Both the position numbers and the translations under genes were made by a program. The notes beneath the pieces are model-generated. The model did no database searches. It saw only the letters and a program-made list of their open reading frames with translations, and was not told the origin of the DNA. 43,790 nucleotides of DNA from Oscillospiraceae bacterium (GTDB lineage: Bacteria > Bacillota > Clostridia > UBA1212): positions 1 through 43,790 of the forward strand of contig SVJA01000015.1 of the NCBI GenBank assembly GCA_015069195.1, in the 5' to 3' direction. Positions 1 through 43,790 of this stretch are shown in pieces. How positions within the stretch are numbered: the first letter of the stretch is position 1; each line of letters begins with the position of its first letter.

Positions 1-609
1 TACTTCTAGAGGATTTCCGCCGATAAACCAATTCGCCATATCTATAGAATGAATCGCCTGGTCAATGATAACACCGCCGCCTTCCTTGTCCCAAGTACCT
101 TTCCAATCAGAATGACCGTAATAATCATCAGGTCTGTACCAAGTAAGAACAACTCTGCCGCTCAGAACTTTTCCGAGCTTACCTTCATCAAGTCTCTTTT
201 TGAGGAGCTGGGACGGAGTATTATATCTGCACTGGAAAATTATACCGTACTGAAGACCTTTTTCTTCTGCAACTTTAACAGCATTTTCAGCATCTTCATA
301 ATCGATACTCATCGGTTTCTCTGAAAGAACATTTAAACCGTAATTAAAAGCGTCTATCGCAACTTTTGTATGCAGATAATGCGGCAAACATATATGGACC
401 GCATCAAGCTCTTCTTTTTCAAACATCTCGATATAGTCGGTATAACCTTTTACACCGTACTTGCCCATCGCCCTTTGACAGACATCCGGCTTTATATCAC
501 AAACAGCAACAAGTTCAAGATTATCTATAGCTACGATAGAATCAAGATGCATAACAGAAATAGCACCGCAACCGATAACAGCGACTCTGTATATTTTAAT
601 ATCACTCAT
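1..609 (-). CDS. Gfo/Idh/MocA family NAD(P)-dependent oxidoreductase, C-terminus cut by window edge
   Basis: I translated this frame by hand. It is open from an ATG at 607-609 to the left edge, giving 203 residues of a family usually 320-370 long. A GGAG ribosome site lies 7 bases before the ATG. The N-terminus has the Rossmann dinucleotide fold (VAVIGCGAIS, residues 8-17), then the LSEKPMS segment carrying the conserved EKP of this family, which binds the cofactor and substrate. Such enzymes are cytoplasmic and oxidise, reduce or epimerise sugars, inositols or glycosides. The next gene upstream on the same strand is a paralogue ending 21 bases away, so the two are probably one operon. The substrate cannot be told from sequence. 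Confidence 0.9.
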   Translation of the reverse strand, partial: MSDIKIYRVAVIGCGAISVMHLDSIVAIDNLELVAVCDIKPDVCQRAMGKYGVKGYTDYIEMFEKEELDAVHICLPHYLHTKVAIDAFNYGLNVLSEKPMSIDYEDAENAVKVAEEKGLQYGIIFQCRYNTPSQLLKKRLDEGKLGKVLSGRVVLTWYRPDDYYGHSDWKGTWDKEGGGVIIDQAIHSIDMANWFIGGNPLEV

Positions 610-630
610 TTTATTTCTCCAAAATCAATA

Positions 631-1575
631 TTAAAAAGAATTTAAAATATCAATTACACATTCAAGTTCTTCAGGCTTTATGATGTCTGCATCAGCGCCG
701 CTGAGAACACAATTTTTGAAATACTCAAGTTCGTCTGCATAAGCGTTTGTAGCAGGAAGATTTATAGTACCGCTCTCTTCTGCCGCACCGCCTGTAACGG
801 AAATCGTCTGACCGTCATCTGTATATACTTTGAGTCCCTCATGCTCCATCGCAATAACAGCCTTTTCGAACTGGAATCTGAATCTCATTCCGAACGGATA
901 GCATGAAGCATACCACGAAGCCTCACCGGTAAGGAAAAATCCGTCATACTCATATACAGCGTGAATATAGTCCTGATCGGGAAGTTTAGACCTATGAGTA
1001 ATGGCTTTTTTCGGTTTTCCGAAAGCATATACCATATAATCAAGATCGTGAATATGCAAATCGTAAGGAGTAAGCCCGCTTCTCTTTTCGTCGCTCATCC
1101 AGTTGTCCCATGTCCATTTCGGGAAACCGCCGAGTCTGTACATAGAGCCTGACAAAAGTTTTCCGTAAGTCTCTTTTTCATAGACTTCTTTTACAAACTT
1201 GTACTCCGACCAGAAACGCAAGACATGTGCAACCATAAACTTCACACCGTACTTTTCGGCAGTTCCGTAAACGCGTGCAACATCTTCTCTATTCAGAGAA
1301 ATAGGTTTCTCGCAAACAACATTTATACCCTTCTCCATAGCCATAACAGCATAATCTGCGTGGAGATATGTAGGAAGACATATATCAACTATATCAAGTT
1401 CTTCTTTTTCCAAAAGTTCTTTATAATCTGTATAGCAACGCTTACCCGGATATTTTGCCATCATCTCAGGACGCACATCACAGATAGCAACTAATTCACA
1501 ATCCTCAAAACTCTCCCACGCGGGAACATGGACGCCGCTTATACCACCGCATCCTACAACAGCAACTTTTAACAT
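631..1575 (-). CDS. Gfo/Idh/MocA family oxidoreductase
   Basis: This is a 314-residue protein and appears complete. It begins MLKVAVVGCGGISGVH, a Rossmann NAD(P)-binding motif, and has the family signature CEKPIS near residue 90. The C-terminal alpha/beta domain includes a DLHIHDLDYMVYAFG segment, where catalytic His and Asp residues usually sit. I chose the ATG at 1575 because GGAGGT stands 6-7 bases before it; an in-frame start 9 codons earlier has no ribosome site. It is similar to the following truncated gene, so the pair may be a tandem duplication acting on related sugars. A stem-loop at 1676-1708 separates it from the upstream genes. Confidence 0.93.
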   Translation of the reverse strand: MLKVAVVGCGGISGVHVPAWESFEDCELVAICDVRPEMMAKYPGKRCYTDYKELLEKEELDIVDICLPTYLHADYAVMAMEKGINVVCEKPISLNREDVARVYGTAEKYGVKFMVAHVLRFWSEYKFVKEVYEKETYGKLLSGSMYRLGGFPKWTWDNWMSDEKRSGLTPYDLHIHDLDYMVYAFGKPKKAITHRSKLPDQDYIHAVYEYDGFFLTGEASWYASCYPFGMRFRFQFEKAVIAMEHEGLKVYTDDGQTISVTGGAAEESGTINLPATNAYADELEYFKNCVLSGADADIIKPEELECVIDILNSF

Positions 1576-1675
1576 ATTTTTTACCTCCGAAAGTATTATC
1601 AACTAACAATTATTGTGATTTTAACATATACTGTAAATAAAAGCTATATAAAATTTAATTAAATTATAAAAAAGA

Positions 1676-1708
1676 AAGAAGGTGCGATACAAAAAATCAC
1701 ACCTTCTT
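1676..1708 (-). terminator. Rho-independent terminator, minus strand
   Basis: A 9-bp perfect stem (AAGAAGGTG/CACCTTCTT) continues past one mismatch with three further pairs. On the minus strand it is followed by TCTTTTTTATAA. It would end transcription coming from the radical SAM gene region. Confidence 0.75.
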
Positions 1709-1750
1709 ACTCATTTACTTAACATTATCTTTTTCAAGAGCTGATAAGAA

Positions 1751-1916
1751 TCACTTCAGAACTTTTACGAAAACCAAGATAGCTAAAACGATACCTACCA
1801 AAGCGTAGAGTCCTATAATCGATCCTAAAAGACTGAATATAATTCCGATAAGCGGAATCTTAGCCAACAAACCGATGATAACACCACAAACACACAATTG
1901 CAAGTAAGATATTCAC
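1751..1916 (-). pseudogene. Possible small hydrophobic protein, reading frame apparently shifted
   Basis: Directly after the radical SAM stop, a GTG at 1914-1916 opens a frame reading MNILLAIV. About 20 bases later a different frame continues with a strongly hydrophobic run (GVIIGLLAKIPLIGIIF, then LYALVGIVLAILVFVKVLK) and ends at TGA 1751-1753. Joining the frames by skipping one base gives a 53-residue two-helix membrane peptide. No convincing ribosome site precedes either frame. It could be a frameshifted small membrane protein, an unshifted peptide starting at TTG 1901-1903, or chance. No family is recognised. Confidence 0.3.
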
Positions 1917-3644
1917 TTATCCGAGTAAAAACACCCCGACTTTCCCATCACAGCCTTTGAACCTGACAGGGGAAACACATCTTTCATATTTTTCTAAAGA
2001 TTTATACTTTTTTCTGTCCAATGGAGAGAAACAGTAGATTTCGGTTATGCTTCCGCCACTGACTATTTCTTCAGAAGTTTCAGCAATTTTCATACGATAA
2101 AAATCACTTATAATATCGTAATATTCGTCATCGGAATACATTTCAATAAATTTATCGTTACGAATCAAAAGAGGTAACCACTCAGGAGACGTTAAATCTT
2201 TTACACGCTCCAGAAACTCTTCATTAGAATTGACAAAATCAAAATACATTTCAATAAGATTTTCTTTCGAATATTTTTCAGAAATATAACTGTAAACAGG
2301 CTCCATATACTTCCACATAAACACAAACATCTTGACGAAACGAAGTTTTGTACGAAGTTCTGATTGATATTCAAGCAAGTGCGTAAACAATGTCGGATGC
2401 GCATCAATAACATCACGGCATTCTTCTATCGCAACATTACCGGTTATATCGGAATAATACTTCACAGGTTTCATATTTTCCTTATACTTCTCGGTCAGTT
2501 CAGTCCCGGGCAAAAACGTGCAAAGATGCGCCTGCAAATTAACGTTTTCAATTGTAATCAGTTCAGATATAAGCTTGAGGGTTTCGGATAAATCATCTTC
2601 TGTTTCATCCGGAAAACCGTATATAAACGAAGCTGTCACACCTATATTTTTCGACGCAATATACTCTATCATAGTCGCAGCACTATCAAGATTCAGATTT
2701 TTATTTATCAACTTCTGCATACGAGGAGAACCCGTTTCGATACCGATATAAATATTTTCCATTCCGGAATCTGCCATTATGTCTATAAGTTCTTTATCAA
2801 TGCAGTCAAGTCTCGCACTGCACTTCCACTTTATACCAAACGGCAACTGTTTGATCAGTTTACAGGTTTCGATAACTTTTTCACGGTTAAGAGTAAACAT
2901 ATCATGTGCAAATACAAAATTATTCACACCAAACTTATCGTGAATGTATTTTATTTCTTCAACAATTCTCTTAGGACTTTTTAGTCTGTACTTTCTGCCC
3001 CACATTGTTTTTGTACTGCAATACGTACAAGCAAACGGACAACCCCTGCCGACATCAATCGGAAAATAACTGCCGTTTTCTTTTGCATCAATTTTCTTAT
3101 AACGAAGCTTTGAATAATCAATCATCGGTATGCTGTCAAGGTCGCATATGAGCTCCGGTCTCGGATTTTTAATTACAGCGCCGTTTTGCCGGTATACAAG
3201 ACCCGGAACATCATAATCAGGTCTGTTTTCAATTAATGACAAAAAGAGCGGATAAACGGTATTTTCGCCTTCACCGCAACACACAAAGTCCACAAACGAA
3301 ACATTCTTTACGGTTTCTTCTGCAGTTATGTCAGATTGCGGACCTCCGAAAACAATATAAATATCAGGAAAATTCTCTTTTATGCGCTGTGCTAATTTCA
3401 GCACAATATGATATGTGTCACACCTTGTATAAAAAGAAACAATTTTAGGTCTGATTTCACCGATAGTTTTTAAGGCATTGCCAGTAAAGCCCTCGAAATC
3501 CGAAAGCTCTCCTATTCTGAAAAACTGCAATATTTCACAATCAATGCCCTTTTCACTCAAAATCGTGGCAAGCAAAAGCGTACCGACAGATTCGTCGGCA
3601 AGTTCACCATTTATATTCGGAGTTATAAAAACTACATCTGCCAT
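1917..3644 (-). CDS. B12-binding-domain radical SAM protein
   Basis: This is a 575-residue protein. Residues 1-140 resemble a cobalamin-binding Rossmann domain, with the FGGPQ segment near 99-103 and CGEGE at 123-127 typical of this subfamily. The radical SAM core follows, with C202-x3-C206-x2-C209 (GCPFACTYC), which ligates the 4Fe-4S cluster that cleaves S-adenosylmethionine. A roughly 200-residue C-terminal part is unassigned. Related proteins do methyl transfer or other radical chemistry on lipids, sugars or natural products; the substrate here is unknown. The start is supported by GGAG 6 bases before ATG. The downstream gap to the aldose-epimerase-like gene is only 20 bases, so they are probably co-transcribed. 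Confidence 0.9.
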   Translation of the reverse strand: MADVVFITPNINGELADESVGTLLLATILSEKGIDCEILQFFRIGELSDFEGFTGNALKTIGEIRPKIVSFYTRCDTYHIVLKLAQRIKENFPDIYIVFGGPQSDITAEETVKNVSFVDFVCCGEGENTVYPLFLSLIENRPDYDVPGLVYRQNGAVIKNPRPELICDLDSIPMIDYSKLRYKKIDAKENGSYFPIDVGRGCPFACTYCSTKTMWGRKYRLKSPKRIVEEIKYIHDKFGVNNFVFAHDMFTLNREKVIETCKLIKQLPFGIKWKCSARLDCIDKELIDIMADSGMENIYIGIETGSPRMQKLINKNLNLDSAATMIEYIASKNIGVTASFIYGFPDETEDDLSETLKLISELITIENVNLQAHLCTFLPGTELTEKYKENMKPVKYYSDITGNVAIEECRDVIDAHPTLFTHLLEYQSELRTKLRFVKMFVFMWKYMEPVYSYISEKYSKENLIEMYFDFVNSNEEFLERVKDLTSPEWLPLLIRNDKFIEMYSDDEYYDIISDFYRMKIAETSEEIVSGGSITEIYCFSPLDRKKYKSLEKYERCVSPVRFKGCDGKVGVFLLG

Positions 3645-3664
3645 TTTATCTCCAACAGTTTAAC

Positions 3665-4789
3665 TCATTTCAAAAACTCAACATTACACTCAGTTTCGAT
3701 TACTGAACCATCTTTGCCTTTTATAACGATTGTATTAACATCCTTCTTTTCGATAGAAGCCACACCTTGATAATCTGCAGGAATCTTTACAACGCCACAT
3801 ATCAGTTTATAAGTACGCTTTGAACCGTCAAATTCGTGGTACATCGGATAGCCCTGCATAGTGAGAGGATTGTTCTCCAACGTATCCGACAAACCGTAGA
3901 AGAAATAGTTAGTACCGGCACCGATTTCAAGACAGCCGTTTACTCGACTATCCCACTTAGGATAATGACGACCGCAGTAAGATGTCCAGATCATAGAATT
4001 TGAAAGTTGTTTCGGATTTTTAAGCTGATAGTACAAATATCCTTCCGACGGCACACTCATTGTCGCCCAGTCAAACTCGTGGCTATGATCAAATACATAC
4101 ATATAAATATCATCAAATCCCTTTATAAAAGGATGTCTTTTAAGGTTAACATTCGTGCCGTATACGGTCGGAACAGAAGTCTCATCTGTAACTTCATAAT
4201 CTTTAACAAGAGAGCAATAACCGCCGTTTTCAGGCTTATCAATGTGATCCGGTGCCGTAAGACACATTTTATACTCTGATTGATCTAAAATAGCGTTTCC
4301 GATTTCATTCGGTATCTGTAAAGTGGGATGATAACCCACAGGATAATTACCGACAGCACCCTCAACAGTATTTTCAACATAAAGTGCCGTCTGACCTTTT
4401 TTAACGGTAACACTCTGCTCAAATGTCGCATTTTCTTCCGGAACAAAAATTGAAGTCTTTAAATAATTTACGGTATCTGAACATTTCTCGTCAACCAACT
4501 TCCACTCCCTCGCCGGAACAAATCCGTGACACGGACGGTTTACATCTCCCTGTACATCTGACATACCAAAAGGAAAACAGAAGAAAATACCGCGAAGTAC
4601 ATAATCGCAAGTACCTTTAATCGCACTGCAATCCTCGTTCCACCAAGGAGCAACAAAGAACGGATTTACAATTTTACCGCCTACATCAAATTCAGCGGTA
4701 ATGTGTCCGCCGTCTACAGAAATCATCGCATTTGTCTTATCACTTTCCAATGCAAAACTTTCTCTTCCGAAATATTCCTGAGTTTTCAT
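3665..4789 (-). CDS. Aldose 1-epimerase-like (galactose mutarotase fold) protein
   Basis: This is a 374-residue protein with no signal peptide, so it is probably cytoplasmic. The overall pattern is that of the beta-sandwich mutarotase superfamily: a ligand-binding region PCHGF near residue 94, GYHP near residue 155, and a late acidic segment EIGAGTNYF where the catalytic Glu would be expected. Superfamily members interconvert alpha and beta anomers of sugars or bind carbohydrate. The assignment rests on fold-like motifs rather than a close match. It lies just upstream of the radical SAM gene and near two sugar oxidoreductases, which fits carbohydrate metabolism. The ribosome site is weak (AGAAAG, spaced 12). 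Confidence 0.65.
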   Translation of the reverse strand: MKTQEYFGRESFALESDKTNAMISVDGGHITAEFDVGGKIVNPFFVAPWWNEDCSAIKGTCDYVLRGIFFCFPFGMSDVQGDVNRPCHGFVPAREWKLVDEKCSDTVNYLKTSIFVPEENATFEQSVTVKKGQTALYVENTVEGAVGNYPVGYHPTLQIPNEIGNAILDQSEYKMCLTAPDHIDKPENGGYCSLVKDYEVTDETSVPTVYGTNVNLKRHPFIKGFDDIYMYVFDHSHEFDWATMSVPSEGYLYYQLKNPKQLSNSMIWTSYCGRHYPKWDSRVNGCLEIGAGTNYFFYGLSDTLENNPLTMQGYPMYHEFDGSKRTYKLICGVVKIPADYQGVASIEKKDVNTIVIKGKDGSVIETECNVEFLK

Positions 4790-4824
4790 AAAAATACCCG
4801 CTTTCTTTTATCTTCGACAAAAAA

Positions 4825-5046
4825 TCACTCAATATGGCTTAATATAAGCAAAACACCGCTGATAACGGTTGCAATTACGATCAGAATACCGCAAATACAA
4901 TTCAAAACGACAGCAAGCTCCGTCGGTTCAGCGTCTTTCACAGTAAAACGATGTGCAAATTTCCAAGCTTTTTCCGGCTTGAATGTCACCCACAATCCTA
5001 CACCTAATGCAAGAACGTGAATAATAATCTGAATAACAAACTTCAT
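4825..5046 (-). CDS. Small two-helix membrane protein
   Basis: A 73-residue protein with two hydrophobic segments, about residues 3-20 and 46-69, separated by a charged loop (KPEKAWKFAHRFTVKDAEPTE). Layout and length recall DUF6199-type membrane proteins, but I cannot confirm this. GGAG stands 7 bases before the ATG. A 13-bp perfect palindrome lies 18-47 bases upstream of the start. The function is unknown. Confidence 0.75.
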   Translation of the reverse strand: MKFVIQIIIHVLALGVGLWVTFKPEKAWKFAHRFTVKDAEPTELAVVLNCICGILIVIATVISGVLLILSHIE

Positions 5047-5063
5047 AAATTTTCTCCAAAAAC

Positions 5064-5093
5064 AAAATACAACTAAAACATTAGTTGTATTTT
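5064..5093 (-). terminator. 13-bp perfect inverted repeat, terminator of the HTH-desulfoferrodoxin gene or operator
   Basis: AAAATACAACTAA and TTAGTTGTATTTT flank an AACA loop. On the minus strand the stem runs into TTTTGTTTTT, which suits an intrinsic terminator for the regulator gene ending at 5124. It also sits immediately upstream of the next gene's ribosome site, so an operator role is possible. Confidence 0.6.
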
Positions 5094-5123
5094 ATCACAG
5101 TTAAAATTTTTTTGCACTATGTT

Positions 5124-5708
5124 TTATATCTTCACCCTCATAAGCCCATGCTTATTACAATAAATATACAAATAGCCGCTACCTCGGGGATTTATTCGGG
5201 TTTCAGGATTACCCTCCGGATATAGCTTTATAAACTGAATCCGGTCGAGTGTCACATACGCAACAAATGAAATATAATGTTCTTTAGTCATATCGTGGTT
5301 AACAGTGATGAATTTTTCGTCTTCCATATTTTCAATTATAATCTGATGATGTTCGTCCGGCTCTTCTGCATCGAGCGGCGGCAAAGTAATTCCGCAACAG
5401 CTTATAACAGTCTCACCCATCGAATGAATAACATTACCGCACACAGGACAGACATAAAATTTCGACCGAATCATATTTGAAGATATATTTTTATTTGACA
5501 CAGGATTTCCCGACATAAGCTCTACGACAGAAACACCGAGTGCTTTTGCAAGCGATTCTATCAATGTAATATCAGGCAAACCTTTTGCTGTTTCCCACTT
5601 TGATACAGCCTTACTGCTGACACCTATCTTTTCAGCAAGTTCTGCTTGCGTAATTCCCTTTTCTTCACGAAGTTTCTTTATTGTCGTTCCGGTTATGTAA
5701 TTATCCAT
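5124..5708 (-). CDS. XRE-family HTH protein fused to a desulfoferrodoxin (superoxide reductase-like) domain
   Basis: A 194-residue protein. Residues 6-65 form a Cro/C1-type helix-turn-helix (TQAELAEKIGVSSKAVSKWE). Residues 85-106 carry C87-x2-C90 and C104-C105, the ligand pattern of the desulforedoxin FeS4 centre. The C-terminal part has H120/H121, H138 and H144 (NHDMTKEH), C184 and H187 (CNKHG), with the same 6-residue and 3-residue spacings as the iron site of superoxide reductases. Known superoxide reductases have Glu-Lys-His at the first ligand; here it is E119-H120-H121, so the catalytic Lys is absent. This suggests a redox or superoxide sensor that binds DNA, though enzymatic activity is not excluded. 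A GGGAG site supports the start. Confidence 0.88.
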   Translation of the reverse strand: MDNYITGTTIKKLREEKGITQAELAEKIGVSSKAVSKWETAKGLPDITLIESLAKALGVSVVELMSGNPVSNKNISSNMIRSKFYVCPVCGNVIHSMGETVISCCGITLPPLDAEEPDEHHQIIIENMEDEKFITVNHDMTKEHYISFVAYVTLDRIQFIKLYPEGNPETRINPRGSGYLYIYCNKHGLMRVKI

Positions 5709-5738
5709 AGAAATCTCTCCCTTCGGGAAATATTATAA

Positions 5739-5778
5739 ATACCAACGCCGGATGATGCAATCCACCCTACGTTGGTAT
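5739..5778 (-). terminator. Stem-loop between HTH gene and lipoprotein gene
   Basis: A 9-bp perfect stem (ATACCAACG/CGTTGGTAT) encloses a second 4-bp stem (GGAT/ATCC, loop GATGCA). It is followed on the minus strand by TTATAATATT, so it is a weak terminator for the lipoprotein gene, or possibly a dispersed palindromic repeat. I see only one copy here. Confidence 0.45.
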
Positions 5779-5809
5779 GACAATTTCCATATAATTATAT
5801 TAAATTATT

Positions 5810-6364
5810 TTATTCCAAACTTACCTTAGACAAAATATCCCGATAGCAATTAGGCTCCTTGTCGTGTTTTAAATAGTAGCGTTCCCCATCGACCGTTGCC
5901 ACATCCATGCCCTTTTTAACAACAGTTCCGTCAGCATATTCAATCTCGACTTTAATGGTATTAGTACCGGGCGGAATCATCTCAGAAGCTTTTTCATCAA
6001 TTACAAAAGTTCCAAGCCAATTTTTAATTTCCTGCATATTTTCACTCGGGACATCACTACCTTTGCTCGCACCATAATACGCATAGAAAGTAATTCTGGT
6101 AATATCCGCCATATTAAAGAATGATTTCTGTGCTATCGGTTTTTCAGTAGCCGCACTTACCGTTTTTTCAGTTGCTTCCGGAGTCGACGGCGTAGGGCTT
6201 TCCGTCGGCGTACTCGTAGGGCTTTCCATTACCAATACAGTATCAGTTTTGTCAGGAATTGAAGTTACCGATGTATTGCCGGCGACATCATCACCGTGCT
6301 TGCAAGAAGATAAGCAAAACAACATCAATATGCAGAGAATTAATGTGAATCTCTTTTTAAACAT
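5810..6364 (-). CDS. Putative lipoprotein
   Basis: A 184-residue protein. It has an N-terminal signal (KKRFTLILCILMLFCLSSC) with a lipobox ending at Cys 21, so it should be lipid-anchored outside the membrane. A Pro/Ser/Thr/Glu-rich linker spans about residues 25-80, followed by a small domain of about 100 residues I do not recognise. Its start overlaps the end of the MerR-type gene by 8 bases, with AAGGAG inside that gene as ribosome site, so the two are translationally coupled and the lipoprotein is probably controlled by the regulator. Function unknown. Confidence 0.85.
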   Translation of the reverse strand: MFKKRFTLILCILMLFCLSSCKHGDDVAGNTSVTSIPDKTDTVLVMESPTSTPTESPTPSTPEATEKTVSAATEKPIAQKSFFNMADITRITFYAYYGASKGSDVPSENMQEIKNWLGTFVIDEKASEMIPPGTNTIKVEIEYADGTVVKKGMDVATVDGERYYLKHDKEPNCYRDILSKVSLE

Positions 6365-7103
6365 CTGCGCTCGCTCCTTTACCGCAATACACTTTTATCG
6401 CTTCACTGATAAAATCAGCAGTGCCTATTAAATGCTTGTCAATGGTCTTCCTAAATCTTTCATCAGCGACATACATCTGCCCAAGACCTGCTAAAATTTC
6501 ATTCGTGCAAAGATAGTAATTCTCGGTTATGTGGTTCTGTAATCTTTTAACGAGGTTTTGCGCCTCATCAGAATCCGGTGTTGCACCGTTTTTCATACAC
6601 ACAGAAAACTCAGCCATAATGTCATTCATTTCACCGGCAAGATCATTCCACTTATCTTTTGAATATCCCTTAGTTTTTTCCGAATGTTCCTTGTATGCGT
6701 CAGTATTGCCCCACTTTTCTTGTGCCTCGGCTTTGTATTTTTCAAATTCGCTGTTATCAAATGCGCTCATAATATTTTCTCCTTTCACAGCATCATCAAT
6801 TACAGAAATCAACCGTTCCAAACGTTCTTTTTTGAGGGTAAGCAAATGTTTCTGATCTTTGAGAGCCTTATTTTTGTTGTAACTCGGAGAGGATAAAATA
6901 TCACGAATAGTCTTTAATGAAAAATCAAGTTCACGGTAAAACAAAATCTCCTGCATACAAAGAATTGAATCATCGTCATAATAACGATAACCTGAATACA
7001 AATCAACCTCAGCAGGTTTCAACAGACCTATCTCATCATAATAATGAAGTGTGCGCACACTAACACCGATAAAGTCTGCAAATTCTTTAATTTGCATTTT
7101 CAT
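6357..7103 (-). CDS. MerR-family transcriptional regulator with TipAS-like domain
   Basis: A 248-residue protein. Residues 2-70 are a MerR winged helix (IGVSVRTLHYYDEIGLLKP, then SGYRYYDDD), a helical linker runs to about 110, and the C-terminal domain resembles the TipA antibiotic-recognition domain (YKAEAQEKWGNTDAYKE, TKGYSKDKW). Such regulators activate promoters with over-long spacers by twisting the DNA, and TipA-type proteins respond to thiopeptides or other drugs. The first ATG is preferred because GAGGTGAT lies 5-6 bases before it. The upstream promoter has exactly the expected 19-bp spacer, so autoregulation is likely. The downstream lipoprotein overlaps it. Confidence 0.92.
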   Translation of the reverse strand: MKMQIKEFADFIGVSVRTLHYYDEIGLLKPAEVDLYSGYRYYDDDSILCMQEILFYRELDFSLKTIRDILSSPSYNKNKALKDQKHLLTLKKERLERLISVIDDAVKGENIMSAFDNSEFEKYKAEAQEKWGNTDAYKEHSEKTKGYSKDKWNDLAGEMNDIMAEFSVCMKNGATPDSDEAQNLVKRLQNHITENYYLCTNEILAGLGQMYVADERFRKTIDKHLIGTADFISEAIKVYCGKGASADV

Positions 7104-7123
7104 TTTATCACCTCACAAATCAG

Positions 7124-7154
7124 AGTTTACACTATGACGTTACGTGAGTGTCAA
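7124..7154 (-). promoter_or_regulatory. MerR-type promoter with 19-bp spacer and dyad
   Basis: On the minus strand TTGACA (7149-7154) and TAAACT (7124-7129) are 19 bases apart. The spacer region holds the dyad ACACT...AGTGT around CACGTAACGTC. This is the hallmark of MerR-activated promoters and lies directly before the merR-type gene. Confidence 0.8.
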
Positions 7155-7155
7155 G

Positions 7156-7835
7156 TCATTCATTTACAATCGTAAAAATTTTAGTTTTTTTACCCTTTAC
7201 CTTCTCTATAAAATCTTCAACATCACAGACAGGCTGATCGGTACAAATGCCGGCCAACTGCTTTTGCCTTGAACCAATATGATTATCAGTACCGGCAAAT
7301 TCTAAAAATCCGTAATGTTCAGCATACAGCTTAGCCATACGATTCTGAGATTCAGTACGGCAAGCATTCTCAATTTCAACACCGTGAATATGACATGGAA
7401 ATAGTCTGATATGGTCAATATAAGCAGCCTCACGGAACGGATGTGCCTGAATTATAAGAGCTCCGCTATCTGCCATTAATGTGAGTTCATCATTTTTTTC
7501 ATATCCATAATCTCGGGATGATCAAGATACCAATCCTTATCAAGTCCGTAAATCAAAAAGTCAGTGCCTTTGTAGGAAATTTCTTGTCCGCAAAAAACTT
7601 TTATTCCAATCTATTTACTTAATTTGAGAGCTTTTTCGTAGTCCGAAAAGTAAAATTCAATCTTCTCTTCATAAGGTCTGTCATATTCAATATCAATATT
7701 TCCGTCAAGAAAATGGTTTGTAATAAAAACGCCGTCATAACCAAGTTTTTTGTAGAACTCTAAACATTCTTTAACGTCTGCATTTGCGCAACGGCTTACA
7801 GGAAAAGTATGTAAATGTGTTTCATATTTGTACAT
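7156..7835 (-). pseudogene. PHP-domain metal-dependent phosphoesterase, disrupted by stop and frameshift
   Basis: The protein would begin MYKYETHLHT, whose HLH is the first metal-binding motif of the PHP family. A good ribosome site (GGGGTGAT) precedes the ATG at 7833-7835. An in-frame TAG at 7611-7613 interrupts it after KLSK. The frame continues IGIKVFCGQEISYKG to about 7500, where a run of seven A (minus strand, 7493-7499) shifts it; eight A would restore the frame. The last part has QAHPFRE and AGTDNH, both expected metal-site motifs. All parts fit one protein of about 225 residues. Two independent lesions argue for real decay. It starts 5 bases after the membrane gene upstream. Confidence 0.85.
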
Positions 7836-7839
7836 TTAA

Positions 7840-8265
7840 TCACCCCAAGTTGTTCAAATCCGGTGCTTCAATAAAATGTTTCGCTTTACACAGCAAACCA
7901 TCATCATCGGAGGAATATAAAAACGATATCAGTAAATATGTCAAAAAACCCCAGAAAACACCGGCAAAAATATCGGATGAAGCATATCCTACGCCAAATG
8001 TTATTAACAAGACTATAATCGCACAAATATTTATATCAAATATCGCAACTCCTCTGAAATTGTCTTTACCGTCCAAATATCCAAATCCTGCAACTGAATG
8101 CTTTGCGTACTGAATTGCCATGCCTTTGCTGTTTGTAACTTCTTTTTGAATAGGAGTGTTTAACACAAAAAATCCGGCTTTGTTTACTTTGGCGCGGAAC
8201 GTAAAACCGTTTTCATCAATTAAATAATTACCTTTCACAGCATGATCAAATGCAAAAAGCTTCAT
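7840..8265 (-). CDS. Hypothetical membrane protein
   Basis: A 141-residue protein: a soluble N-terminal part of about 75 residues, two hydrophobic segments (about 78-97 and 99-117), and a short charged tail. AGAAGGTG before the ATG supports the start. It is closely followed by the broken PHP gene. I recognise no family. Confidence 0.75.
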   Translation of the reverse strand: MKLFAFDHAVKGNYLIDENGFTFRAKVNKAGFFVLNTPIQKEVTNSKGMAIQYAKHSVAGFGYLDGKDNFRGVAIFDINICAIIVLLITFGVGYASSDIFAGVFWGFLTYLLISFLYSSDDDGLLCKAKHFIEAPDLNNLG

Positions 8266-8328
8266 TTATTGCACCTTCTTGGTTCAGAATACTTTTGACT
8301 AAATTATATCACTTAAGAATACTTTTTG

Positions 8329-8356
8329 CAAAAAATCCCACGGACTTTTCCGAGGG
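8329..8356 (-). terminator. Rho-independent terminator of the DUF4375 gene
   Basis: On the minus strand CCCTCGGA and TCCGTGGG pair over 8 positions with one T-T mismatch and a 4-base loop, followed by ATTTTTTGC. Confidence 0.8.
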
Positions 8357-8441
8357 GACAAATATGTTTATTCAGTTATGAAACTTTAATAATTTCATAT
8401 CCTTAATTGCAGCCTGTGGTGCTATCAGCAAAAGAGGGAAA

Positions 8442-8846
8442 TTACTGTTCAAGCTTTGAAGCATATTCTTTCAACGCCTGATTGATTTCTTCTTCGTTTT
8501 CGTAGAATACATCATCACATTGTTCTAATGTTTCTTCTGCTTTTTCATCGCCCTCTTTTTCTTCCAAGACAAGATATGCCTTGTATGCTCTCTTTAAGTT
8601 TGAGTTTAACTTTTCAGATAATATCTGTTCCAATGCAGACATCTCTTTTTGCAAATCACCTGTATTTTCAACATTAGTAAAATATTGGTCGTGTCCGCCG
8701 TTGTTAACTTGGCTTTGATACTCCATAAGTTCGGAAAAAGGAGAATCTACTTTTCCCTCTACCCATAAATCCCACATCTTATTCCATCTTAATTGCTCTT
8801 CGGTTAACTCAACTTTCTTTTTCTTAAAAATATCGAACAACCCCAT
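8442..8846 (-). CDS. DUF4375 (DMP19-like) protein
   Basis: A 134-residue protein. The core segment NNGGHDQYFTN and the late CDDVFYENEEEINQAL fit the DUF4375 (DMP19) family, whose members are small helical proteins of unclear function, some proposed as DNA mimics. The start MGLFDIFKKKK at 8846 is chosen because GAGGTGAT lies just before it; an earlier in-frame start lacks a ribosome site. It stands alone between two terminators. Confidence 0.75.
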   Translation of the reverse strand: MGLFDIFKKKKVELTEEQLRWNKMWDLWVEGKVDSPFSELMEYQSQVNNGGHDQYFTNVENTGDLQKEMSALEQILSEKLNSNLKRAYKAYLVLEEKEGDEKAEETLEQCDDVFYENEEEINQALKEYASKLEQ

Positions 8847-8904
8847 AAAATCACCTCTTAAATTCATTATAACAATAGTCAAAACAATTTCAACAGAATA
8901 TACA

Positions 8905-8931
8905 AAAATCCCCACCGATTGCTCGGTGGGG
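8905..8931 (-). terminator. Rho-independent terminator of ppdK
   Basis: A 9-bp perfect GC-rich stem (CCCCACCGA/TCGGTGGGG, 4-base loop) is followed on the minus strand by ATTTTTG. Confidence 0.92.
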
Positions 8932-8957
8932 AAAAAATTGTTTTATAAAATCAGCAA

Positions 8958-11588
8958 TTACTTGCTTTCCTTGATAGCAGCCTGTGCAGCAGCGAGTCTT
9001 GCGATCGGAACACGGAAAGGTGAACATGATACGTAGTCAAGACCAATCTTGTGGCAGAACTCTACTGATACAGGGTCGCCGCCGTGCTCACCACAGATAC
9101 CGCAGTGGATAGAAGGACGAGCCTTTTTACCGAGAGTAACAGCCATATCCATAAGCTTACCAACACCGTTCTGGTCGAGTTTAGCAAACGGATCGTTCTC
9201 GTAGATTTTGCTGTCATAGTATGCAGAGAGGAACTTACCTGCATCGTCACGGCTGAAACCGAAGGTCATCTGTGTAAGGTCGTTTGTACCGAAGCAGAAG
9301 AACTCAGCCTCTTTAGCGATTTCGTCAGCTGTCAAGCATGCACGAGGAATTTCCATCATAGTACCAACTTCGTACTTGAGCTCAACACCTGCAGCAGCGA
9401 TCTCAGCGTCAGCTGTAGCTACAACAACGTCCTTAACGAACTTCATTTCTTTAACTTCGCCTGTAAGAGGAATCATGATCTCAGGAACGAGGTTCCAATC
9501 AGGATGTGCCTTCTTAACATTTATAGCAGCGCGGATAACAGCAGCTGTCTGCATCTTAGCAATCTCAGGATATGTTACTGCAAGACGGCATCCTCTGTGA
9601 CCCATCATCGGGTTGAACTCGTGGAGAGATGAGATGATGTTCTTGATGTCAGCAACTGTTTTGCCCTGAGCTGCAGCGAGAGCTGCGATGTCAGCTTCCT
9701 CTGTAGGAACGAACTCGTGAAGCGGCGGGTCGAGGAAACGGATACAAACCGGATTGCCCTCAAGTGCCTCGTAAAGCTTCTCGAAGTCTCCCTGCTGATA
9801 AGGAAGAATCTTTGCAAGAGCAGCTTCTCTTGCTTCAACTGTGTCAGAACAGATCATTTCACGGAAAGCAGCGATTCTCTCAGCCTCGAAGAACATATGC
9901 TCTGTACGGCAGAGACCGATACCTTCAGCACCGAGCTCACGAGCTTTCTTAGCGTCAGCCGGAGTATCAGCGTTTGTACGAACTTTAAGTGTTCTGAACT
10001 CATCAGCCCACTCCATGATACGGCCGAACTCGCCTGCGATTTCAGCGTCAACTGTGGGGATGATACCATCGTAGATATTACCTGTAGAACCGTCGATTGA
10101 GATGTAATCGCCTTCTACGTATGTCTTACCTGCGAGTGTGAATTTCTTATTTTCTTCGTCCATGATGATTTCACCGCATCCTGATACGCAGCATGTACCC
10201 ATACCACGTGCAACAACTGCAGCGTGTGATGTCATACCGCCACGAACTGTGAGGATACCCTGTGAAGCCTTCATACCTGTGATATCTTCAGGTGAAGTTT
10301 CGAGACGAACGAGAACTACCTTCTCGCCTCTTGCATTCCAAGCTTCTGCGTCTTCAGCTGTGAATACAACTTTACCGCAAGCAGCACCCGGAGATGCACC
10401 AAGACCTCTGCCTGCCGGTGTAGCAGCCTTGAGAGCCTTTGTATCAAACTGAGGATGGAGAAGTGTATCAAGGTTACGGGGATCGATCATAGCAACAGCC
10501 TGCTTCTTGTCGATCATACCCTCGTCAACGAGGTCACAAGCGATCTTGAGAGCAGCCTTAGCAGTTCTCTTACCGTTACGTGTCTGGAGCATATAGAGCT
10601 TACCAGCCTGGATTGTGAACTCCATATCCTGCATATCTCTGTAGTGATCTTCGAGAATAGCGCAAACTTTGTTGAACTCTTCGAAAGCAGCCGGGAATTT
10701 CTCAGCCATTTCTGCGATCGGCATAGGTGTACGAACACCGGCAACAACGTCCTCGCCCTGTGCGTTTACAAGGAACTCACCCATAAGTCCGGGCTCACCT
10801 GTAGCAGGGTCACGAGTAAATGCAACACCTGTACCGCAATCATCACCCATGTTACCGAATGCCATCATCTGTACGTTAACAGCTGTACCCCATGAATAAG
10901 GAATATCGTTGTCACGACGGTAAACGTTAGCACGCGGGTTGTCCCATGAACGGAAAACGGCTTCAACAGCACCCATAAGCTGCTCCTTAGGATCAGACGG
11001 GAAGTCTTTACCTATTTTAGCTTTGTATTCAGCCTTGAACTGGCCTGCGAGTGTCTTAAGATCTTCAGCTGTAAGCTCGATATCCTGTGTAACACCCTTC
11101 TCTTCTTTCATAGCGTCGATGAGCTGCTCGAAGTATTTCTTACCAACTTCCATAACAACGTCGGAATACATCTGGATAAATCTTCTGTAGCAGTCCCATG
11201 CCCAACGGGGGTTGCCTGATTTAGCTGACATAACTTCTACAACTTCTTCGTTAAGACCGAGGTTGAGGATTGTATCCATCATACCCGGCATAGAAGCACG
11301 AGCACCTGAACGAACAGATACGAGAAGCGGATTCTCTTTGTCACCGAATTTCATACCGGTGATCTCTTCCAACTTGTCGATATACTCCATAATTTCTGCC
11401 TGGATCTCATCGTTGATCTTTCTGCCGTCCTCATAGTACTGTGTACAAGCTTCTGTTGTAACAGTGAATCCCTGAGGAACGGGAAGTCCGAGACCTGTCA
11501 TTTCAGCAAGGTTAGCACCCTTACCGCCGAGGAGCTCACGCATCTTTGCGTTACCCTCTTTGAACAAATAAACATACTTGTGGCTCAT
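8958..11588 (-). CDS. ppdK: Pyruvate, phosphate dikinase
   Basis: A 876-residue enzyme of full family length that interconverts pyruvate, ATP and phosphate with phosphoenolpyruvate, AMP and pyrophosphate. It has an N-terminal ATP-grasp domain (LLGGKGANLAEMT, VRSGARASMPGMMDT), a central phosphohistidine domain (GGMTSHAAVVARGMG), and a C-terminal PEP/pyruvate barrel (IHCGICGEHGGDP with the catalytic Cys). With the ATG at 11586-11588 the phosphocarrier His is residue 455, the same number as in the well-studied Clostridium symbiosum enzyme, which supports that start. A TTG two codons earlier is closer to AGGAGG and is the alternative. In anaerobes it serves PPi-linked glycolysis or gluconeogenesis. 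Confidence 0.98.
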   Translation of the reverse strand: MSHKYVYLFKEGNAKMRELLGGKGANLAEMTGLGLPVPQGFTVTTEACTQYYEDGRKINDEIQAEIMEYIDKLEEITGMKFGDKENPLLVSVRSGARASMPGMMDTILNLGLNEEVVEVMSAKSGNPRWAWDCYRRFIQMYSDVVMEVGKKYFEQLIDAMKEEKGVTQDIELTAEDLKTLAGQFKAEYKAKIGKDFPSDPKEQLMGAVEAVFRSWDNPRANVYRRDNDIPYSWGTAVNVQMMAFGNMGDDCGTGVAFTRDPATGEPGLMGEFLVNAQGEDVVAGVRTPMPIAEMAEKFPAAFEEFNKVCAILEDHYRDMQDMEFTIQAGKLYMLQTRNGKRTAKAALKIACDLVDEGMIDKKQAVAMIDPRNLDTLLHPQFDTKALKAATPAGRGLGASPGAACGKVVFTAEDAEAWNARGEKVVLVRLETSPEDITGMKASQGILTVRGGMTSHAAVVARGMGTCCVSGCGEIIMDEENKKFTLAGKTYVEGDYISIDGSTGNIYDGIIPTVDAEIAGEFGRIMEWADEFRTLKVRTNADTPADAKKARELGAEGIGLCRTEHMFFEAERIAAFREMICSDTVEAREAALAKILPYQQGDFEKLYEALEGNPVCIRFLDPPLHEFVPTEEADIAALAAAQGKTVADIKNIISSLHEFNPMMGHRGCRLAVTYPEIAKMQTAAVIRAAINVKKAHPDWNLVPEIMIPLTGEVKEMKFVKDVVVATADAEIAAAGVELKYEVGTMMEIPRACLTADEIAKEAEFFCFGTNDLTQMTFGFSRDDAGKFLSAYYDSKIYENDPFAKLDQNGVGKLMDMAVTLGKKARPSIHCGICGEHGGDPVSVEFCHKIGLDYVSCSPFRVPIARLAAAQAAIKESK

Positions 11589-11663
11589 TTGCAATAAAAC
11601 CTCCTAGATTTATTTAATATATATTTAGCTATATTACATTGATATATAATATACTAATTGACA

Positions 11664-13052
11664 TTAATAGGCAAGCCTTTCGGCCAACCAATTTTTAAGT
11701 TCTGCAATCGGAACTCTTACCTGCTCCATAGAATCTCTGTGACGGATGGTAACAGCCTTGTCCTCAACAGACTCAAAATCGTAGGTAATACAGAACGGTG
11801 TACCGATTTCATCCTGACGTCTGTATCTCTTACCGATACTGCCGGCATCGTCGTACTCACACTGGAAATACTTGCTGAGTTCGTCATATACCTCGCCTGC
11901 CTGCTCTGCAAGTTTCTTAGAAAGCGGAAGGACAGCAGCCTTTATAGGCGCAAGTGCGGGATGGAAGCGAAGCACTGTACGTACATCACCCTCGCTTACT
12001 TCTTCTTCGTCATAAGCTTCACAAAGGAATGCAAGAGTTACACGGTCAGCACCGAGTGACGGCTCGATAACATAAGGAATGTACTTTTCGTTTGTAACAG
12101 GATCGAAATAGTTCATATCCTCTTTAGCATGTTCCATATGCTGTTTGAGGTCGTAATCGGTTCTGTCAGCTACGCCCCAGAGTTCGCCCCAGCCAAACGG
12201 GAAAAGGAACTCAAAGTCAGTAGTCGCTTTGCTGTAGAAAGCAAGCTCTTCTTGTGAGTGATCACGAAGTCTCAAGTGCTCATCCGGAATACCGAGACCC
12301 AAAAGCCACTGATGACAGTATTCTCTCCAGTAAGCAAACCATTCAAGGTCAGTACCGGGTTTACAGAAGAACTCGAGCTCCATCTGCTCAAACTCTCTTG
12401 TTCTGAAAGTAAAGTTACCGGGTGTAATCTCGTTACGGAATGATTTACCTACCTGACAAACACCGAAAGGAACTTTTCTTCTGGTTGTACGCTGAACATT
12501 TTTGAAGTTAACAAAAATACCCTGTGCAGTTTCAGGTCTGAGATAAATCTCTGCCTGTGAATCCTCTGTAACACCCTGGAAAGTTTTGAACATCATATTG
12601 AACTTTCTGATGTCAGTAAAATCAGACTTTCCGCAGTAAGGACATACAACGCCTTTTTCTTTGATATAAGCAGTAAGCTGCTCATTCGTGAAACCGTCAA
12701 CGGCAATATCAATGCCGTTTTCTTTGTTCCAGTCTTCTATAATCTTGTCTGCACGGTATCTGGATTTACATGACTTACAGTCGATAAGCGGGTCATTGAA
12801 ACCGCCTACGTGACCGGAAGCAACCCAAACCTGGGGATTCATAAGAATCGCACAGTCAACGCCTACGTTGTACTTGTTTTCCTGAACGAATTTCTTCCAC
12901 CATGCTTTTTTTACGTTATTTTTAAGTTCTACTCCGAGCGGGCCGTAATCCCATGAGTTAGCAAGACCGCCGTAAATCTCAGAGCCGGCATATACGAAAC
13001 CTCTGTTTTTAGCAAGGGCAACGATGCGCTCCATAGTTTTTTCAACTGCCAT
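11664..13052 (-). CDS. glyS: Glycyl-tRNA synthetase, homodimeric class II type
   Basis: A 462-residue enzyme charging tRNA-Gly with glycine in the cytoplasm. It starts [21 protein letters not shown], with the class II segments [18 protein letters not shown] (motif 2 region) and [10 protein letters not shown] (motif 3 region), and a C-terminal anticodon-binding domain (from about residue 360). The insert has two CxxC pairs (CKSCKSRY near 147, CPYCGKS near 197) that may bind zinc. GGGAGG lies 8 bases before the ATG. It follows rpoZ by 52 bases, so it may belong to that operon; no T-box leader is visible in the gap. Confidence 0.98.
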
Positions 13053-13104
13053 AATTTTTCCTCCCGAAAAATAAGCTATATTTTGTATTGCGAAATGATC
13101 TGAA

Positions 13105-13347
13105 TTATTTCAAACCGTCTTTTGTGCGTTCGTATGAAACTTTATCGTTGTAAATTTCGTGAATTGCAATGGATACAGGCTTTGTGCAGTTGCTCTCAGT
13201 TCTGTTTACCGAGCCTGCGGTAAGCTGTCTTGCTCTTTTTGCCACTTCAATAACCAAAGTGTATCTGCTGTCAACCTTATCAAGAAGGTCTGCGATAGCA
13301 GGATAAATCATACTTGTTGAACTTATATTCTGATTAGCTTTTTCCAT
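13105..13347 (-). CDS. rpoZ: DNA-directed RNA polymerase omega subunit
   Basis: An 80-residue protein with the omega core: [30 protein letters not shown] and [10 protein letters not shown]. It stabilises the beta' subunit in the polymerase. The ATG at 13347 has GGAG 8 bases upstream; an apparent earlier TTG start lies inside that ribosome site. It lies 31 bases after gmk in the conserved Firmicute yicC-remA-gmk-rpoZ order. Confidence 0.95.
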
Positions 13348-13378
13348 AATCTTTCTCCTCAATCTATTTTAAACATTT

Positions 13379-13984
13379 TTAAACTTTATCAAGCAGGTCG
13401 GGGTTTCTGTTTACCCTCAAAAATTCTGCATTAAGTATATTTTCCAGATCATCAACAGCTTTTTCCAGGTCATTATTTATAACAACATAGTCATAATCGT
13501 AATACTTGGAAAGTTCTGACTGAACCGCAAATCTGATACGTTCTTCTATTTCGTCAAGACCCTCACGATTTCTGTCGGTAAGTCTCTGTCTCAGAACCTC
13601 AACCGACGGCGGCATAATGAATACTGTCACCACATCGTTTTTCAGGCTCTCTTTGAGCGCCATAGCACCCGGAACCGTAATATCAAGAGCAATACTCTTT
13701 CCGATATTTATCGCATCCATAAGAACCGATTTGAGCGTTCCGTAGCGATTACCCGAATATGTGTCATATTCAAGAACATCACCGATTTTTATCAGTTCAT
13801 CAAACTCTTCATTTGTTTTGAAGAAGTAATGAACACCTTCGATTTCGCCGTCTCTCTTATCTCTGGTAGTAGCGGAAACAGAATAACCGATTTTATCTTT
13901 GTTACGATCTATCAATGCATTAAGCAAAGTACCTTTGCCGACACCTGACGGACCGGATATTACAAATACAACACCTCTACTCAT
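13379..13984 (-). CDS. gmk: Guanylate kinase
   Basis: A 201-residue enzyme that phosphorylates GMP to GDP with ATP. It has the P-loop [10 protein letters not shown] near the N-terminus, the GMP-binding [18 protein letters not shown], and a lid region with RLTDRNRE. The start [12 protein letters not shown] at 13984 is set by AGGAGG 7 bases upstream. The ATG overlaps the last codons of remA by 8 bases, showing translational coupling. Neighbours are remA and rpoZ as in Bacillus. Confidence 0.97.
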
Positions 13985-14267
13985 CGCCATCCTCCTCATC
14001 GACAACATTTCTCATATCCTCGCTTGTGTATCTTCCGGATAATGTTTCGGGATGCATAGAAGATAAAATCACATGATCGCTGTCCGTAATAATGACAGCC
14101 CTTGTCCTTCTGCCGCAAGTGGCATCTATGCACACCGAGCGATCTTTACTCTCCTGAACCAAACGCTTAACGGGAGCGGAGTCCGGACTCACAATGGCAA
14201 CAATCCTGTTTGCCATAACGAAGTTTCCGTAGCCGATATTCAAAATTTTAGAACTATTAGAAGCCAT
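13977..14267 (-). CDS. remA: DUF370/RemA extracellular matrix regulator family protein
   Basis: A 96-residue protein matching the RemA family: [26 protein letters not shown] and an [21 protein letters not shown] core. In Bacillus subtilis RemA is a DNA-binding activator of matrix genes and osmoprotection; here it may have another regulatory role. It is 7-10 residues longer than typical because of an acidic tail (VVDEEDGDE) that overlaps gmk. AGGAG lies 10 bases before the ATG. The position between yicC and gmk is diagnostic. Confidence 0.93.
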
Positions 14268-14285
14268 AAAATAAACTCTCCTGTT

Positions 14286-15167
14286 TTACTCTATATTCTG
14301 AATCTGCTCTCTGAGTTTTTCAATCTCGCCTTTTATTGCAATGACATTTGTAACAAGTTCGGAATCATTGGCCTTTGAACCCATGGTGTTTACCTCGCGG
14401 TTCATTTCCTGGATAAGGAAGTCAACCTTTCGACCTATCTCAATATCGCTGTCCATATATTTTCTGAACTCTGCTATATGACTTTCGAAACGTGTAATCT
14501 CTTCGTCAATGCAGCATTTATCCGCAAAATACGCAACCTCTGCTGCAAGTCTTTGGGGGTCCACCATCGAAGTAGACTCAAGCACCTCGGTAATACGAGC
14601 CGTAAGTTTCTTACGATACTCTTCGGGAACAAGACCTGCACGATTTTTTATATTTTCAAAATAACCGACGATGTTATCAAGTATCTCGTGGAAATTTGAA
14701 TATATGTTACGTCCTTCTCTGGCACGCATATCACAAAGTTTTTCAACCGCTTCGTCAACTGCCGGCACAAGCATTTCCCAAAGCTCGTCCTCTGTATACT
14801 CTTTTTGCTGAATAGTGAAAAGCTCCGGAATTCTGAAAAGGTCGGATGTAGAAACATTATTTTTTATTCCGAACTCAGATGCCATATCATTAAGAGCCGT
14901 GATATAAGCAGCAGCAAGACCTCTGTCTGCGGTAACTACTTTTTCAGAGTCAACGGAAGGTTTGAAATTTATAAAAACATCAAGCTTTCCTCTCTTAACA
15001 TATTTCTGAATCTCTTTCTTCACCCTATCCTCAAGACAGAAAATATCTCGCGGCATACGGACGGATATATCAATATAGCGGTGATTAACAGATTTCATTT
15101 CGACAGTATATGTACCGCCTGCGGTATCACTAACACCTCTGCCGAAGCCTGTCATACTTTTTATCAT
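14286..15167 (-). CDS. yicC: YicC/YloC-family endoribonuclease
   Basis: A 293-residue protein starting MIKSMTGFGRG, the invariant family N-terminus, with VEMKSVNHRYIDISVRMP soon after and the conserved C-terminal DUF1732 region (GRKVDFLIQEMNREVNTMGSK). The family includes an endoribonuclease acting on small RNAs and mRNAs in enteric bacteria. It heads the remA-gmk-rpoZ cluster. Its ribosome site AGAGGG touches the 3' arm of a long stem-loop in the leader (15177-15244), so its translation may be controlled by RNA structure. Confidence 0.95.
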   Translation of the reverse strand: MIKSMTGFGRGVSDTAGGTYTVEMKSVNHRYIDISVRMPRDIFCLEDRVKKEIQKYVKRGKLDVFINFKPSVDSEKVVTADRGLAAAYITALNDMASEFGIKNNVSTSDLFRIPELFTIQQKEYTEDELWEMLVPAVDEAVEKLCDMRAREGRNIYSNFHEILDNIVGYFENIKNRAGLVPEEYRKKLTARITEVLESTSMVDPQRLAAEVAYFADKCCIDEEITRFESHIAEFRKYMDSDIEIGRKVDFLIQEMNREVNTMGSKANDSELVTNVIAIKGEIEKLREQIQNIE

Positions 15168-15176
15168 AAAAATAAA

Positions 15177-15244
15177 CCCTCTGTGATTATTCTATACAGT
15201 GAGGCAAAGTACTTCACCATATATCCGAATAAGTATATCACAGA
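15177..15244 (-). promoter_or_regulatory. Long structured leader of yicC
   Basis: On the minus strand the leader folds into an almost continuous hairpin. The base is 7 bp (TCTGTGA/TCACAGA), with a 5-base bulge TATAC on the 5' side, then 6 bp TTATTC/GAATAA, then a 10-bp helix TATATGGTGA/TCACTGTATA with two G-U pairs, and an 11-base loop. The yicC ribosome site AGAGGG overlaps the end of the 3' arm and the ATG is 12 bases further. A T-rich stretch follows, so it could act as a terminator for the preceding gene, an attenuator, or a translational switch. I do not match it to a known riboswitch. Confidence 0.55.
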
Positions 15245-15261
15245 AGGAAAATTTTTCAAGT

Positions 15262-16212
15262 TTAAAACTCATTTTTTTCAGCTATATTTTTAGTTTTTTT
15301 AAATTTAATTACAAAAAAGATTGCAATACCGATTATAACCAATCCGAGAACTATCCAAAGTGAATAACCGGACAGAAAATTAAATATAATCTTGCCTTTT
15401 GTAGCGGTATTATCCGCAACACTGAAAGATTTCTCAGAATCGGGAATCACAAGCGGTATAAAAGTTTTATTCAAAGTAACGCTCTCGCATTTATCGGATT
15501 TCACACCGTATTGAGCAAGAAAAACATTTAGTTTTTCTGCCGTTTTCGGCATACTGTCAAGATTGTCAAAAGTCAGTTCAACAGAGCTTTTATCACTCAG
15601 ATCAAAAGAATAAAACGGCTCTGACCCAAGTGAATTTCCGTCCTTATCGGCCCAATAAAGAAGTACCGAATACCCGTCATTCACCGAGCATGACTCCGGC
15701 AACGCAAACTTCAAATCTTTGTTATCTTTTGAAAGAGTTATATTTTCAACTTTCGGTATATCGGAAGCGAGCGGCAAGTCCACAATTTTGAAGTTACACC
15801 TTGCAACTTCATTAAATGAATCAGATGTCATAAAAACAAGCGAATACTCACCCATCGGCAAATTTGTACCGTCTGGCTTCACGGTTTTAAGCGAATAGCT
15901 GCCTTTTGCAACAGCATCGGTCATAGGCGCAACATCTCCGCTTTTTCCTGTTCCGAGGTAAAGCCAGATACCTAAATTGTTATCACGATAGGATTTCACA
16001 TCGCTTTTGCAGATACCTACCCAATCGGCAGCACTTTTACTTCCGGAAAATTCAAACTCAACGTCACCGCCGACAAAACAGCTTGCTTTCACAGTCTTTA
16101 TTGAGTACCCTTCTGCAGCACCGGAAGTTACTCCTAGCAACGCGCCAAAGCATATTATCAATGCAATAAATATAATACTTTTTTTTATAAAATCTCTTCG
16201 GAAGTTTTTCAT
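15262..16212 (-). CDS. Secreted, C-terminally membrane-anchored protein of unknown function
   Basis: A 316-residue protein with an N-terminal signal segment (SIIFIALIICFGALLGV, cleavage likely near SGAAEG). The extracellular region has two apparent beta-rich repeats of about 100 residues; the first contains DWVGICKSD and EYSLVFM. One C-terminal transmembrane helix (about residues 285-303) is followed by a Lys-rich cytoplasmic tail. This type I topology suggests a cell-surface protein. The start ATG at 16212 follows GGTGAT at short spacing; a GTG five codons earlier is possible. No family is recognised with confidence. Confidence 0.8.
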   Translation of the reverse strand: MKNFRRDFIKKSIIFIALIICFGALLGVTSGAAEGYSIKTVKASCFVGGDVEFEFSGSKSAADWVGICKSDVKSYRDNNLGIWLYLGTGKSGDVAPMTDAVAKGSYSLKTVKPDGTNLPMGEYSLVFMTSDSFNEVARCNFKIVDLPLASDIPKVENITLSKDNKDLKFALPESCSVNDGYSVLLYWADKDGNSLGSEPFYSFDLSDKSSVELTFDNLDSMPKTAEKLNVFLAQYGVKSDKCESVTLNKTFIPLVIPDSEKSFSVADNTATKGKIIFNFLSGYSLWIVLGLVIIGIAIFFVIKFKKTKNIAEKNEF

Positions 16213-16251
16213 ATAATCACCAATCACAGTATACTAAAAACTATTAAAATA

Positions 16252-16848
16252 TCAACAATTTTCGCTTTGAGCAGCCGAATAGACCGTCATTCCGACGCCG
16301 TAATCCTTAATCAGTATATCTTTCGGAAGGCGTGAAAATTTTAAAGAAACATAATAATCACCGACAGCACCTGAAATATTTTGCATTTGAACGATATAAA
16401 TAATCCAAAACCAATCCTCCGGAACAAGCACATTAACTACAGCCAAAACCACGCCCCACAAAACAACAGGCGCCAAGGCAATAAAAATATAACTTTTCTT
16501 ATCATAGTAGTCATCACTTCCTGCAAAAGCATACAGACCTTTAAAACCGTATCTGACTTTCTTTGTTCCGCAAATTTTCATAGCAATACCGTGCACCAAT
16601 TCGTGAAGAATTATGTAAATTACAAGCAATCCCATAGTCGCGGCAATTTTTATCAACATCGATGCAATCCCCTGCCCAGGATCAAACATCGTACCTAACG
16701 GCACTATGAAAAACGTTGCAGGTAATAACATCGCAACGCATATCACTACTGCAGCAATATTTACACCCCACAACAATTTCTTATTCTTTTCAAGATTAAC
16801 CGATAAAATCTCTTTATAATTCTCAGGTAAATTTTGTACTGCTTTCAT
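16252..16848 (-). CDS. DUF3267-type putative membrane zinc metalloprotease
   Basis: A 198-residue membrane protein with hydrophobic segments near residues 28-50, 62-80 and 115-150. An HELVH motif (H82, E83, H86) at the end of the second segment matches the HExxH zincin signature of the DUF3267 family, thought to resemble intramembrane proteases of the site-2 type. Substrate unknown. I start it at the ATG at 16848, which has GAGGTTGAA just before it; an in-frame TTG 13 codons upstream lacks a site. The next gene upstream is also a small membrane protein. Confidence 0.82.
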   Translation of the reverse strand: MKAVQNLPENYKEILSVNLEKNKKLLWGVNIAAVVICVAMLLPATFFIVPLGTMFDPGQGIASMLIKIAATMGLLVIYIILHELVHGIAMKICGTKKVRYGFKGLYAFAGSDDYYDKKSYIFIALAPVVLWGVVLAVVNVLVPEDWFWIIYIVQMQNISGAVGDYYVSLKFSRLPKDILIKDYGVGMTVYSAAQSENC

Positions 16849-16895
16849 TTCAACCTCAAAAATATATTCATTTACATCTACGTTCAACTACCAAC

Positions 16896-17216
16896 TTAAA
16901 TACAAAACACATATATTGCTCCGACCAAACCAAGCTCAAACAGAACAATTCCTACAATCGAATAAATTTTGACAAACTTAGAAGAGTTCAAAAATCTAAG
17001 TATAACCGAACAAACTATACCCACGAAAGATAATACAAACAATATAATACCATGCCACATTCCGAGCATAAAAAAGTCAATACCGTCTGACGCCGGATTA
17101 TCTTGGACGGAGTTATAATATGTTGTGAAATCCTCTGCAAAAATCACATAAAATACAACGCACAAAACCGTTGCAATAATAAGTAGAATTCTTATCACAG
17201 GCAAAAACTTCTTCAT
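16896..17216 (-). CDS. Hypothetical membrane protein
   Basis: A 106-residue protein with three hydrophobic helices, about residues 6-25, 50-72 and 83-104. AGGGGAAT lies 6-8 bases before the chosen ATG at 17216; two earlier in-frame starts have poorer sites. It ends 47 bases before the DUF3267 gene and may be co-transcribed with it. No family recognised. Confidence 0.72.
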   Translation of the reverse strand: MKKFLPVIRILLIIATVLCVVFYVIFAEDFTTYYNSVQDNPASDGIDFFMLGMWHGIILFVLSFVGIVCSVILRFLNSSKFVKIYSIVGIVLFELGLVGAIYVFCI

Positions 17217-17384
17217 CAGAATTCCCCTACTCATCAAATTCTCTCCCAAAGTCGTAACATTCACCGTTCAGAGCAATTTTCGTAAAAAAAGTTTTTTCTT
17301 CCTTGCGCCGGTTATTATATCATATCAAATCATTGGTGTATATTTATTTCATTGATGGTGAACTACTTTAGTTTTTAACTGATA

Positions 17385-17768
17385 TCAACTTTCAGAATAA
17401 AACTCTTTTTGTAAAACTACGGAACCAAGGCAACCGCCGCCGCCGTCACCGGTCAACTTCAACTCGACAACTTCCCAGCCATTATCAAGATAATTCGTAT
17501 TAATACTTTCATAACTATTATTATGCCATGCATTGAAAACCGCAATTTTTTGTCTGACTTGCGACGTTCCTCTCAACAAATAATCAATACTTACATTGAA
17601 AACATCTGCGAGTTGAGGAAGTAACGTTATATCCGGATAGCCGGTACCGGTTTCCCATTTGCTCACCGCGCGGTCAGTTACACCCAATTTTTCAGCAAGT
17701 TCAATTTGTGTAAGTTTGTTAGTATTTCTAAGCTCAGCAATTCTTGTGCCTACATTTAATTCATTCAT
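17385..17768 (-). CDS. XRE-family HTH regulator with DUF4177-like C-terminus
   Basis: A 127-residue protein. Residues 7-66 form a Cro/C1 helix-turn-helix (LTQIELAEKLGVTDRAVSKWE, then DITLLPQLADVFNVSIDYLL). The C-terminal 50 residues (NNGWEVVELKLTGDGGGG, LGSVVLQKE) resemble the small DUF4177 beta domain. It probably represses a local promoter. The target is not evident; its neighbours are small membrane proteins and a tRNA. The ribosome site (GGGCGAG) is moderate. Confidence 0.88.
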   Translation of the reverse strand: MNELNVGTRIAELRNTNKLTQIELAEKLGVTDRAVSKWETGTGYPDITLLPQLADVFNVSIDYLLRGTSQVRQKIAVFNAWHNNSYESINTNYLDNGWEVVELKLTGDGGGGCLGSVVLQKEFYSES

Positions 17769-17885
17769 AATTCTCGCCCTGCCTTTCTGCTTTTATTAAA
17801 TCATATCAGCAATTATATAGCAACACACGGATATTTGAGTAAAACATATAAAGTTTCACATTCAACTCAACGCTTGGTAGATTTT

Positions 17886-17917
17886 GACACCGATTGAACC
17901 GTTATCGGTTCTGTGTC
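17886..17917 (-). other. Second hairpin downstream of the tRNA terminator
   Basis: A two-part stem: GAACCG/CGGTTC with a TTAT loop, flanked after a small internal loop by GACAC/GTGTC. No T tract follows on either strand. It may be a backup terminator or processing element for tRNA-Leu readthrough transcripts. Confidence 0.4.
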
Positions 17918-17935
17918 CGCTTCGTAACAATAATG

Positions 17936-17985
17936 CAAAATGCAACGGCATCGTGTCAAAAATGACACGATGCCGTTGCATTTTG
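17936..17985 (-). terminator. Terminator of tRNA-Leu
   Basis: A perfect 23-bp inverted repeat with a 4-base loop starts 2 bases after the tRNA 3' end. The stem base contains CATTTTG on the minus strand. It is unusually long for a tRNA terminator. Confidence 0.85.
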
Positions 17986-17987
17986 TA

Positions 17988-18071
17988 TGCTGGTGACCGG
18001 ACTTGAACCGGTACGGAGTTGCCCCCGAGGGATTTTAAGTCCCTTGTGTCTGCCGATTTCACCACACCAGC
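17988..18071 (-). tRNA. tRNA-Leu(UAA)
   Basis: An 84-nt cloverleaf with a long variable arm. The acceptor is GCTGGTG/CACCAGC with discriminator A. The anticodon stem AGGGA/TCCCT carries the loop CTTAAAA, so the anticodon is TAA. The T arm has GGTTCAAGTCC. The CCA end is not encoded. A consensus promoter lies 16 bases upstream and a strong hairpin 2 bases downstream, so it is a single-tRNA transcription unit. Confidence 0.97.
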
Positions 18072-18087
18072 ACAGACAACGTATGCA

Positions 18088-18116
18088 ATTATAACAATCG
18101 AGAAGGTAACTGTCAA
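18088..18116 (-). promoter_or_regulatory. Consensus sigma-A promoter of tRNA-Leu
   Basis: TTGACA (18111-18116) and TATAAT (18088-18093) are spaced 17 bases on the minus strand; the tRNA starts 16 bases after the -10 box. Both hexamers match consensus perfectly. Confidence 0.92.
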
Positions 18117-18125
18117 ACATTAAAA

Positions 18126-18791
18126 TCACATAAATTCCGGCTTTGATGTAAACACATCCGGAACCCCATACTCTTTAAGTATGCCGCAAAGATCAATCTT
18201 GTATGACCATAATGTTTGAAATTTATATTTAAATTTACGATTTGTTTTATTACTGCCGTATTTGCCGTCACCTATCACAGGATGACCCAAATGAGAAAAT
18301 TGAGCACGTATCTGGTGAGTTCTGCCGGTTATCAGTTCTGCTTCTATAAGAGTAATATTTTTCTGAGAATCGTACTCTATAGTTTTATACCGCGTCGAAA
18401 TAGGTTTGCAAAATTTACGATTGGTGTCGTATATATACACACGGCTTTGCTTAGCATCTTTGAAATGATAAGCATCAATACGTTGCATTTTGCCTTTCGG
18501 AGCTTTTGACTGCAACATTCCGTCTACATAAAAACGATAAGTTTTTTTGATTCGTTTTTCTTTTATAGCATCGGTTATAAGCTTCTCTGTTCCGGGATTT
18601 TTTGCAATCAAAACAAGACCGCCTGTATTGCGATCAAGACGATGACAAAGCCTGCACGAATTGCCGTACTCAGACTGAACAAGTTCTATAAGGCAGGTAC
18701 TGTCTTTAGCATCAGGTTCTGTCGGAATACCTTGCGACTTTGATACAACCAACAAATTTTCATCATTATATATTTCTTTGAAATACTGCAT
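18126..18791 (-). CDS. RluA-family pseudouridine synthase
   Basis: A 221-residue protein that isomerises uridine to pseudouridine in rRNA or tRNA. The signature CHRLDRNTGGLVL contains the catalytic Asp 53, and GRTHQIRAQFSHLGHPVIGD is the second conserved block. There is no N-terminal S4 domain, so it belongs to the shorter RluA-like group; the target site is unknown. The ribosome site AAGGGGAAC is 5 bases before ATG. It stands just upstream of the tRNA promoter but is otherwise monocistronic. Confidence 0.93.
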   Translation of the reverse strand: MQYFKEIYNDENLLVVSKSQGIPTEPDAKDSTCLIELVQSEYGNSCRLCHRLDRNTGGLVLIAKNPGTEKLITDAIKEKRIKKTYRFYVDGMLQSKAPKGKMQRIDAYHFKDAKQSRVYIYDTNRKFCKPISTRYKTIEYDSQKNITLIEAELITGRTHQIRAQFSHLGHPVIGDGKYGSNKTNRKFKYKFQTLWSYKIDLCGILKEYGVPDVFTSKPEFM

Positions 18792-18812
18792 AGTTCCCCT
18801 TCGATAGTAAAA

Positions 18813-18842
18813 TCCGCGGCGTCATTTGTACAACGCCGCGGA
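18813..18842 (-). terminator. Terminator of the lipoprotein gene
   Basis: A 10-bp perfect GC-rich stem (TCCGCGGCGT/ACGCCGCGGA), a 10-base loop, then TTTTA on the minus strand. Confidence 0.85.
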
Positions 18843-18868
18843 CACATAATCAAATCAAAAAGCTGTGA

Positions 18869-19513
18869 TTATTCTTTCTCGAAACCGATCTTCTTAAAGT
18901 CTTCGATCATCTCTTCGAACTGTGCATAGTATGTATCATACTTGTCAGCTTTAGCTTCGTAAGATACTACATAGAAGTTTGTACCTTCTGTGAGAAGATT
19001 CCAAACACCCTTGCACTGATCGCCTTCTTCGTCGATAAATGTGAATGTAACCTGATTCCAGTTCATCTTGTTGTAGATTTTAACCTGCTTCTCATCCTGG
19101 TTGTACTCTTCTCTGGGAGTTACATAGTTTATCTTATTGAAGAAAATCTTGCTCTTCTCATCCATAGCCTTGTCAGCGAAGTCAGCAGAAGAGTTTGTCA
19201 TAGAAACGTCTTTAACATTCCAGTTACAGAAAATGTTGTAGTAAACGCCCTCAGTCTCAGCAGTAGGCTTAAGCTGAAGTGCAAGACCCTGATCTGCATA
19301 CTCTTCTACAAGCTTACCCTCATCATTTTTGAGTGAAACTGCCCATGTATCAGAATAACCCTGTCTGAAGTAATAGCTCTTACTCTCATACTGATTCGGG
19401 AGTTTGTCACGGTTTACCTCTGTCTCTTTTTCCTCACAAGCTGCAAAGCCCATAAGAGAACAAACAATCAAAAGAATGGCAACAACTGCTTTTATAGTTT
19501 TTTTGATCTTCAC
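18869..19513 (-). CDS. Putative lipoprotein
   Basis: A 214-residue protein. A basic N-terminus (KIKKTIKA), a hydrophobic stretch (VVAILLIVCSLMG) and the lipobox FAAC indicate lipid attachment at about Cys 25. The mature domain is soluble, acidic and aromatic-rich (YYFRQGYSDTW); I do not recognise it. GTG at 19513 is taken as start because GGAGG lies 8 bases before it; the in-frame TTG upstream overlaps that site. It is monocistronic, with its own promoter (19550-19578) and terminator (18813-18842). Confidence 0.85.
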   Translation of the reverse strand: MKIKKTIKAVVAILLIVCSLMGFAACEEKETEVNRDKLPNQYESKSYYFRQGYSDTWAVSLKNDEGKLVEEYADQGLALQLKPTAETEGVYYNIFCNWNVKDVSMTNSSADFADKAMDEKSKIFFNKINYVTPREEYNQDEKQVKIYNKMNWNQVTFTFIDEEGDQCKGVWNLLTEGTNFYVVSYEAKADKYDTYYAQFEEMIEDFKKIGFEKE

Positions 19514-19549
19514 AATAAATACCTCCAATAGTGTATATTTGCTTTAAAT

Positions 19550-19578
19550 ATAATACCAATAAAATTTTTAAGCGTCAA
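19550..19578 (-). promoter_or_regulatory. Sigma-A promoter of the lipoprotein gene
   Basis: TTGACG, a 17-base spacer and TATTAT on the minus strand, with TGG immediately before the -10 box (extended -10). It lies 36 bases upstream of the GTG start. Confidence 0.75.
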
Positions 19579-19616
19579 TATCTAAATCTTATAAAAACAC
19601 TTTTCACATACAAAAA

Positions 19617-20498
19617 TTATCTGTATCGATGATTGAAATCGTTATTCATATCTCGATGCATAGAAGTTGCAGAATATCCGCTCTCGGCAAGATTTGCTTT
19701 AAGTGCCTCTGTAAGCGCAACACTTCTGTGACGTCCTCCCGTACATCCTATTCCGACAACGAGCACATCTTTTCCCTCTTTTTCATAGTGAGGCAATAGA
19801 AATTTAAGCATCGATGTGAGTTTTTTCATGAATTGCTGTGTTTCTTTCATTGAAAAAACATAGTCACGCACCGCTTCGTCCAGACCTGTCAGATTTTTAA
19901 GCTCCGGTACATAATACGGATTCGGCAAAAATCTTACATCAAATACAAGATCACAAAGTGTAGGTATACCGTGTTTGAAACCGAATGACATACACTCTAC
20001 TTTTATGCCTTTTTGCTTATTTCCTTTGCCGAAAAGCTTTGTTATTTCACGTTTAAGATCCCAAATCGAATAATTAGATGTATCTATAACGTAATCGGCA
20101 TAATCTTTTAATTCTCCGATGTACTCTCTCTCGATGGCAACTGCTTTTGCATTGTCAGTATCGTCATCAGCAATAGGATGACGCCTTTTATGTTCTTTGT
20201 ATCTGTTCAGAATCACAGCATCCGAACATTCCATAAAAAGCATTGAAAATTTTATATCTTTGTTCGCTTTCAACTTTCTTATAACATCTTCTGTATTATG
20301 AAGAAATTCGCGATTTCTGATATCGGTAACAAAAGCTATACGATTATGACATGTTTCACTCTCGTTAAAAAGTTCGTATATCTTCGGCAACAAAACTATC
20401 GGTATATTGTCCATACAAAAGTAACCTATATCTTCCAAAAACTTTATCGCCTGGCTCTTTCCGCCGCCGGAAATGCCTGTAACCAAGAGTATCTCCAT
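19617..20498 (-). CDS. rapZ: RNase adapter protein RapZ (YvcJ family)
   Basis: A 293-residue nucleotide-binding protein. The Walker A GISGGGKS spans residues 8-15, VTDIRNRE lies in the N-terminal kinase-like domain, and the C-terminal domain has VGIGCTGGRHRSVALTE, the conserved phosphate-binding pocket. In enteric bacteria RapZ guides RNase E to the GlmZ sRNA and senses glucosamine-6-phosphate; in Firmicutes the homologue is linked to envelope precursor metabolism. Its position 23 bases after murB supports such a role. The ribosome site AGGATAAG precedes ATG. Confidence 0.96.
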   Translation of the reverse strand: MEILLVTGISGGGKSQAIKFLEDIGYFCMDNIPIVLLPKIYELFNESETCHNRIAFVTDIRNREFLHNTEDVIRKLKANKDIKFSMLFMECSDAVILNRYKEHKRRHPIADDDTDNAKAVAIEREYIGELKDYADYVIDTSNYSIWDLKREITKLFGKGNKQKGIKVECMSFGFKHGIPTLCDLVFDVRFLPNPYYVPELKNLTGLDEAVRDYVFSMKETQQFMKKLTSMLKFLLPHYEKEGKDVLVVGIGCTGGRHRSVALTEALKANLAESGYSATSMHRDMNNDFNHRYR

Positions 20499-20521
20499 AT
20501 ATCTTATCCTCGCAATTTACA

Positions 20522-21451
20522 TTATAAATTTATATCTTCTCCGACCAACTTAACCTCAAGTTCAAGCATAACGCCGAATTTTTCAAAAACCGTTTTACGC
20601 ACATGACGTATTACGGAAAGCACTTCCTCGCAGGTTGCTCCTCCGTAATTTACAACAAATCCGGCATGTTTTTCTGAGACAGCCGCTTTGCCGACCGTAT
20701 AACCCTTAAGACCGCAATCCTCTATAAGTTTGCCTGCAAACATACCTTGGGGTCGCTTAAAAGTACTTCCGGCACTACCAAACTCTAACGGTTGTTTGTC
20801 TTTGCGTCGCTTGTTCAGATCTGCCATCAAGGAGCTTATATCATCACGAGACTCAGTCTTATGTAACTTAAACCATGCACCTGTAATGACGCTCTCCAGC
20901 GACTGATAAGCACTTGTTCTGTAGCCGAACCCCTGTGCATCGCCCTCAATCTTTAATACCTCGCCGGTATATGTTAAAAGCTCACCTGCAACAGCAATAT
21001 CCTTAAGTTCACCGCCATATGCTCCGGCATTCATAAGCATCGCACCGCCTACCGTACCCGGAATTCCGGATGCAAACTCAAAACCTGCCAAACAGTTATT
21101 AAGGGCAACTGAAGCAACCATCGCAAGACTCGCACCGCTCTGTGCATAAATAACGTTATCTTCAGAAATTGAAATTTTGCTGAAATTCTTTCCGATTTTT
21201 ATCACTACTCCTCTGATTCCTTTGTCGGATACCAGAAGATTGCTTCCGTTACCTATTACAGTGAAGGGTATATCATTTTCACGGCAAATACTTATGATTT
21301 TCGTAATCTCATCGGGCGCAGACGGAAGAACCAATGCATCTGCCGCACCACCGATTTTAAAAGAAGTATGACGCGACATAGGTTCGTCAATCAGTATTCT
21401 GTCGGAAGTTACAATATCCGAAATCAATTTTATTATACGATCTTCTAACAA
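20522..21451 (-). CDS. murB: UDP-N-acetylenolpyruvoylglucosamine reductase
   Basis: A 309-residue flavoenzyme making UDP-N-acetylmuramate for peptidoglycan. It has the FAD-binding VIGNGSNLLVSD and GIPGTVGGAMLMNAGAYGGE, the SAGSTFKRP segment with the proton-donor Ser, and a C-terminal HAGFVVNYGGAT. The start is probably the TTG at 21449-21451, about 10 bases after GGAG, with no better ATG nearby. It is translated just ahead of rapZ, a common Firmicute pairing. Confidence 0.96.
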   Translation of the reverse strand: MLEDRIIKLISDIVTSDRILIDEPMSRHTSFKIGGAADALVLPSAPDEITKIISICRENDIPFTVIGNGSNLLVSDKGIRGVVIKIGKNFSKISISEDNVIYAQSGASLAMVASVALNNCLAGFEFASGIPGTVGGAMLMNAGAYGGELKDIAVAGELLTYTGEVLKIEGDAQGFGYRTSAYQSLESVITGAWFKLHKTESRDDISSLMADLNKRRKDKQPLEFGSAGSTFKRPQGMFAGKLIEDCGLKGYTVGKAAVSEKHAGFVVNYGGATCEEVLSVIRHVRKTVFEKFGVMLELEVKLVGEDINL

Positions 21452-21509
21452 ATTTACCGTACTCCTTTCAAAATAATCAAAAATCCATTATGCATTGCTG
21501 TCGTTTGGA

Positions 21510-22115
21510 CTATATCACCAAAAACAGTATCAACAGTACAACTGCACCGACAATTATACCTACACCGATACGCTTATATATCGTGAGTTCTTCCCACTTA
21601 GGATATTCATCTTTATCTTTATGCTTTATTATGTGCCATATTTCCTCTGCATACAGAATAAACAAAGCACCGACAACACCTGTCATAAATACTACTACAG
21701 CCTGCCAGAAAGCAAGTAAATCCTCTTTTCCGAATATCATCGTGATGAAGAAATTCTTGGTATACAAGTCATACGGTCTATCTACGACACCGTCGTCTTC
21801 GGCAGTAGGAAGAAGAGTCTCCTTAACATTGGCATTGTCACGATTTGTACCGGAAATGACATACGAATAATCCCAATTATCGATATTAACGCTAAAATCT
21901 CCGTCGGCATTTTCAAAAACCTCGGCATACACCTTGTCACCTTTTTCAAAATAGAATTCGTATGTGTAAACCCGATCTTCAACACTTGCCTGAAAAAAAC
22001 GCACACCGTCAACTATACCGTCTTTTCTGTCCGATTCGAACAACATAAGAAAAGACAGCAAACTGATGCAAACAAGCGCTATCATCAATAAAAATATATT
22101 ACGACCTTTGTTCAT
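21510..22115 (-). CDS. Hypothetical membrane protein
   Basis: A 201-residue protein with hydrophobic segments at about residues 7-26, 135-157 and 182-201. A soluble region of about 105 residues between the first two is probably extracellular. No family recognised. It lies between murB and the UDPGP gene on the same strand with short gaps (about 58 and 34 bases). Confidence 0.78.
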   Translation of the reverse strand: MNKGRNIFLLMIALVCISLLSFLMLFESDRKDGIVDGVRFFQASVEDRVYTYEFYFEKGDKVYAEVFENADGDFSVNIDNWDYSYVISGTNRDNANVKETLLPTAEDDGVVDRPYDLYTKNFFITMIFGKEDLLAFWQAVVVFMTGVVGALFILYAEEIWHIIKHKDKDEYPKWEELTIYKRIGVGIIVGAVVLLILFLVI

Positions 22116-22149
22116 TTATTTCAGAAATCTCCTAAATTAAAAGTAGGTA

Positions 22150-23400
22150 TCATTTATCAACAGCATTCATAAAAAGCTCACGAGCGGTAGCCGGGCTATC
22201 CTCGCCGTCTTTGTTTTTAACGGGAGCAAACTCTTCCGAACGCTCTACACGTAAAATAGCCATAGAATCAAAATATTTAAATGCATCAAATATAAATGCC
22301 TCAAACTTATAAGCATTCGGCTTGTCCGGAACAACAATCTCGCCGTCGCCGTTTACAAAATTAGTTTTCTTTATTGCAGTATGATACGGCAATCCGCCGA
22401 AGTCTCCTGTCATCTTTTCAAATGCACTTATATTAAACATATTGCAAAGAATATGCGCATCACCGTAAAGGAACTCACCGTTCTCGTCGCGAGCCTCAGC
22501 CATTTCGTCAGAAACCTCTGTATACTCTATAACATACGGTTTGCCGTCCATCAGACAGAACACACCTACCTTCTCTCTGGCATCTCTTTTTACAAGAGAT
22601 TTAGCACCGATTCCGCAACCGGACTCATCAACAAAGCCGAGGAAAGCAGGATCACAAAGCTTAAGAAGAACGTTATCAATACCGCCTACAAAAATCCACT
22701 TTATACCTTTAGCTTTCATATCGTCATAGATACCGTTTTTTATCATCGCAGAAAACAATCCGCCGTGACCGTCAGCACCTTCTTTTATCTTACCTTTTGA
22801 TTCAAGTACGATTTTTCCGTCAAAATCAATCATCGGAAGCATGCTCTGCACAAAGAATTTTATATAATCCCTGTCGTAACCGAAATAATCATGTTCCTCA
22901 AAGAAAGCCTTTGTAGCAGCGTCATTTTCACGGCTCGTCATAATATACCACGGAATAGTTTTACCGCACTTTTCGCTCTGTGTCTTAAGACGTCTGCACT
23001 GAATCGCAAAAAGACTCTCATGAGAAGGAAGTCCTATATCATAAGTACCTTTAGGGCCATTGTGACCAAGACGCGTACCCTGACCGCCTGCCATAGTAAC
23101 CGCAGCAAATCGACCGTCGCTCATAAGCGCATTACCTTTTTCTGCATAAACTTTGAGAACATCTTCTCCGAGCAAAGCCTTATCCTTGTAACCTATCGGC
23201 TCAACCTTTCCGCCTTCGGAAATATCGGAAGCCTGTCCCGCGTTTTTGTACAACTCACAAGAAAGCTCAAAATCAATATTTAAAATCTGCTCAAGCAAAG
23301 CAGCTTTCACATCATCATTTAACTCATCATAAAATGAAAGCAAATGCTCCTGTCCGTATTTTTTTGTCAAAGCATAAGCCTTTTCGTAATTCTTTTCCAT
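22150..23400 (-). CDS. UDPGP-family nucleotidyltransferase (UDP-sugar or UDP-GlcNAc pyrophosphorylase type)
   Basis: A 416-residue cytoplasmic enzyme. MAGGQGTRLGHNGPKGTYDI is the nucleotide-binding and catalytic signature, IMTSRENDAAT binds uridine, and GHGGLFSAMIKNGIYDD and FVGGIDNVLLK follow in the usual order. Family members couple a sugar-1-phosphate to UTP. The sequence is closest in pattern to eukaryote-like UDP-N-acetylglucosamine pyrophosphorylases, but the sugar cannot be fixed by eye. The ATG at 23400 follows GAGGTGAT. The neighbouring murB would use UDP-GlcNAc-derived precursor. Confidence 0.9.
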   Translation of the reverse strand: MEKNYEKAYALTKKYGQEHLLSFYDELNDDVKAALLEQILNIDFELSCELYKNAGQASDISEGGKVEPIGYKDKALLGEDVLKVYAEKGNALMSDGRFAAVTMAGGQGTRLGHNGPKGTYDIGLPSHESLFAIQCRRLKTQSEKCGKTIPWYIMTSRENDAATKAFFEEHDYFGYDRDYIKFFVQSMLPMIDFDGKIVLESKGKIKEGADGHGGLFSAMIKNGIYDDMKAKGIKWIFVGGIDNVLLKLCDPAFLGFVDESGCGIGAKSLVKRDAREKVGVFCLMDGKPYVIEYTEVSDEMAEARDENGEFLYGDAHILCNMFNISAFEKMTGDFGGLPYHTAIKKTNFVNGDGEIVVPDKPNAYKFEAFIFDAFKYFDSMAILRVERSEEFAPVKNKDGEDSPATARELFMNAVDK

Positions 23401-23438
23401 CAAAAATCACCTCGTTTTTGTAGTTTAACACTTTGAAA

Positions 23439-24545
23439 TTATCTCTGCAACCTTTTAAGTACATCAAAAGCAAAATCTATCTCTTTTTTTGTATTATTGT
23501 AACCGAAACTGAATCTCACGGTACCGTTTTCACCGGTTCCGATAGTATTATGGGCAAGCGGCGCACAATGAATCCCTGACCTTACACAAATTCCCCTTGA
23601 AGCAAGATACGCCGAAACCTCACTGCAATCAATATTTCTGATCGAAATACTTACAACACCTACATATTTTCCTTTTCTGCCTCCGTAAACCGTAATATTA
23701 TCAAGTTTACTCACCCTTTCAATAAAATAGTCACGAAGCATTTTTTCATGATTGTATATTTCCGTAACACCTATGTTTTTTATATACCGTACACCTGCTC
23801 CGAGTGAAACAATACCGTGAGTATTTACCGTGCCCGCCTCAAAACATTCCGGCATCTCGTCAGGCTGACGGAGTTCAAAACTTCTGTTTCCCGAACCACC
23901 GCTCATATAAGGTCTTATAGGAACATTCGGAGCAACATACAAACCTCCCGTGCCCTGGATTCCGTACAATCCTTTATGTCCGGCAAAGCAAAGCACATCA
24001 ATATTCATTGATTCAACGTCAATATCAACTGCACCGGCAGTCTGAGATGCGTCCACAACAAACAAAACGCCCCTTTTCCGGCACTCCGCACCTACTGCCC
24101 CTATATCGTAAATGTTGCCTGTAACATTCGATGCATGAGTCATAATAACCGCACCGGTCACGGACGAAATAGCCCTGACTATCTTCCTCGGTTCTATATC
24201 TCCGTCCATGTCTGCATAAATAACCCTGTAAAAACCTCTCTGATGACACGGTCTTAAAACAGAATTGTGTTCCATCGAAGTAGTAATAATCTCGCCCTTG
24301 CAGAGATTTACGGCAATATTCAATGCATGAGTAGCATTAAGAGTAAACGCAATCCTAAGCGGATCTGCGATATTGAATAAATCCGCCAGACACTCACGGG
24401 TACGGTAAATTTCCGTCGCCGACCACATCGCCGCGCTGTGCGATCCTCTTCCCGGATTTCCGGCGCGCATTACGGCTTCATCAAGTGCCTTTTTAACCGA
24501 TAACGGTTTTGGGAAACTGGTTGCAGCATTATCAAAATAAATCAC
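23439..24545 (-). CDS. Cysteine desulfurase family PLP-dependent aminotransferase class V
   Basis: A 368-residue enzyme starting at GTG 24545, which gives the typical MIYFDNAATSFPKP N-terminus and has GGAG 8 bases upstream. The PLP-binding Lys is in FAGHKGLYGIQGTGG and the catalytic Cys loop is RSGIHCAPLAHNTIGT. This is the subgroup usually called cysteine desulfurase family protein, which removes sulfur from cysteine or selenocysteine. A -10-like TATAAT (24579-24584) and a long palindrome (24593-24656) lie upstream. Physiological sulfur acceptor unknown. Confidence 0.92.
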   Translation of the reverse strand: MIYFDNAATSFPKPLSVKKALDEAVMRAGNPGRGSHSAAMWSATEIYRTRECLADLFNIADPLRIAFTLNATHALNIAVNLCKGEIITTSMEHNSVLRPCHQRGFYRVIYADMDGDIEPRKIVRAISSVTGAVIMTHASNVTGNIYDIGAVGAECRKRGVLFVVDASQTAGAVDIDVESMNIDVLCFAGHKGLYGIQGTGGLYVAPNVPIRPYMSGGSGNRSFELRQPDEMPECFEAGTVNTHGIVSLGAGVRYIKNIGVTEIYNHEKMLRDYFIERVSKLDNITVYGGRKGKYVGVVSISIRNIDCSEVSAYLASRGICVRSGIHCAPLAHNTIGTGENGTVRFSFGYNNTKKEIDFAFDVLKRLQR

Positions 24546-24592
24546 CGGCAAAACTCCGTAGGAAAGGTTTACAGTTAAATTATATGCAAGAT

Positions 24593-24656
24593 AACCGATA
24601 TGCCGTGCAAATTCTGGTTTGCCTGCGGCAAAAAGAATTTGCGCGGCATATCGGTT
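24593..24656. repeat. Long imperfect palindrome in a divergent intergenic region
   Basis: Two 23-base arms (24593-24615 and 24634-24656) pair with a single mismatch, and the loop contains a further 6-bp stem (TTTGCC/GGCAAA), making a hairpin of about 30 bp. It lies between divergent genes, where no terminator is needed. It may be an operator for the desulfurase gene, a terminator left over from a deleted gene, or a mobile palindromic element. Confidence 0.8.
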
Positions 24657-24743
24657 GTCTTGTTCGCGATAGAAACATTTTTTGATAATATACACGATAC
24701 TTGTTAATAATCGCAAAAATGCAGTACAGGTGCATCTTTATAA

Positions 24744-24977
24744 TTGAAGTACCGTTCGCATTGTGATATGCTAACCGTAGTAACGTATTTCAAAACACTA
24801 TGTATGAGGTGTTGGCTCGCAGAGCATCACGATGTTACAGATTTTGTTGTAATTGATGATGAATTTATGGGAGCCGACTTTATGAACAGCCGTTTTGTGA
24901 AGACGTCAAATTACACAGACGGACTTGAAGAGAAAGATGTTATAAATGTGATTGAAATATTAAATTCACTTACTTAA
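24744..24977 (+). pseudogene. C-terminal remnant of a HAD-domain protein
   Basis: The frame is open from about 24744 to TAA at 24977. The part from residue 21 on (MRCWLAEHHDVTDFVVIDDE...RFVKTSNYTDGL) resembles the C-terminal end of HAD domains of the Swiss-army-knife RNA-repair type, with the acidic VVIDDE and the late RFV...GL segments. The N-terminal nucleophile motif DxDxT is missing, the first 20 residues look like non-coding sequence, and no start has a good ribosome site. It is therefore probably a 5'-deleted gene. It ends 12 bases before the M42 peptidase start. Confidence 0.6.
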
Positions 24978-24989
24978 CGAGGTGCTGAT

Positions 24990-26030
24990 ATGAAGTTTGA
25001 AATTGACAGAGATTATTTGATTGAATGTTTTAAAAAAATCGTTTCGGTGCCGAGTCCGGTCGGTTACTATCGTGAGCTTAATCCGGTGCTTTGCGATATT
25101 GCATCGGAACTTGACCTGGAAGTTACATTTGACAACAGAAATACTGCATATATTACGCTTGACGGCGAAGACAATTCCAAAACGGTGCTTGTCGGTGCAC
25201 ATGCTGACACTGTCGGGCTGATGGTACGCTCTATTGACAGCGACGGAAAGCTTCTCATAAGAAAGCTCGGCGGCGGAAGCCTTCAGAGCATGGAGGGTGC
25301 AAACGTTACCGTCATCACTCGTGGCGGCAGGAAGTATTCGGGGATGTGCATATGTATGTCCCATTCGGTGCATGTTTTTGCAGACCACGAAACACGGGAC
25401 AGAAACGAAGACACGATGCGTATTTTGCTTGACGAAGACGTTCATTCAAAGGAAGATGTAAAGGCTCTCGGAATACAGAACGGTGACTATGTCGATGTGG
25501 CACATGGTTGTGAATACTTAGAAAACAGCTATCTCAAGTCAAGATATATTGACGACAAAGGCGGTATAGCCTGCGTTTTTGCGGCACTCAAATATCTCCG
25601 CGAGAACAATCAGAAGCCAAAGTTCAGAACGATTTTCGCATTCCCCTACTACGAAGAAATTAATATCGGCGGCACATATGTTCCCGAGGGAGTTTCCGAA
25701 TATATGGCAATCGACATCGGTCTTGTCGGCCCTGAGTTTGACGGCAACGAAAAATCGGTAAGCATCTGTGCAAAAGATGCAAAATCCCCTTACGATTATG
25801 AACTGACAAACCGCCTTATAGAATACGCTAAAAAGGCAGAATGCGATTACGCAGTTGACGTGTACTTCCGTTACGGAACCGACGCAAATGCTGCAATGCT
25901 TGCCGGAAATAATCTCAGAAACGGTTGCTTCGGTATGGCTGTCCACTGTAGCCACGGTGTTGAGCGGACACATATAGAAGGGCTGGCAAATACAACAAAT
26001 TTGTTGCTGGCATATATAAAAGATATTTAA
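24990..26030 (+). CDS. M42-family metallopeptidase (glutamyl/deblocking aminopeptidase type)
   Basis: A 346-residue cytoplasmic aminopeptidase with the full set of co-catalytic metal residues of the family: H71 and D73 in GAHADTVGLM, D188/D189 in SRYIDDKGG, the catalytic Glu pair E222-E223 in YEEINIGG, D242 in AIDIG, and H328 in ERTHIEG. It trims N-terminal residues from peptides produced by protein turnover. GAGGTGCTGAT before ATG supports the start. It lies downstream of the HAD remnant and is closed by a bidirectional terminator. Confidence 0.94.
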   Translation: MKFEIDRDYLIECFKKIVSVPSPVGYYRELNPVLCDIASELDLEVTFDNRNTAYITLDGEDNSKTVLVGAHADTVGLMVRSIDSDGKLLIRKLGGGSLQSMEGANVTVITRGGRKYSGMCICMSHSVHVFADHETRDRNEDTMRILLDEDVHSKEDVKALGIQNGDYVDVAHGCEYLENSYLKSRYIDDKGGIACVFAALKYLRENNQKPKFRTIFAFPYYEEINIGGTYVPEGVSEYMAIDIGLVGPEFDGNEKSVSICAKDAKSPYDYELTNRLIEYAKKAECDYAVDVYFRYGTDANAAMLAGNNLRNGCFGMAVHCSHGVERTHIEGLANTTNLLLAYIKDI

Positions 26031-26031
26031 A

Positions 26032-26108
26032 AAATAACAAAAGAGCCTACCGCAAAATCCTTTTTACCGATTGTAAACAGGATTTTGCGGTAGGCTCTTT
26101 TGTTATTT
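26032..26108. terminator. Bidirectional terminator between convergent genes
   Basis: A perfect 30-bp inverted repeat (26032-26061 with 26079-26108) has A-rich and T-rich ends, so each strand carries a hairpin followed by T residues (CTCTTTTGTTATTT). The 17-base loop has a further 5-bp stem (TTTAC/GTAAA). It separates the plus-strand peptidase from the minus-strand SGNH hydrolase. Confidence 0.95.
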
Positions 26109-26133
26109 CTATAATTGTATCGAATAAACACCA

Positions 26134-27228
26134 TTAACCGACAATACCGCCACGTTCGAGAACGAATTTTATCATCGTACCTATTGCATCTGCCATTCTG
26201 AGGTATCCCACATCATTTGGGTGAACTCCGTCAATAGAACATTCATACTGGTGTGTACCTGTGAAGAAGCTCATTCCATCGATAAAATACACGTTTTTAT
26301 CGCCGTTTGCTCTGGCTTTAAGATAAGACGACATTACGATGTCACGGCGCTGCAGTATATGCTCCTGCTCGTATATTCTTGTCCAGAAGTCAGGTCTGGT
26401 AATCATTATATACGGAGTGTCGGGTTTCAACTTTCTGAAAGTTTCGTAGAAAGCATAATGTGTATTTTCAAGATGCTCGACAGACGGCGCATTGTGGTCA
26501 TAGTCGCAGACAAACACGCTCATTTCCTGCTTTGAAAGCCACTCAGACAAAACCTGCTCACCCATTGCCATGCCGGCAAAACCGAAGCTTCTGAAATCAA
26601 TGTTAAGCTCACGTGAAATGATGTTGGGATAAATAAGTCCGGGGCGGCTCGCACCTGTTCCGTTAACGATAGAAGAACCGTAAAAATATACCGGCTTTAT
26701 GTCGCGGTATGGTCTTTCGCCGCCGAGTATTGCATCGGGGTTTAAGCCGATTTCAAGATTTTCAACAACCGAATAAATCGGGAAATTTATAGTTATCGAA
26801 CGATACTTAAAATCCCCAAAATAAACGAGCGCCTCATAACCGTCTGTCATATCATACGGCATACGGAATTCTCTTACGCAGCGGCTTCCGAATTCACCAT
26901 CTATGTACAAATCAAAACCGGAAGTTTCTATCAAAGTTTCGTGCGGGGAACGGTCGATAAAAAGTTGTTTTGTACGGATTGCAACATAAGGAGAGTTCGT
27001 CGAAAACCTCACTCTGCCGCCTGCAGACATACGACCTAAATTTGCAACACCTTCACTTGTCGCCTCCGCAATATCTTTCGGAACACGACGGAATATTTCA
27101 TCATTTATCGGATCAGAAAAACCATGCAATGAAAACGGAGTTTTCCTGGCATCATACCAGACAACCTCCTGATTATCTACAATACTCTTTTCAGTTGCTT
27201 TGCTTTCAACATTACCACATACGTCCAT
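26134..27228 (-). CDS. SGNH/GDSL hydrolase family protein
   Basis: A 364-residue protein without a signal peptide. Residues 1-170 form an N-terminal beta-rich domain found ahead of this hydrolase type. The hydrolase domain starts with YFYGSSIVNGTGA (GDS-like block with the nucleophile Ser) and ends with SIDGVHPNDVGYLRMA, the Asp-x-x-His block. Such enzymes deacylate carbohydrates or lipids. The context of a cupin and a GH2 glycosidase suggests acetylated or acylated oligosaccharides as substrates. GAGGTGTAAT precedes ATG, and a promoter lies at 27268-27296. Confidence 0.88.
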   Translation of the reverse strand: MDVCGNVESKATEKSIVDNQEVVWYDARKTPFSLHGFSDPINDEIFRRVPKDIAEATSEGVANLGRMSAGGRVRFSTNSPYVAIRTKQLFIDRSPHETLIETSGFDLYIDGEFGSRCVREFRMPYDMTDGYEALVYFGDFKYRSITINFPIYSVVENLEIGLNPDAILGGERPYRDIKPVYFYGSSIVNGTGASRPGLIYPNIISRELNIDFRSFGFAGMAMGEQVLSEWLSKQEMSVFVCDYDHNAPSVEHLENTHYAFYETFRKLKPDTPYIMITRPDFWTRIYEQEHILQRRDIVMSSYLKARANGDKNVYFIDGMSFFTGTHQYECSIDGVHPNDVGYLRMADAIGTMIKFVLERGGIVG

Positions 27229-27267
27229 AATTACACCTCAAATTTATTAAAATTCACAATTCACAAC

Positions 27268-27296
27268 ATTATACAAAATTCACCTTAAAAGAACAA
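27268..27296 (-). promoter_or_regulatory. Sigma-A-like promoter of the SGNH hydrolase gene
   Basis: TTGTTC, a 17-base spacer and TATAAT on the minus strand. The gene starts 40 bases downstream. The -10 is perfect and the -35 partial. Confidence 0.65.
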
Positions 27297-27298
27297 TA

Positions 27299-27628
27299 TC
27301 AATGCTCCGGAACGACAGCAAAGAACACAAGAGCCTCTGTGCCGCAGTTTATCAATGAATGCTCAAAACCTTTTTTGCAATAATGACAATCGCCTGCCGC
27401 AAGCGCAATCTCTTTGCCCTCGTAAATAGCCTTGCCTGTGCCGGAAAGAATGTAAATAATCTCAGAAGAAGTTTCGTGGCAATGCATACCGATAGAAGCG
27501 CCGGGAACGAGCAATGCTTTCATGATGCGGTTGGTTCCGTCAAAAAACATATTAGCTCTCATCTCGCCCTCGCCGCCTTTGAAATTCTCAGTTACTTTTT
27601 CTTCAATTTTATTAAAATCAATTTTCAT
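27299..27628 (-). CDS. Cupin-domain protein
   Basis: A 109-residue single-domain cupin. Metal-binding motif 1 is in MHCHETSSEIIYILSG (H, H, E) and motif 2 in the CKKGFEHSLIN region (H). Small cupins bind a metal and act as isomerases, dioxygenases or sugar-binding proteins; here the role is unknown. It is transcribed ahead of the SGNH gene and divergently from the GH2 gene. GGGGTAAC precedes ATG. Confidence 0.88.
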   Translation of the reverse strand: MKIDFNKIEEKVTENFKGGEGEMRANMFFDGTNRIMKALLVPGASIGMHCHETSSEIIYILSGTGKAIYEGKEIALAAGDCHYCKKGFEHSLINCGTEALVFFAVVPEH

Positions 27629-27665
27629 GGCTGTTACCCCTTCACCGATTGAAATTTGTTATTGA

Positions 27666-27695
27666 ATTATACACATTTAAGATATAAAATTACAA
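27666..27695 (-). promoter_or_regulatory. Promoter candidate of the cupin gene
   Basis: TTGTAA, 18 bases and TATAAT on the minus strand, 38 bases before the cupin ATG, in the region divergent to the GH2 gene. Confidence 0.55.
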
Positions 27696-27728
27696 CAATT
27701 ATATTATGAAAAACAAAGGAGCCCTACT

Positions 27729-29447
27729 ATGATTTACAGACAGGAGTATCCCCGTCCGCAGTTCGTCAGAAAAGATTGGATGAACTTAAACGGCGAGTGG
27801 GATTTTACGATTGACCACGCTATGACCGGTGAAGAAAGAAATTTTCAGAATGCAGAAAACTTTGATATGAAGATAAATGTGCCCTTCTGCCCCGAAAGCA
27901 AACTTTCAGGCATTGAGTATAAAGACTTTATGAGAAGTGTCTGGTACACAAGAGAAGTTGACATTCCTGAAGGATGGACAGAAAACGGTCGCAGAACATT
28001 CATAAACATCGGTGCTTGCGATTACATTACAAAAGTATTCGTAAACGGAATTTTGGCAGGGCGACACGTAGGCGGTTATGTCAGTTTTTCTATTGAAATT
28101 ACCGAGCAGCTAAAGGTAGGTAAAAACCGTATCACAATCTTTGCAGATGATGATACCAGAAGCCAGAAAGTTCCTTCAGGAAAACAGTGTTTTATGTATG
28201 ATTCAGTCGGTTGTTTCTACACACGCAGTACAGGCATATGGCAGACAGTATGGCTTGAAAATACACCGAAAGCATACTTAAAGCACGTCAAAACGACTCC
28301 GAACATCACAGACAGCGAACTTCGCATCGAAGCAACTTTTGACAAAGCAGAAGATATGACATTTACAGCCGTCGCATCATTCCATGGCAAAAAAGTCGGT
28401 GAAAAGTCCGTAAAAGTTGATTGGAACAACGTTGCATTCAGCCTTCCCCTTTCAGAACTTCACCTGTGGGATACTGAAAACCCGAACCTCTATGACATTA
28501 CATTCACCGTCGGAGATGATAAAGTAGACAGTTACTTCGGTATGCGTGAGATTGCATTAAAGGACAACAAAACTTACCTCAACGGAAAGCTCATTTATCA
28601 GCGACTCATACTCGATCAAGGCTACTATCCGGACGGCATCTACACAGCTCCGAGCGAAGAAGAACTCATAAACGACATCAAACGCTCTATGGATATGGGC
28701 TTTAATGGTGCTCGCCTCCACGAAAAGATTTTTGAGCCGCTGTTCCTCTATCACTGCGACAGACTCGGCTATATCGTATGGGGCGAATTCCCTAACTGGA
28801 GCCTTGATGTCGGTACAGAAGCAGCCTTCAAATACACTCTCCCCGAGTGGCTCGAAGAGCTCGAACGTGACTACAATCACCCTGCTATCATCGGTTGGTG
28901 TCCCTATAACGAAACACAAGGAAATGTTGACCCCGACCTTTCAATGTTCCTGTTCAATATGACAAAGGCCTATGACCCGACAAGACTTTTCATCGACAAC
29001 TCAGGATGGACACATGTAAAAGGCACTTACGATATGCTCGACGTTCACGATTATCTCCAGAATCCGGAAGAATTCCGTGCGCGCTATATGGTTTTGGCAG
29101 AAGGAAAAGCAGCTCCGTGCTTCGTTCCGTTCCCTGTCGATCTCACCGAATCTGATAACGTTTCATTCATCAGCGAATTCGGCGGTATCTGGTGGCAGGA
29201 TCAGACCGGCAACGAAAAAGATTGGGGCTACGGCGAAAGACCGAAATCAAGAGAAGAATTCATTGCCCGCTACAAAGGTCTTATGGATGCCCTTCTCGAC
29301 AATCCGAAAATCACAGCATTCTGCTACACACAGCTCACAGATGTTGAACAGGAAACAAACGGTCTCTACACTTACGACCGCAACGCTAAATTTGATCCGG
29401 CAGTTATCAAGGCAATTACATCAAGGAAATCGGTTATTGAAGAATGA
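27729..29447 (+). CDS. Glycoside hydrolase family 2 protein (beta-galactosidase/glucuronidase superfamily)
   Basis: A 572-residue glycosidase with the three core GH2 domains: sugar-binding jelly roll (about 1-180, LNGEWDF, RSVWYTREV), immunoglobulin-like domain (about 180-275) and TIM barrel (from YFGMREI, about 270 to the end). The acid/base Glu is E395 in GWCPYNETQG and the likely nucleophile E483 in ISEFGG. It has no signal peptide, so it acts inside the cell on imported oligosaccharides. Specificity is not clear from sequence. AAGGAG lies 7 bases before ATG. Confidence 0.93.
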   Translation: MIYRQEYPRPQFVRKDWMNLNGEWDFTIDHAMTGEERNFQNAENFDMKINVPFCPESKLSGIEYKDFMRSVWYTREVDIPEGWTENGRRTFINIGACDYITKVFVNGILAGRHVGGYVSFSIEITEQLKVGKNRITIFADDDTRSQKVPSGKQCFMYDSVGCFYTRSTGIWQTVWLENTPKAYLKHVKTTPNITDSELRIEATFDKAEDMTFTAVASFHGKKVGEKSVKVDWNNVAFSLPLSELHLWDTENPNLYDITFTVGDDKVDSYFGMREIALKDNKTYLNGKLIYQRLILDQGYYPDGIYTAPSEEELINDIKRSMDMGFNGARLHEKIFEPLFLYHCDRLGYIVWGEFPNWSLDVGTEAAFKYTLPEWLEELERDYNHPAIIGWCPYNETQGNVDPDLSMFLFNMTKAYDPTRLFIDNSGWTHVKGTYDMLDVHDYLQNPEEFRARYMVLAEGKAAPCFVPFPVDLTESDNVSFISEFGGIWWQDQTGNEKDWGYGERPKSREEFIARYKGLMDALLDNPKITAFCYTQLTDVEQETNGLYTYDRNAKFDPAVIKAITSRKSVIEE

Positions 29448-29463
29448 TTTAATTGAAACGGAC

Positions 29464-29492
29464 GCCCCGTCGGAGCTCTGCTCCGACGGGGC
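29464..29492. terminator. First of three tandem GC palindromes
   Basis: A 13-bp perfect stem (GCCCCGTCGGAGC and its complement) with a 3-base loop, 16 bases after the GH2 stop. It probably terminates GH2 transcription, though no T tract follows directly. Confidence 0.7.
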
Positions 29493-29500
29493 ATATTAAT

Positions 29501-29528
29501 GCCCGGAGCGTTTGCAAACGCTCCGGGC
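29501..29528. repeat. Second tandem GC palindrome
   Basis: A 28-base perfect palindrome with no loop (GCCCGGAGCGTTTG and its complement), lying between the two other hairpins in the convergent intergenic region. Confidence 0.8.
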
Positions 29529-29531
29529 TTC

Positions 29532-29573
29532 GCTGTGCCCGCCGCTCTTTTCGTAAAACGCGGCGGGCACAGC
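29532..29573 (-). terminator. Third tandem GC palindrome
   Basis: A 14-bp perfect stem (GCTGTGCCCGCCGC and its complement) with an A/T-rich 14-base loop, immediately after the end of the VWA gene on the minus strand. Likely terminator for that gene. Confidence 0.7.
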
Positions 29574-29584
29574 CTTAATCTGCC

Positions 29585-30292
29585 TTATTTTCTATCCCGG
29601 CGTCTCTTAAAGAGAGCCGCCGGTCTTATACCTCCGCAATCTTTTACTGTACCGCGATTTTTAGTATCCTTTTTGATGTCATCGCTCCAGCTTGCACTTA
29701 CACTTCCGCATGCACGCATTTGACCTACCGTGTTAGAAACTGCATTGTATAAGACGTGTGTACCTTCGCCGTCAGCCCTATAGTCCACTGCTCTGTCTCG
29801 ATCAATTCCGAATCTTGCCGCAGTCTCAACTGCATCAATGTTAGCACCGATAAAAAGGAACTCCCAACCGTACTCTTTCTTTTGGTGTTCAATCATCTTT
29901 TTTACTTTGTCGCTGCTATAAGTGTGGCTTGCATTTTCCATACCGTCAGTTGTTATCACGAACATCGTGTGCGCCGGCACATCTTCAGGTCTTGCATATT
30001 TGTGAATATTTCCTATGTGGTGAATAGCACCGCCGATTGCATCAATAAGTGCAGTACATCCTCTCGGCACATAGTCGCTTTTTGTCATCTTCGGCACATC
30101 GGCAAGATTTATACGGTCGTGAAGAACTTCGCTAACATTGTCGAAAAGCACCGTCGATACAAGACATTCGCCCTCCTGCTGCTTCTGATTTTCAATCATT
30201 GAATTAAATCCGCCGATTGTGTCATCGACAAGACCTGCCATTGATCCGCTTCTGTCTAAAATAAATACGAGTTCTGTAATGTTGTTTTTCAT
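29585..30292 (-). CDS. VWA-domain protein (TerY-like)
   Basis: A 235-residue cytoplasmic von Willebrand A domain. The MIDAS metal site is built from VFILDRSGSMAG (DxSxS), a later Thr (CTAL region) and ITTDGMENASH. The last 40 residues are basic (KRRRDRK). It resembles TerY-like proteins that occur with tellurium-resistance or ADP-ribose-linked modules. GGAGG before the ATG at 30292 fixes the start. A hairpin with seven T lies directly upstream (30309-30348), so its expression depends on readthrough or a local promoter. The next genes upstream are TIGR04076 and a macro-domain protein. Confidence 0.9.
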   Translation of the reverse strand: MKNNITELVFILDRSGSMAGLVDDTIGGFNSMIENQKQQEGECLVSTVLFDNVSEVLHDRINLADVPKMTKSDYVPRGCTALIDAIGGAIHHIGNIHKYARPEDVPAHTMFVITTDGMENASHTYSSDKVKKMIEHQKKEYGWEFLFIGANIDAVETAARFGIDRDRAVDYRADGEGTHVLYNAVSNTVGQMRACGSVSASWSDDIKKDTKNRGTVKDCGGIRPAALFKRRRDRK

Positions 30293-30308
30293 AGTTAAAA
30301 CCTCCGAT

Positions 30309-30348
30309 AAAAAAAGTGATTGCAAGGCTTTATCAACCTTACAACCAC
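30309..30348 (-). terminator. Terminator or attenuator in front of the VWA gene
   Basis: On the minus strand a 12-bp stem (GTGGTTGTAAGG/CCTTGCAATCAC, two G-U pairs) is followed by seven T. It ends 17 bases before the VWA start codon. The two wobble pairs would be A-C mismatches in a plus-strand transcript, so it is orientation-specific. Confidence 0.8.
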
Positions 30349-30395
30349 ATTATAGGAGCTATGAAATATGTTTTGGTCGCATGGCAGGCGACAAA

Positions 30396-30701
30396 TTATT
30401 CTTCTATCGTCTCCAGCAAAAACGACACCGGACGGAAACCATCATTACACGAAATCATTGCCGACTTTTTATTTTTCATCCATCCGTCATAGAAATCCTC
30501 GCCGCCGTGTGCAAGTGTCATCACAAACGGAGAAACAGTTTCCCATGCACTGTCGCAAAAACCTTCCGGCTTTGCCCAACCGTCGCAAATGAATACCTGA
30601 CCTTCTTCTATATCACATGCATGCTCTATCGGATTTTCATATTCTGCAATCAAGTCATTGTGTCTGACTTTTCTCATAACTGTTATTCGAACTTTTTTCA
30701 T
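30396..30701 (-). CDS. TIGR04076-family protein
   Basis: A 101-residue protein beginning MKKVRITVMRKV. It has GQVFICDG, PEGFCDSAWETV, AHGGEDFYDGW and a C-terminal CNDGFRPVSF, which together match the TIGR04076 pattern of conserved Cys and aromatic residues. The function of the family is unknown. The start is 16 bases after the macro-domain gene, so the two are co-transcribed. A longer in-frame N-terminus overlapping that gene is possible but lacks a ribosome site. Confidence 0.85.
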   Translation of the reverse strand: MKKVRITVMRKVRHNDLIAEYENPIEHACDIEEGQVFICDGWAKPEGFCDSAWETVSPFVMTLAHGGEDFYDGWMKNKKSAMISCNDGFRPVSFLLETIEE

Positions 30702-30717
30702 AAACTCTGCCACTCCC

Positions 30718-31773
30718 TTATACTCCGAGCAAGCTCTGATCGAATGCAAACAGAGCCTCATTTATCTCGTGGATGTTGTAATTTCCTTTTAAAATAAAAT
30801 ATTCGACGATAATATCAAATTTATTGCTGTGTGAAAGCGCAAAACCGGCCTTTTTAAGCATTTCCTCAGTTTCGGCAAGTGTTAACCCTAATGCAATAGC
30901 AAACGCAATTACGGTTGGTTTACTCGGTTTATAACTTGCATTACTGCGAATCTTCGAAAACAACTTGCGGTCAATATTGGCCTTCTTGTAACATTCAGCG
31001 TCCGTCATACCCTTCTCGTCAATCATCCTGAGTAACATTTCGGAAAAACTTTCGTCAAGTTCTTTAAGTTTCTCATTCAAATCAACTGGTGAATATGAGC
31101 CGCAAAAATCATCTTCAATCGAGTCATAACAAACTTCACTCGCCATTGTCGGAGCGGACATTTTCGGTGCTCTGTGCACAGTTGATCCCATGTACGGCAT
31201 CGAATCCATGTCAGATAGTCGCCTTGAATAACAATCACTATGTTCTTCGGCATACCTGTCGTCAATATACTCAGCAATATCCGCAAAAAGTTTCTCGCCA
31301 ATCGTATACGCCTTTTTATCGAAAACAACTATGTAAACTGTCATTTCATTTTCAAGCAAAAACTCACTTATCACATCGACGGCAACCTTGAGTGCCTTGT
31401 CCTTCGGATAACCGTATACACCAGATGAAATCAAAGGAAACGCCACGGACTCACAGCCATTCTCCTTTGCAAGCGAAAGTGACCTTCTGTAACACGACTC
31501 CAGCAATTCTTTTTCGCCTTTATCTCCGCCATGCCATACGGGGCCAACGGTATGTATCACATACTTACAAGGCAATTTATATCCACTTGTTATCTTAGCA
31601 TCGCCTGTTTTGCAACCACCAAGCGTTATACACTTAGCAAGCAATCTCGGACCTGCCGCACGATGAATCGCACCGTCAACACCGCCTCCACCCAGAAGCG
31701 ACGAATTTGCCGCATTTACGATAGCATCAACTTTCATTTTTGTAATGTCATTTCTGACGATTTGCAGTGGCAT
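30718..31773 (-). CDS. Macro-domain (ADP-ribose-binding) protein with C-terminal HTH-like domain
   Basis: A 351-residue protein. Residues 1-165 form a macro domain of the ADP-ribosyl deacetylase type: [26 protein letters not shown], and the phosphate loop [12 protein letters not shown] low-complexity linker (about 166-235) leads to a helical C-terminal domain (about 235-351) with [18 protein letters not shown] and [20 protein letters not shown], resembling XRE-type helix-turn-helix domains. It probably removes or reads ADP-ribose and may bind DNA. AGGAGG precedes ATG. A dyad upstream (31862-31876) may be its own operator. Confidence 0.9.
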
Positions 31774-31846
31774 GGTGGACCTCCTTTTATAATTTAATCA
31801 CAGCGAAAATGCTGCAATCAGAAATTCATCCATTTTATACAACATA

Positions 31847-31876
31847 ATTATACAACAGAATACGCAAGTTTTGCGT
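31847..31876 (-). promoter_or_regulatory. Promoter candidate and dyad of the macro-domain operon
   Basis: TATAAT on the minus strand at 31847-31852, and a perfect 15-base dyad ACGCAA-3-TTGCGT at 31862-31876 that covers the expected -35 position (CGCAAA, not consensus). The arrangement suits a repressed or activated promoter; the HTH-like part of the macro protein is the natural candidate regulator. Confidence 0.5.
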
Positions 31877-31919
31877 GTTTTAAAAAAATTTTTACGTAAT
31901 TATTGCGCAACTAAACACA

Positions 31920-32708
31920 TTACTTTAATCTAAGAATATTTTGCCAACAATCATGATATCCCATGATTTGCATTACTTCAGTTATTGTTATTGTGTGTAA
32001 TTGTGTAAACTACTTCTAAACTTGATATCAAAGAATCTCTCATCGTGTGCGCATTTATTACGGGCCAAACTGCAAATATCCATATATTTATGTAATTCGT
32101 CATGCAAAACTCCGAATTTTTCGCTACAACAACCTTATCTTTGTCTTTCATGAGTCTATAAAAAGTTGTTATCTTGCCAAATGATAAAACATTAACCAAA
32201 ACCCACAATGGGATATACCCATATTCAGTCATATAATGTGTTACCACTTGATGATGCTTACTCATCTGACGTGCAAGTTCTTGTTGAATATCTCCTATAA
32301 GTTTTATTATATCTCCAATATTTTCTTCAGCACTTATGTTGTATTAAAATTTGCAATTGTAAGATAATTATCATGACCATATAGTCTTGAGAACTCGTGC
32401 GATAATACTGTTTTAAAAGAATTTTCAACCATGAGCAAATATTTTAAATAAATATGCCGAATCTCCCGATCAAATATATACAAAGCATAAACCTCATTAA
32501 AAGATGTGCCCTGCTTATACTTTTCATCTTCAGATGGACAATTATCAATAAGAAATAAATCTTTATATCCATTTATGATATTATAATAATTCTCTTTTTC
32601 AAGTATTCTAATCACAGAATTCTCATGTATACCGTCTTCTATTTGTATTCCTCGTTCGCTCAATATATCAATTAGCTGATGATAAGTTTTAAACTCTTTA
32701 TTTTTCAT
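31920..32708 (-). pseudogene. AbiF-like Abi_2-family HEPN toxin, broken by three frameshifts
   Basis: Pieces of one protein of about 260 residues lie in successive frames: MKNKEFKTYHQLIDILSERG...YNIINGYKDLF...YIFDREIRHIYLKYLLMVENSFK (to about 32335), then AEENIGDIIKLIG...YGYIPLWVLVNVLSFGKI (to about 32115), then SLARNKCAHDERFFDIKF (to about 31995), and finally EVMQIMGYHDCWQNILRLK. These are the Abi_2 landmarks in order. The third piece holds R-x4-H (RNKCAH), the HEPN RNase signature. Each break needs one added base to repair. GGGAG precedes the ATG at 32706-32708. Upstream is a short structured RNA (32723-32776). It appears inactivated; sequencing error is the alternative. Confidence 0.85.
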
Positions 32709-32722
32709 AATTTTCTCCCAAT

Positions 32723-32776
32723 AAAAAAGCCCCCGGGCCCGAAGGACACCGGAGGACAAACTGGCAAAACCACTAC
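32723..32776 (-). ncRNA. Candidate RNA antitoxin upstream of the AbiF-like gene
   Basis: About 54 nt between a sigma-A promoter (32783-32810) and a terminator. On the minus strand it reads TTTTGCCAGTTTGTCC, then a 7-bp stem CCTCCGG/CCGGGGG around a 12-base loop with CCTTCGG, then six T. The abi start is 15 bases further. Short promoter-terminator RNAs directly before Abi_2 genes are known as the abiF RNA motif and act as RNA antitoxins in studied cases. I match it by layout and remembered sequence style; a covariance search would be decisive. Confidence 0.75.
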
Positions 32777-32782
32777 AATCGT

Positions 32783-32810
32783 AGTATATCATGTAGTTTT
32801 CAAATGTCAA
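32783..32810 (-). promoter_or_regulatory. Promoter of the candidate RNA antitoxin
   Basis: TTGACA (32805-32810), 16 bases, TATACT (32783-32788) on the minus strand. Transcription would start near 32776, just upstream of the structured RNA. Confidence 0.8.
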
Positions 32811-32992
32811 CACATTCATACCACATGATAAAATAAAGTTTAACCTATACTATCCTATGCAGTTTCTTTCAAGCTATGCATACAGCACATTTACATTCTA
32901 TCATTTAGCATAATATTTACAAATAATTCCCGGGAAATAATTTGACATTTTTACAAGATTTTTCACATATAAATCCTGTGCGTCACATTACT
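32811..32992. other. AT-rich intergenic stretch without recognisable features
   Basis: No open frame with a ribosome site and no repeat is seen. It separates the Abi module from the hsdR terminator. A plus-strand TTGACA at 32942 has no matching -10 at proper spacing. Confidence 0.6.
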
Positions 32993-33053
32993 AATCACAA
33001 AAAAATGCAGAAAAGTGTGATTTTTCTCACACTTTTCTGCATTTTTTGTGATT
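32993..33053 (-). terminator. Terminator of the restriction locus after hsdR
   Basis: A long stem of about 27 bp with one bulged A (32993-33020 with 33027-33053) and a 6-base loop. It contains A- and T-tracts on both arms, so it can act on either strand. It begins 14 bases after the hsdR stop. Confidence 0.88.
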
Positions 33054-33066
33054 ATCAGATTAAGCT

Positions 33067-36000
33067 TTACGCAACATAGGCATTGCTATTTACAGTGTCA
33101 ATTACCTTTCGTATACCAAACCATATGTTCATATCTGAAAATACATCCACAATACTTCCTCTATCGGTAAAAGGGGATTCTTGAAGAACAGACAAATCTT
33201 TCATTACACCGTTATGGACAATGTATTCGACAATCTGATTGACAAAATATATTTGGCGACTATCAAGAGCTGCACTGTCAAGAAATTCAGAAAATGCATC
33301 TTTTGCGGCAGTCATATCAAGGCCTACTATTTCACGAACAAACTCACCGAGAGGCTTTTGACCGTACTCTGCCTCATAATCAGCCTTTGTACCGAGTTCA
33401 CTCCACAAAATTCTTTCAAGTTCTTCTATATCCGACTTTTCCAAAGGAATATTTGTTTTAAGCTTTTCTATAACTGCATTATCCTGATGTTTGCGGATGT
33501 AGAATTCCGCTTTAGCTTTGTAGTTTTTAAGTTCATCACTTTCGAGTTCAGATTCACGCCAATCAATCGCAAGAATATCATCTTCGAAGTTGGTAGTGTA
33601 CGTAATATCTTCACGAATAACATACTTCATTAAATCACGCAAATTTTCACGAATTTCTTCAAACTCGTTCATTCCGGCACGTTCAAGATAATCGGTATGC
33701 AAAATCTTGTTTATAAAATCAGCTTTCATCATTATTTCCGGAATATTCGCTACGCTCGCAACAGCACGAACCTTTTTGAGGAGTTCCGTTCTTGCACGAT
33801 TATACTTTTTACCTACAAGGTAAGCAAGTTCTATTCCATAAAGCAATGCATCAAAGCGCAATGCTTTGGGGTGGTCATCATCCGGTATAATGAGCGGAGC
33901 AAGTTCCTGTCGCATCATTAAAGTATCTCCATATGCGAGAATACGATAGCTTTCAGGATTTGAATACAACTCTACATATTTCAAATGCTGCTTAACGGCA
34001 AAATTGTCTTTGTTAAGCTCTTGTACCTTTCGAACCATATCATCAATCAATGACTGACGGAATTTCTGCAATTCAGGTGTCTGATAATCCAAATCCTGAA
34101 GTTTAAATGCAAGTTGTGCTTTCAAATAGAATATTGCACCTTGCAAAGCAATCAGATTCGCAGTAGGTTTACCCGGGTTAAGACGGAAGAACTCAAAATT
34201 TCCGCAGAAATCAAATATATAGAATTGCTCTTTATCTTTACCATCCAAGAGTCCGGGGCAAAGTCTTGTGCCACGGCCTATCATCTGCCAAAACTTTGCT
34301 TTACTCATAACCTTTTTAAAGAATACAAGATTCAATATTTCGGGCACATCTATACCGGTATCAAGCATATCAACTGATATTGCTATCTGCGGCAACTTTT
34401 TCGGATCGGAAAAATCATCAATTAAGCTCTGAGCATAATTGATTTTGTTATCAATTACTTCCGCATAACCTACAAGATGAGGAAACTCACGGTAAAAAAT
34501 TTCATGAATTTTCTCAGCATGCTTGTGATTTTTAGCAAAAATGATTGACTTGCCTATTTTGTTACCGTAATCCACGGACAGTCCCTCATTCATAAGGATA
34601 TGCAAAACTTCTCTGATGGTATCTTCATTGAAAACCCAATCATTGAGTGCCGAAGAACTTATTGCTTCAGGAAACTCACCATCTTTTGTAAAAGTTTCTT
34701 CGTATTCTTCTTTTTCATCGTCTGACAGATCATCATAAACTATACCCTGCTCAATAAATTTCAGACGTGTTTCAACAGACATGAAATCAACAAGATAGCC
34801 GTCAGTTACAGCCTGTGCAAGCTCATAACCGTATGTCGGCACACCCTTTTCAAGCTCGAAAATTTCATAGGTGTTTTTATCAATTTCATCTTTCGGTGTC
34901 GCTGTCAAACCGATAAGCGGTGCATCAAAATAATTGAAAATATCTCTATACTTGTTATATATGGAACGGTGTGCTTCGTCGCAAATAACTAAATCAAAAT
35001 GACCGCAGGTAAATATCTTGCCCTTATCATCGTTTACTTCATCTATGCAATGCATCATTGTCTGATAAGTAGAAAAGACACAATGCGCATTATAGTTATC
35101 TTTGTCCTCGCATAAATTTGTTACAGACAAATCCGGTAGCCAATTCGAAAAACTTTTCTTCGCCTGTGTAACCAAAGCATTACGATCTGCAAGAAAAAGA
35201 ATATTCTTTACCCAACCGTATTCCAACAAAATATCACAAAGTGCCATAACAGTTCTCGTCTTACCGGAACCTGTTGCCATAACAAGCAATGCTTTTCTTC
35301 TGTTTTTTGCGTCAAAACTATCACAGACAGCCTTTATAGCAGCCTCTTGATAATAACGACCGGCAATATCTTTATTTACAGCAGCATTTTTAAGACTGCG
35401 ACGCATAGACCTTAAATTAAACATCTTTTCAAGGTCACGTTTGGAATATATCGTTGCAACTTTTCTCTCGGGATACATATTGTCGCAGATGTGAGTATCA
35501 AAGCCGTTAGTGATAAACACAACAGGTCTTCTGCCGTACTTTTTCTCTAATAAATCAGCATAGAGTTTTGCCTGTTGTCTGCCGACAGATACATCCTTAC
35601 AAGTTTTCTTCGCTTCAATAACGGCAAGTGCTTTTCCGTCATCCCCAAACAAAACATAATCGGCATACCCAACTCCTGACTTGTTAGGCATACCTTTTAA
35701 CTCAAACTCATTTATCCAATCTTTGCCCAGAGTCCAACCGGCATCGGTGAGCATCGCATCAATATATATTTTTCTTGTCTTATACTCGGAAATATCCAAA
35801 GGCTTTGGAACATACAAATCTTTTTGGGCTGCTCGACGAGCCGTAAGTTCTGACTTTAAAGCTGCATTTTCCGCAATCAACTGCTGAAAATCCAATGCAA
35901 CCGAATTATCGATAAGCGTCTCCGTCTGCTTAGAAACAAGTGCCGGATTAAACTCCTGAGGCGTATATCCTTTGGAATAACAGCACGCAACAAAGTCCAT

Positions 36001-36372
36001 AAATATAAAGAGATTCTCAAGACAAAGCATAGCCTGCTCTTCGGTAATCTTTTTACCATTGTGTGCCGCATTATTTCCCATAATGCGAATCAATTTCATT
36101 CGTTCCCAAATGTCACTTCCGACAAGTTCGCGGAAATCCTCATTATCCATCAAGCAAATAAGTCTGTCATCGTACGGCAACTCGAGATCGCTGTCAACGG
36201 AATACATCCATTTAACAGCAAACTCCATGGCACGACGGCAATTTATAATACAGGTAGACATGTCAATATGCAACGCCTTTTCCGCCACGACTGCAACGCC
36301 TGAAAAGGTTTCAAATTGCTTGTCCTTTGTCAAAAAATCAAAGTTGGTCAAATTCTTTTTCTCTTCTTTCAT
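33067..36372 (-). CDS. hsdR: Type I restriction enzyme, R (motor/endonuclease) subunit
   Basis: A 1101-residue subunit that translocates and cuts unmodified DNA. Residues 25-130 are a DUF4145 domain (RIMGNNAAH, residues 96-104). The nuclease is PD-(D/E)XK: D238 in GYADYV and E253-A-K255. The SF2 helicase has Walker A ATGSGKT at 366-372, DEAH at 465-468, LTATPKDE, and the later MIGRGTRLCPG. The C-terminal domain binds the methylase complex. The start overlaps the PIN_8 gene by 35 bases and has a poor ribosome site, so translation is probably coupled. All key motifs are intact, so the enzyme should be active. Confidence 0.96.
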   Translation of the reverse strand: MKEEKKNLTNFDFLTKDKQFETFSGVAVVAEKALHIDMSTCIINCRRAMEFAVKWMYSVDSDLELPYDDRLICLMDNEDFRELVGSDIWERMKLIRIMGNNAAHNGKKITEEQAMLCLENLFIFMDFVACCYSKGYTPQEFNPALVSKQTETLIDNSVALDFQQLIAENAALKSELTARRAAQKDLYVPKPLDISEYKTRKIYIDAMLTDAGWTLGKDWINEFELKGMPNKSGVGYADYVLFGDDGKALAVIEAKKTCKDVSVGRQQAKLYADLLEKKYGRRPVVFITNGFDTHICDNMYPERKVATIYSKRDLEKMFNLRSMRRSLKNAAVNKDIAGRYYQEAAIKAVCDSFDAKNRRKALLVMATGSGKTRTVMALCDILLEYGWVKNILFLADRNALVTQAKKSFSNWLPDLSVTNLCEDKDNYNAHCVFSTYQTMMHCIDEVNDDKGKIFTCGHFDLVICDEAHRSIYNKYRDIFNYFDAPLIGLTATPKDEIDKNTYEIFELEKGVPTYGYELAQAVTDGYLVDFMSVETRLKFIEQGIVYDDLSDDEKEEYEETFTKDGEFPEAISSSALNDWVFNEDTIREVLHILMNEGLSVDYGNKIGKSIIFAKNHKHAEKIHEIFYREFPHLVGYAEVIDNKINYAQSLIDDFSDPKKLPQIAISVDMLDTGIDVPEILNLVFFKKVMSKAKFWQMIGRGTRLCPGLLDGKDKEQFYIFDFCGNFEFFRLNPGKPTANLIALQGAIFYLKAQLAFKLQDLDYQTPELQKFRQSLIDDMVRKVQELNKDNFAVKQHLKYVELYSNPESYRILAYGDTLMMRQELAPLIIPDDDHPKALRFDALLYGIELAYLVGKKYNRARTELLKKVRAVASVANIPEIMMKADFINKILHTDYLERAGMNEFEEIRENLRDLMKYVIREDITYTTNFEDDILAIDWRESELESDELKNYKAKAEFYIRKHQDNAVIEKLKTNIPLEKSDIEELERILWSELGTKADYEAEYGQKPLGEFVREIVGLDMTAAKDAFSEFLDSAALDSRQIYFVNQIVEYIVHNGVMKDLSVLQESPFTDRGSIVDVFSDMNIWFGIRKVIDTVNSNAYVA

Positions 36373-37552
36373 ACGAATTACTTAATCTTTCTCTTTTCCA
36401 GGTTAATCTTTCTATTTCCTTTTTGATCTCCATCTTCTTGTGCAATACATCATTCAAATATGCTAGACAATCTTTAAACTCATCTAAAAGTCTATTGAAT
36501 TTTTCAGTTTCTTCAATATCCTCACATATTAAATCTTCTTTTGTTTCAAAAATATGTTGAAATTCTTTTATGCGAATTTCCAAACTTTCTTGCTTTTCAT
36601 CTAATTTACACAACAATGCCATTAAATGATGTTGTTCAGCGTCAATTCTCTCTGATTCTTGACGTCGTAAATGTTTATTTCTTATGCGACGATACTTTTC
36701 TTCCAAGATTCTTTCGTAGTTTTTAACCTCATCAATTGCGCTCTGTTGTATTTGAGTTCCTTGTACATTTTTGAATTGCTCAAGAAATCTATCCATACTG
36801 TACATATTAAATTTTTGCTTTGTTTCTTCAAGAAACTCTTTTTTTAGTTCTACACGCGGTCCTAATGTACGACCGTTCACTATTTCCCACCAGTCTTCTT
36901 TTTTATCACCAGTTACATAAATAATGTCCTTTTTGTTTTTTTTAGCAAACAACAAAATTTCTTTCCAAATTATCAAATCTCCAAAGGCGTTATTACCTTC
37001 GCCTTTTTTGTAATCCTTATATCCTGGCGGTATTTGTTTGTTATACCTTTCTGTGCCTTCTTTTTTTATTTCCTCTATCTCCGCATCAGAAAATCCATTA
37101 CCAACTTTCTTTTCGTAAAGTTGTAATAATTGATTTAAAATTTCATCTTCATCAACATTTTCAATATAATTACTTTCCTTGATTAGAATGTCGAGGTGTT
37201 TATCTAATTCTTTTGACATATTATCGATTTTTATATCAGTATCTTCTCTTCGAAGTTTTTCTCTGCAATCTTTTATAAAATTTTCTTTTTCATCTTTAAG
37301 TGCTTTGAAAATCCCCAAAGTGTCGAATATTACTTTAGGTCTATCCTTCATTAACTCTTGTGCAACCTGTTTTGGCATCCAAATTCTGTCCGAAAGCTGT
37401 CGCATTGCATTAAGCAAGGATTCTCTTGTAACCTCAGTATATCGATAAAGATTTAGAAAAATATTGGTATCAAATACAAATATCGCATTCTTCCACAATT
37501 CACTTTTTTCTTCTTGAGTTAAATTTAAATATTCTTTTATTGCATCCCTCAT
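36338..37552 (-). CDS. PIN_8 (PIN-like) domain protein with coiled-coil tail
   Basis: A 404-residue protein. Residues 22-240 form a PIN-like nuclease fold: D28 in FVFDTNIFLNLYRY, D192 in FGDLIIWKEIL, and D216/D220 in YVTGDKKEDWW, the acidic residues expected to bind metal. From about 270 to the end it is strongly charged and helical (coiled coil, rich in Glu, Lys and Arg). PIN_8 proteins are often found in defence islands, and the predicted activity is RNA or DNA cleavage. It overlaps the start of hsdR by 35 bases. Its role in the restriction locus is inference. Confidence 0.87.
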   Translation of the reverse strand: MRDAIKEYLNLTQEEKSELWKNAIFVFDTNIFLNLYRYTEVTRESLLNAMRQLSDRIWMPKQVAQELMKDRPKVIFDTLGIFKALKDEKENFIKDCREKLRREDTDIKIDNMSKELDKHLDILIKESNYIENVDEDEILNQLLQLYEKKVGNGFSDAEIEEIKKEGTERYNKQIPPGYKDYKKGEGNNAFGDLIIWKEILLFAKKNKKDIIYVTGDKKEDWWEIVNGRTLGPRVELKKEFLEETKQKFNMYSMDRFLEQFKNVQGTQIQQSAIDEVKNYERILEEKYRRIRNKHLRRQESERIDAEQHHLMALLCKLDEKQESLEIRIKEFQHIFETKEDLICEDIEETEKFNRLLDEFKDCLAYLNDVLHKKMEIKKEIERLTWKRERLSNSYERREKEFDQL

Positions 37553-37595
37553 AATTTCTCATCCTTTTTGTGTCTAATCATCAGTCTTTTGTTTT

Positions 37596-38153
37596 TTACT
37601 CTCCAAGCTTTAGAATAAGCGGTAACAATGTTAAACCGACATCAATACCTTTATCAGCAACCCATTTTATAATATCTTTCGCCATTTCCCATTTCTTGGT
37701 TTTTCTTTCGGTCGAATTTACGATCTGTTCCAATTCATCAATTTTGGCATTAATTTCACAAATTTCTTCATCTTTCAAAGATGACATATTTTCAACTATA
37801 TTTTTCGCCTTTGCAAAAGTAATAACACTTACGTCATTTTTATTCTCATTGGATATATTTGTTATTACATTTATCCCAACATTTTTTGTGTCATCAAATC
37901 TAAAATCTTCACAACAATTTAACGAATATGCTTTCAAAAAACCTTGTATAGTCCTAATGTACTCTATTGGTACAGTAGGGCGAATTTTAAACAATACTGC
38001 ATTCATTTCTATATCTGGAAAATTTTGTGATACTTTCGAGTATTTTCCAATCAATTCATTTAATAACGGCATTACGTCCAAACCGCGTTCTAAAAAAACA
38101 TCGCACCTTTTAATATCTTCTGTAACCATTTCAATAAATTCATTGCTTTTCAA
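37596..38153 (-). CDS. Unrecognised protein in the restriction locus
   Basis: A 185-residue acidic protein. The start is a TTG at 38151-38153 with AAAGGAG eight bases upstream, giving MKSNEFIEMVTEDIKRCDVF. The middle has a beta-rich part (VGINVITNISNENKNDVSVITFAKAK split over several strands) followed by a coiled-coil-like helix (IDELEQIVNSTERKTKKWEM) and a C-terminal amphipathic or membrane-associating helix (GIDVGLTLLPLILKLGE). No family is recognised. It lies between the 58-aa gene and the PIN_8 gene, co-directional, with gaps of 34 and 43 bases. Confidence 0.8.
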   Translation of the reverse strand: MKSNEFIEMVTEDIKRCDVFLERGLDVMPLLNELIGKYSKVSQNFPDIEMNAVLFKIRPTVPIEYIRTIQGFLKAYSLNCCEDFRFDDTKNVGINVITNISNENKNDVSVITFAKAKNIVENMSSLKDEEICEINAKIDELEQIVNSTERKTKKWEMAKDIIKWVADKGIDVGLTLLPLILKLGE

Positions 38154-38187
38154 AATATCATCTCCTTTGATTTTATTTGAAATATTG

Positions 38188-38364
38188 TTATACCCTTTGG
38201 AATAAACCATATATTGCTTTATATTGCATAAACTCATAAGCTAGTTTCTGTTGTTCGTATGGGGACAATAATTGAATGGCTTTATCTGTTTCAAGCAATA
38301 ATTTTTTTGCTTTTTCATAATTATCTTTTGGTTCTGCATCTATATTTAATTCAAATTTTCTCAT
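38188..38364 (-). CDS. Small 58-residue protein in the restriction locus
   Basis: The ATG at 38362-38364 has AGAAGGTG 5-6 bases upstream and the frame ends at TAA 38188-38190. The protein starts MRKFELNIDAEPKDNYEKAK and is charged and helical, with AKKLLLETDKAIQLLSPYEQ in the middle and a Tyr-rich end (AYEFMQYKAIYGLF). It is probably a real gene because of the ribosome site, the extended -10 promoter at 38387-38395, and the fit between its neighbours. Function unknown; an antitoxin or adaptor for the 185-aa protein is only a guess. Confidence 0.7.
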   Translation of the reverse strand: MRKFELNIDAEPKDNYEKAKKLLLETDKAIQLLSPYEQQKLAYEFMQYKAIYGLFQRV

Positions 38365-38386
38365 TTTTTCACCTTCTTTGTTTTCT

Positions 38387-38395
38387 ATTATACCA
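38387..38395 (-). promoter_or_regulatory. Internal extended -10 promoter
   Basis: TGGTATAAT on the minus strand, 23 bases before the start of the 58-aa gene; no good -35 box is seen, as is usual for extended -10 promoters. It would allow the four downstream genes, including hsdR, to be transcribed apart from hsdM and hsdS. Confidence 0.55.
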
Positions 38396-38464
38396 GATTA
38401 CATATACTTCAAGCGACAATATAACGTCATTTTATCGCCATTTTGATGCCTTTTCCTATACGCA

Positions 38465-39559
38465 TCACCCAAAATATTTCTGCATCAATGATTTCTTTAA
38501 TATTTCAAGTTTTTCCAGACTTTGTTTAACTACCAATTTTGATTTATCGACCTGTTCGACGAAGGCTGCAAACTGCTTTTGAACTTCCATTGGTGCCAAA
38601 TTGATGGGCATTGCTTTTACATATGAAACTGCCGCAATGTTTTGAATACCACTACCCTTAGTTTCCAAGTTGCCGATAGTTTGCTTCATGTAAGTCAAAA
38701 ATACAATAGGAAGTATTTTTTCGTTAAGAGTAAATTTGCAGAGCGCTTGATTTATCAGACCTTTTTCGCAACCCTCTGGCAACTGATACAATTCGCCCAT
38801 TGTACCAGAACAACTCATTAGAATATCACCTGCAACACACTCAAATCTTCGCAGTTCATCAAACTTTTCAGCCGTAACATAATAAGTTCCGATAGTCGCT
38901 GATTTTTGGATAGCATGTTTTTGCTCATAAACCTTATATGTTGTTTCGTTGGGTTCAACGAAGAACTCTTTTTTGAGAGCGCTTCCAAAAGGTCCCCTCA
39001 CAATCGAAGAACACACTTCCCCAACTGTTACTTTTTCCCATCCAAAAGGATTGGTTTCAGGGTCGCCAAAGAGTTCGACAAATCGGGATTTGACGAGTTC
39101 ATCAAGTTTTATAAGTTGTTGCCTTTTTGCATCAATTAAAGTGTCTAATCCGTTAAAAATCTTTGTGATTTCTTTTTGCACTCCAACATCGCTTATATTG
39201 AATTCAGCTTTGCTGTAATCTTTAAAATATATGTGCGGTATAGTCGCACCGGTTTGATATTTTGCCAAATTCATATATTCCATTGCATAGGCTAAATATT
39301 CAAGCTCAACATCTTCATTGGGTATTATATATTGTAAAGTACCAATAACTGAAGAATACGCAGGCAGTTTTAATACTCTACCTACACCCGCTCCATCTTT
39401 AACAACAGCTATATAAGGTTTATCTTGCACATAAAAATCCACACATTTTATCAATCCGCTTGCTCCGTATATTGGATAAATACCATCTCTTTTTTCTAAA
39501 TCCGATTGTTTTATATTTGATGAAGCATTAGTACAGTAATCACCAAGTCTCGCCATCAT
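38465..39559 (-). CDS. hsdS: Type I restriction enzyme specificity subunit
   Basis: A 364-residue subunit that recognises the bipartite DNA target. Two target-recognition domains are seen: TRD1 about residues 1-125 (ARLGDYCTNAS, PIYGASGLI, GATIPHIYFKDY) and TRD2 about 175-325 (WEKVTVGEVCSSIVRGPFGS, GSGIQNIAAVSYVKAM). They are separated by the conserved helical spacer EITKIFNGLDTLIDAKRQQL and closed by a second helix at the C-terminus. It starts at ATG-ATG overlapping the previous stop. It appears complete. Target sequence not predictable by eye. Confidence 0.94.
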   Translation of the reverse strand: MMARLGDYCTNASSNIKQSDLEKRDGIYPIYGASGLIKCVDFYVQDKPYIAVVKDGAGVGRVLKLPAYSSVIGTLQYIIPNEDVELEYLAYAMEYMNLAKYQTGATIPHIYFKDYSKAEFNISDVGVQKEITKIFNGLDTLIDAKRQQLIKLDELVKSRFVELFGDPETNPFGWEKVTVGEVCSSIVRGPFGSALKKEFFVEPNETTYKVYEQKHAIQKSATIGTYYVTAEKFDELRRFECVAGDILMSCSGTMGELYQLPEGCEKGLINQALCKFTLNEKILPIVFLTYMKQTIGNLETKGSGIQNIAAVSYVKAMPINLAPMEVQKQFAAFVEQVDKSKLVVKQSLEKLEILKKSLMQKYFG

Positions 39560-40116
39560 ACCACCCCCTTATAAAGTTCTATAATTGCAACTATAAGTGC
39601 AAATATTCCTATCAACGAAGAAAACAATGTAACTATATAATTCTTATCCTTTTCATATTTTATTTCGTTTGCAACTGCTCGAAATACTAATGAAAAAGAT
39701 ATAGCAACAAATGAAAAAACGAGAAATGTAACAATCGCTAAAATATTATCGATAATATTGGCACCTGACCATTCAAATGTTGTAAAAGAATGATATATAG
39801 GACTAATAAACAAAATCAAAAATAGAACTGTACAACATATCGCTAAACCATTCATAATAATTGCCATAAAGCTTGATAAGGCAATTACTGTTGAACTATT
39901 TGTCAAAGGTTCGCCTTTCAAAACTTTACATAAGTTACACCAAAAACTATTCTTATTAGTCGCTGTTGTCTGTTCACTTTTATCAACACTTTTCTCCTGT
40001 GCCTTCACTATTGCTTCCGCCAATTTATCATAATCAATCTCCATATTCACAGAAGCAATATTATTTATTATTTGAGGTCTATTACTATCCCTATTACTTC
40101 CTTTTCTTCTAGCCAT
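39556..40116 (-). CDS. Membrane protein embedded between hsdM and hsdS
   Basis: A 186-residue protein: a polar N-terminus of about 70 residues, then four hydrophobic segments at about 76-105 (two close helices), 120-145 and 163-182. AGGAG lies 8 bases before ATG, and its stop overlaps the hsdS start by 4 bases, so it is an integral part of the operon. I recognise no family. A membrane protein within a type I locus is unusual and could be an effector or anchor. Confidence 0.82.
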   Translation of the reverse strand: MARRKGSNRDSNRPQIINNIASVNMEIDYDKLAEAIVKAQEKSVDKSEQTTATNKNSFWCNLCKVLKGEPLTNSSTVIALSSFMAIIMNGLAICCTVLFLILFISPIYHSFTTFEWSGANIIDNILAIVTFLVFSFVAISFSLVFRAVANEIKYEKDKNYIVTLFSSLIGIFALIVAIIELYKGVV

Positions 40117-40143
40117 TATTTATCTCCTGTTATATCGTTATTA

Positions 40144-41646
40144 TCATCCATTCAACATCTCTTCAAGTTCTGCAAGTCCCGCAGTTATCTTCATCTCAAG
40201 TTCGTGTAAATCTGTCATAATTTCAAGCGTTGACGGATACTCAACCGCCTCATATACCGTCTTCTTGTACTTATTTATAGACAAATCATAATCATTATCT
40301 ACAATCTCTGATTTAGGCACAAAGAAGCTCTGCTCCGTTCTTTCCCGGTCTTTTTCGCCGTCAAGGTTACGGAATCTTTCGATGATGTCAGGAATATCAT
40401 TGTCCGATACCGGCGAACGTTTATCATCAAGAGAGAATCCGTCTGCTTTCATATCGTAGAACCAAACATTGTCCGTTCCGCCGTGCTCCGTCTTTGTAAA
40501 GATAAGTATACCGGTGGAGACTCCGGCGTATGGTTTGAATACACCGGAAGGCATCGAGATAACCGCTTCTAATCGGTTATTTTCGATAATTTCTTTGCGG
40601 ATAGCCTTATGCGCTGTCGATGAACCAAACAGAACACCATCAGGAACGATACAAGCACATCTACCGCCTGTATGAAGCATACGAAGGAAAAGTGCAAGAA
40701 AAAGAAGCTCTGTCTTTTTAGTCTTACATACTTTAAGCAAGTCAGCAGACACCGTATCATAGTCAAGACTTCCTTTGAACGGCGGATTTGCCAGAATAAG
40801 TGAATACTTGTCTCTGTCACCGTTTTGGTCTGATAAACTGTCACGATATTCTATAAACGGACTTTCAACACCGTGAGTCATCATATTCATCGCACCGATA
40901 CGAAGCATCGTTCTGTCCATATCGTAGCCGTAGAACATGCTGTTCATATAGTGTTCTTTTCGCTGCTTATTGTAGAAAATATCCTCTTTGTGATTTTCTT
41001 TGAGATACTCGCCTGCTGATACAAGGAATCCTGATGTACCGCAAGCAGGATCACATATAGTGTCAGTCGGTTTCGGCTGCATAAGCTCTACCATCATGCG
41101 TATTATGTGTCGAGGTGTTCGGAACTGTCCGTTGAGACCCGACTGCGCTATTTTGTTCAATAGATATTCGTAAACATCACCGCGTACATCCTTGCTGTCT
41201 GACTTTGACATAATGTAATATATATCATCAAGTGCATCAACGACTTTTGACAACAACAACGGTGTCGGCAACTTAAAAATCGCATCATCCATATACTTTG
41301 AATATCCGCTGTCCTTGTTGCTGTCAAGGTTCTTTATAAAAGGGAAAACCCATTCCTGCATAAGTGAATACATCTGACCTGCCGGCAAATCACGGAAGCT
41401 TTTCCACTTCAAACGCTCTCCGTCAATTGTTCTGTCTCCGACAACAACCTGCTCCGCAAATAAGCTTTTAAAAGGTAGACCGAGCATCGCACTCTCTTTG
41501 GCACGAGTTTCATCCGAATCAGACAAATCGCGTATAAACATCATATATGTTATCTGCTCAATAACATCCAACGGATTTACCAATCCACCTGCCGCAAAAG
41601 CATCCCACAAGCTGTCAATTTTGTTCTTCAATTCTCCTGTTATCAT
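40144..41646 (-). CDS. hsdM: Type I restriction enzyme methylase subunit
   Basis: A 500-residue N6-adenine methyltransferase subunit. It has an N-terminal HsdM_N domain (about 5-140), the SAM-binding motif DPACGTSGFL at 199-208, the catalytic NPPF at 287-290, and GQFRTPRHIIRMMVE just before the SAM site. It methylates the recognition site with HsdS and forms the restriction complex with HsdR. The start ATG overlaps the Fic stop by one base (TAATG), so translation is coupled. All catalytic motifs are intact. Confidence 0.97.
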   Translation of the reverse strand: MITGELKNKIDSLWDAFAAGGLVNPLDVIEQITYMMFIRDLSDSDETRAKESAMLGLPFKSLFAEQVVVGDRTIDGERLKWKSFRDLPAGQMYSLMQEWVFPFIKNLDSNKDSGYSKYMDDAIFKLPTPLLLSKVVDALDDIYYIMSKSDSKDVRGDVYEYLLNKIAQSGLNGQFRTPRHIIRMMVELMQPKPTDTICDPACGTSGFLVSAGEYLKENHKEDIFYNKQRKEHYMNSMFYGYDMDRTMLRIGAMNMMTHGVESPFIEYRDSLSDQNGDRDKYSLILANPPFKGSLDYDTVSADLLKVCKTKKTELLFLALFLRMLHTGGRCACIVPDGVLFGSSTAHKAIRKEIIENNRLEAVISMPSGVFKPYAGVSTGILIFTKTEHGGTDNVWFYDMKADGFSLDDKRSPVSDNDIPDIIERFRNLDGEKDRERTEQSFFVPKSEIVDNDYDLSINKYKKTVYEAVEYPSTLEIMTDLHELEMKITAGLAELEEMLNG

Positions 41647-42704
41647 TATTCATTCTCCCTGTTCCAAGTATATGTTGTATATCTTCCGCCGCCGTTTTTT
41701 ATGATCTCGCCTGTTTGCAACAACTCTTTAAGAGTTCTCTGCACAGTTACCTGACTTATATCAGGACATCTCTCCATTATTTCGGTTTTGGTTATAGTTC
41801 CTAATGTTTCTTTTATTATTTCACGTATTTTATCCGGCTTTGACAATCCGTTTGAAGCCAATGTGCGTACTCGTGTAGAAAAATCGCGATACGCAGACAA
41901 TATAACGCCGAGTATATATTTTACGAAAAAGCTATAATCATTTTCGCCTTCGTGCCACCCTGCCGAGCTGTTTTGAAGAGCTTCGTAATAAGTATCCTTT
42001 GTGTTTTCTATAACCTTTTCTATACTTATATATTTCCCTACTATATAGCCCTCTCTGTACAGCAACAATAACGTCAGCAACCTGCTCATCCTGCCGTTTC
42101 CGTCATTAAACGGATGTATACTCAAAAAGTCCAAAATAAACATCGGTATAATAAGCAAAGGATCTACATTTTCGCTATGTAGAGCTTCATCAAATGCTGT
42201 ACATATTTGTTTTATCGCTTCAGGCGTTTCCCAAGCCGACAAAGGCATAAATCGCACTGATTTATTTCCATCGGCATCTACCTCGGATATGATATTGTCC
42301 GAAGTTTTGTATATACCTGCATAACCCTTTCCGCTGAACCTATACAAATCCTTGTGCATTTGTAATATTATCGTTGGTTTCACCGGCATAAAATCATAAC
42401 TCTCATGAATTGTTCCCAAAACATCACGATAACCGGCAATTTCTTGTTCGTCACGGTTTTGCGGAATTGTTTTGTTAATAACGATCTTTTTCAACCGTTC
42501 TTCCGAGGTGTAAATACCCTCAATTTTGTTCGAAGCTTCTGTGCTTTGTATTTTTGCTATTTCAAGTAGTTGAGTCAATGTGTCGTGTTGAGCTTCTACA
42601 AATAAATTCTGCTCGCCTCTGTACTCGTGAATCTGCATAAGCATTGCAAATATTTCAGGAGTCAATAAGGCTTGCCATTTTTTTGCATAATCGAACTCTC
42701 TCAT
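41646..42704 (-). CDS. Fic-domain AMPylase family protein with winged-helix C-terminus
   Basis: A 352-residue protein. The Fic motif HPFNDGNGRMSR begins at His 197. An N-terminal inhibitory helix motif of the form (S/T)xxxE(G/N) is present as S58-N-K-I-E62-G63 and would clamp the ATP pocket. The C-terminal 80 residues look like a winged helix (TKTEIMERCPDISQVTVQRT, LLQTGEIIKNGGGRY). Fic proteins transfer AMP or related groups to proteins. It is the first gene of the restriction operon and probably autoregulates through the repeat array at its promoter. GGAG precedes ATG. Confidence 0.93.
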   Translation of the reverse strand: MREFDYAKKWQALLTPEIFAMLMQIHEYRGEQNLFVEAQHDTLTQLLEIAKIQSTEASNKIEGIYTSEERLKKIVINKTIPQNRDEQEIAGYRDVLGTIHESYDFMPVKPTIILQMHKDLYRFSGKGYAGIYKTSDNIISEVDADGNKSVRFMPLSAWETPEAIKQICTAFDEALHSENVDPLLIIPMFILDFLSIHPFNDGNGRMSRLLTLLLLYREGYIVGKYISIEKVIENTKDTYYEALQNSSAGWHEGENDYSFFVKYILGVILSAYRDFSTRVRTLASNGLSKPDKIREIIKETLGTITKTEIMERCPDISQVTVQRTLKELLQTGEIIKNGGGRYTTYTWNRENE

Positions 42705-42741
42705 ACAAGCATCTCCTTTTTAATTTCATCATTCTGTCACA

Positions 42742-42842
42742 AATGACTAAATTGATTATACTCCTATCAAAATGGCATGTCAACTACTTCAATTTAATCA
42801 TTTTCCACAAAATGATTAAATTGATTTTAAATGATCAAATTA
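42742..42842. repeat. Four-copy operator-like motif at the fic promoter
   Basis: The motif AATGATTAAATTGA or a close variant occurs at 42742-42756 (forward, one change), 42789-42802 (reverse, exact), 42811-42824 (forward, exact) and 42830-42842 (forward, weaker). The second and third form a 16-bp perfect dyad with a 4-base centre (42789-42824). The first covers the -10 box and start site; the dyad lies just upstream of the -35 box. Confidence 0.75.
42755..42783 (-). promoter_or_regulatory. Consensus promoter of the fic-hsd operon
   Basis: TTGACA (42778-42783), 17 bases, TATAAT (42755-42760) on the minus strand, both perfect. The fic ATG is 51 bases after the -10. Such a strong promoter with overlapping repeats fits tight repression. 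Confidence 0.88.
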
Positions 42843-42872
42843 AAATCGCCTCGGTCCATACCTCATATATAC

Positions 42873-42907
42873 AAAAAACAGGTCGCACAAACTCATTATG
42901 CAACCTG
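42873..42907 (-). terminator. Terminator of the dockerin protein gene
   Basis: A 9-bp stem (CAGGTTGCA/TGCGACCTG, one G-U pair) followed on the minus strand by TTTTTTG. Confidence 0.8.
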
Positions 42908-42948
42908 CTTTCTTATCCGATAAAACTATGTAATACCGCTATATTTTC

Positions 42949-43790
42949 TTATAAACTGTTCAAAAGAGCCATTACATCAAGAACATTGAGTGAACCTGAA
43001 GTTCTTCCCGAACATTCGTATGCAGCGTCTTTGTATGCACCCGTAAGTTCAGAAGTTCCGAGTACACTTGCCATAACTGCAGATGCATCCTTTTGAGTAA
43101 CATCGCCGTCACCATCAACATCGCCCTTTATAACAACTGTGTAGGTTATGGAATCAGAAATAATTATCATACCTGTTCCGAGCTTTGAAGTGCTGTCAAC
43201 TGTCTCTCCGTCCTTAGTAATTGTAACATTCGATGCACCAAGAGAAACTTTGAGTTCTGCAATAGCCTCCCCTGCTGTTCCGCCTATTTTTACAAATACA
43301 GTATCACTGCCTGAAGATGCTCCGCTTCCGACTTTGTCAACTACCGGAATTGTCGGAGTTGGTATTTCTGTAAATATTACAATTATCTCTGTATCTTTCG
43401 CAGGCATTGTCAAAGTGTAAGTAGCAGCGGCCGTAGCATTTGTGATTGTAATAGCTGTGCCGTTAACTTTGATAGAAGTAACTTCATATCCTACGTCCGG
43501 TGTTATTGTGTAAGAAATGCTCTGTCCGATTGTACCTGTTGTGGAAGTTGCAGCACCGAATTGAACAGTACCCTTACCTGTGACAGAAGATGTCACTTTG
43601 TAAGAAATTGCTGTAAATGTAGCAGTAACTTCAGATGCACCGGTAACTGTAAATGTAGTACCTGTGATAGCAGTACCATTTACAAGAATCTGGTTGAGTT
43701 TGTAACCTGTGTTAGGTGTAGCAGTAACAGTGATTGTTGTACCGTAGTCAACTGTACCTGTCGGACTGATAGTAACTTTACCATTGGAAA
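42949..43790 (-). CDS. Extracellular repeat protein with C-terminal dockerin, N-terminus outside window
   Basis: The frame is open from the right edge to its stop at 42949, about 280 residues. Two repeats of about 70 residues resemble bacterial beta-grasp or InlB B-type repeats (YGTTITVTATPNTGYKLNQI and GQSISYTITPDVGYEVTSI). After a Ser/Gly linker and a small domain comes a type I dockerin-like module: first calcium loop GDVDGDGDVTQKDASAVM, second half LNVLDVMALLNSL whose calcium loop is degenerate (CSGRTSGS). Dockerins bind cohesins, so the protein is secreted and likely part of a cell-surface or fibre-degrading assembly. No catalytic domain is visible in this part. Confidence 0.88.
   Translation of the reverse strand, partial: SNGKVTISPTGTVDYGTTITVTATPNTGYKLNQILVNGTAITGTTFTVTGASEVTATFTAISYKVTSSVTGKGTVQFGAATSTTGTIGQSISYTITPDVGYEVTSIKVNGTAITITNATAAATYTLTMPAKDTEIIVIFTEIPTPTIPVVDKVGSGASSGSDTVFVKIGGTAGEAIAELKVSLGASNVTITKDGETVDSTSKLGTGMIIISDSITYTVVIKGDVDGDGDVTQKDASAVMASVLGTSELTGAYKDAAYECSGRTSGSLNVLDVMALLNSL

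Follow-up and report, generated by a model that had tools for sequence, protein, structure and literature searches.

An embedded cargo slot in type I restriction operons is already known (PMC12255303, PMC11411939, PMC12707154). In enteropathogenic E. coli, the account in PMC12255303 places DarTG2 between hsdS and hsdR in an RptR island headed by a small helical repressor gene, and gives RptR as a 79-aa protein that binds TAGCTA-type sites. Vibrio pathogenicity island 2 has a type I operon that harbours TgvAB, whose anti-phage activity has been tested (PMC11411939). PrrC, an RNA-cutting effector encoded in ecoprrI, is described as being kept inactive by the restriction enzyme until a phage blocks that enzyme and so sets PrrC free (PMC12707154, PMC2610378). 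The rlo (restriction-linked orf) genes are found in the hsd loci of Campylobacter, with RloF situated between hsdR and hsdS (PMC2610378, PMC11411939).

We analysed a stretch of 43,790 nucleotides from an Oscillospiraceae bacterium (the window), whose minus strand carries a type I restriction operon in the order Fic, hsdM, a 186-aa gene, hsdS, a 58-aa gene, a 185-aa gene, PIN_8 and hsdR (Table 1). The genes between hsdS and hsdR are embedded cargo, and this cargo differs between related operons. The likeness to the DarTG2/RptR island as described in PMC12255303 is that toxin-type defence genes occupy the same gap of the type I operon, although the cargo and the bacteria are different. By that description RptR is encoded at the operon head, whereas the small gene of the window lies inside the gap. 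TgvAB resembles our locus in that two genes of no assigned function interrupted a type I operon, and these proved to be a defence system; as characterized in PMC11411939 they form a GmrSD-like type IV restriction pair, in contrast to the window genes, in which no such domain appears. PrrC and the window share a nuclease gene inside a type I locus, in our case that of a predicted PIN_8 nuclease, but PrrC is described as an ABC-ATPase anticodon nuclease (PMC12707154, PMC2610378). PrrC-type ATPase/anticodon nuclease sequence is absent from the 404-aa PIN protein, in which only PIN domains pass the cut-off of the Pfam scan. The rlo genes, too, are insertions into type I loci and take their name from this position, but RloC is reported as a Rad50-like tRNase and RloF as a DUF262 protein (PMC2610378, PMC11411939), neither of which appeared in the Pfam scan of the window cargo.

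Table 1. Features of the type I restriction operon and its embedded genes in the window.
Feature	Position	Strand	Remark
hsdR (DUF4145 + ResIII + EcoEI_R_C)	33067..36372	-	distal slot border; Pfam scan
PIN_8 domain nuclease gene (predicted), 404 aa	36338..37552	-	PF18476 E 1.6e-56
185-aa gene, TTG start; predicted N-terminal helical domain (variable), Asn-rich linker, C-terminal helical domain (conserved) with hydrophobic tail	37596..38153	-	
58-aa gene, ATG start; predicted small helical protein, restriction-linked small protein family	38188..38364	-	
Extended -10 element TGGTATAAT, cargo entry	38387..38395	-	same motif TGATATAAT in L052 leader
hsdS	38465..39559	-	proximal slot border; PF01420 E 6.2e-20
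186-aa membrane-type gene, second cargo position (hsdM-hsdS interval)	39556..40116	-	type read from sequence
hsdM	40144..41646	-	PF02384 E 3.4e-66
Fic-family gene upstream of hsdM	41646..42704	-	PF02661 E 2.7e-13

The cargo genes of the window have a GC content of 27-30%, versus 36-42% in hsdS, hsdR and hsdM. PIN_8 is matched by the 404-aa protein at 192.3 bits against a gathering cut-off of 26.1, and relatives at E <=1e-10 are found in five other genomes of the 391 examined from the class. The end of the PIN gene overlaps the start of hsdR by 35 nt, or by 14 nt if hsdR begins at the TTG equivalent to its start in locus L008, which suggests that the nuclease and the restriction subunit may be co-translated. 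At the other end of the operon, a Fic-family gene likewise lies upstream of hsdM in L008, L050, L051, L053, L055 and L056, and L056 has a relative of the 186-aa gene (E 2e-17) in the equivalent position. The hsdM-hsdS interval is a second variable site. It is occupied by the 186-aa gene or its relative in the window and L056, by RhuM in L008 and L058, and by three genes in L050. Behind hsdR, an Abi_2/AbiD-like protein is encoded at 32334-32819; it is probably truncated, since the match covers only the first 82 of the 184 Pfam profile positions.

When the HsdR of the window was used to search 391 genomes of the class, 39 matched at E 1e-100 or better, its own included. Loci were taken from 35 of the 38 other HsdR-positive genomes; of the remaining three, G325 is represented by L008, while G106 and G202 were omitted with their matches at contig starts. 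With L008 and L016, the latter included because of its 185-aa family member, this made 37 loci beside the window. Counting gaps needed an hsdS of >300 aa and an hsdR of >600 aa, and 11 of the 37 loci were dropped with one of these genes incomplete or off the contig, leaving 26, or 27 with the window. L068 was kept though its hsdR is cut at 646 aa, and L065 was scored as having an empty gap despite a recombinase-like gene between its two hsdS genes. In the close clade, which comprises the window and loci whose HsdR is 61-73% identical to that of the window, the gap was at least 501 bp in 13 of 13 loci. For the distant group (HsdR 37-47% identical) this was so in 5 of 14, or 4 of 13 without L016, and the gap was 101 bp or less in 9 of 14. 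The contrast between the two groups (Fisher p 0.0006) serves as a guide only, since the loci are related and the grouping was made post hoc.

Known defence or toxin families occupy the same gap in related operons. The slot holds AbiGi/AbiGii in L061, RelB/YafQ in L054, a nucleotidyltransferase with a 144-aa neighbour in L064, AAA_21 with a recombinase-like gene in L073, a CAP12/PCTIR TIR protein with DUF6680 in L008 and a DUF6680 relative in L058. AbiH (L076) and DUF4238 (L059) are encoded upstream of hsdR in loci that lack a complete hsdS on the contig. The remaining slot cargo either lacks a Pfam match or shows no evident tie to defence, for example a GNAT acetyltransferase in L060. The earlier note had placed the 58-aa and 185-aa genes in a defence setting, and their position between hsdS and hsdR, in a slot that often holds such families, supports this.

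Several further proteins recur among the slots. Small proteins of 76 and 77 aa in L050 (4693-4923) and L068 (1630-1863) look alike by eye, with MFNPQYV near the start and a QHQQ-AF motif. A 415-421-aa protein, also alike by eye, is found in L054, L055, L056 and L070, and its L054 member was matched by neither Pfam nor PADLOC at E 0.01. L008 (8602-9093) and L052 (3903-4385) have a TM163-like protein in common, their slots otherwise differing in cargo. In L065 and L073 hsdS genes or pieces flank a gene that we read from its ORF as tyrosine-recombinase-like, an arrangement known from hsdS-inverting loci.

The length of its ORF is no proof of the 58-aa gene, because 53 ORFs of at least 50 aa overlap the 13.8-kb stretch around it. 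It does have a ribosome site (AAAGAAGGTG), and its conservation across genomes confirms that it is a real gene, as the earlier note had proposed. Relatives are encoded in three other genomes of the class, G131 (L052, 64 aa from its ATG), G168 (L014/L092, 65 aa) and G224 (L091, 63 aa). A less certain relative, 68 aa long, is found in L102, a faecal contig filed as phage (MT839692.1). In a set of 4738 stop-to-stop frames drawn from 16 loci, the window protein alone matches L052 and L091 at E 1.1e-7, and a 3-row profile retrieves the fourth member, from G224, which was outside its training rows, at E 8.5e-21. Across 321 genomes the profile gave seven with rows at E <=0.01, of which four were accepted, its own genome included; the three discarded rows, at E 0.006-0.008, were short segments within long ORFs. 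Pairwise comparison of the four members shows, in all six pairs, the most differences at codon position 3 and the fewest at position 2. The four closer members conserve E-P-x-D-x-Y-x-K-A, one leucine and L-A-x-E. A 65-aa ORF on a viral contig (L103) was left out of the family as uncertain: it reaches E 9.2e-7 with the 3-row profile and 0.014 with the window protein alone, and covers only query residues 10-44. A model of the L052 member predicts a two-helix hairpin with helices at 15-31 and 35-61 (mean pLDDT 76, pTM 0.43). The description of the 58-aa protein as charged is apt for its composition but not for its net charge, which is only +1. A PDB sequence search with the family profile gave weak NEDD8 rows only. 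The L052 relative had no match in plasmids, phages or viral contigs, and the L091 relative none in plasmids or viral contigs.

An extended -10 promoter had also been proposed for the 58-aa gene, and the leader does contain TGGTATAAT at 38387-38395, followed after 22 bases by the ATG. TGGTATAAT is not accompanied by a good -35 at a spacing of 16-18 nt, and a consensus scan missed the promoter. A match to TGNTATAAT is weak evidence by itself, because the window contains 5 where 3.2 are expected by chance, while the expectation for the 100-base leader of the 58-aa gene is 0.007. The same extended -10 motif recurs 24 bases before the 58-aa relative in L052. Among the 27 hsdS-hsdR gaps, window counted, TGNTATAAT is found on the coding strand in only two, those of the window and L052, and L052 is the only other of these gaps to hold a 58-aa relative, giving an association of motif and gene with p 0.003 that rests on two loci. 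A promoter of its own is supported for the 58-aa gene of the window. It is not a family-wide feature, since the relative in L091 is preceded by only 28 bases, without the extended -10 motif, and that in L014 by TATAAT without the TG.

The 185-aa frame begins at a TTG at 38153, preceded by AAAGGAGATGATATT-TTG, and ends with the stop at 37596. An alternative ATG upstream (38237) would give 213 aa and overlap the 58-aa gene, but it is the less likely start, and the TTG of the earlier note is favored, because a relative with 43% identity begins at the residue that matches the TTG. This relative is the full-length, 184-aa protein of L008, in genome G325 (Oscillospiraceae MAG SIG445). Remoter relatives are encoded in L009, L010, L011, L012 and L016, each matching the L008 protein (phmmer) at E 2.6e-11 or better; L017 was merged with L016, the two being 96.8% identical in DNA over 3.77 kb. 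On this conservation the 185-aa gene too is confirmed as real. Matches to its protein occur in 5 of the 391 genomes of the class, its own included, where it is single-copy (the genome is 95.75% complete). The 58-aa and 185-aa families are both rare.

The 58-aa and 185-aa proteins had no convincing match in Pfam, NCBIfam, PADLOC or PHROGs, and a search of the PDB by sequence gave no convincing row for either. Weak rows for the 213-aa form (Circo_capsid at 0.25, CdsZ at 0.0072, phrog_34815 at 0.0013 and others) were rejected as chance, with low scores and partial matches. The 185-aa protein and its L008 relative had no match in plasmids or phages, and 185-aa queries had none in viral contigs. 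A model built from 8 rows is of moderate quality (mean pLDDT 72, pTM 0.41), with more confidence in the C-terminal part. It predicts helices at 3-23, 27-39, 52-57 and 60-79 in the N-terminal part, a low-confidence region at 81-109, and C-terminal helices at 113-121, 128-145, 151-168 and 170-184. No solved fold stood out: the best Foldseek E was 1.6, and the best Z in a fold comparison was 6.9 over 72 residues (rmsd 3.3), a value common for helical models according to the tool. Between the window and L008 proteins the C-terminal domain is identical at 50 of 75 positions and the N-terminal domain at 18 of 79. A variable N-terminal domain with a constant C-terminal domain fits a sensor joined to an effector or adaptor, and the 185-aa protein may be a two-part protein of this kind. 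A doubled N-terminal domain in L016 is doubtful, the 119-aa ORF there matching the L008 protein only at E 0.0014. The last 16 residues of the 185-aa protein are hydrophobic and mildly amphipathic, as had been claimed. Membrane activity of this tail, or a membrane toxin, is possible but weakly supported, the best 19-residue hydropathy being 1.27, which is below the usual transmembrane cut-off of 1.6.

In the window the 58-aa and 185-aa genes are 34 bp apart. Co-occurrence elsewhere was tested by profile searches of all stop-to-stop frames of at least 25 aa, in which a 58-aa relative was found in none of the six other 185-family loci (L008, L009, L010, L011, L012 and L016) and a 185-aa relative in none of the four other 58-family loci (L052, L014/L092, L091 and L102). 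A profile search of ORFs of at least 40 aa in the 37 loci found the 185-aa family only in L008 and L016 and the 58-aa family only in L052. A 58-aa gene would not fit in L008 or L016, because hsdS and the 185-aa relative are separated by only 8 bases in the former and 2 in the latter.

The 58-aa gene directly precedes different genes in different loci: the 185-aa and PIN genes in the window, a TM163-like gene 4 bases later in L052, and in L091, 27 bases later, a HipA-like kinase that matches the PADLOC candidate PDC-M03A. Beyond the kinase gene lies a broken remnant of the hsdR N-terminus (48% over 64 residues, E 3e-17), and no hsdM, hsdS or Fic match was found within the 16 kb of this locus. 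In L014 the relative lies beside a serine recombinase at the contig end, which cuts the next gene. In L102 its start coincides with the final base of a ResIII helicase ORF, itself after a Fic gene. The family thus adjoins restriction-type genes in four of five loci, window included, with L014 as the exception, or in four of six if L103 is admitted. The 185-aa family adjoins restriction genes in four of seven distinct loci, namely the window, L008, L016 and L012 (an Eco57I/ResIII protein). Its link to restriction is not obligatory, because relatives are also found among apparently ordinary genes in L010 and L011 and in an apparent prophage in L009, as read from the ORFs. Across the loci searched, the two genes do not move together.

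We consider it probable that the 58-aa and 185-aa genes are independent, exchangeable modules which, with the PIN_8 nuclease, make up defence cargo of the hsdS-hsdR gap. This reading is based on families that are conserved yet separate elsewhere, on a gap whose content changes and frequently includes known toxin or abortive-infection genes, and on the overlap of the PIN gene with hsdR. That the cassette is a cargo module is very likely, and a role in defence is rather likely. The cassette would form a second line of defence expressed together with the restriction enzyme, perhaps responding to the state of that enzyme, as PrrC does with EcoprrI. The PIN protein is likely an RNase and would serve as the RNA-cutting effector. 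The variable N-terminal domain of the 185-aa protein might recognise a signal, while its conserved C-terminal domain and hydrophobic tail might bind a partner or the membrane. The 58-aa hairpin would be made first, from its own promoter, and would tune or hold a neighbouring protein. A guard-type scheme with these roles, drawn by analogy, is a tentative and rather doubtful proposal. Three PIN_8 loci that we examined (L099, L100 and L101) hold neither a 58-aa nor a 185-aa relative, so that a joint machine of the three proteins finds no support there, and TgvAB, as presented in PMC11411939, sets a precedent for embedded genes that complement restriction rather than act under guard.

The 185-aa protein could instead be a single-gene effector, its C-terminal domain acting and its N-terminal domain sensing, with the PIN and 58-aa genes as unrelated neighbours. 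A relative is the only cargo in the slot of L016 and stands alone in L010 and L011, and the C-terminal domain is conserved while the N-terminal domains diverge, all of which agrees with this view. The tight operon with PIN and hsdR and the lack of a known effector fold in the 185-aa protein count against it, and we regard it as possible but somewhat unlikely. Another proposal, which we consider unlikely, takes its cue from the changing downstream neighbours of the 58-aa gene: this family may be a restriction-linked, partner-swapping micro-regulator or antidote, keeping the effector of the slot in check until restriction fails.

If the 185-aa protein were an accessory of the restriction enzyme rather than a defence effector, for example a regulator that binds HsdR, its relative in L016, directly between hsdS and hsdR with no other cargo, would be well placed, as would the occupation of the same gap in the window and L008. 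This seems quite improbable for a family that is missing from 35 of the 37 other loci and is present away from hsd genes. The genes could also be decaying passengers of a mobile element without a present function, as the low GC of the cargo, the serine recombinase next to the 58-aa relative in L014, and broken ORFs in L016 and L091 might suggest, but the frames of the window are intact, have good ribosome sites and show codon patterns of the kind seen in proteins under selection, and we hold this to be very unlikely. The layout that had led the earlier note to a dedicated toxin-antitoxin pair, with the 185-aa protein as a membrane-acting toxin and the 58-aa protein as its antidote (34-bp spacing, a small upstream gene, its own promoter, a hydrophobic tail), is outweighed by the separation of the two families in every other locus searched, the tight spacing in L008 and L016 that leaves no place for the 58-aa gene, the low hydropathy of the tail and the failure of Pfam, PADLOC, NCBIfam and PHROGs to give a convincing match to a toxin or antitoxin family, and we reject this pairing as highly improbable.

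The useful parts of this analysis are the near-constant cargo load of the hsdS-hsdR gap in one clade and the two cargo families, unnamed in Pfam, NCBIfam, PADLOC and PHROGs, with the reservation that the literature cannot be searched by sequence. If the 58-aa and 185-aa genes are indeed exchangeable modules of this gap, neighbours in the slot should not be counted as pairs without a check of their co-occurrence. The restriction operons of the close clade would then be cassettes in which the place between hsdS and hsdR is almost always taken by an additional gene that varies from operon to operon and in many cases belongs to a known defence or toxin family. The hsdS-hsdR gap would be an easily located site in which to seek phage-defence genes that have yet to be recognised.
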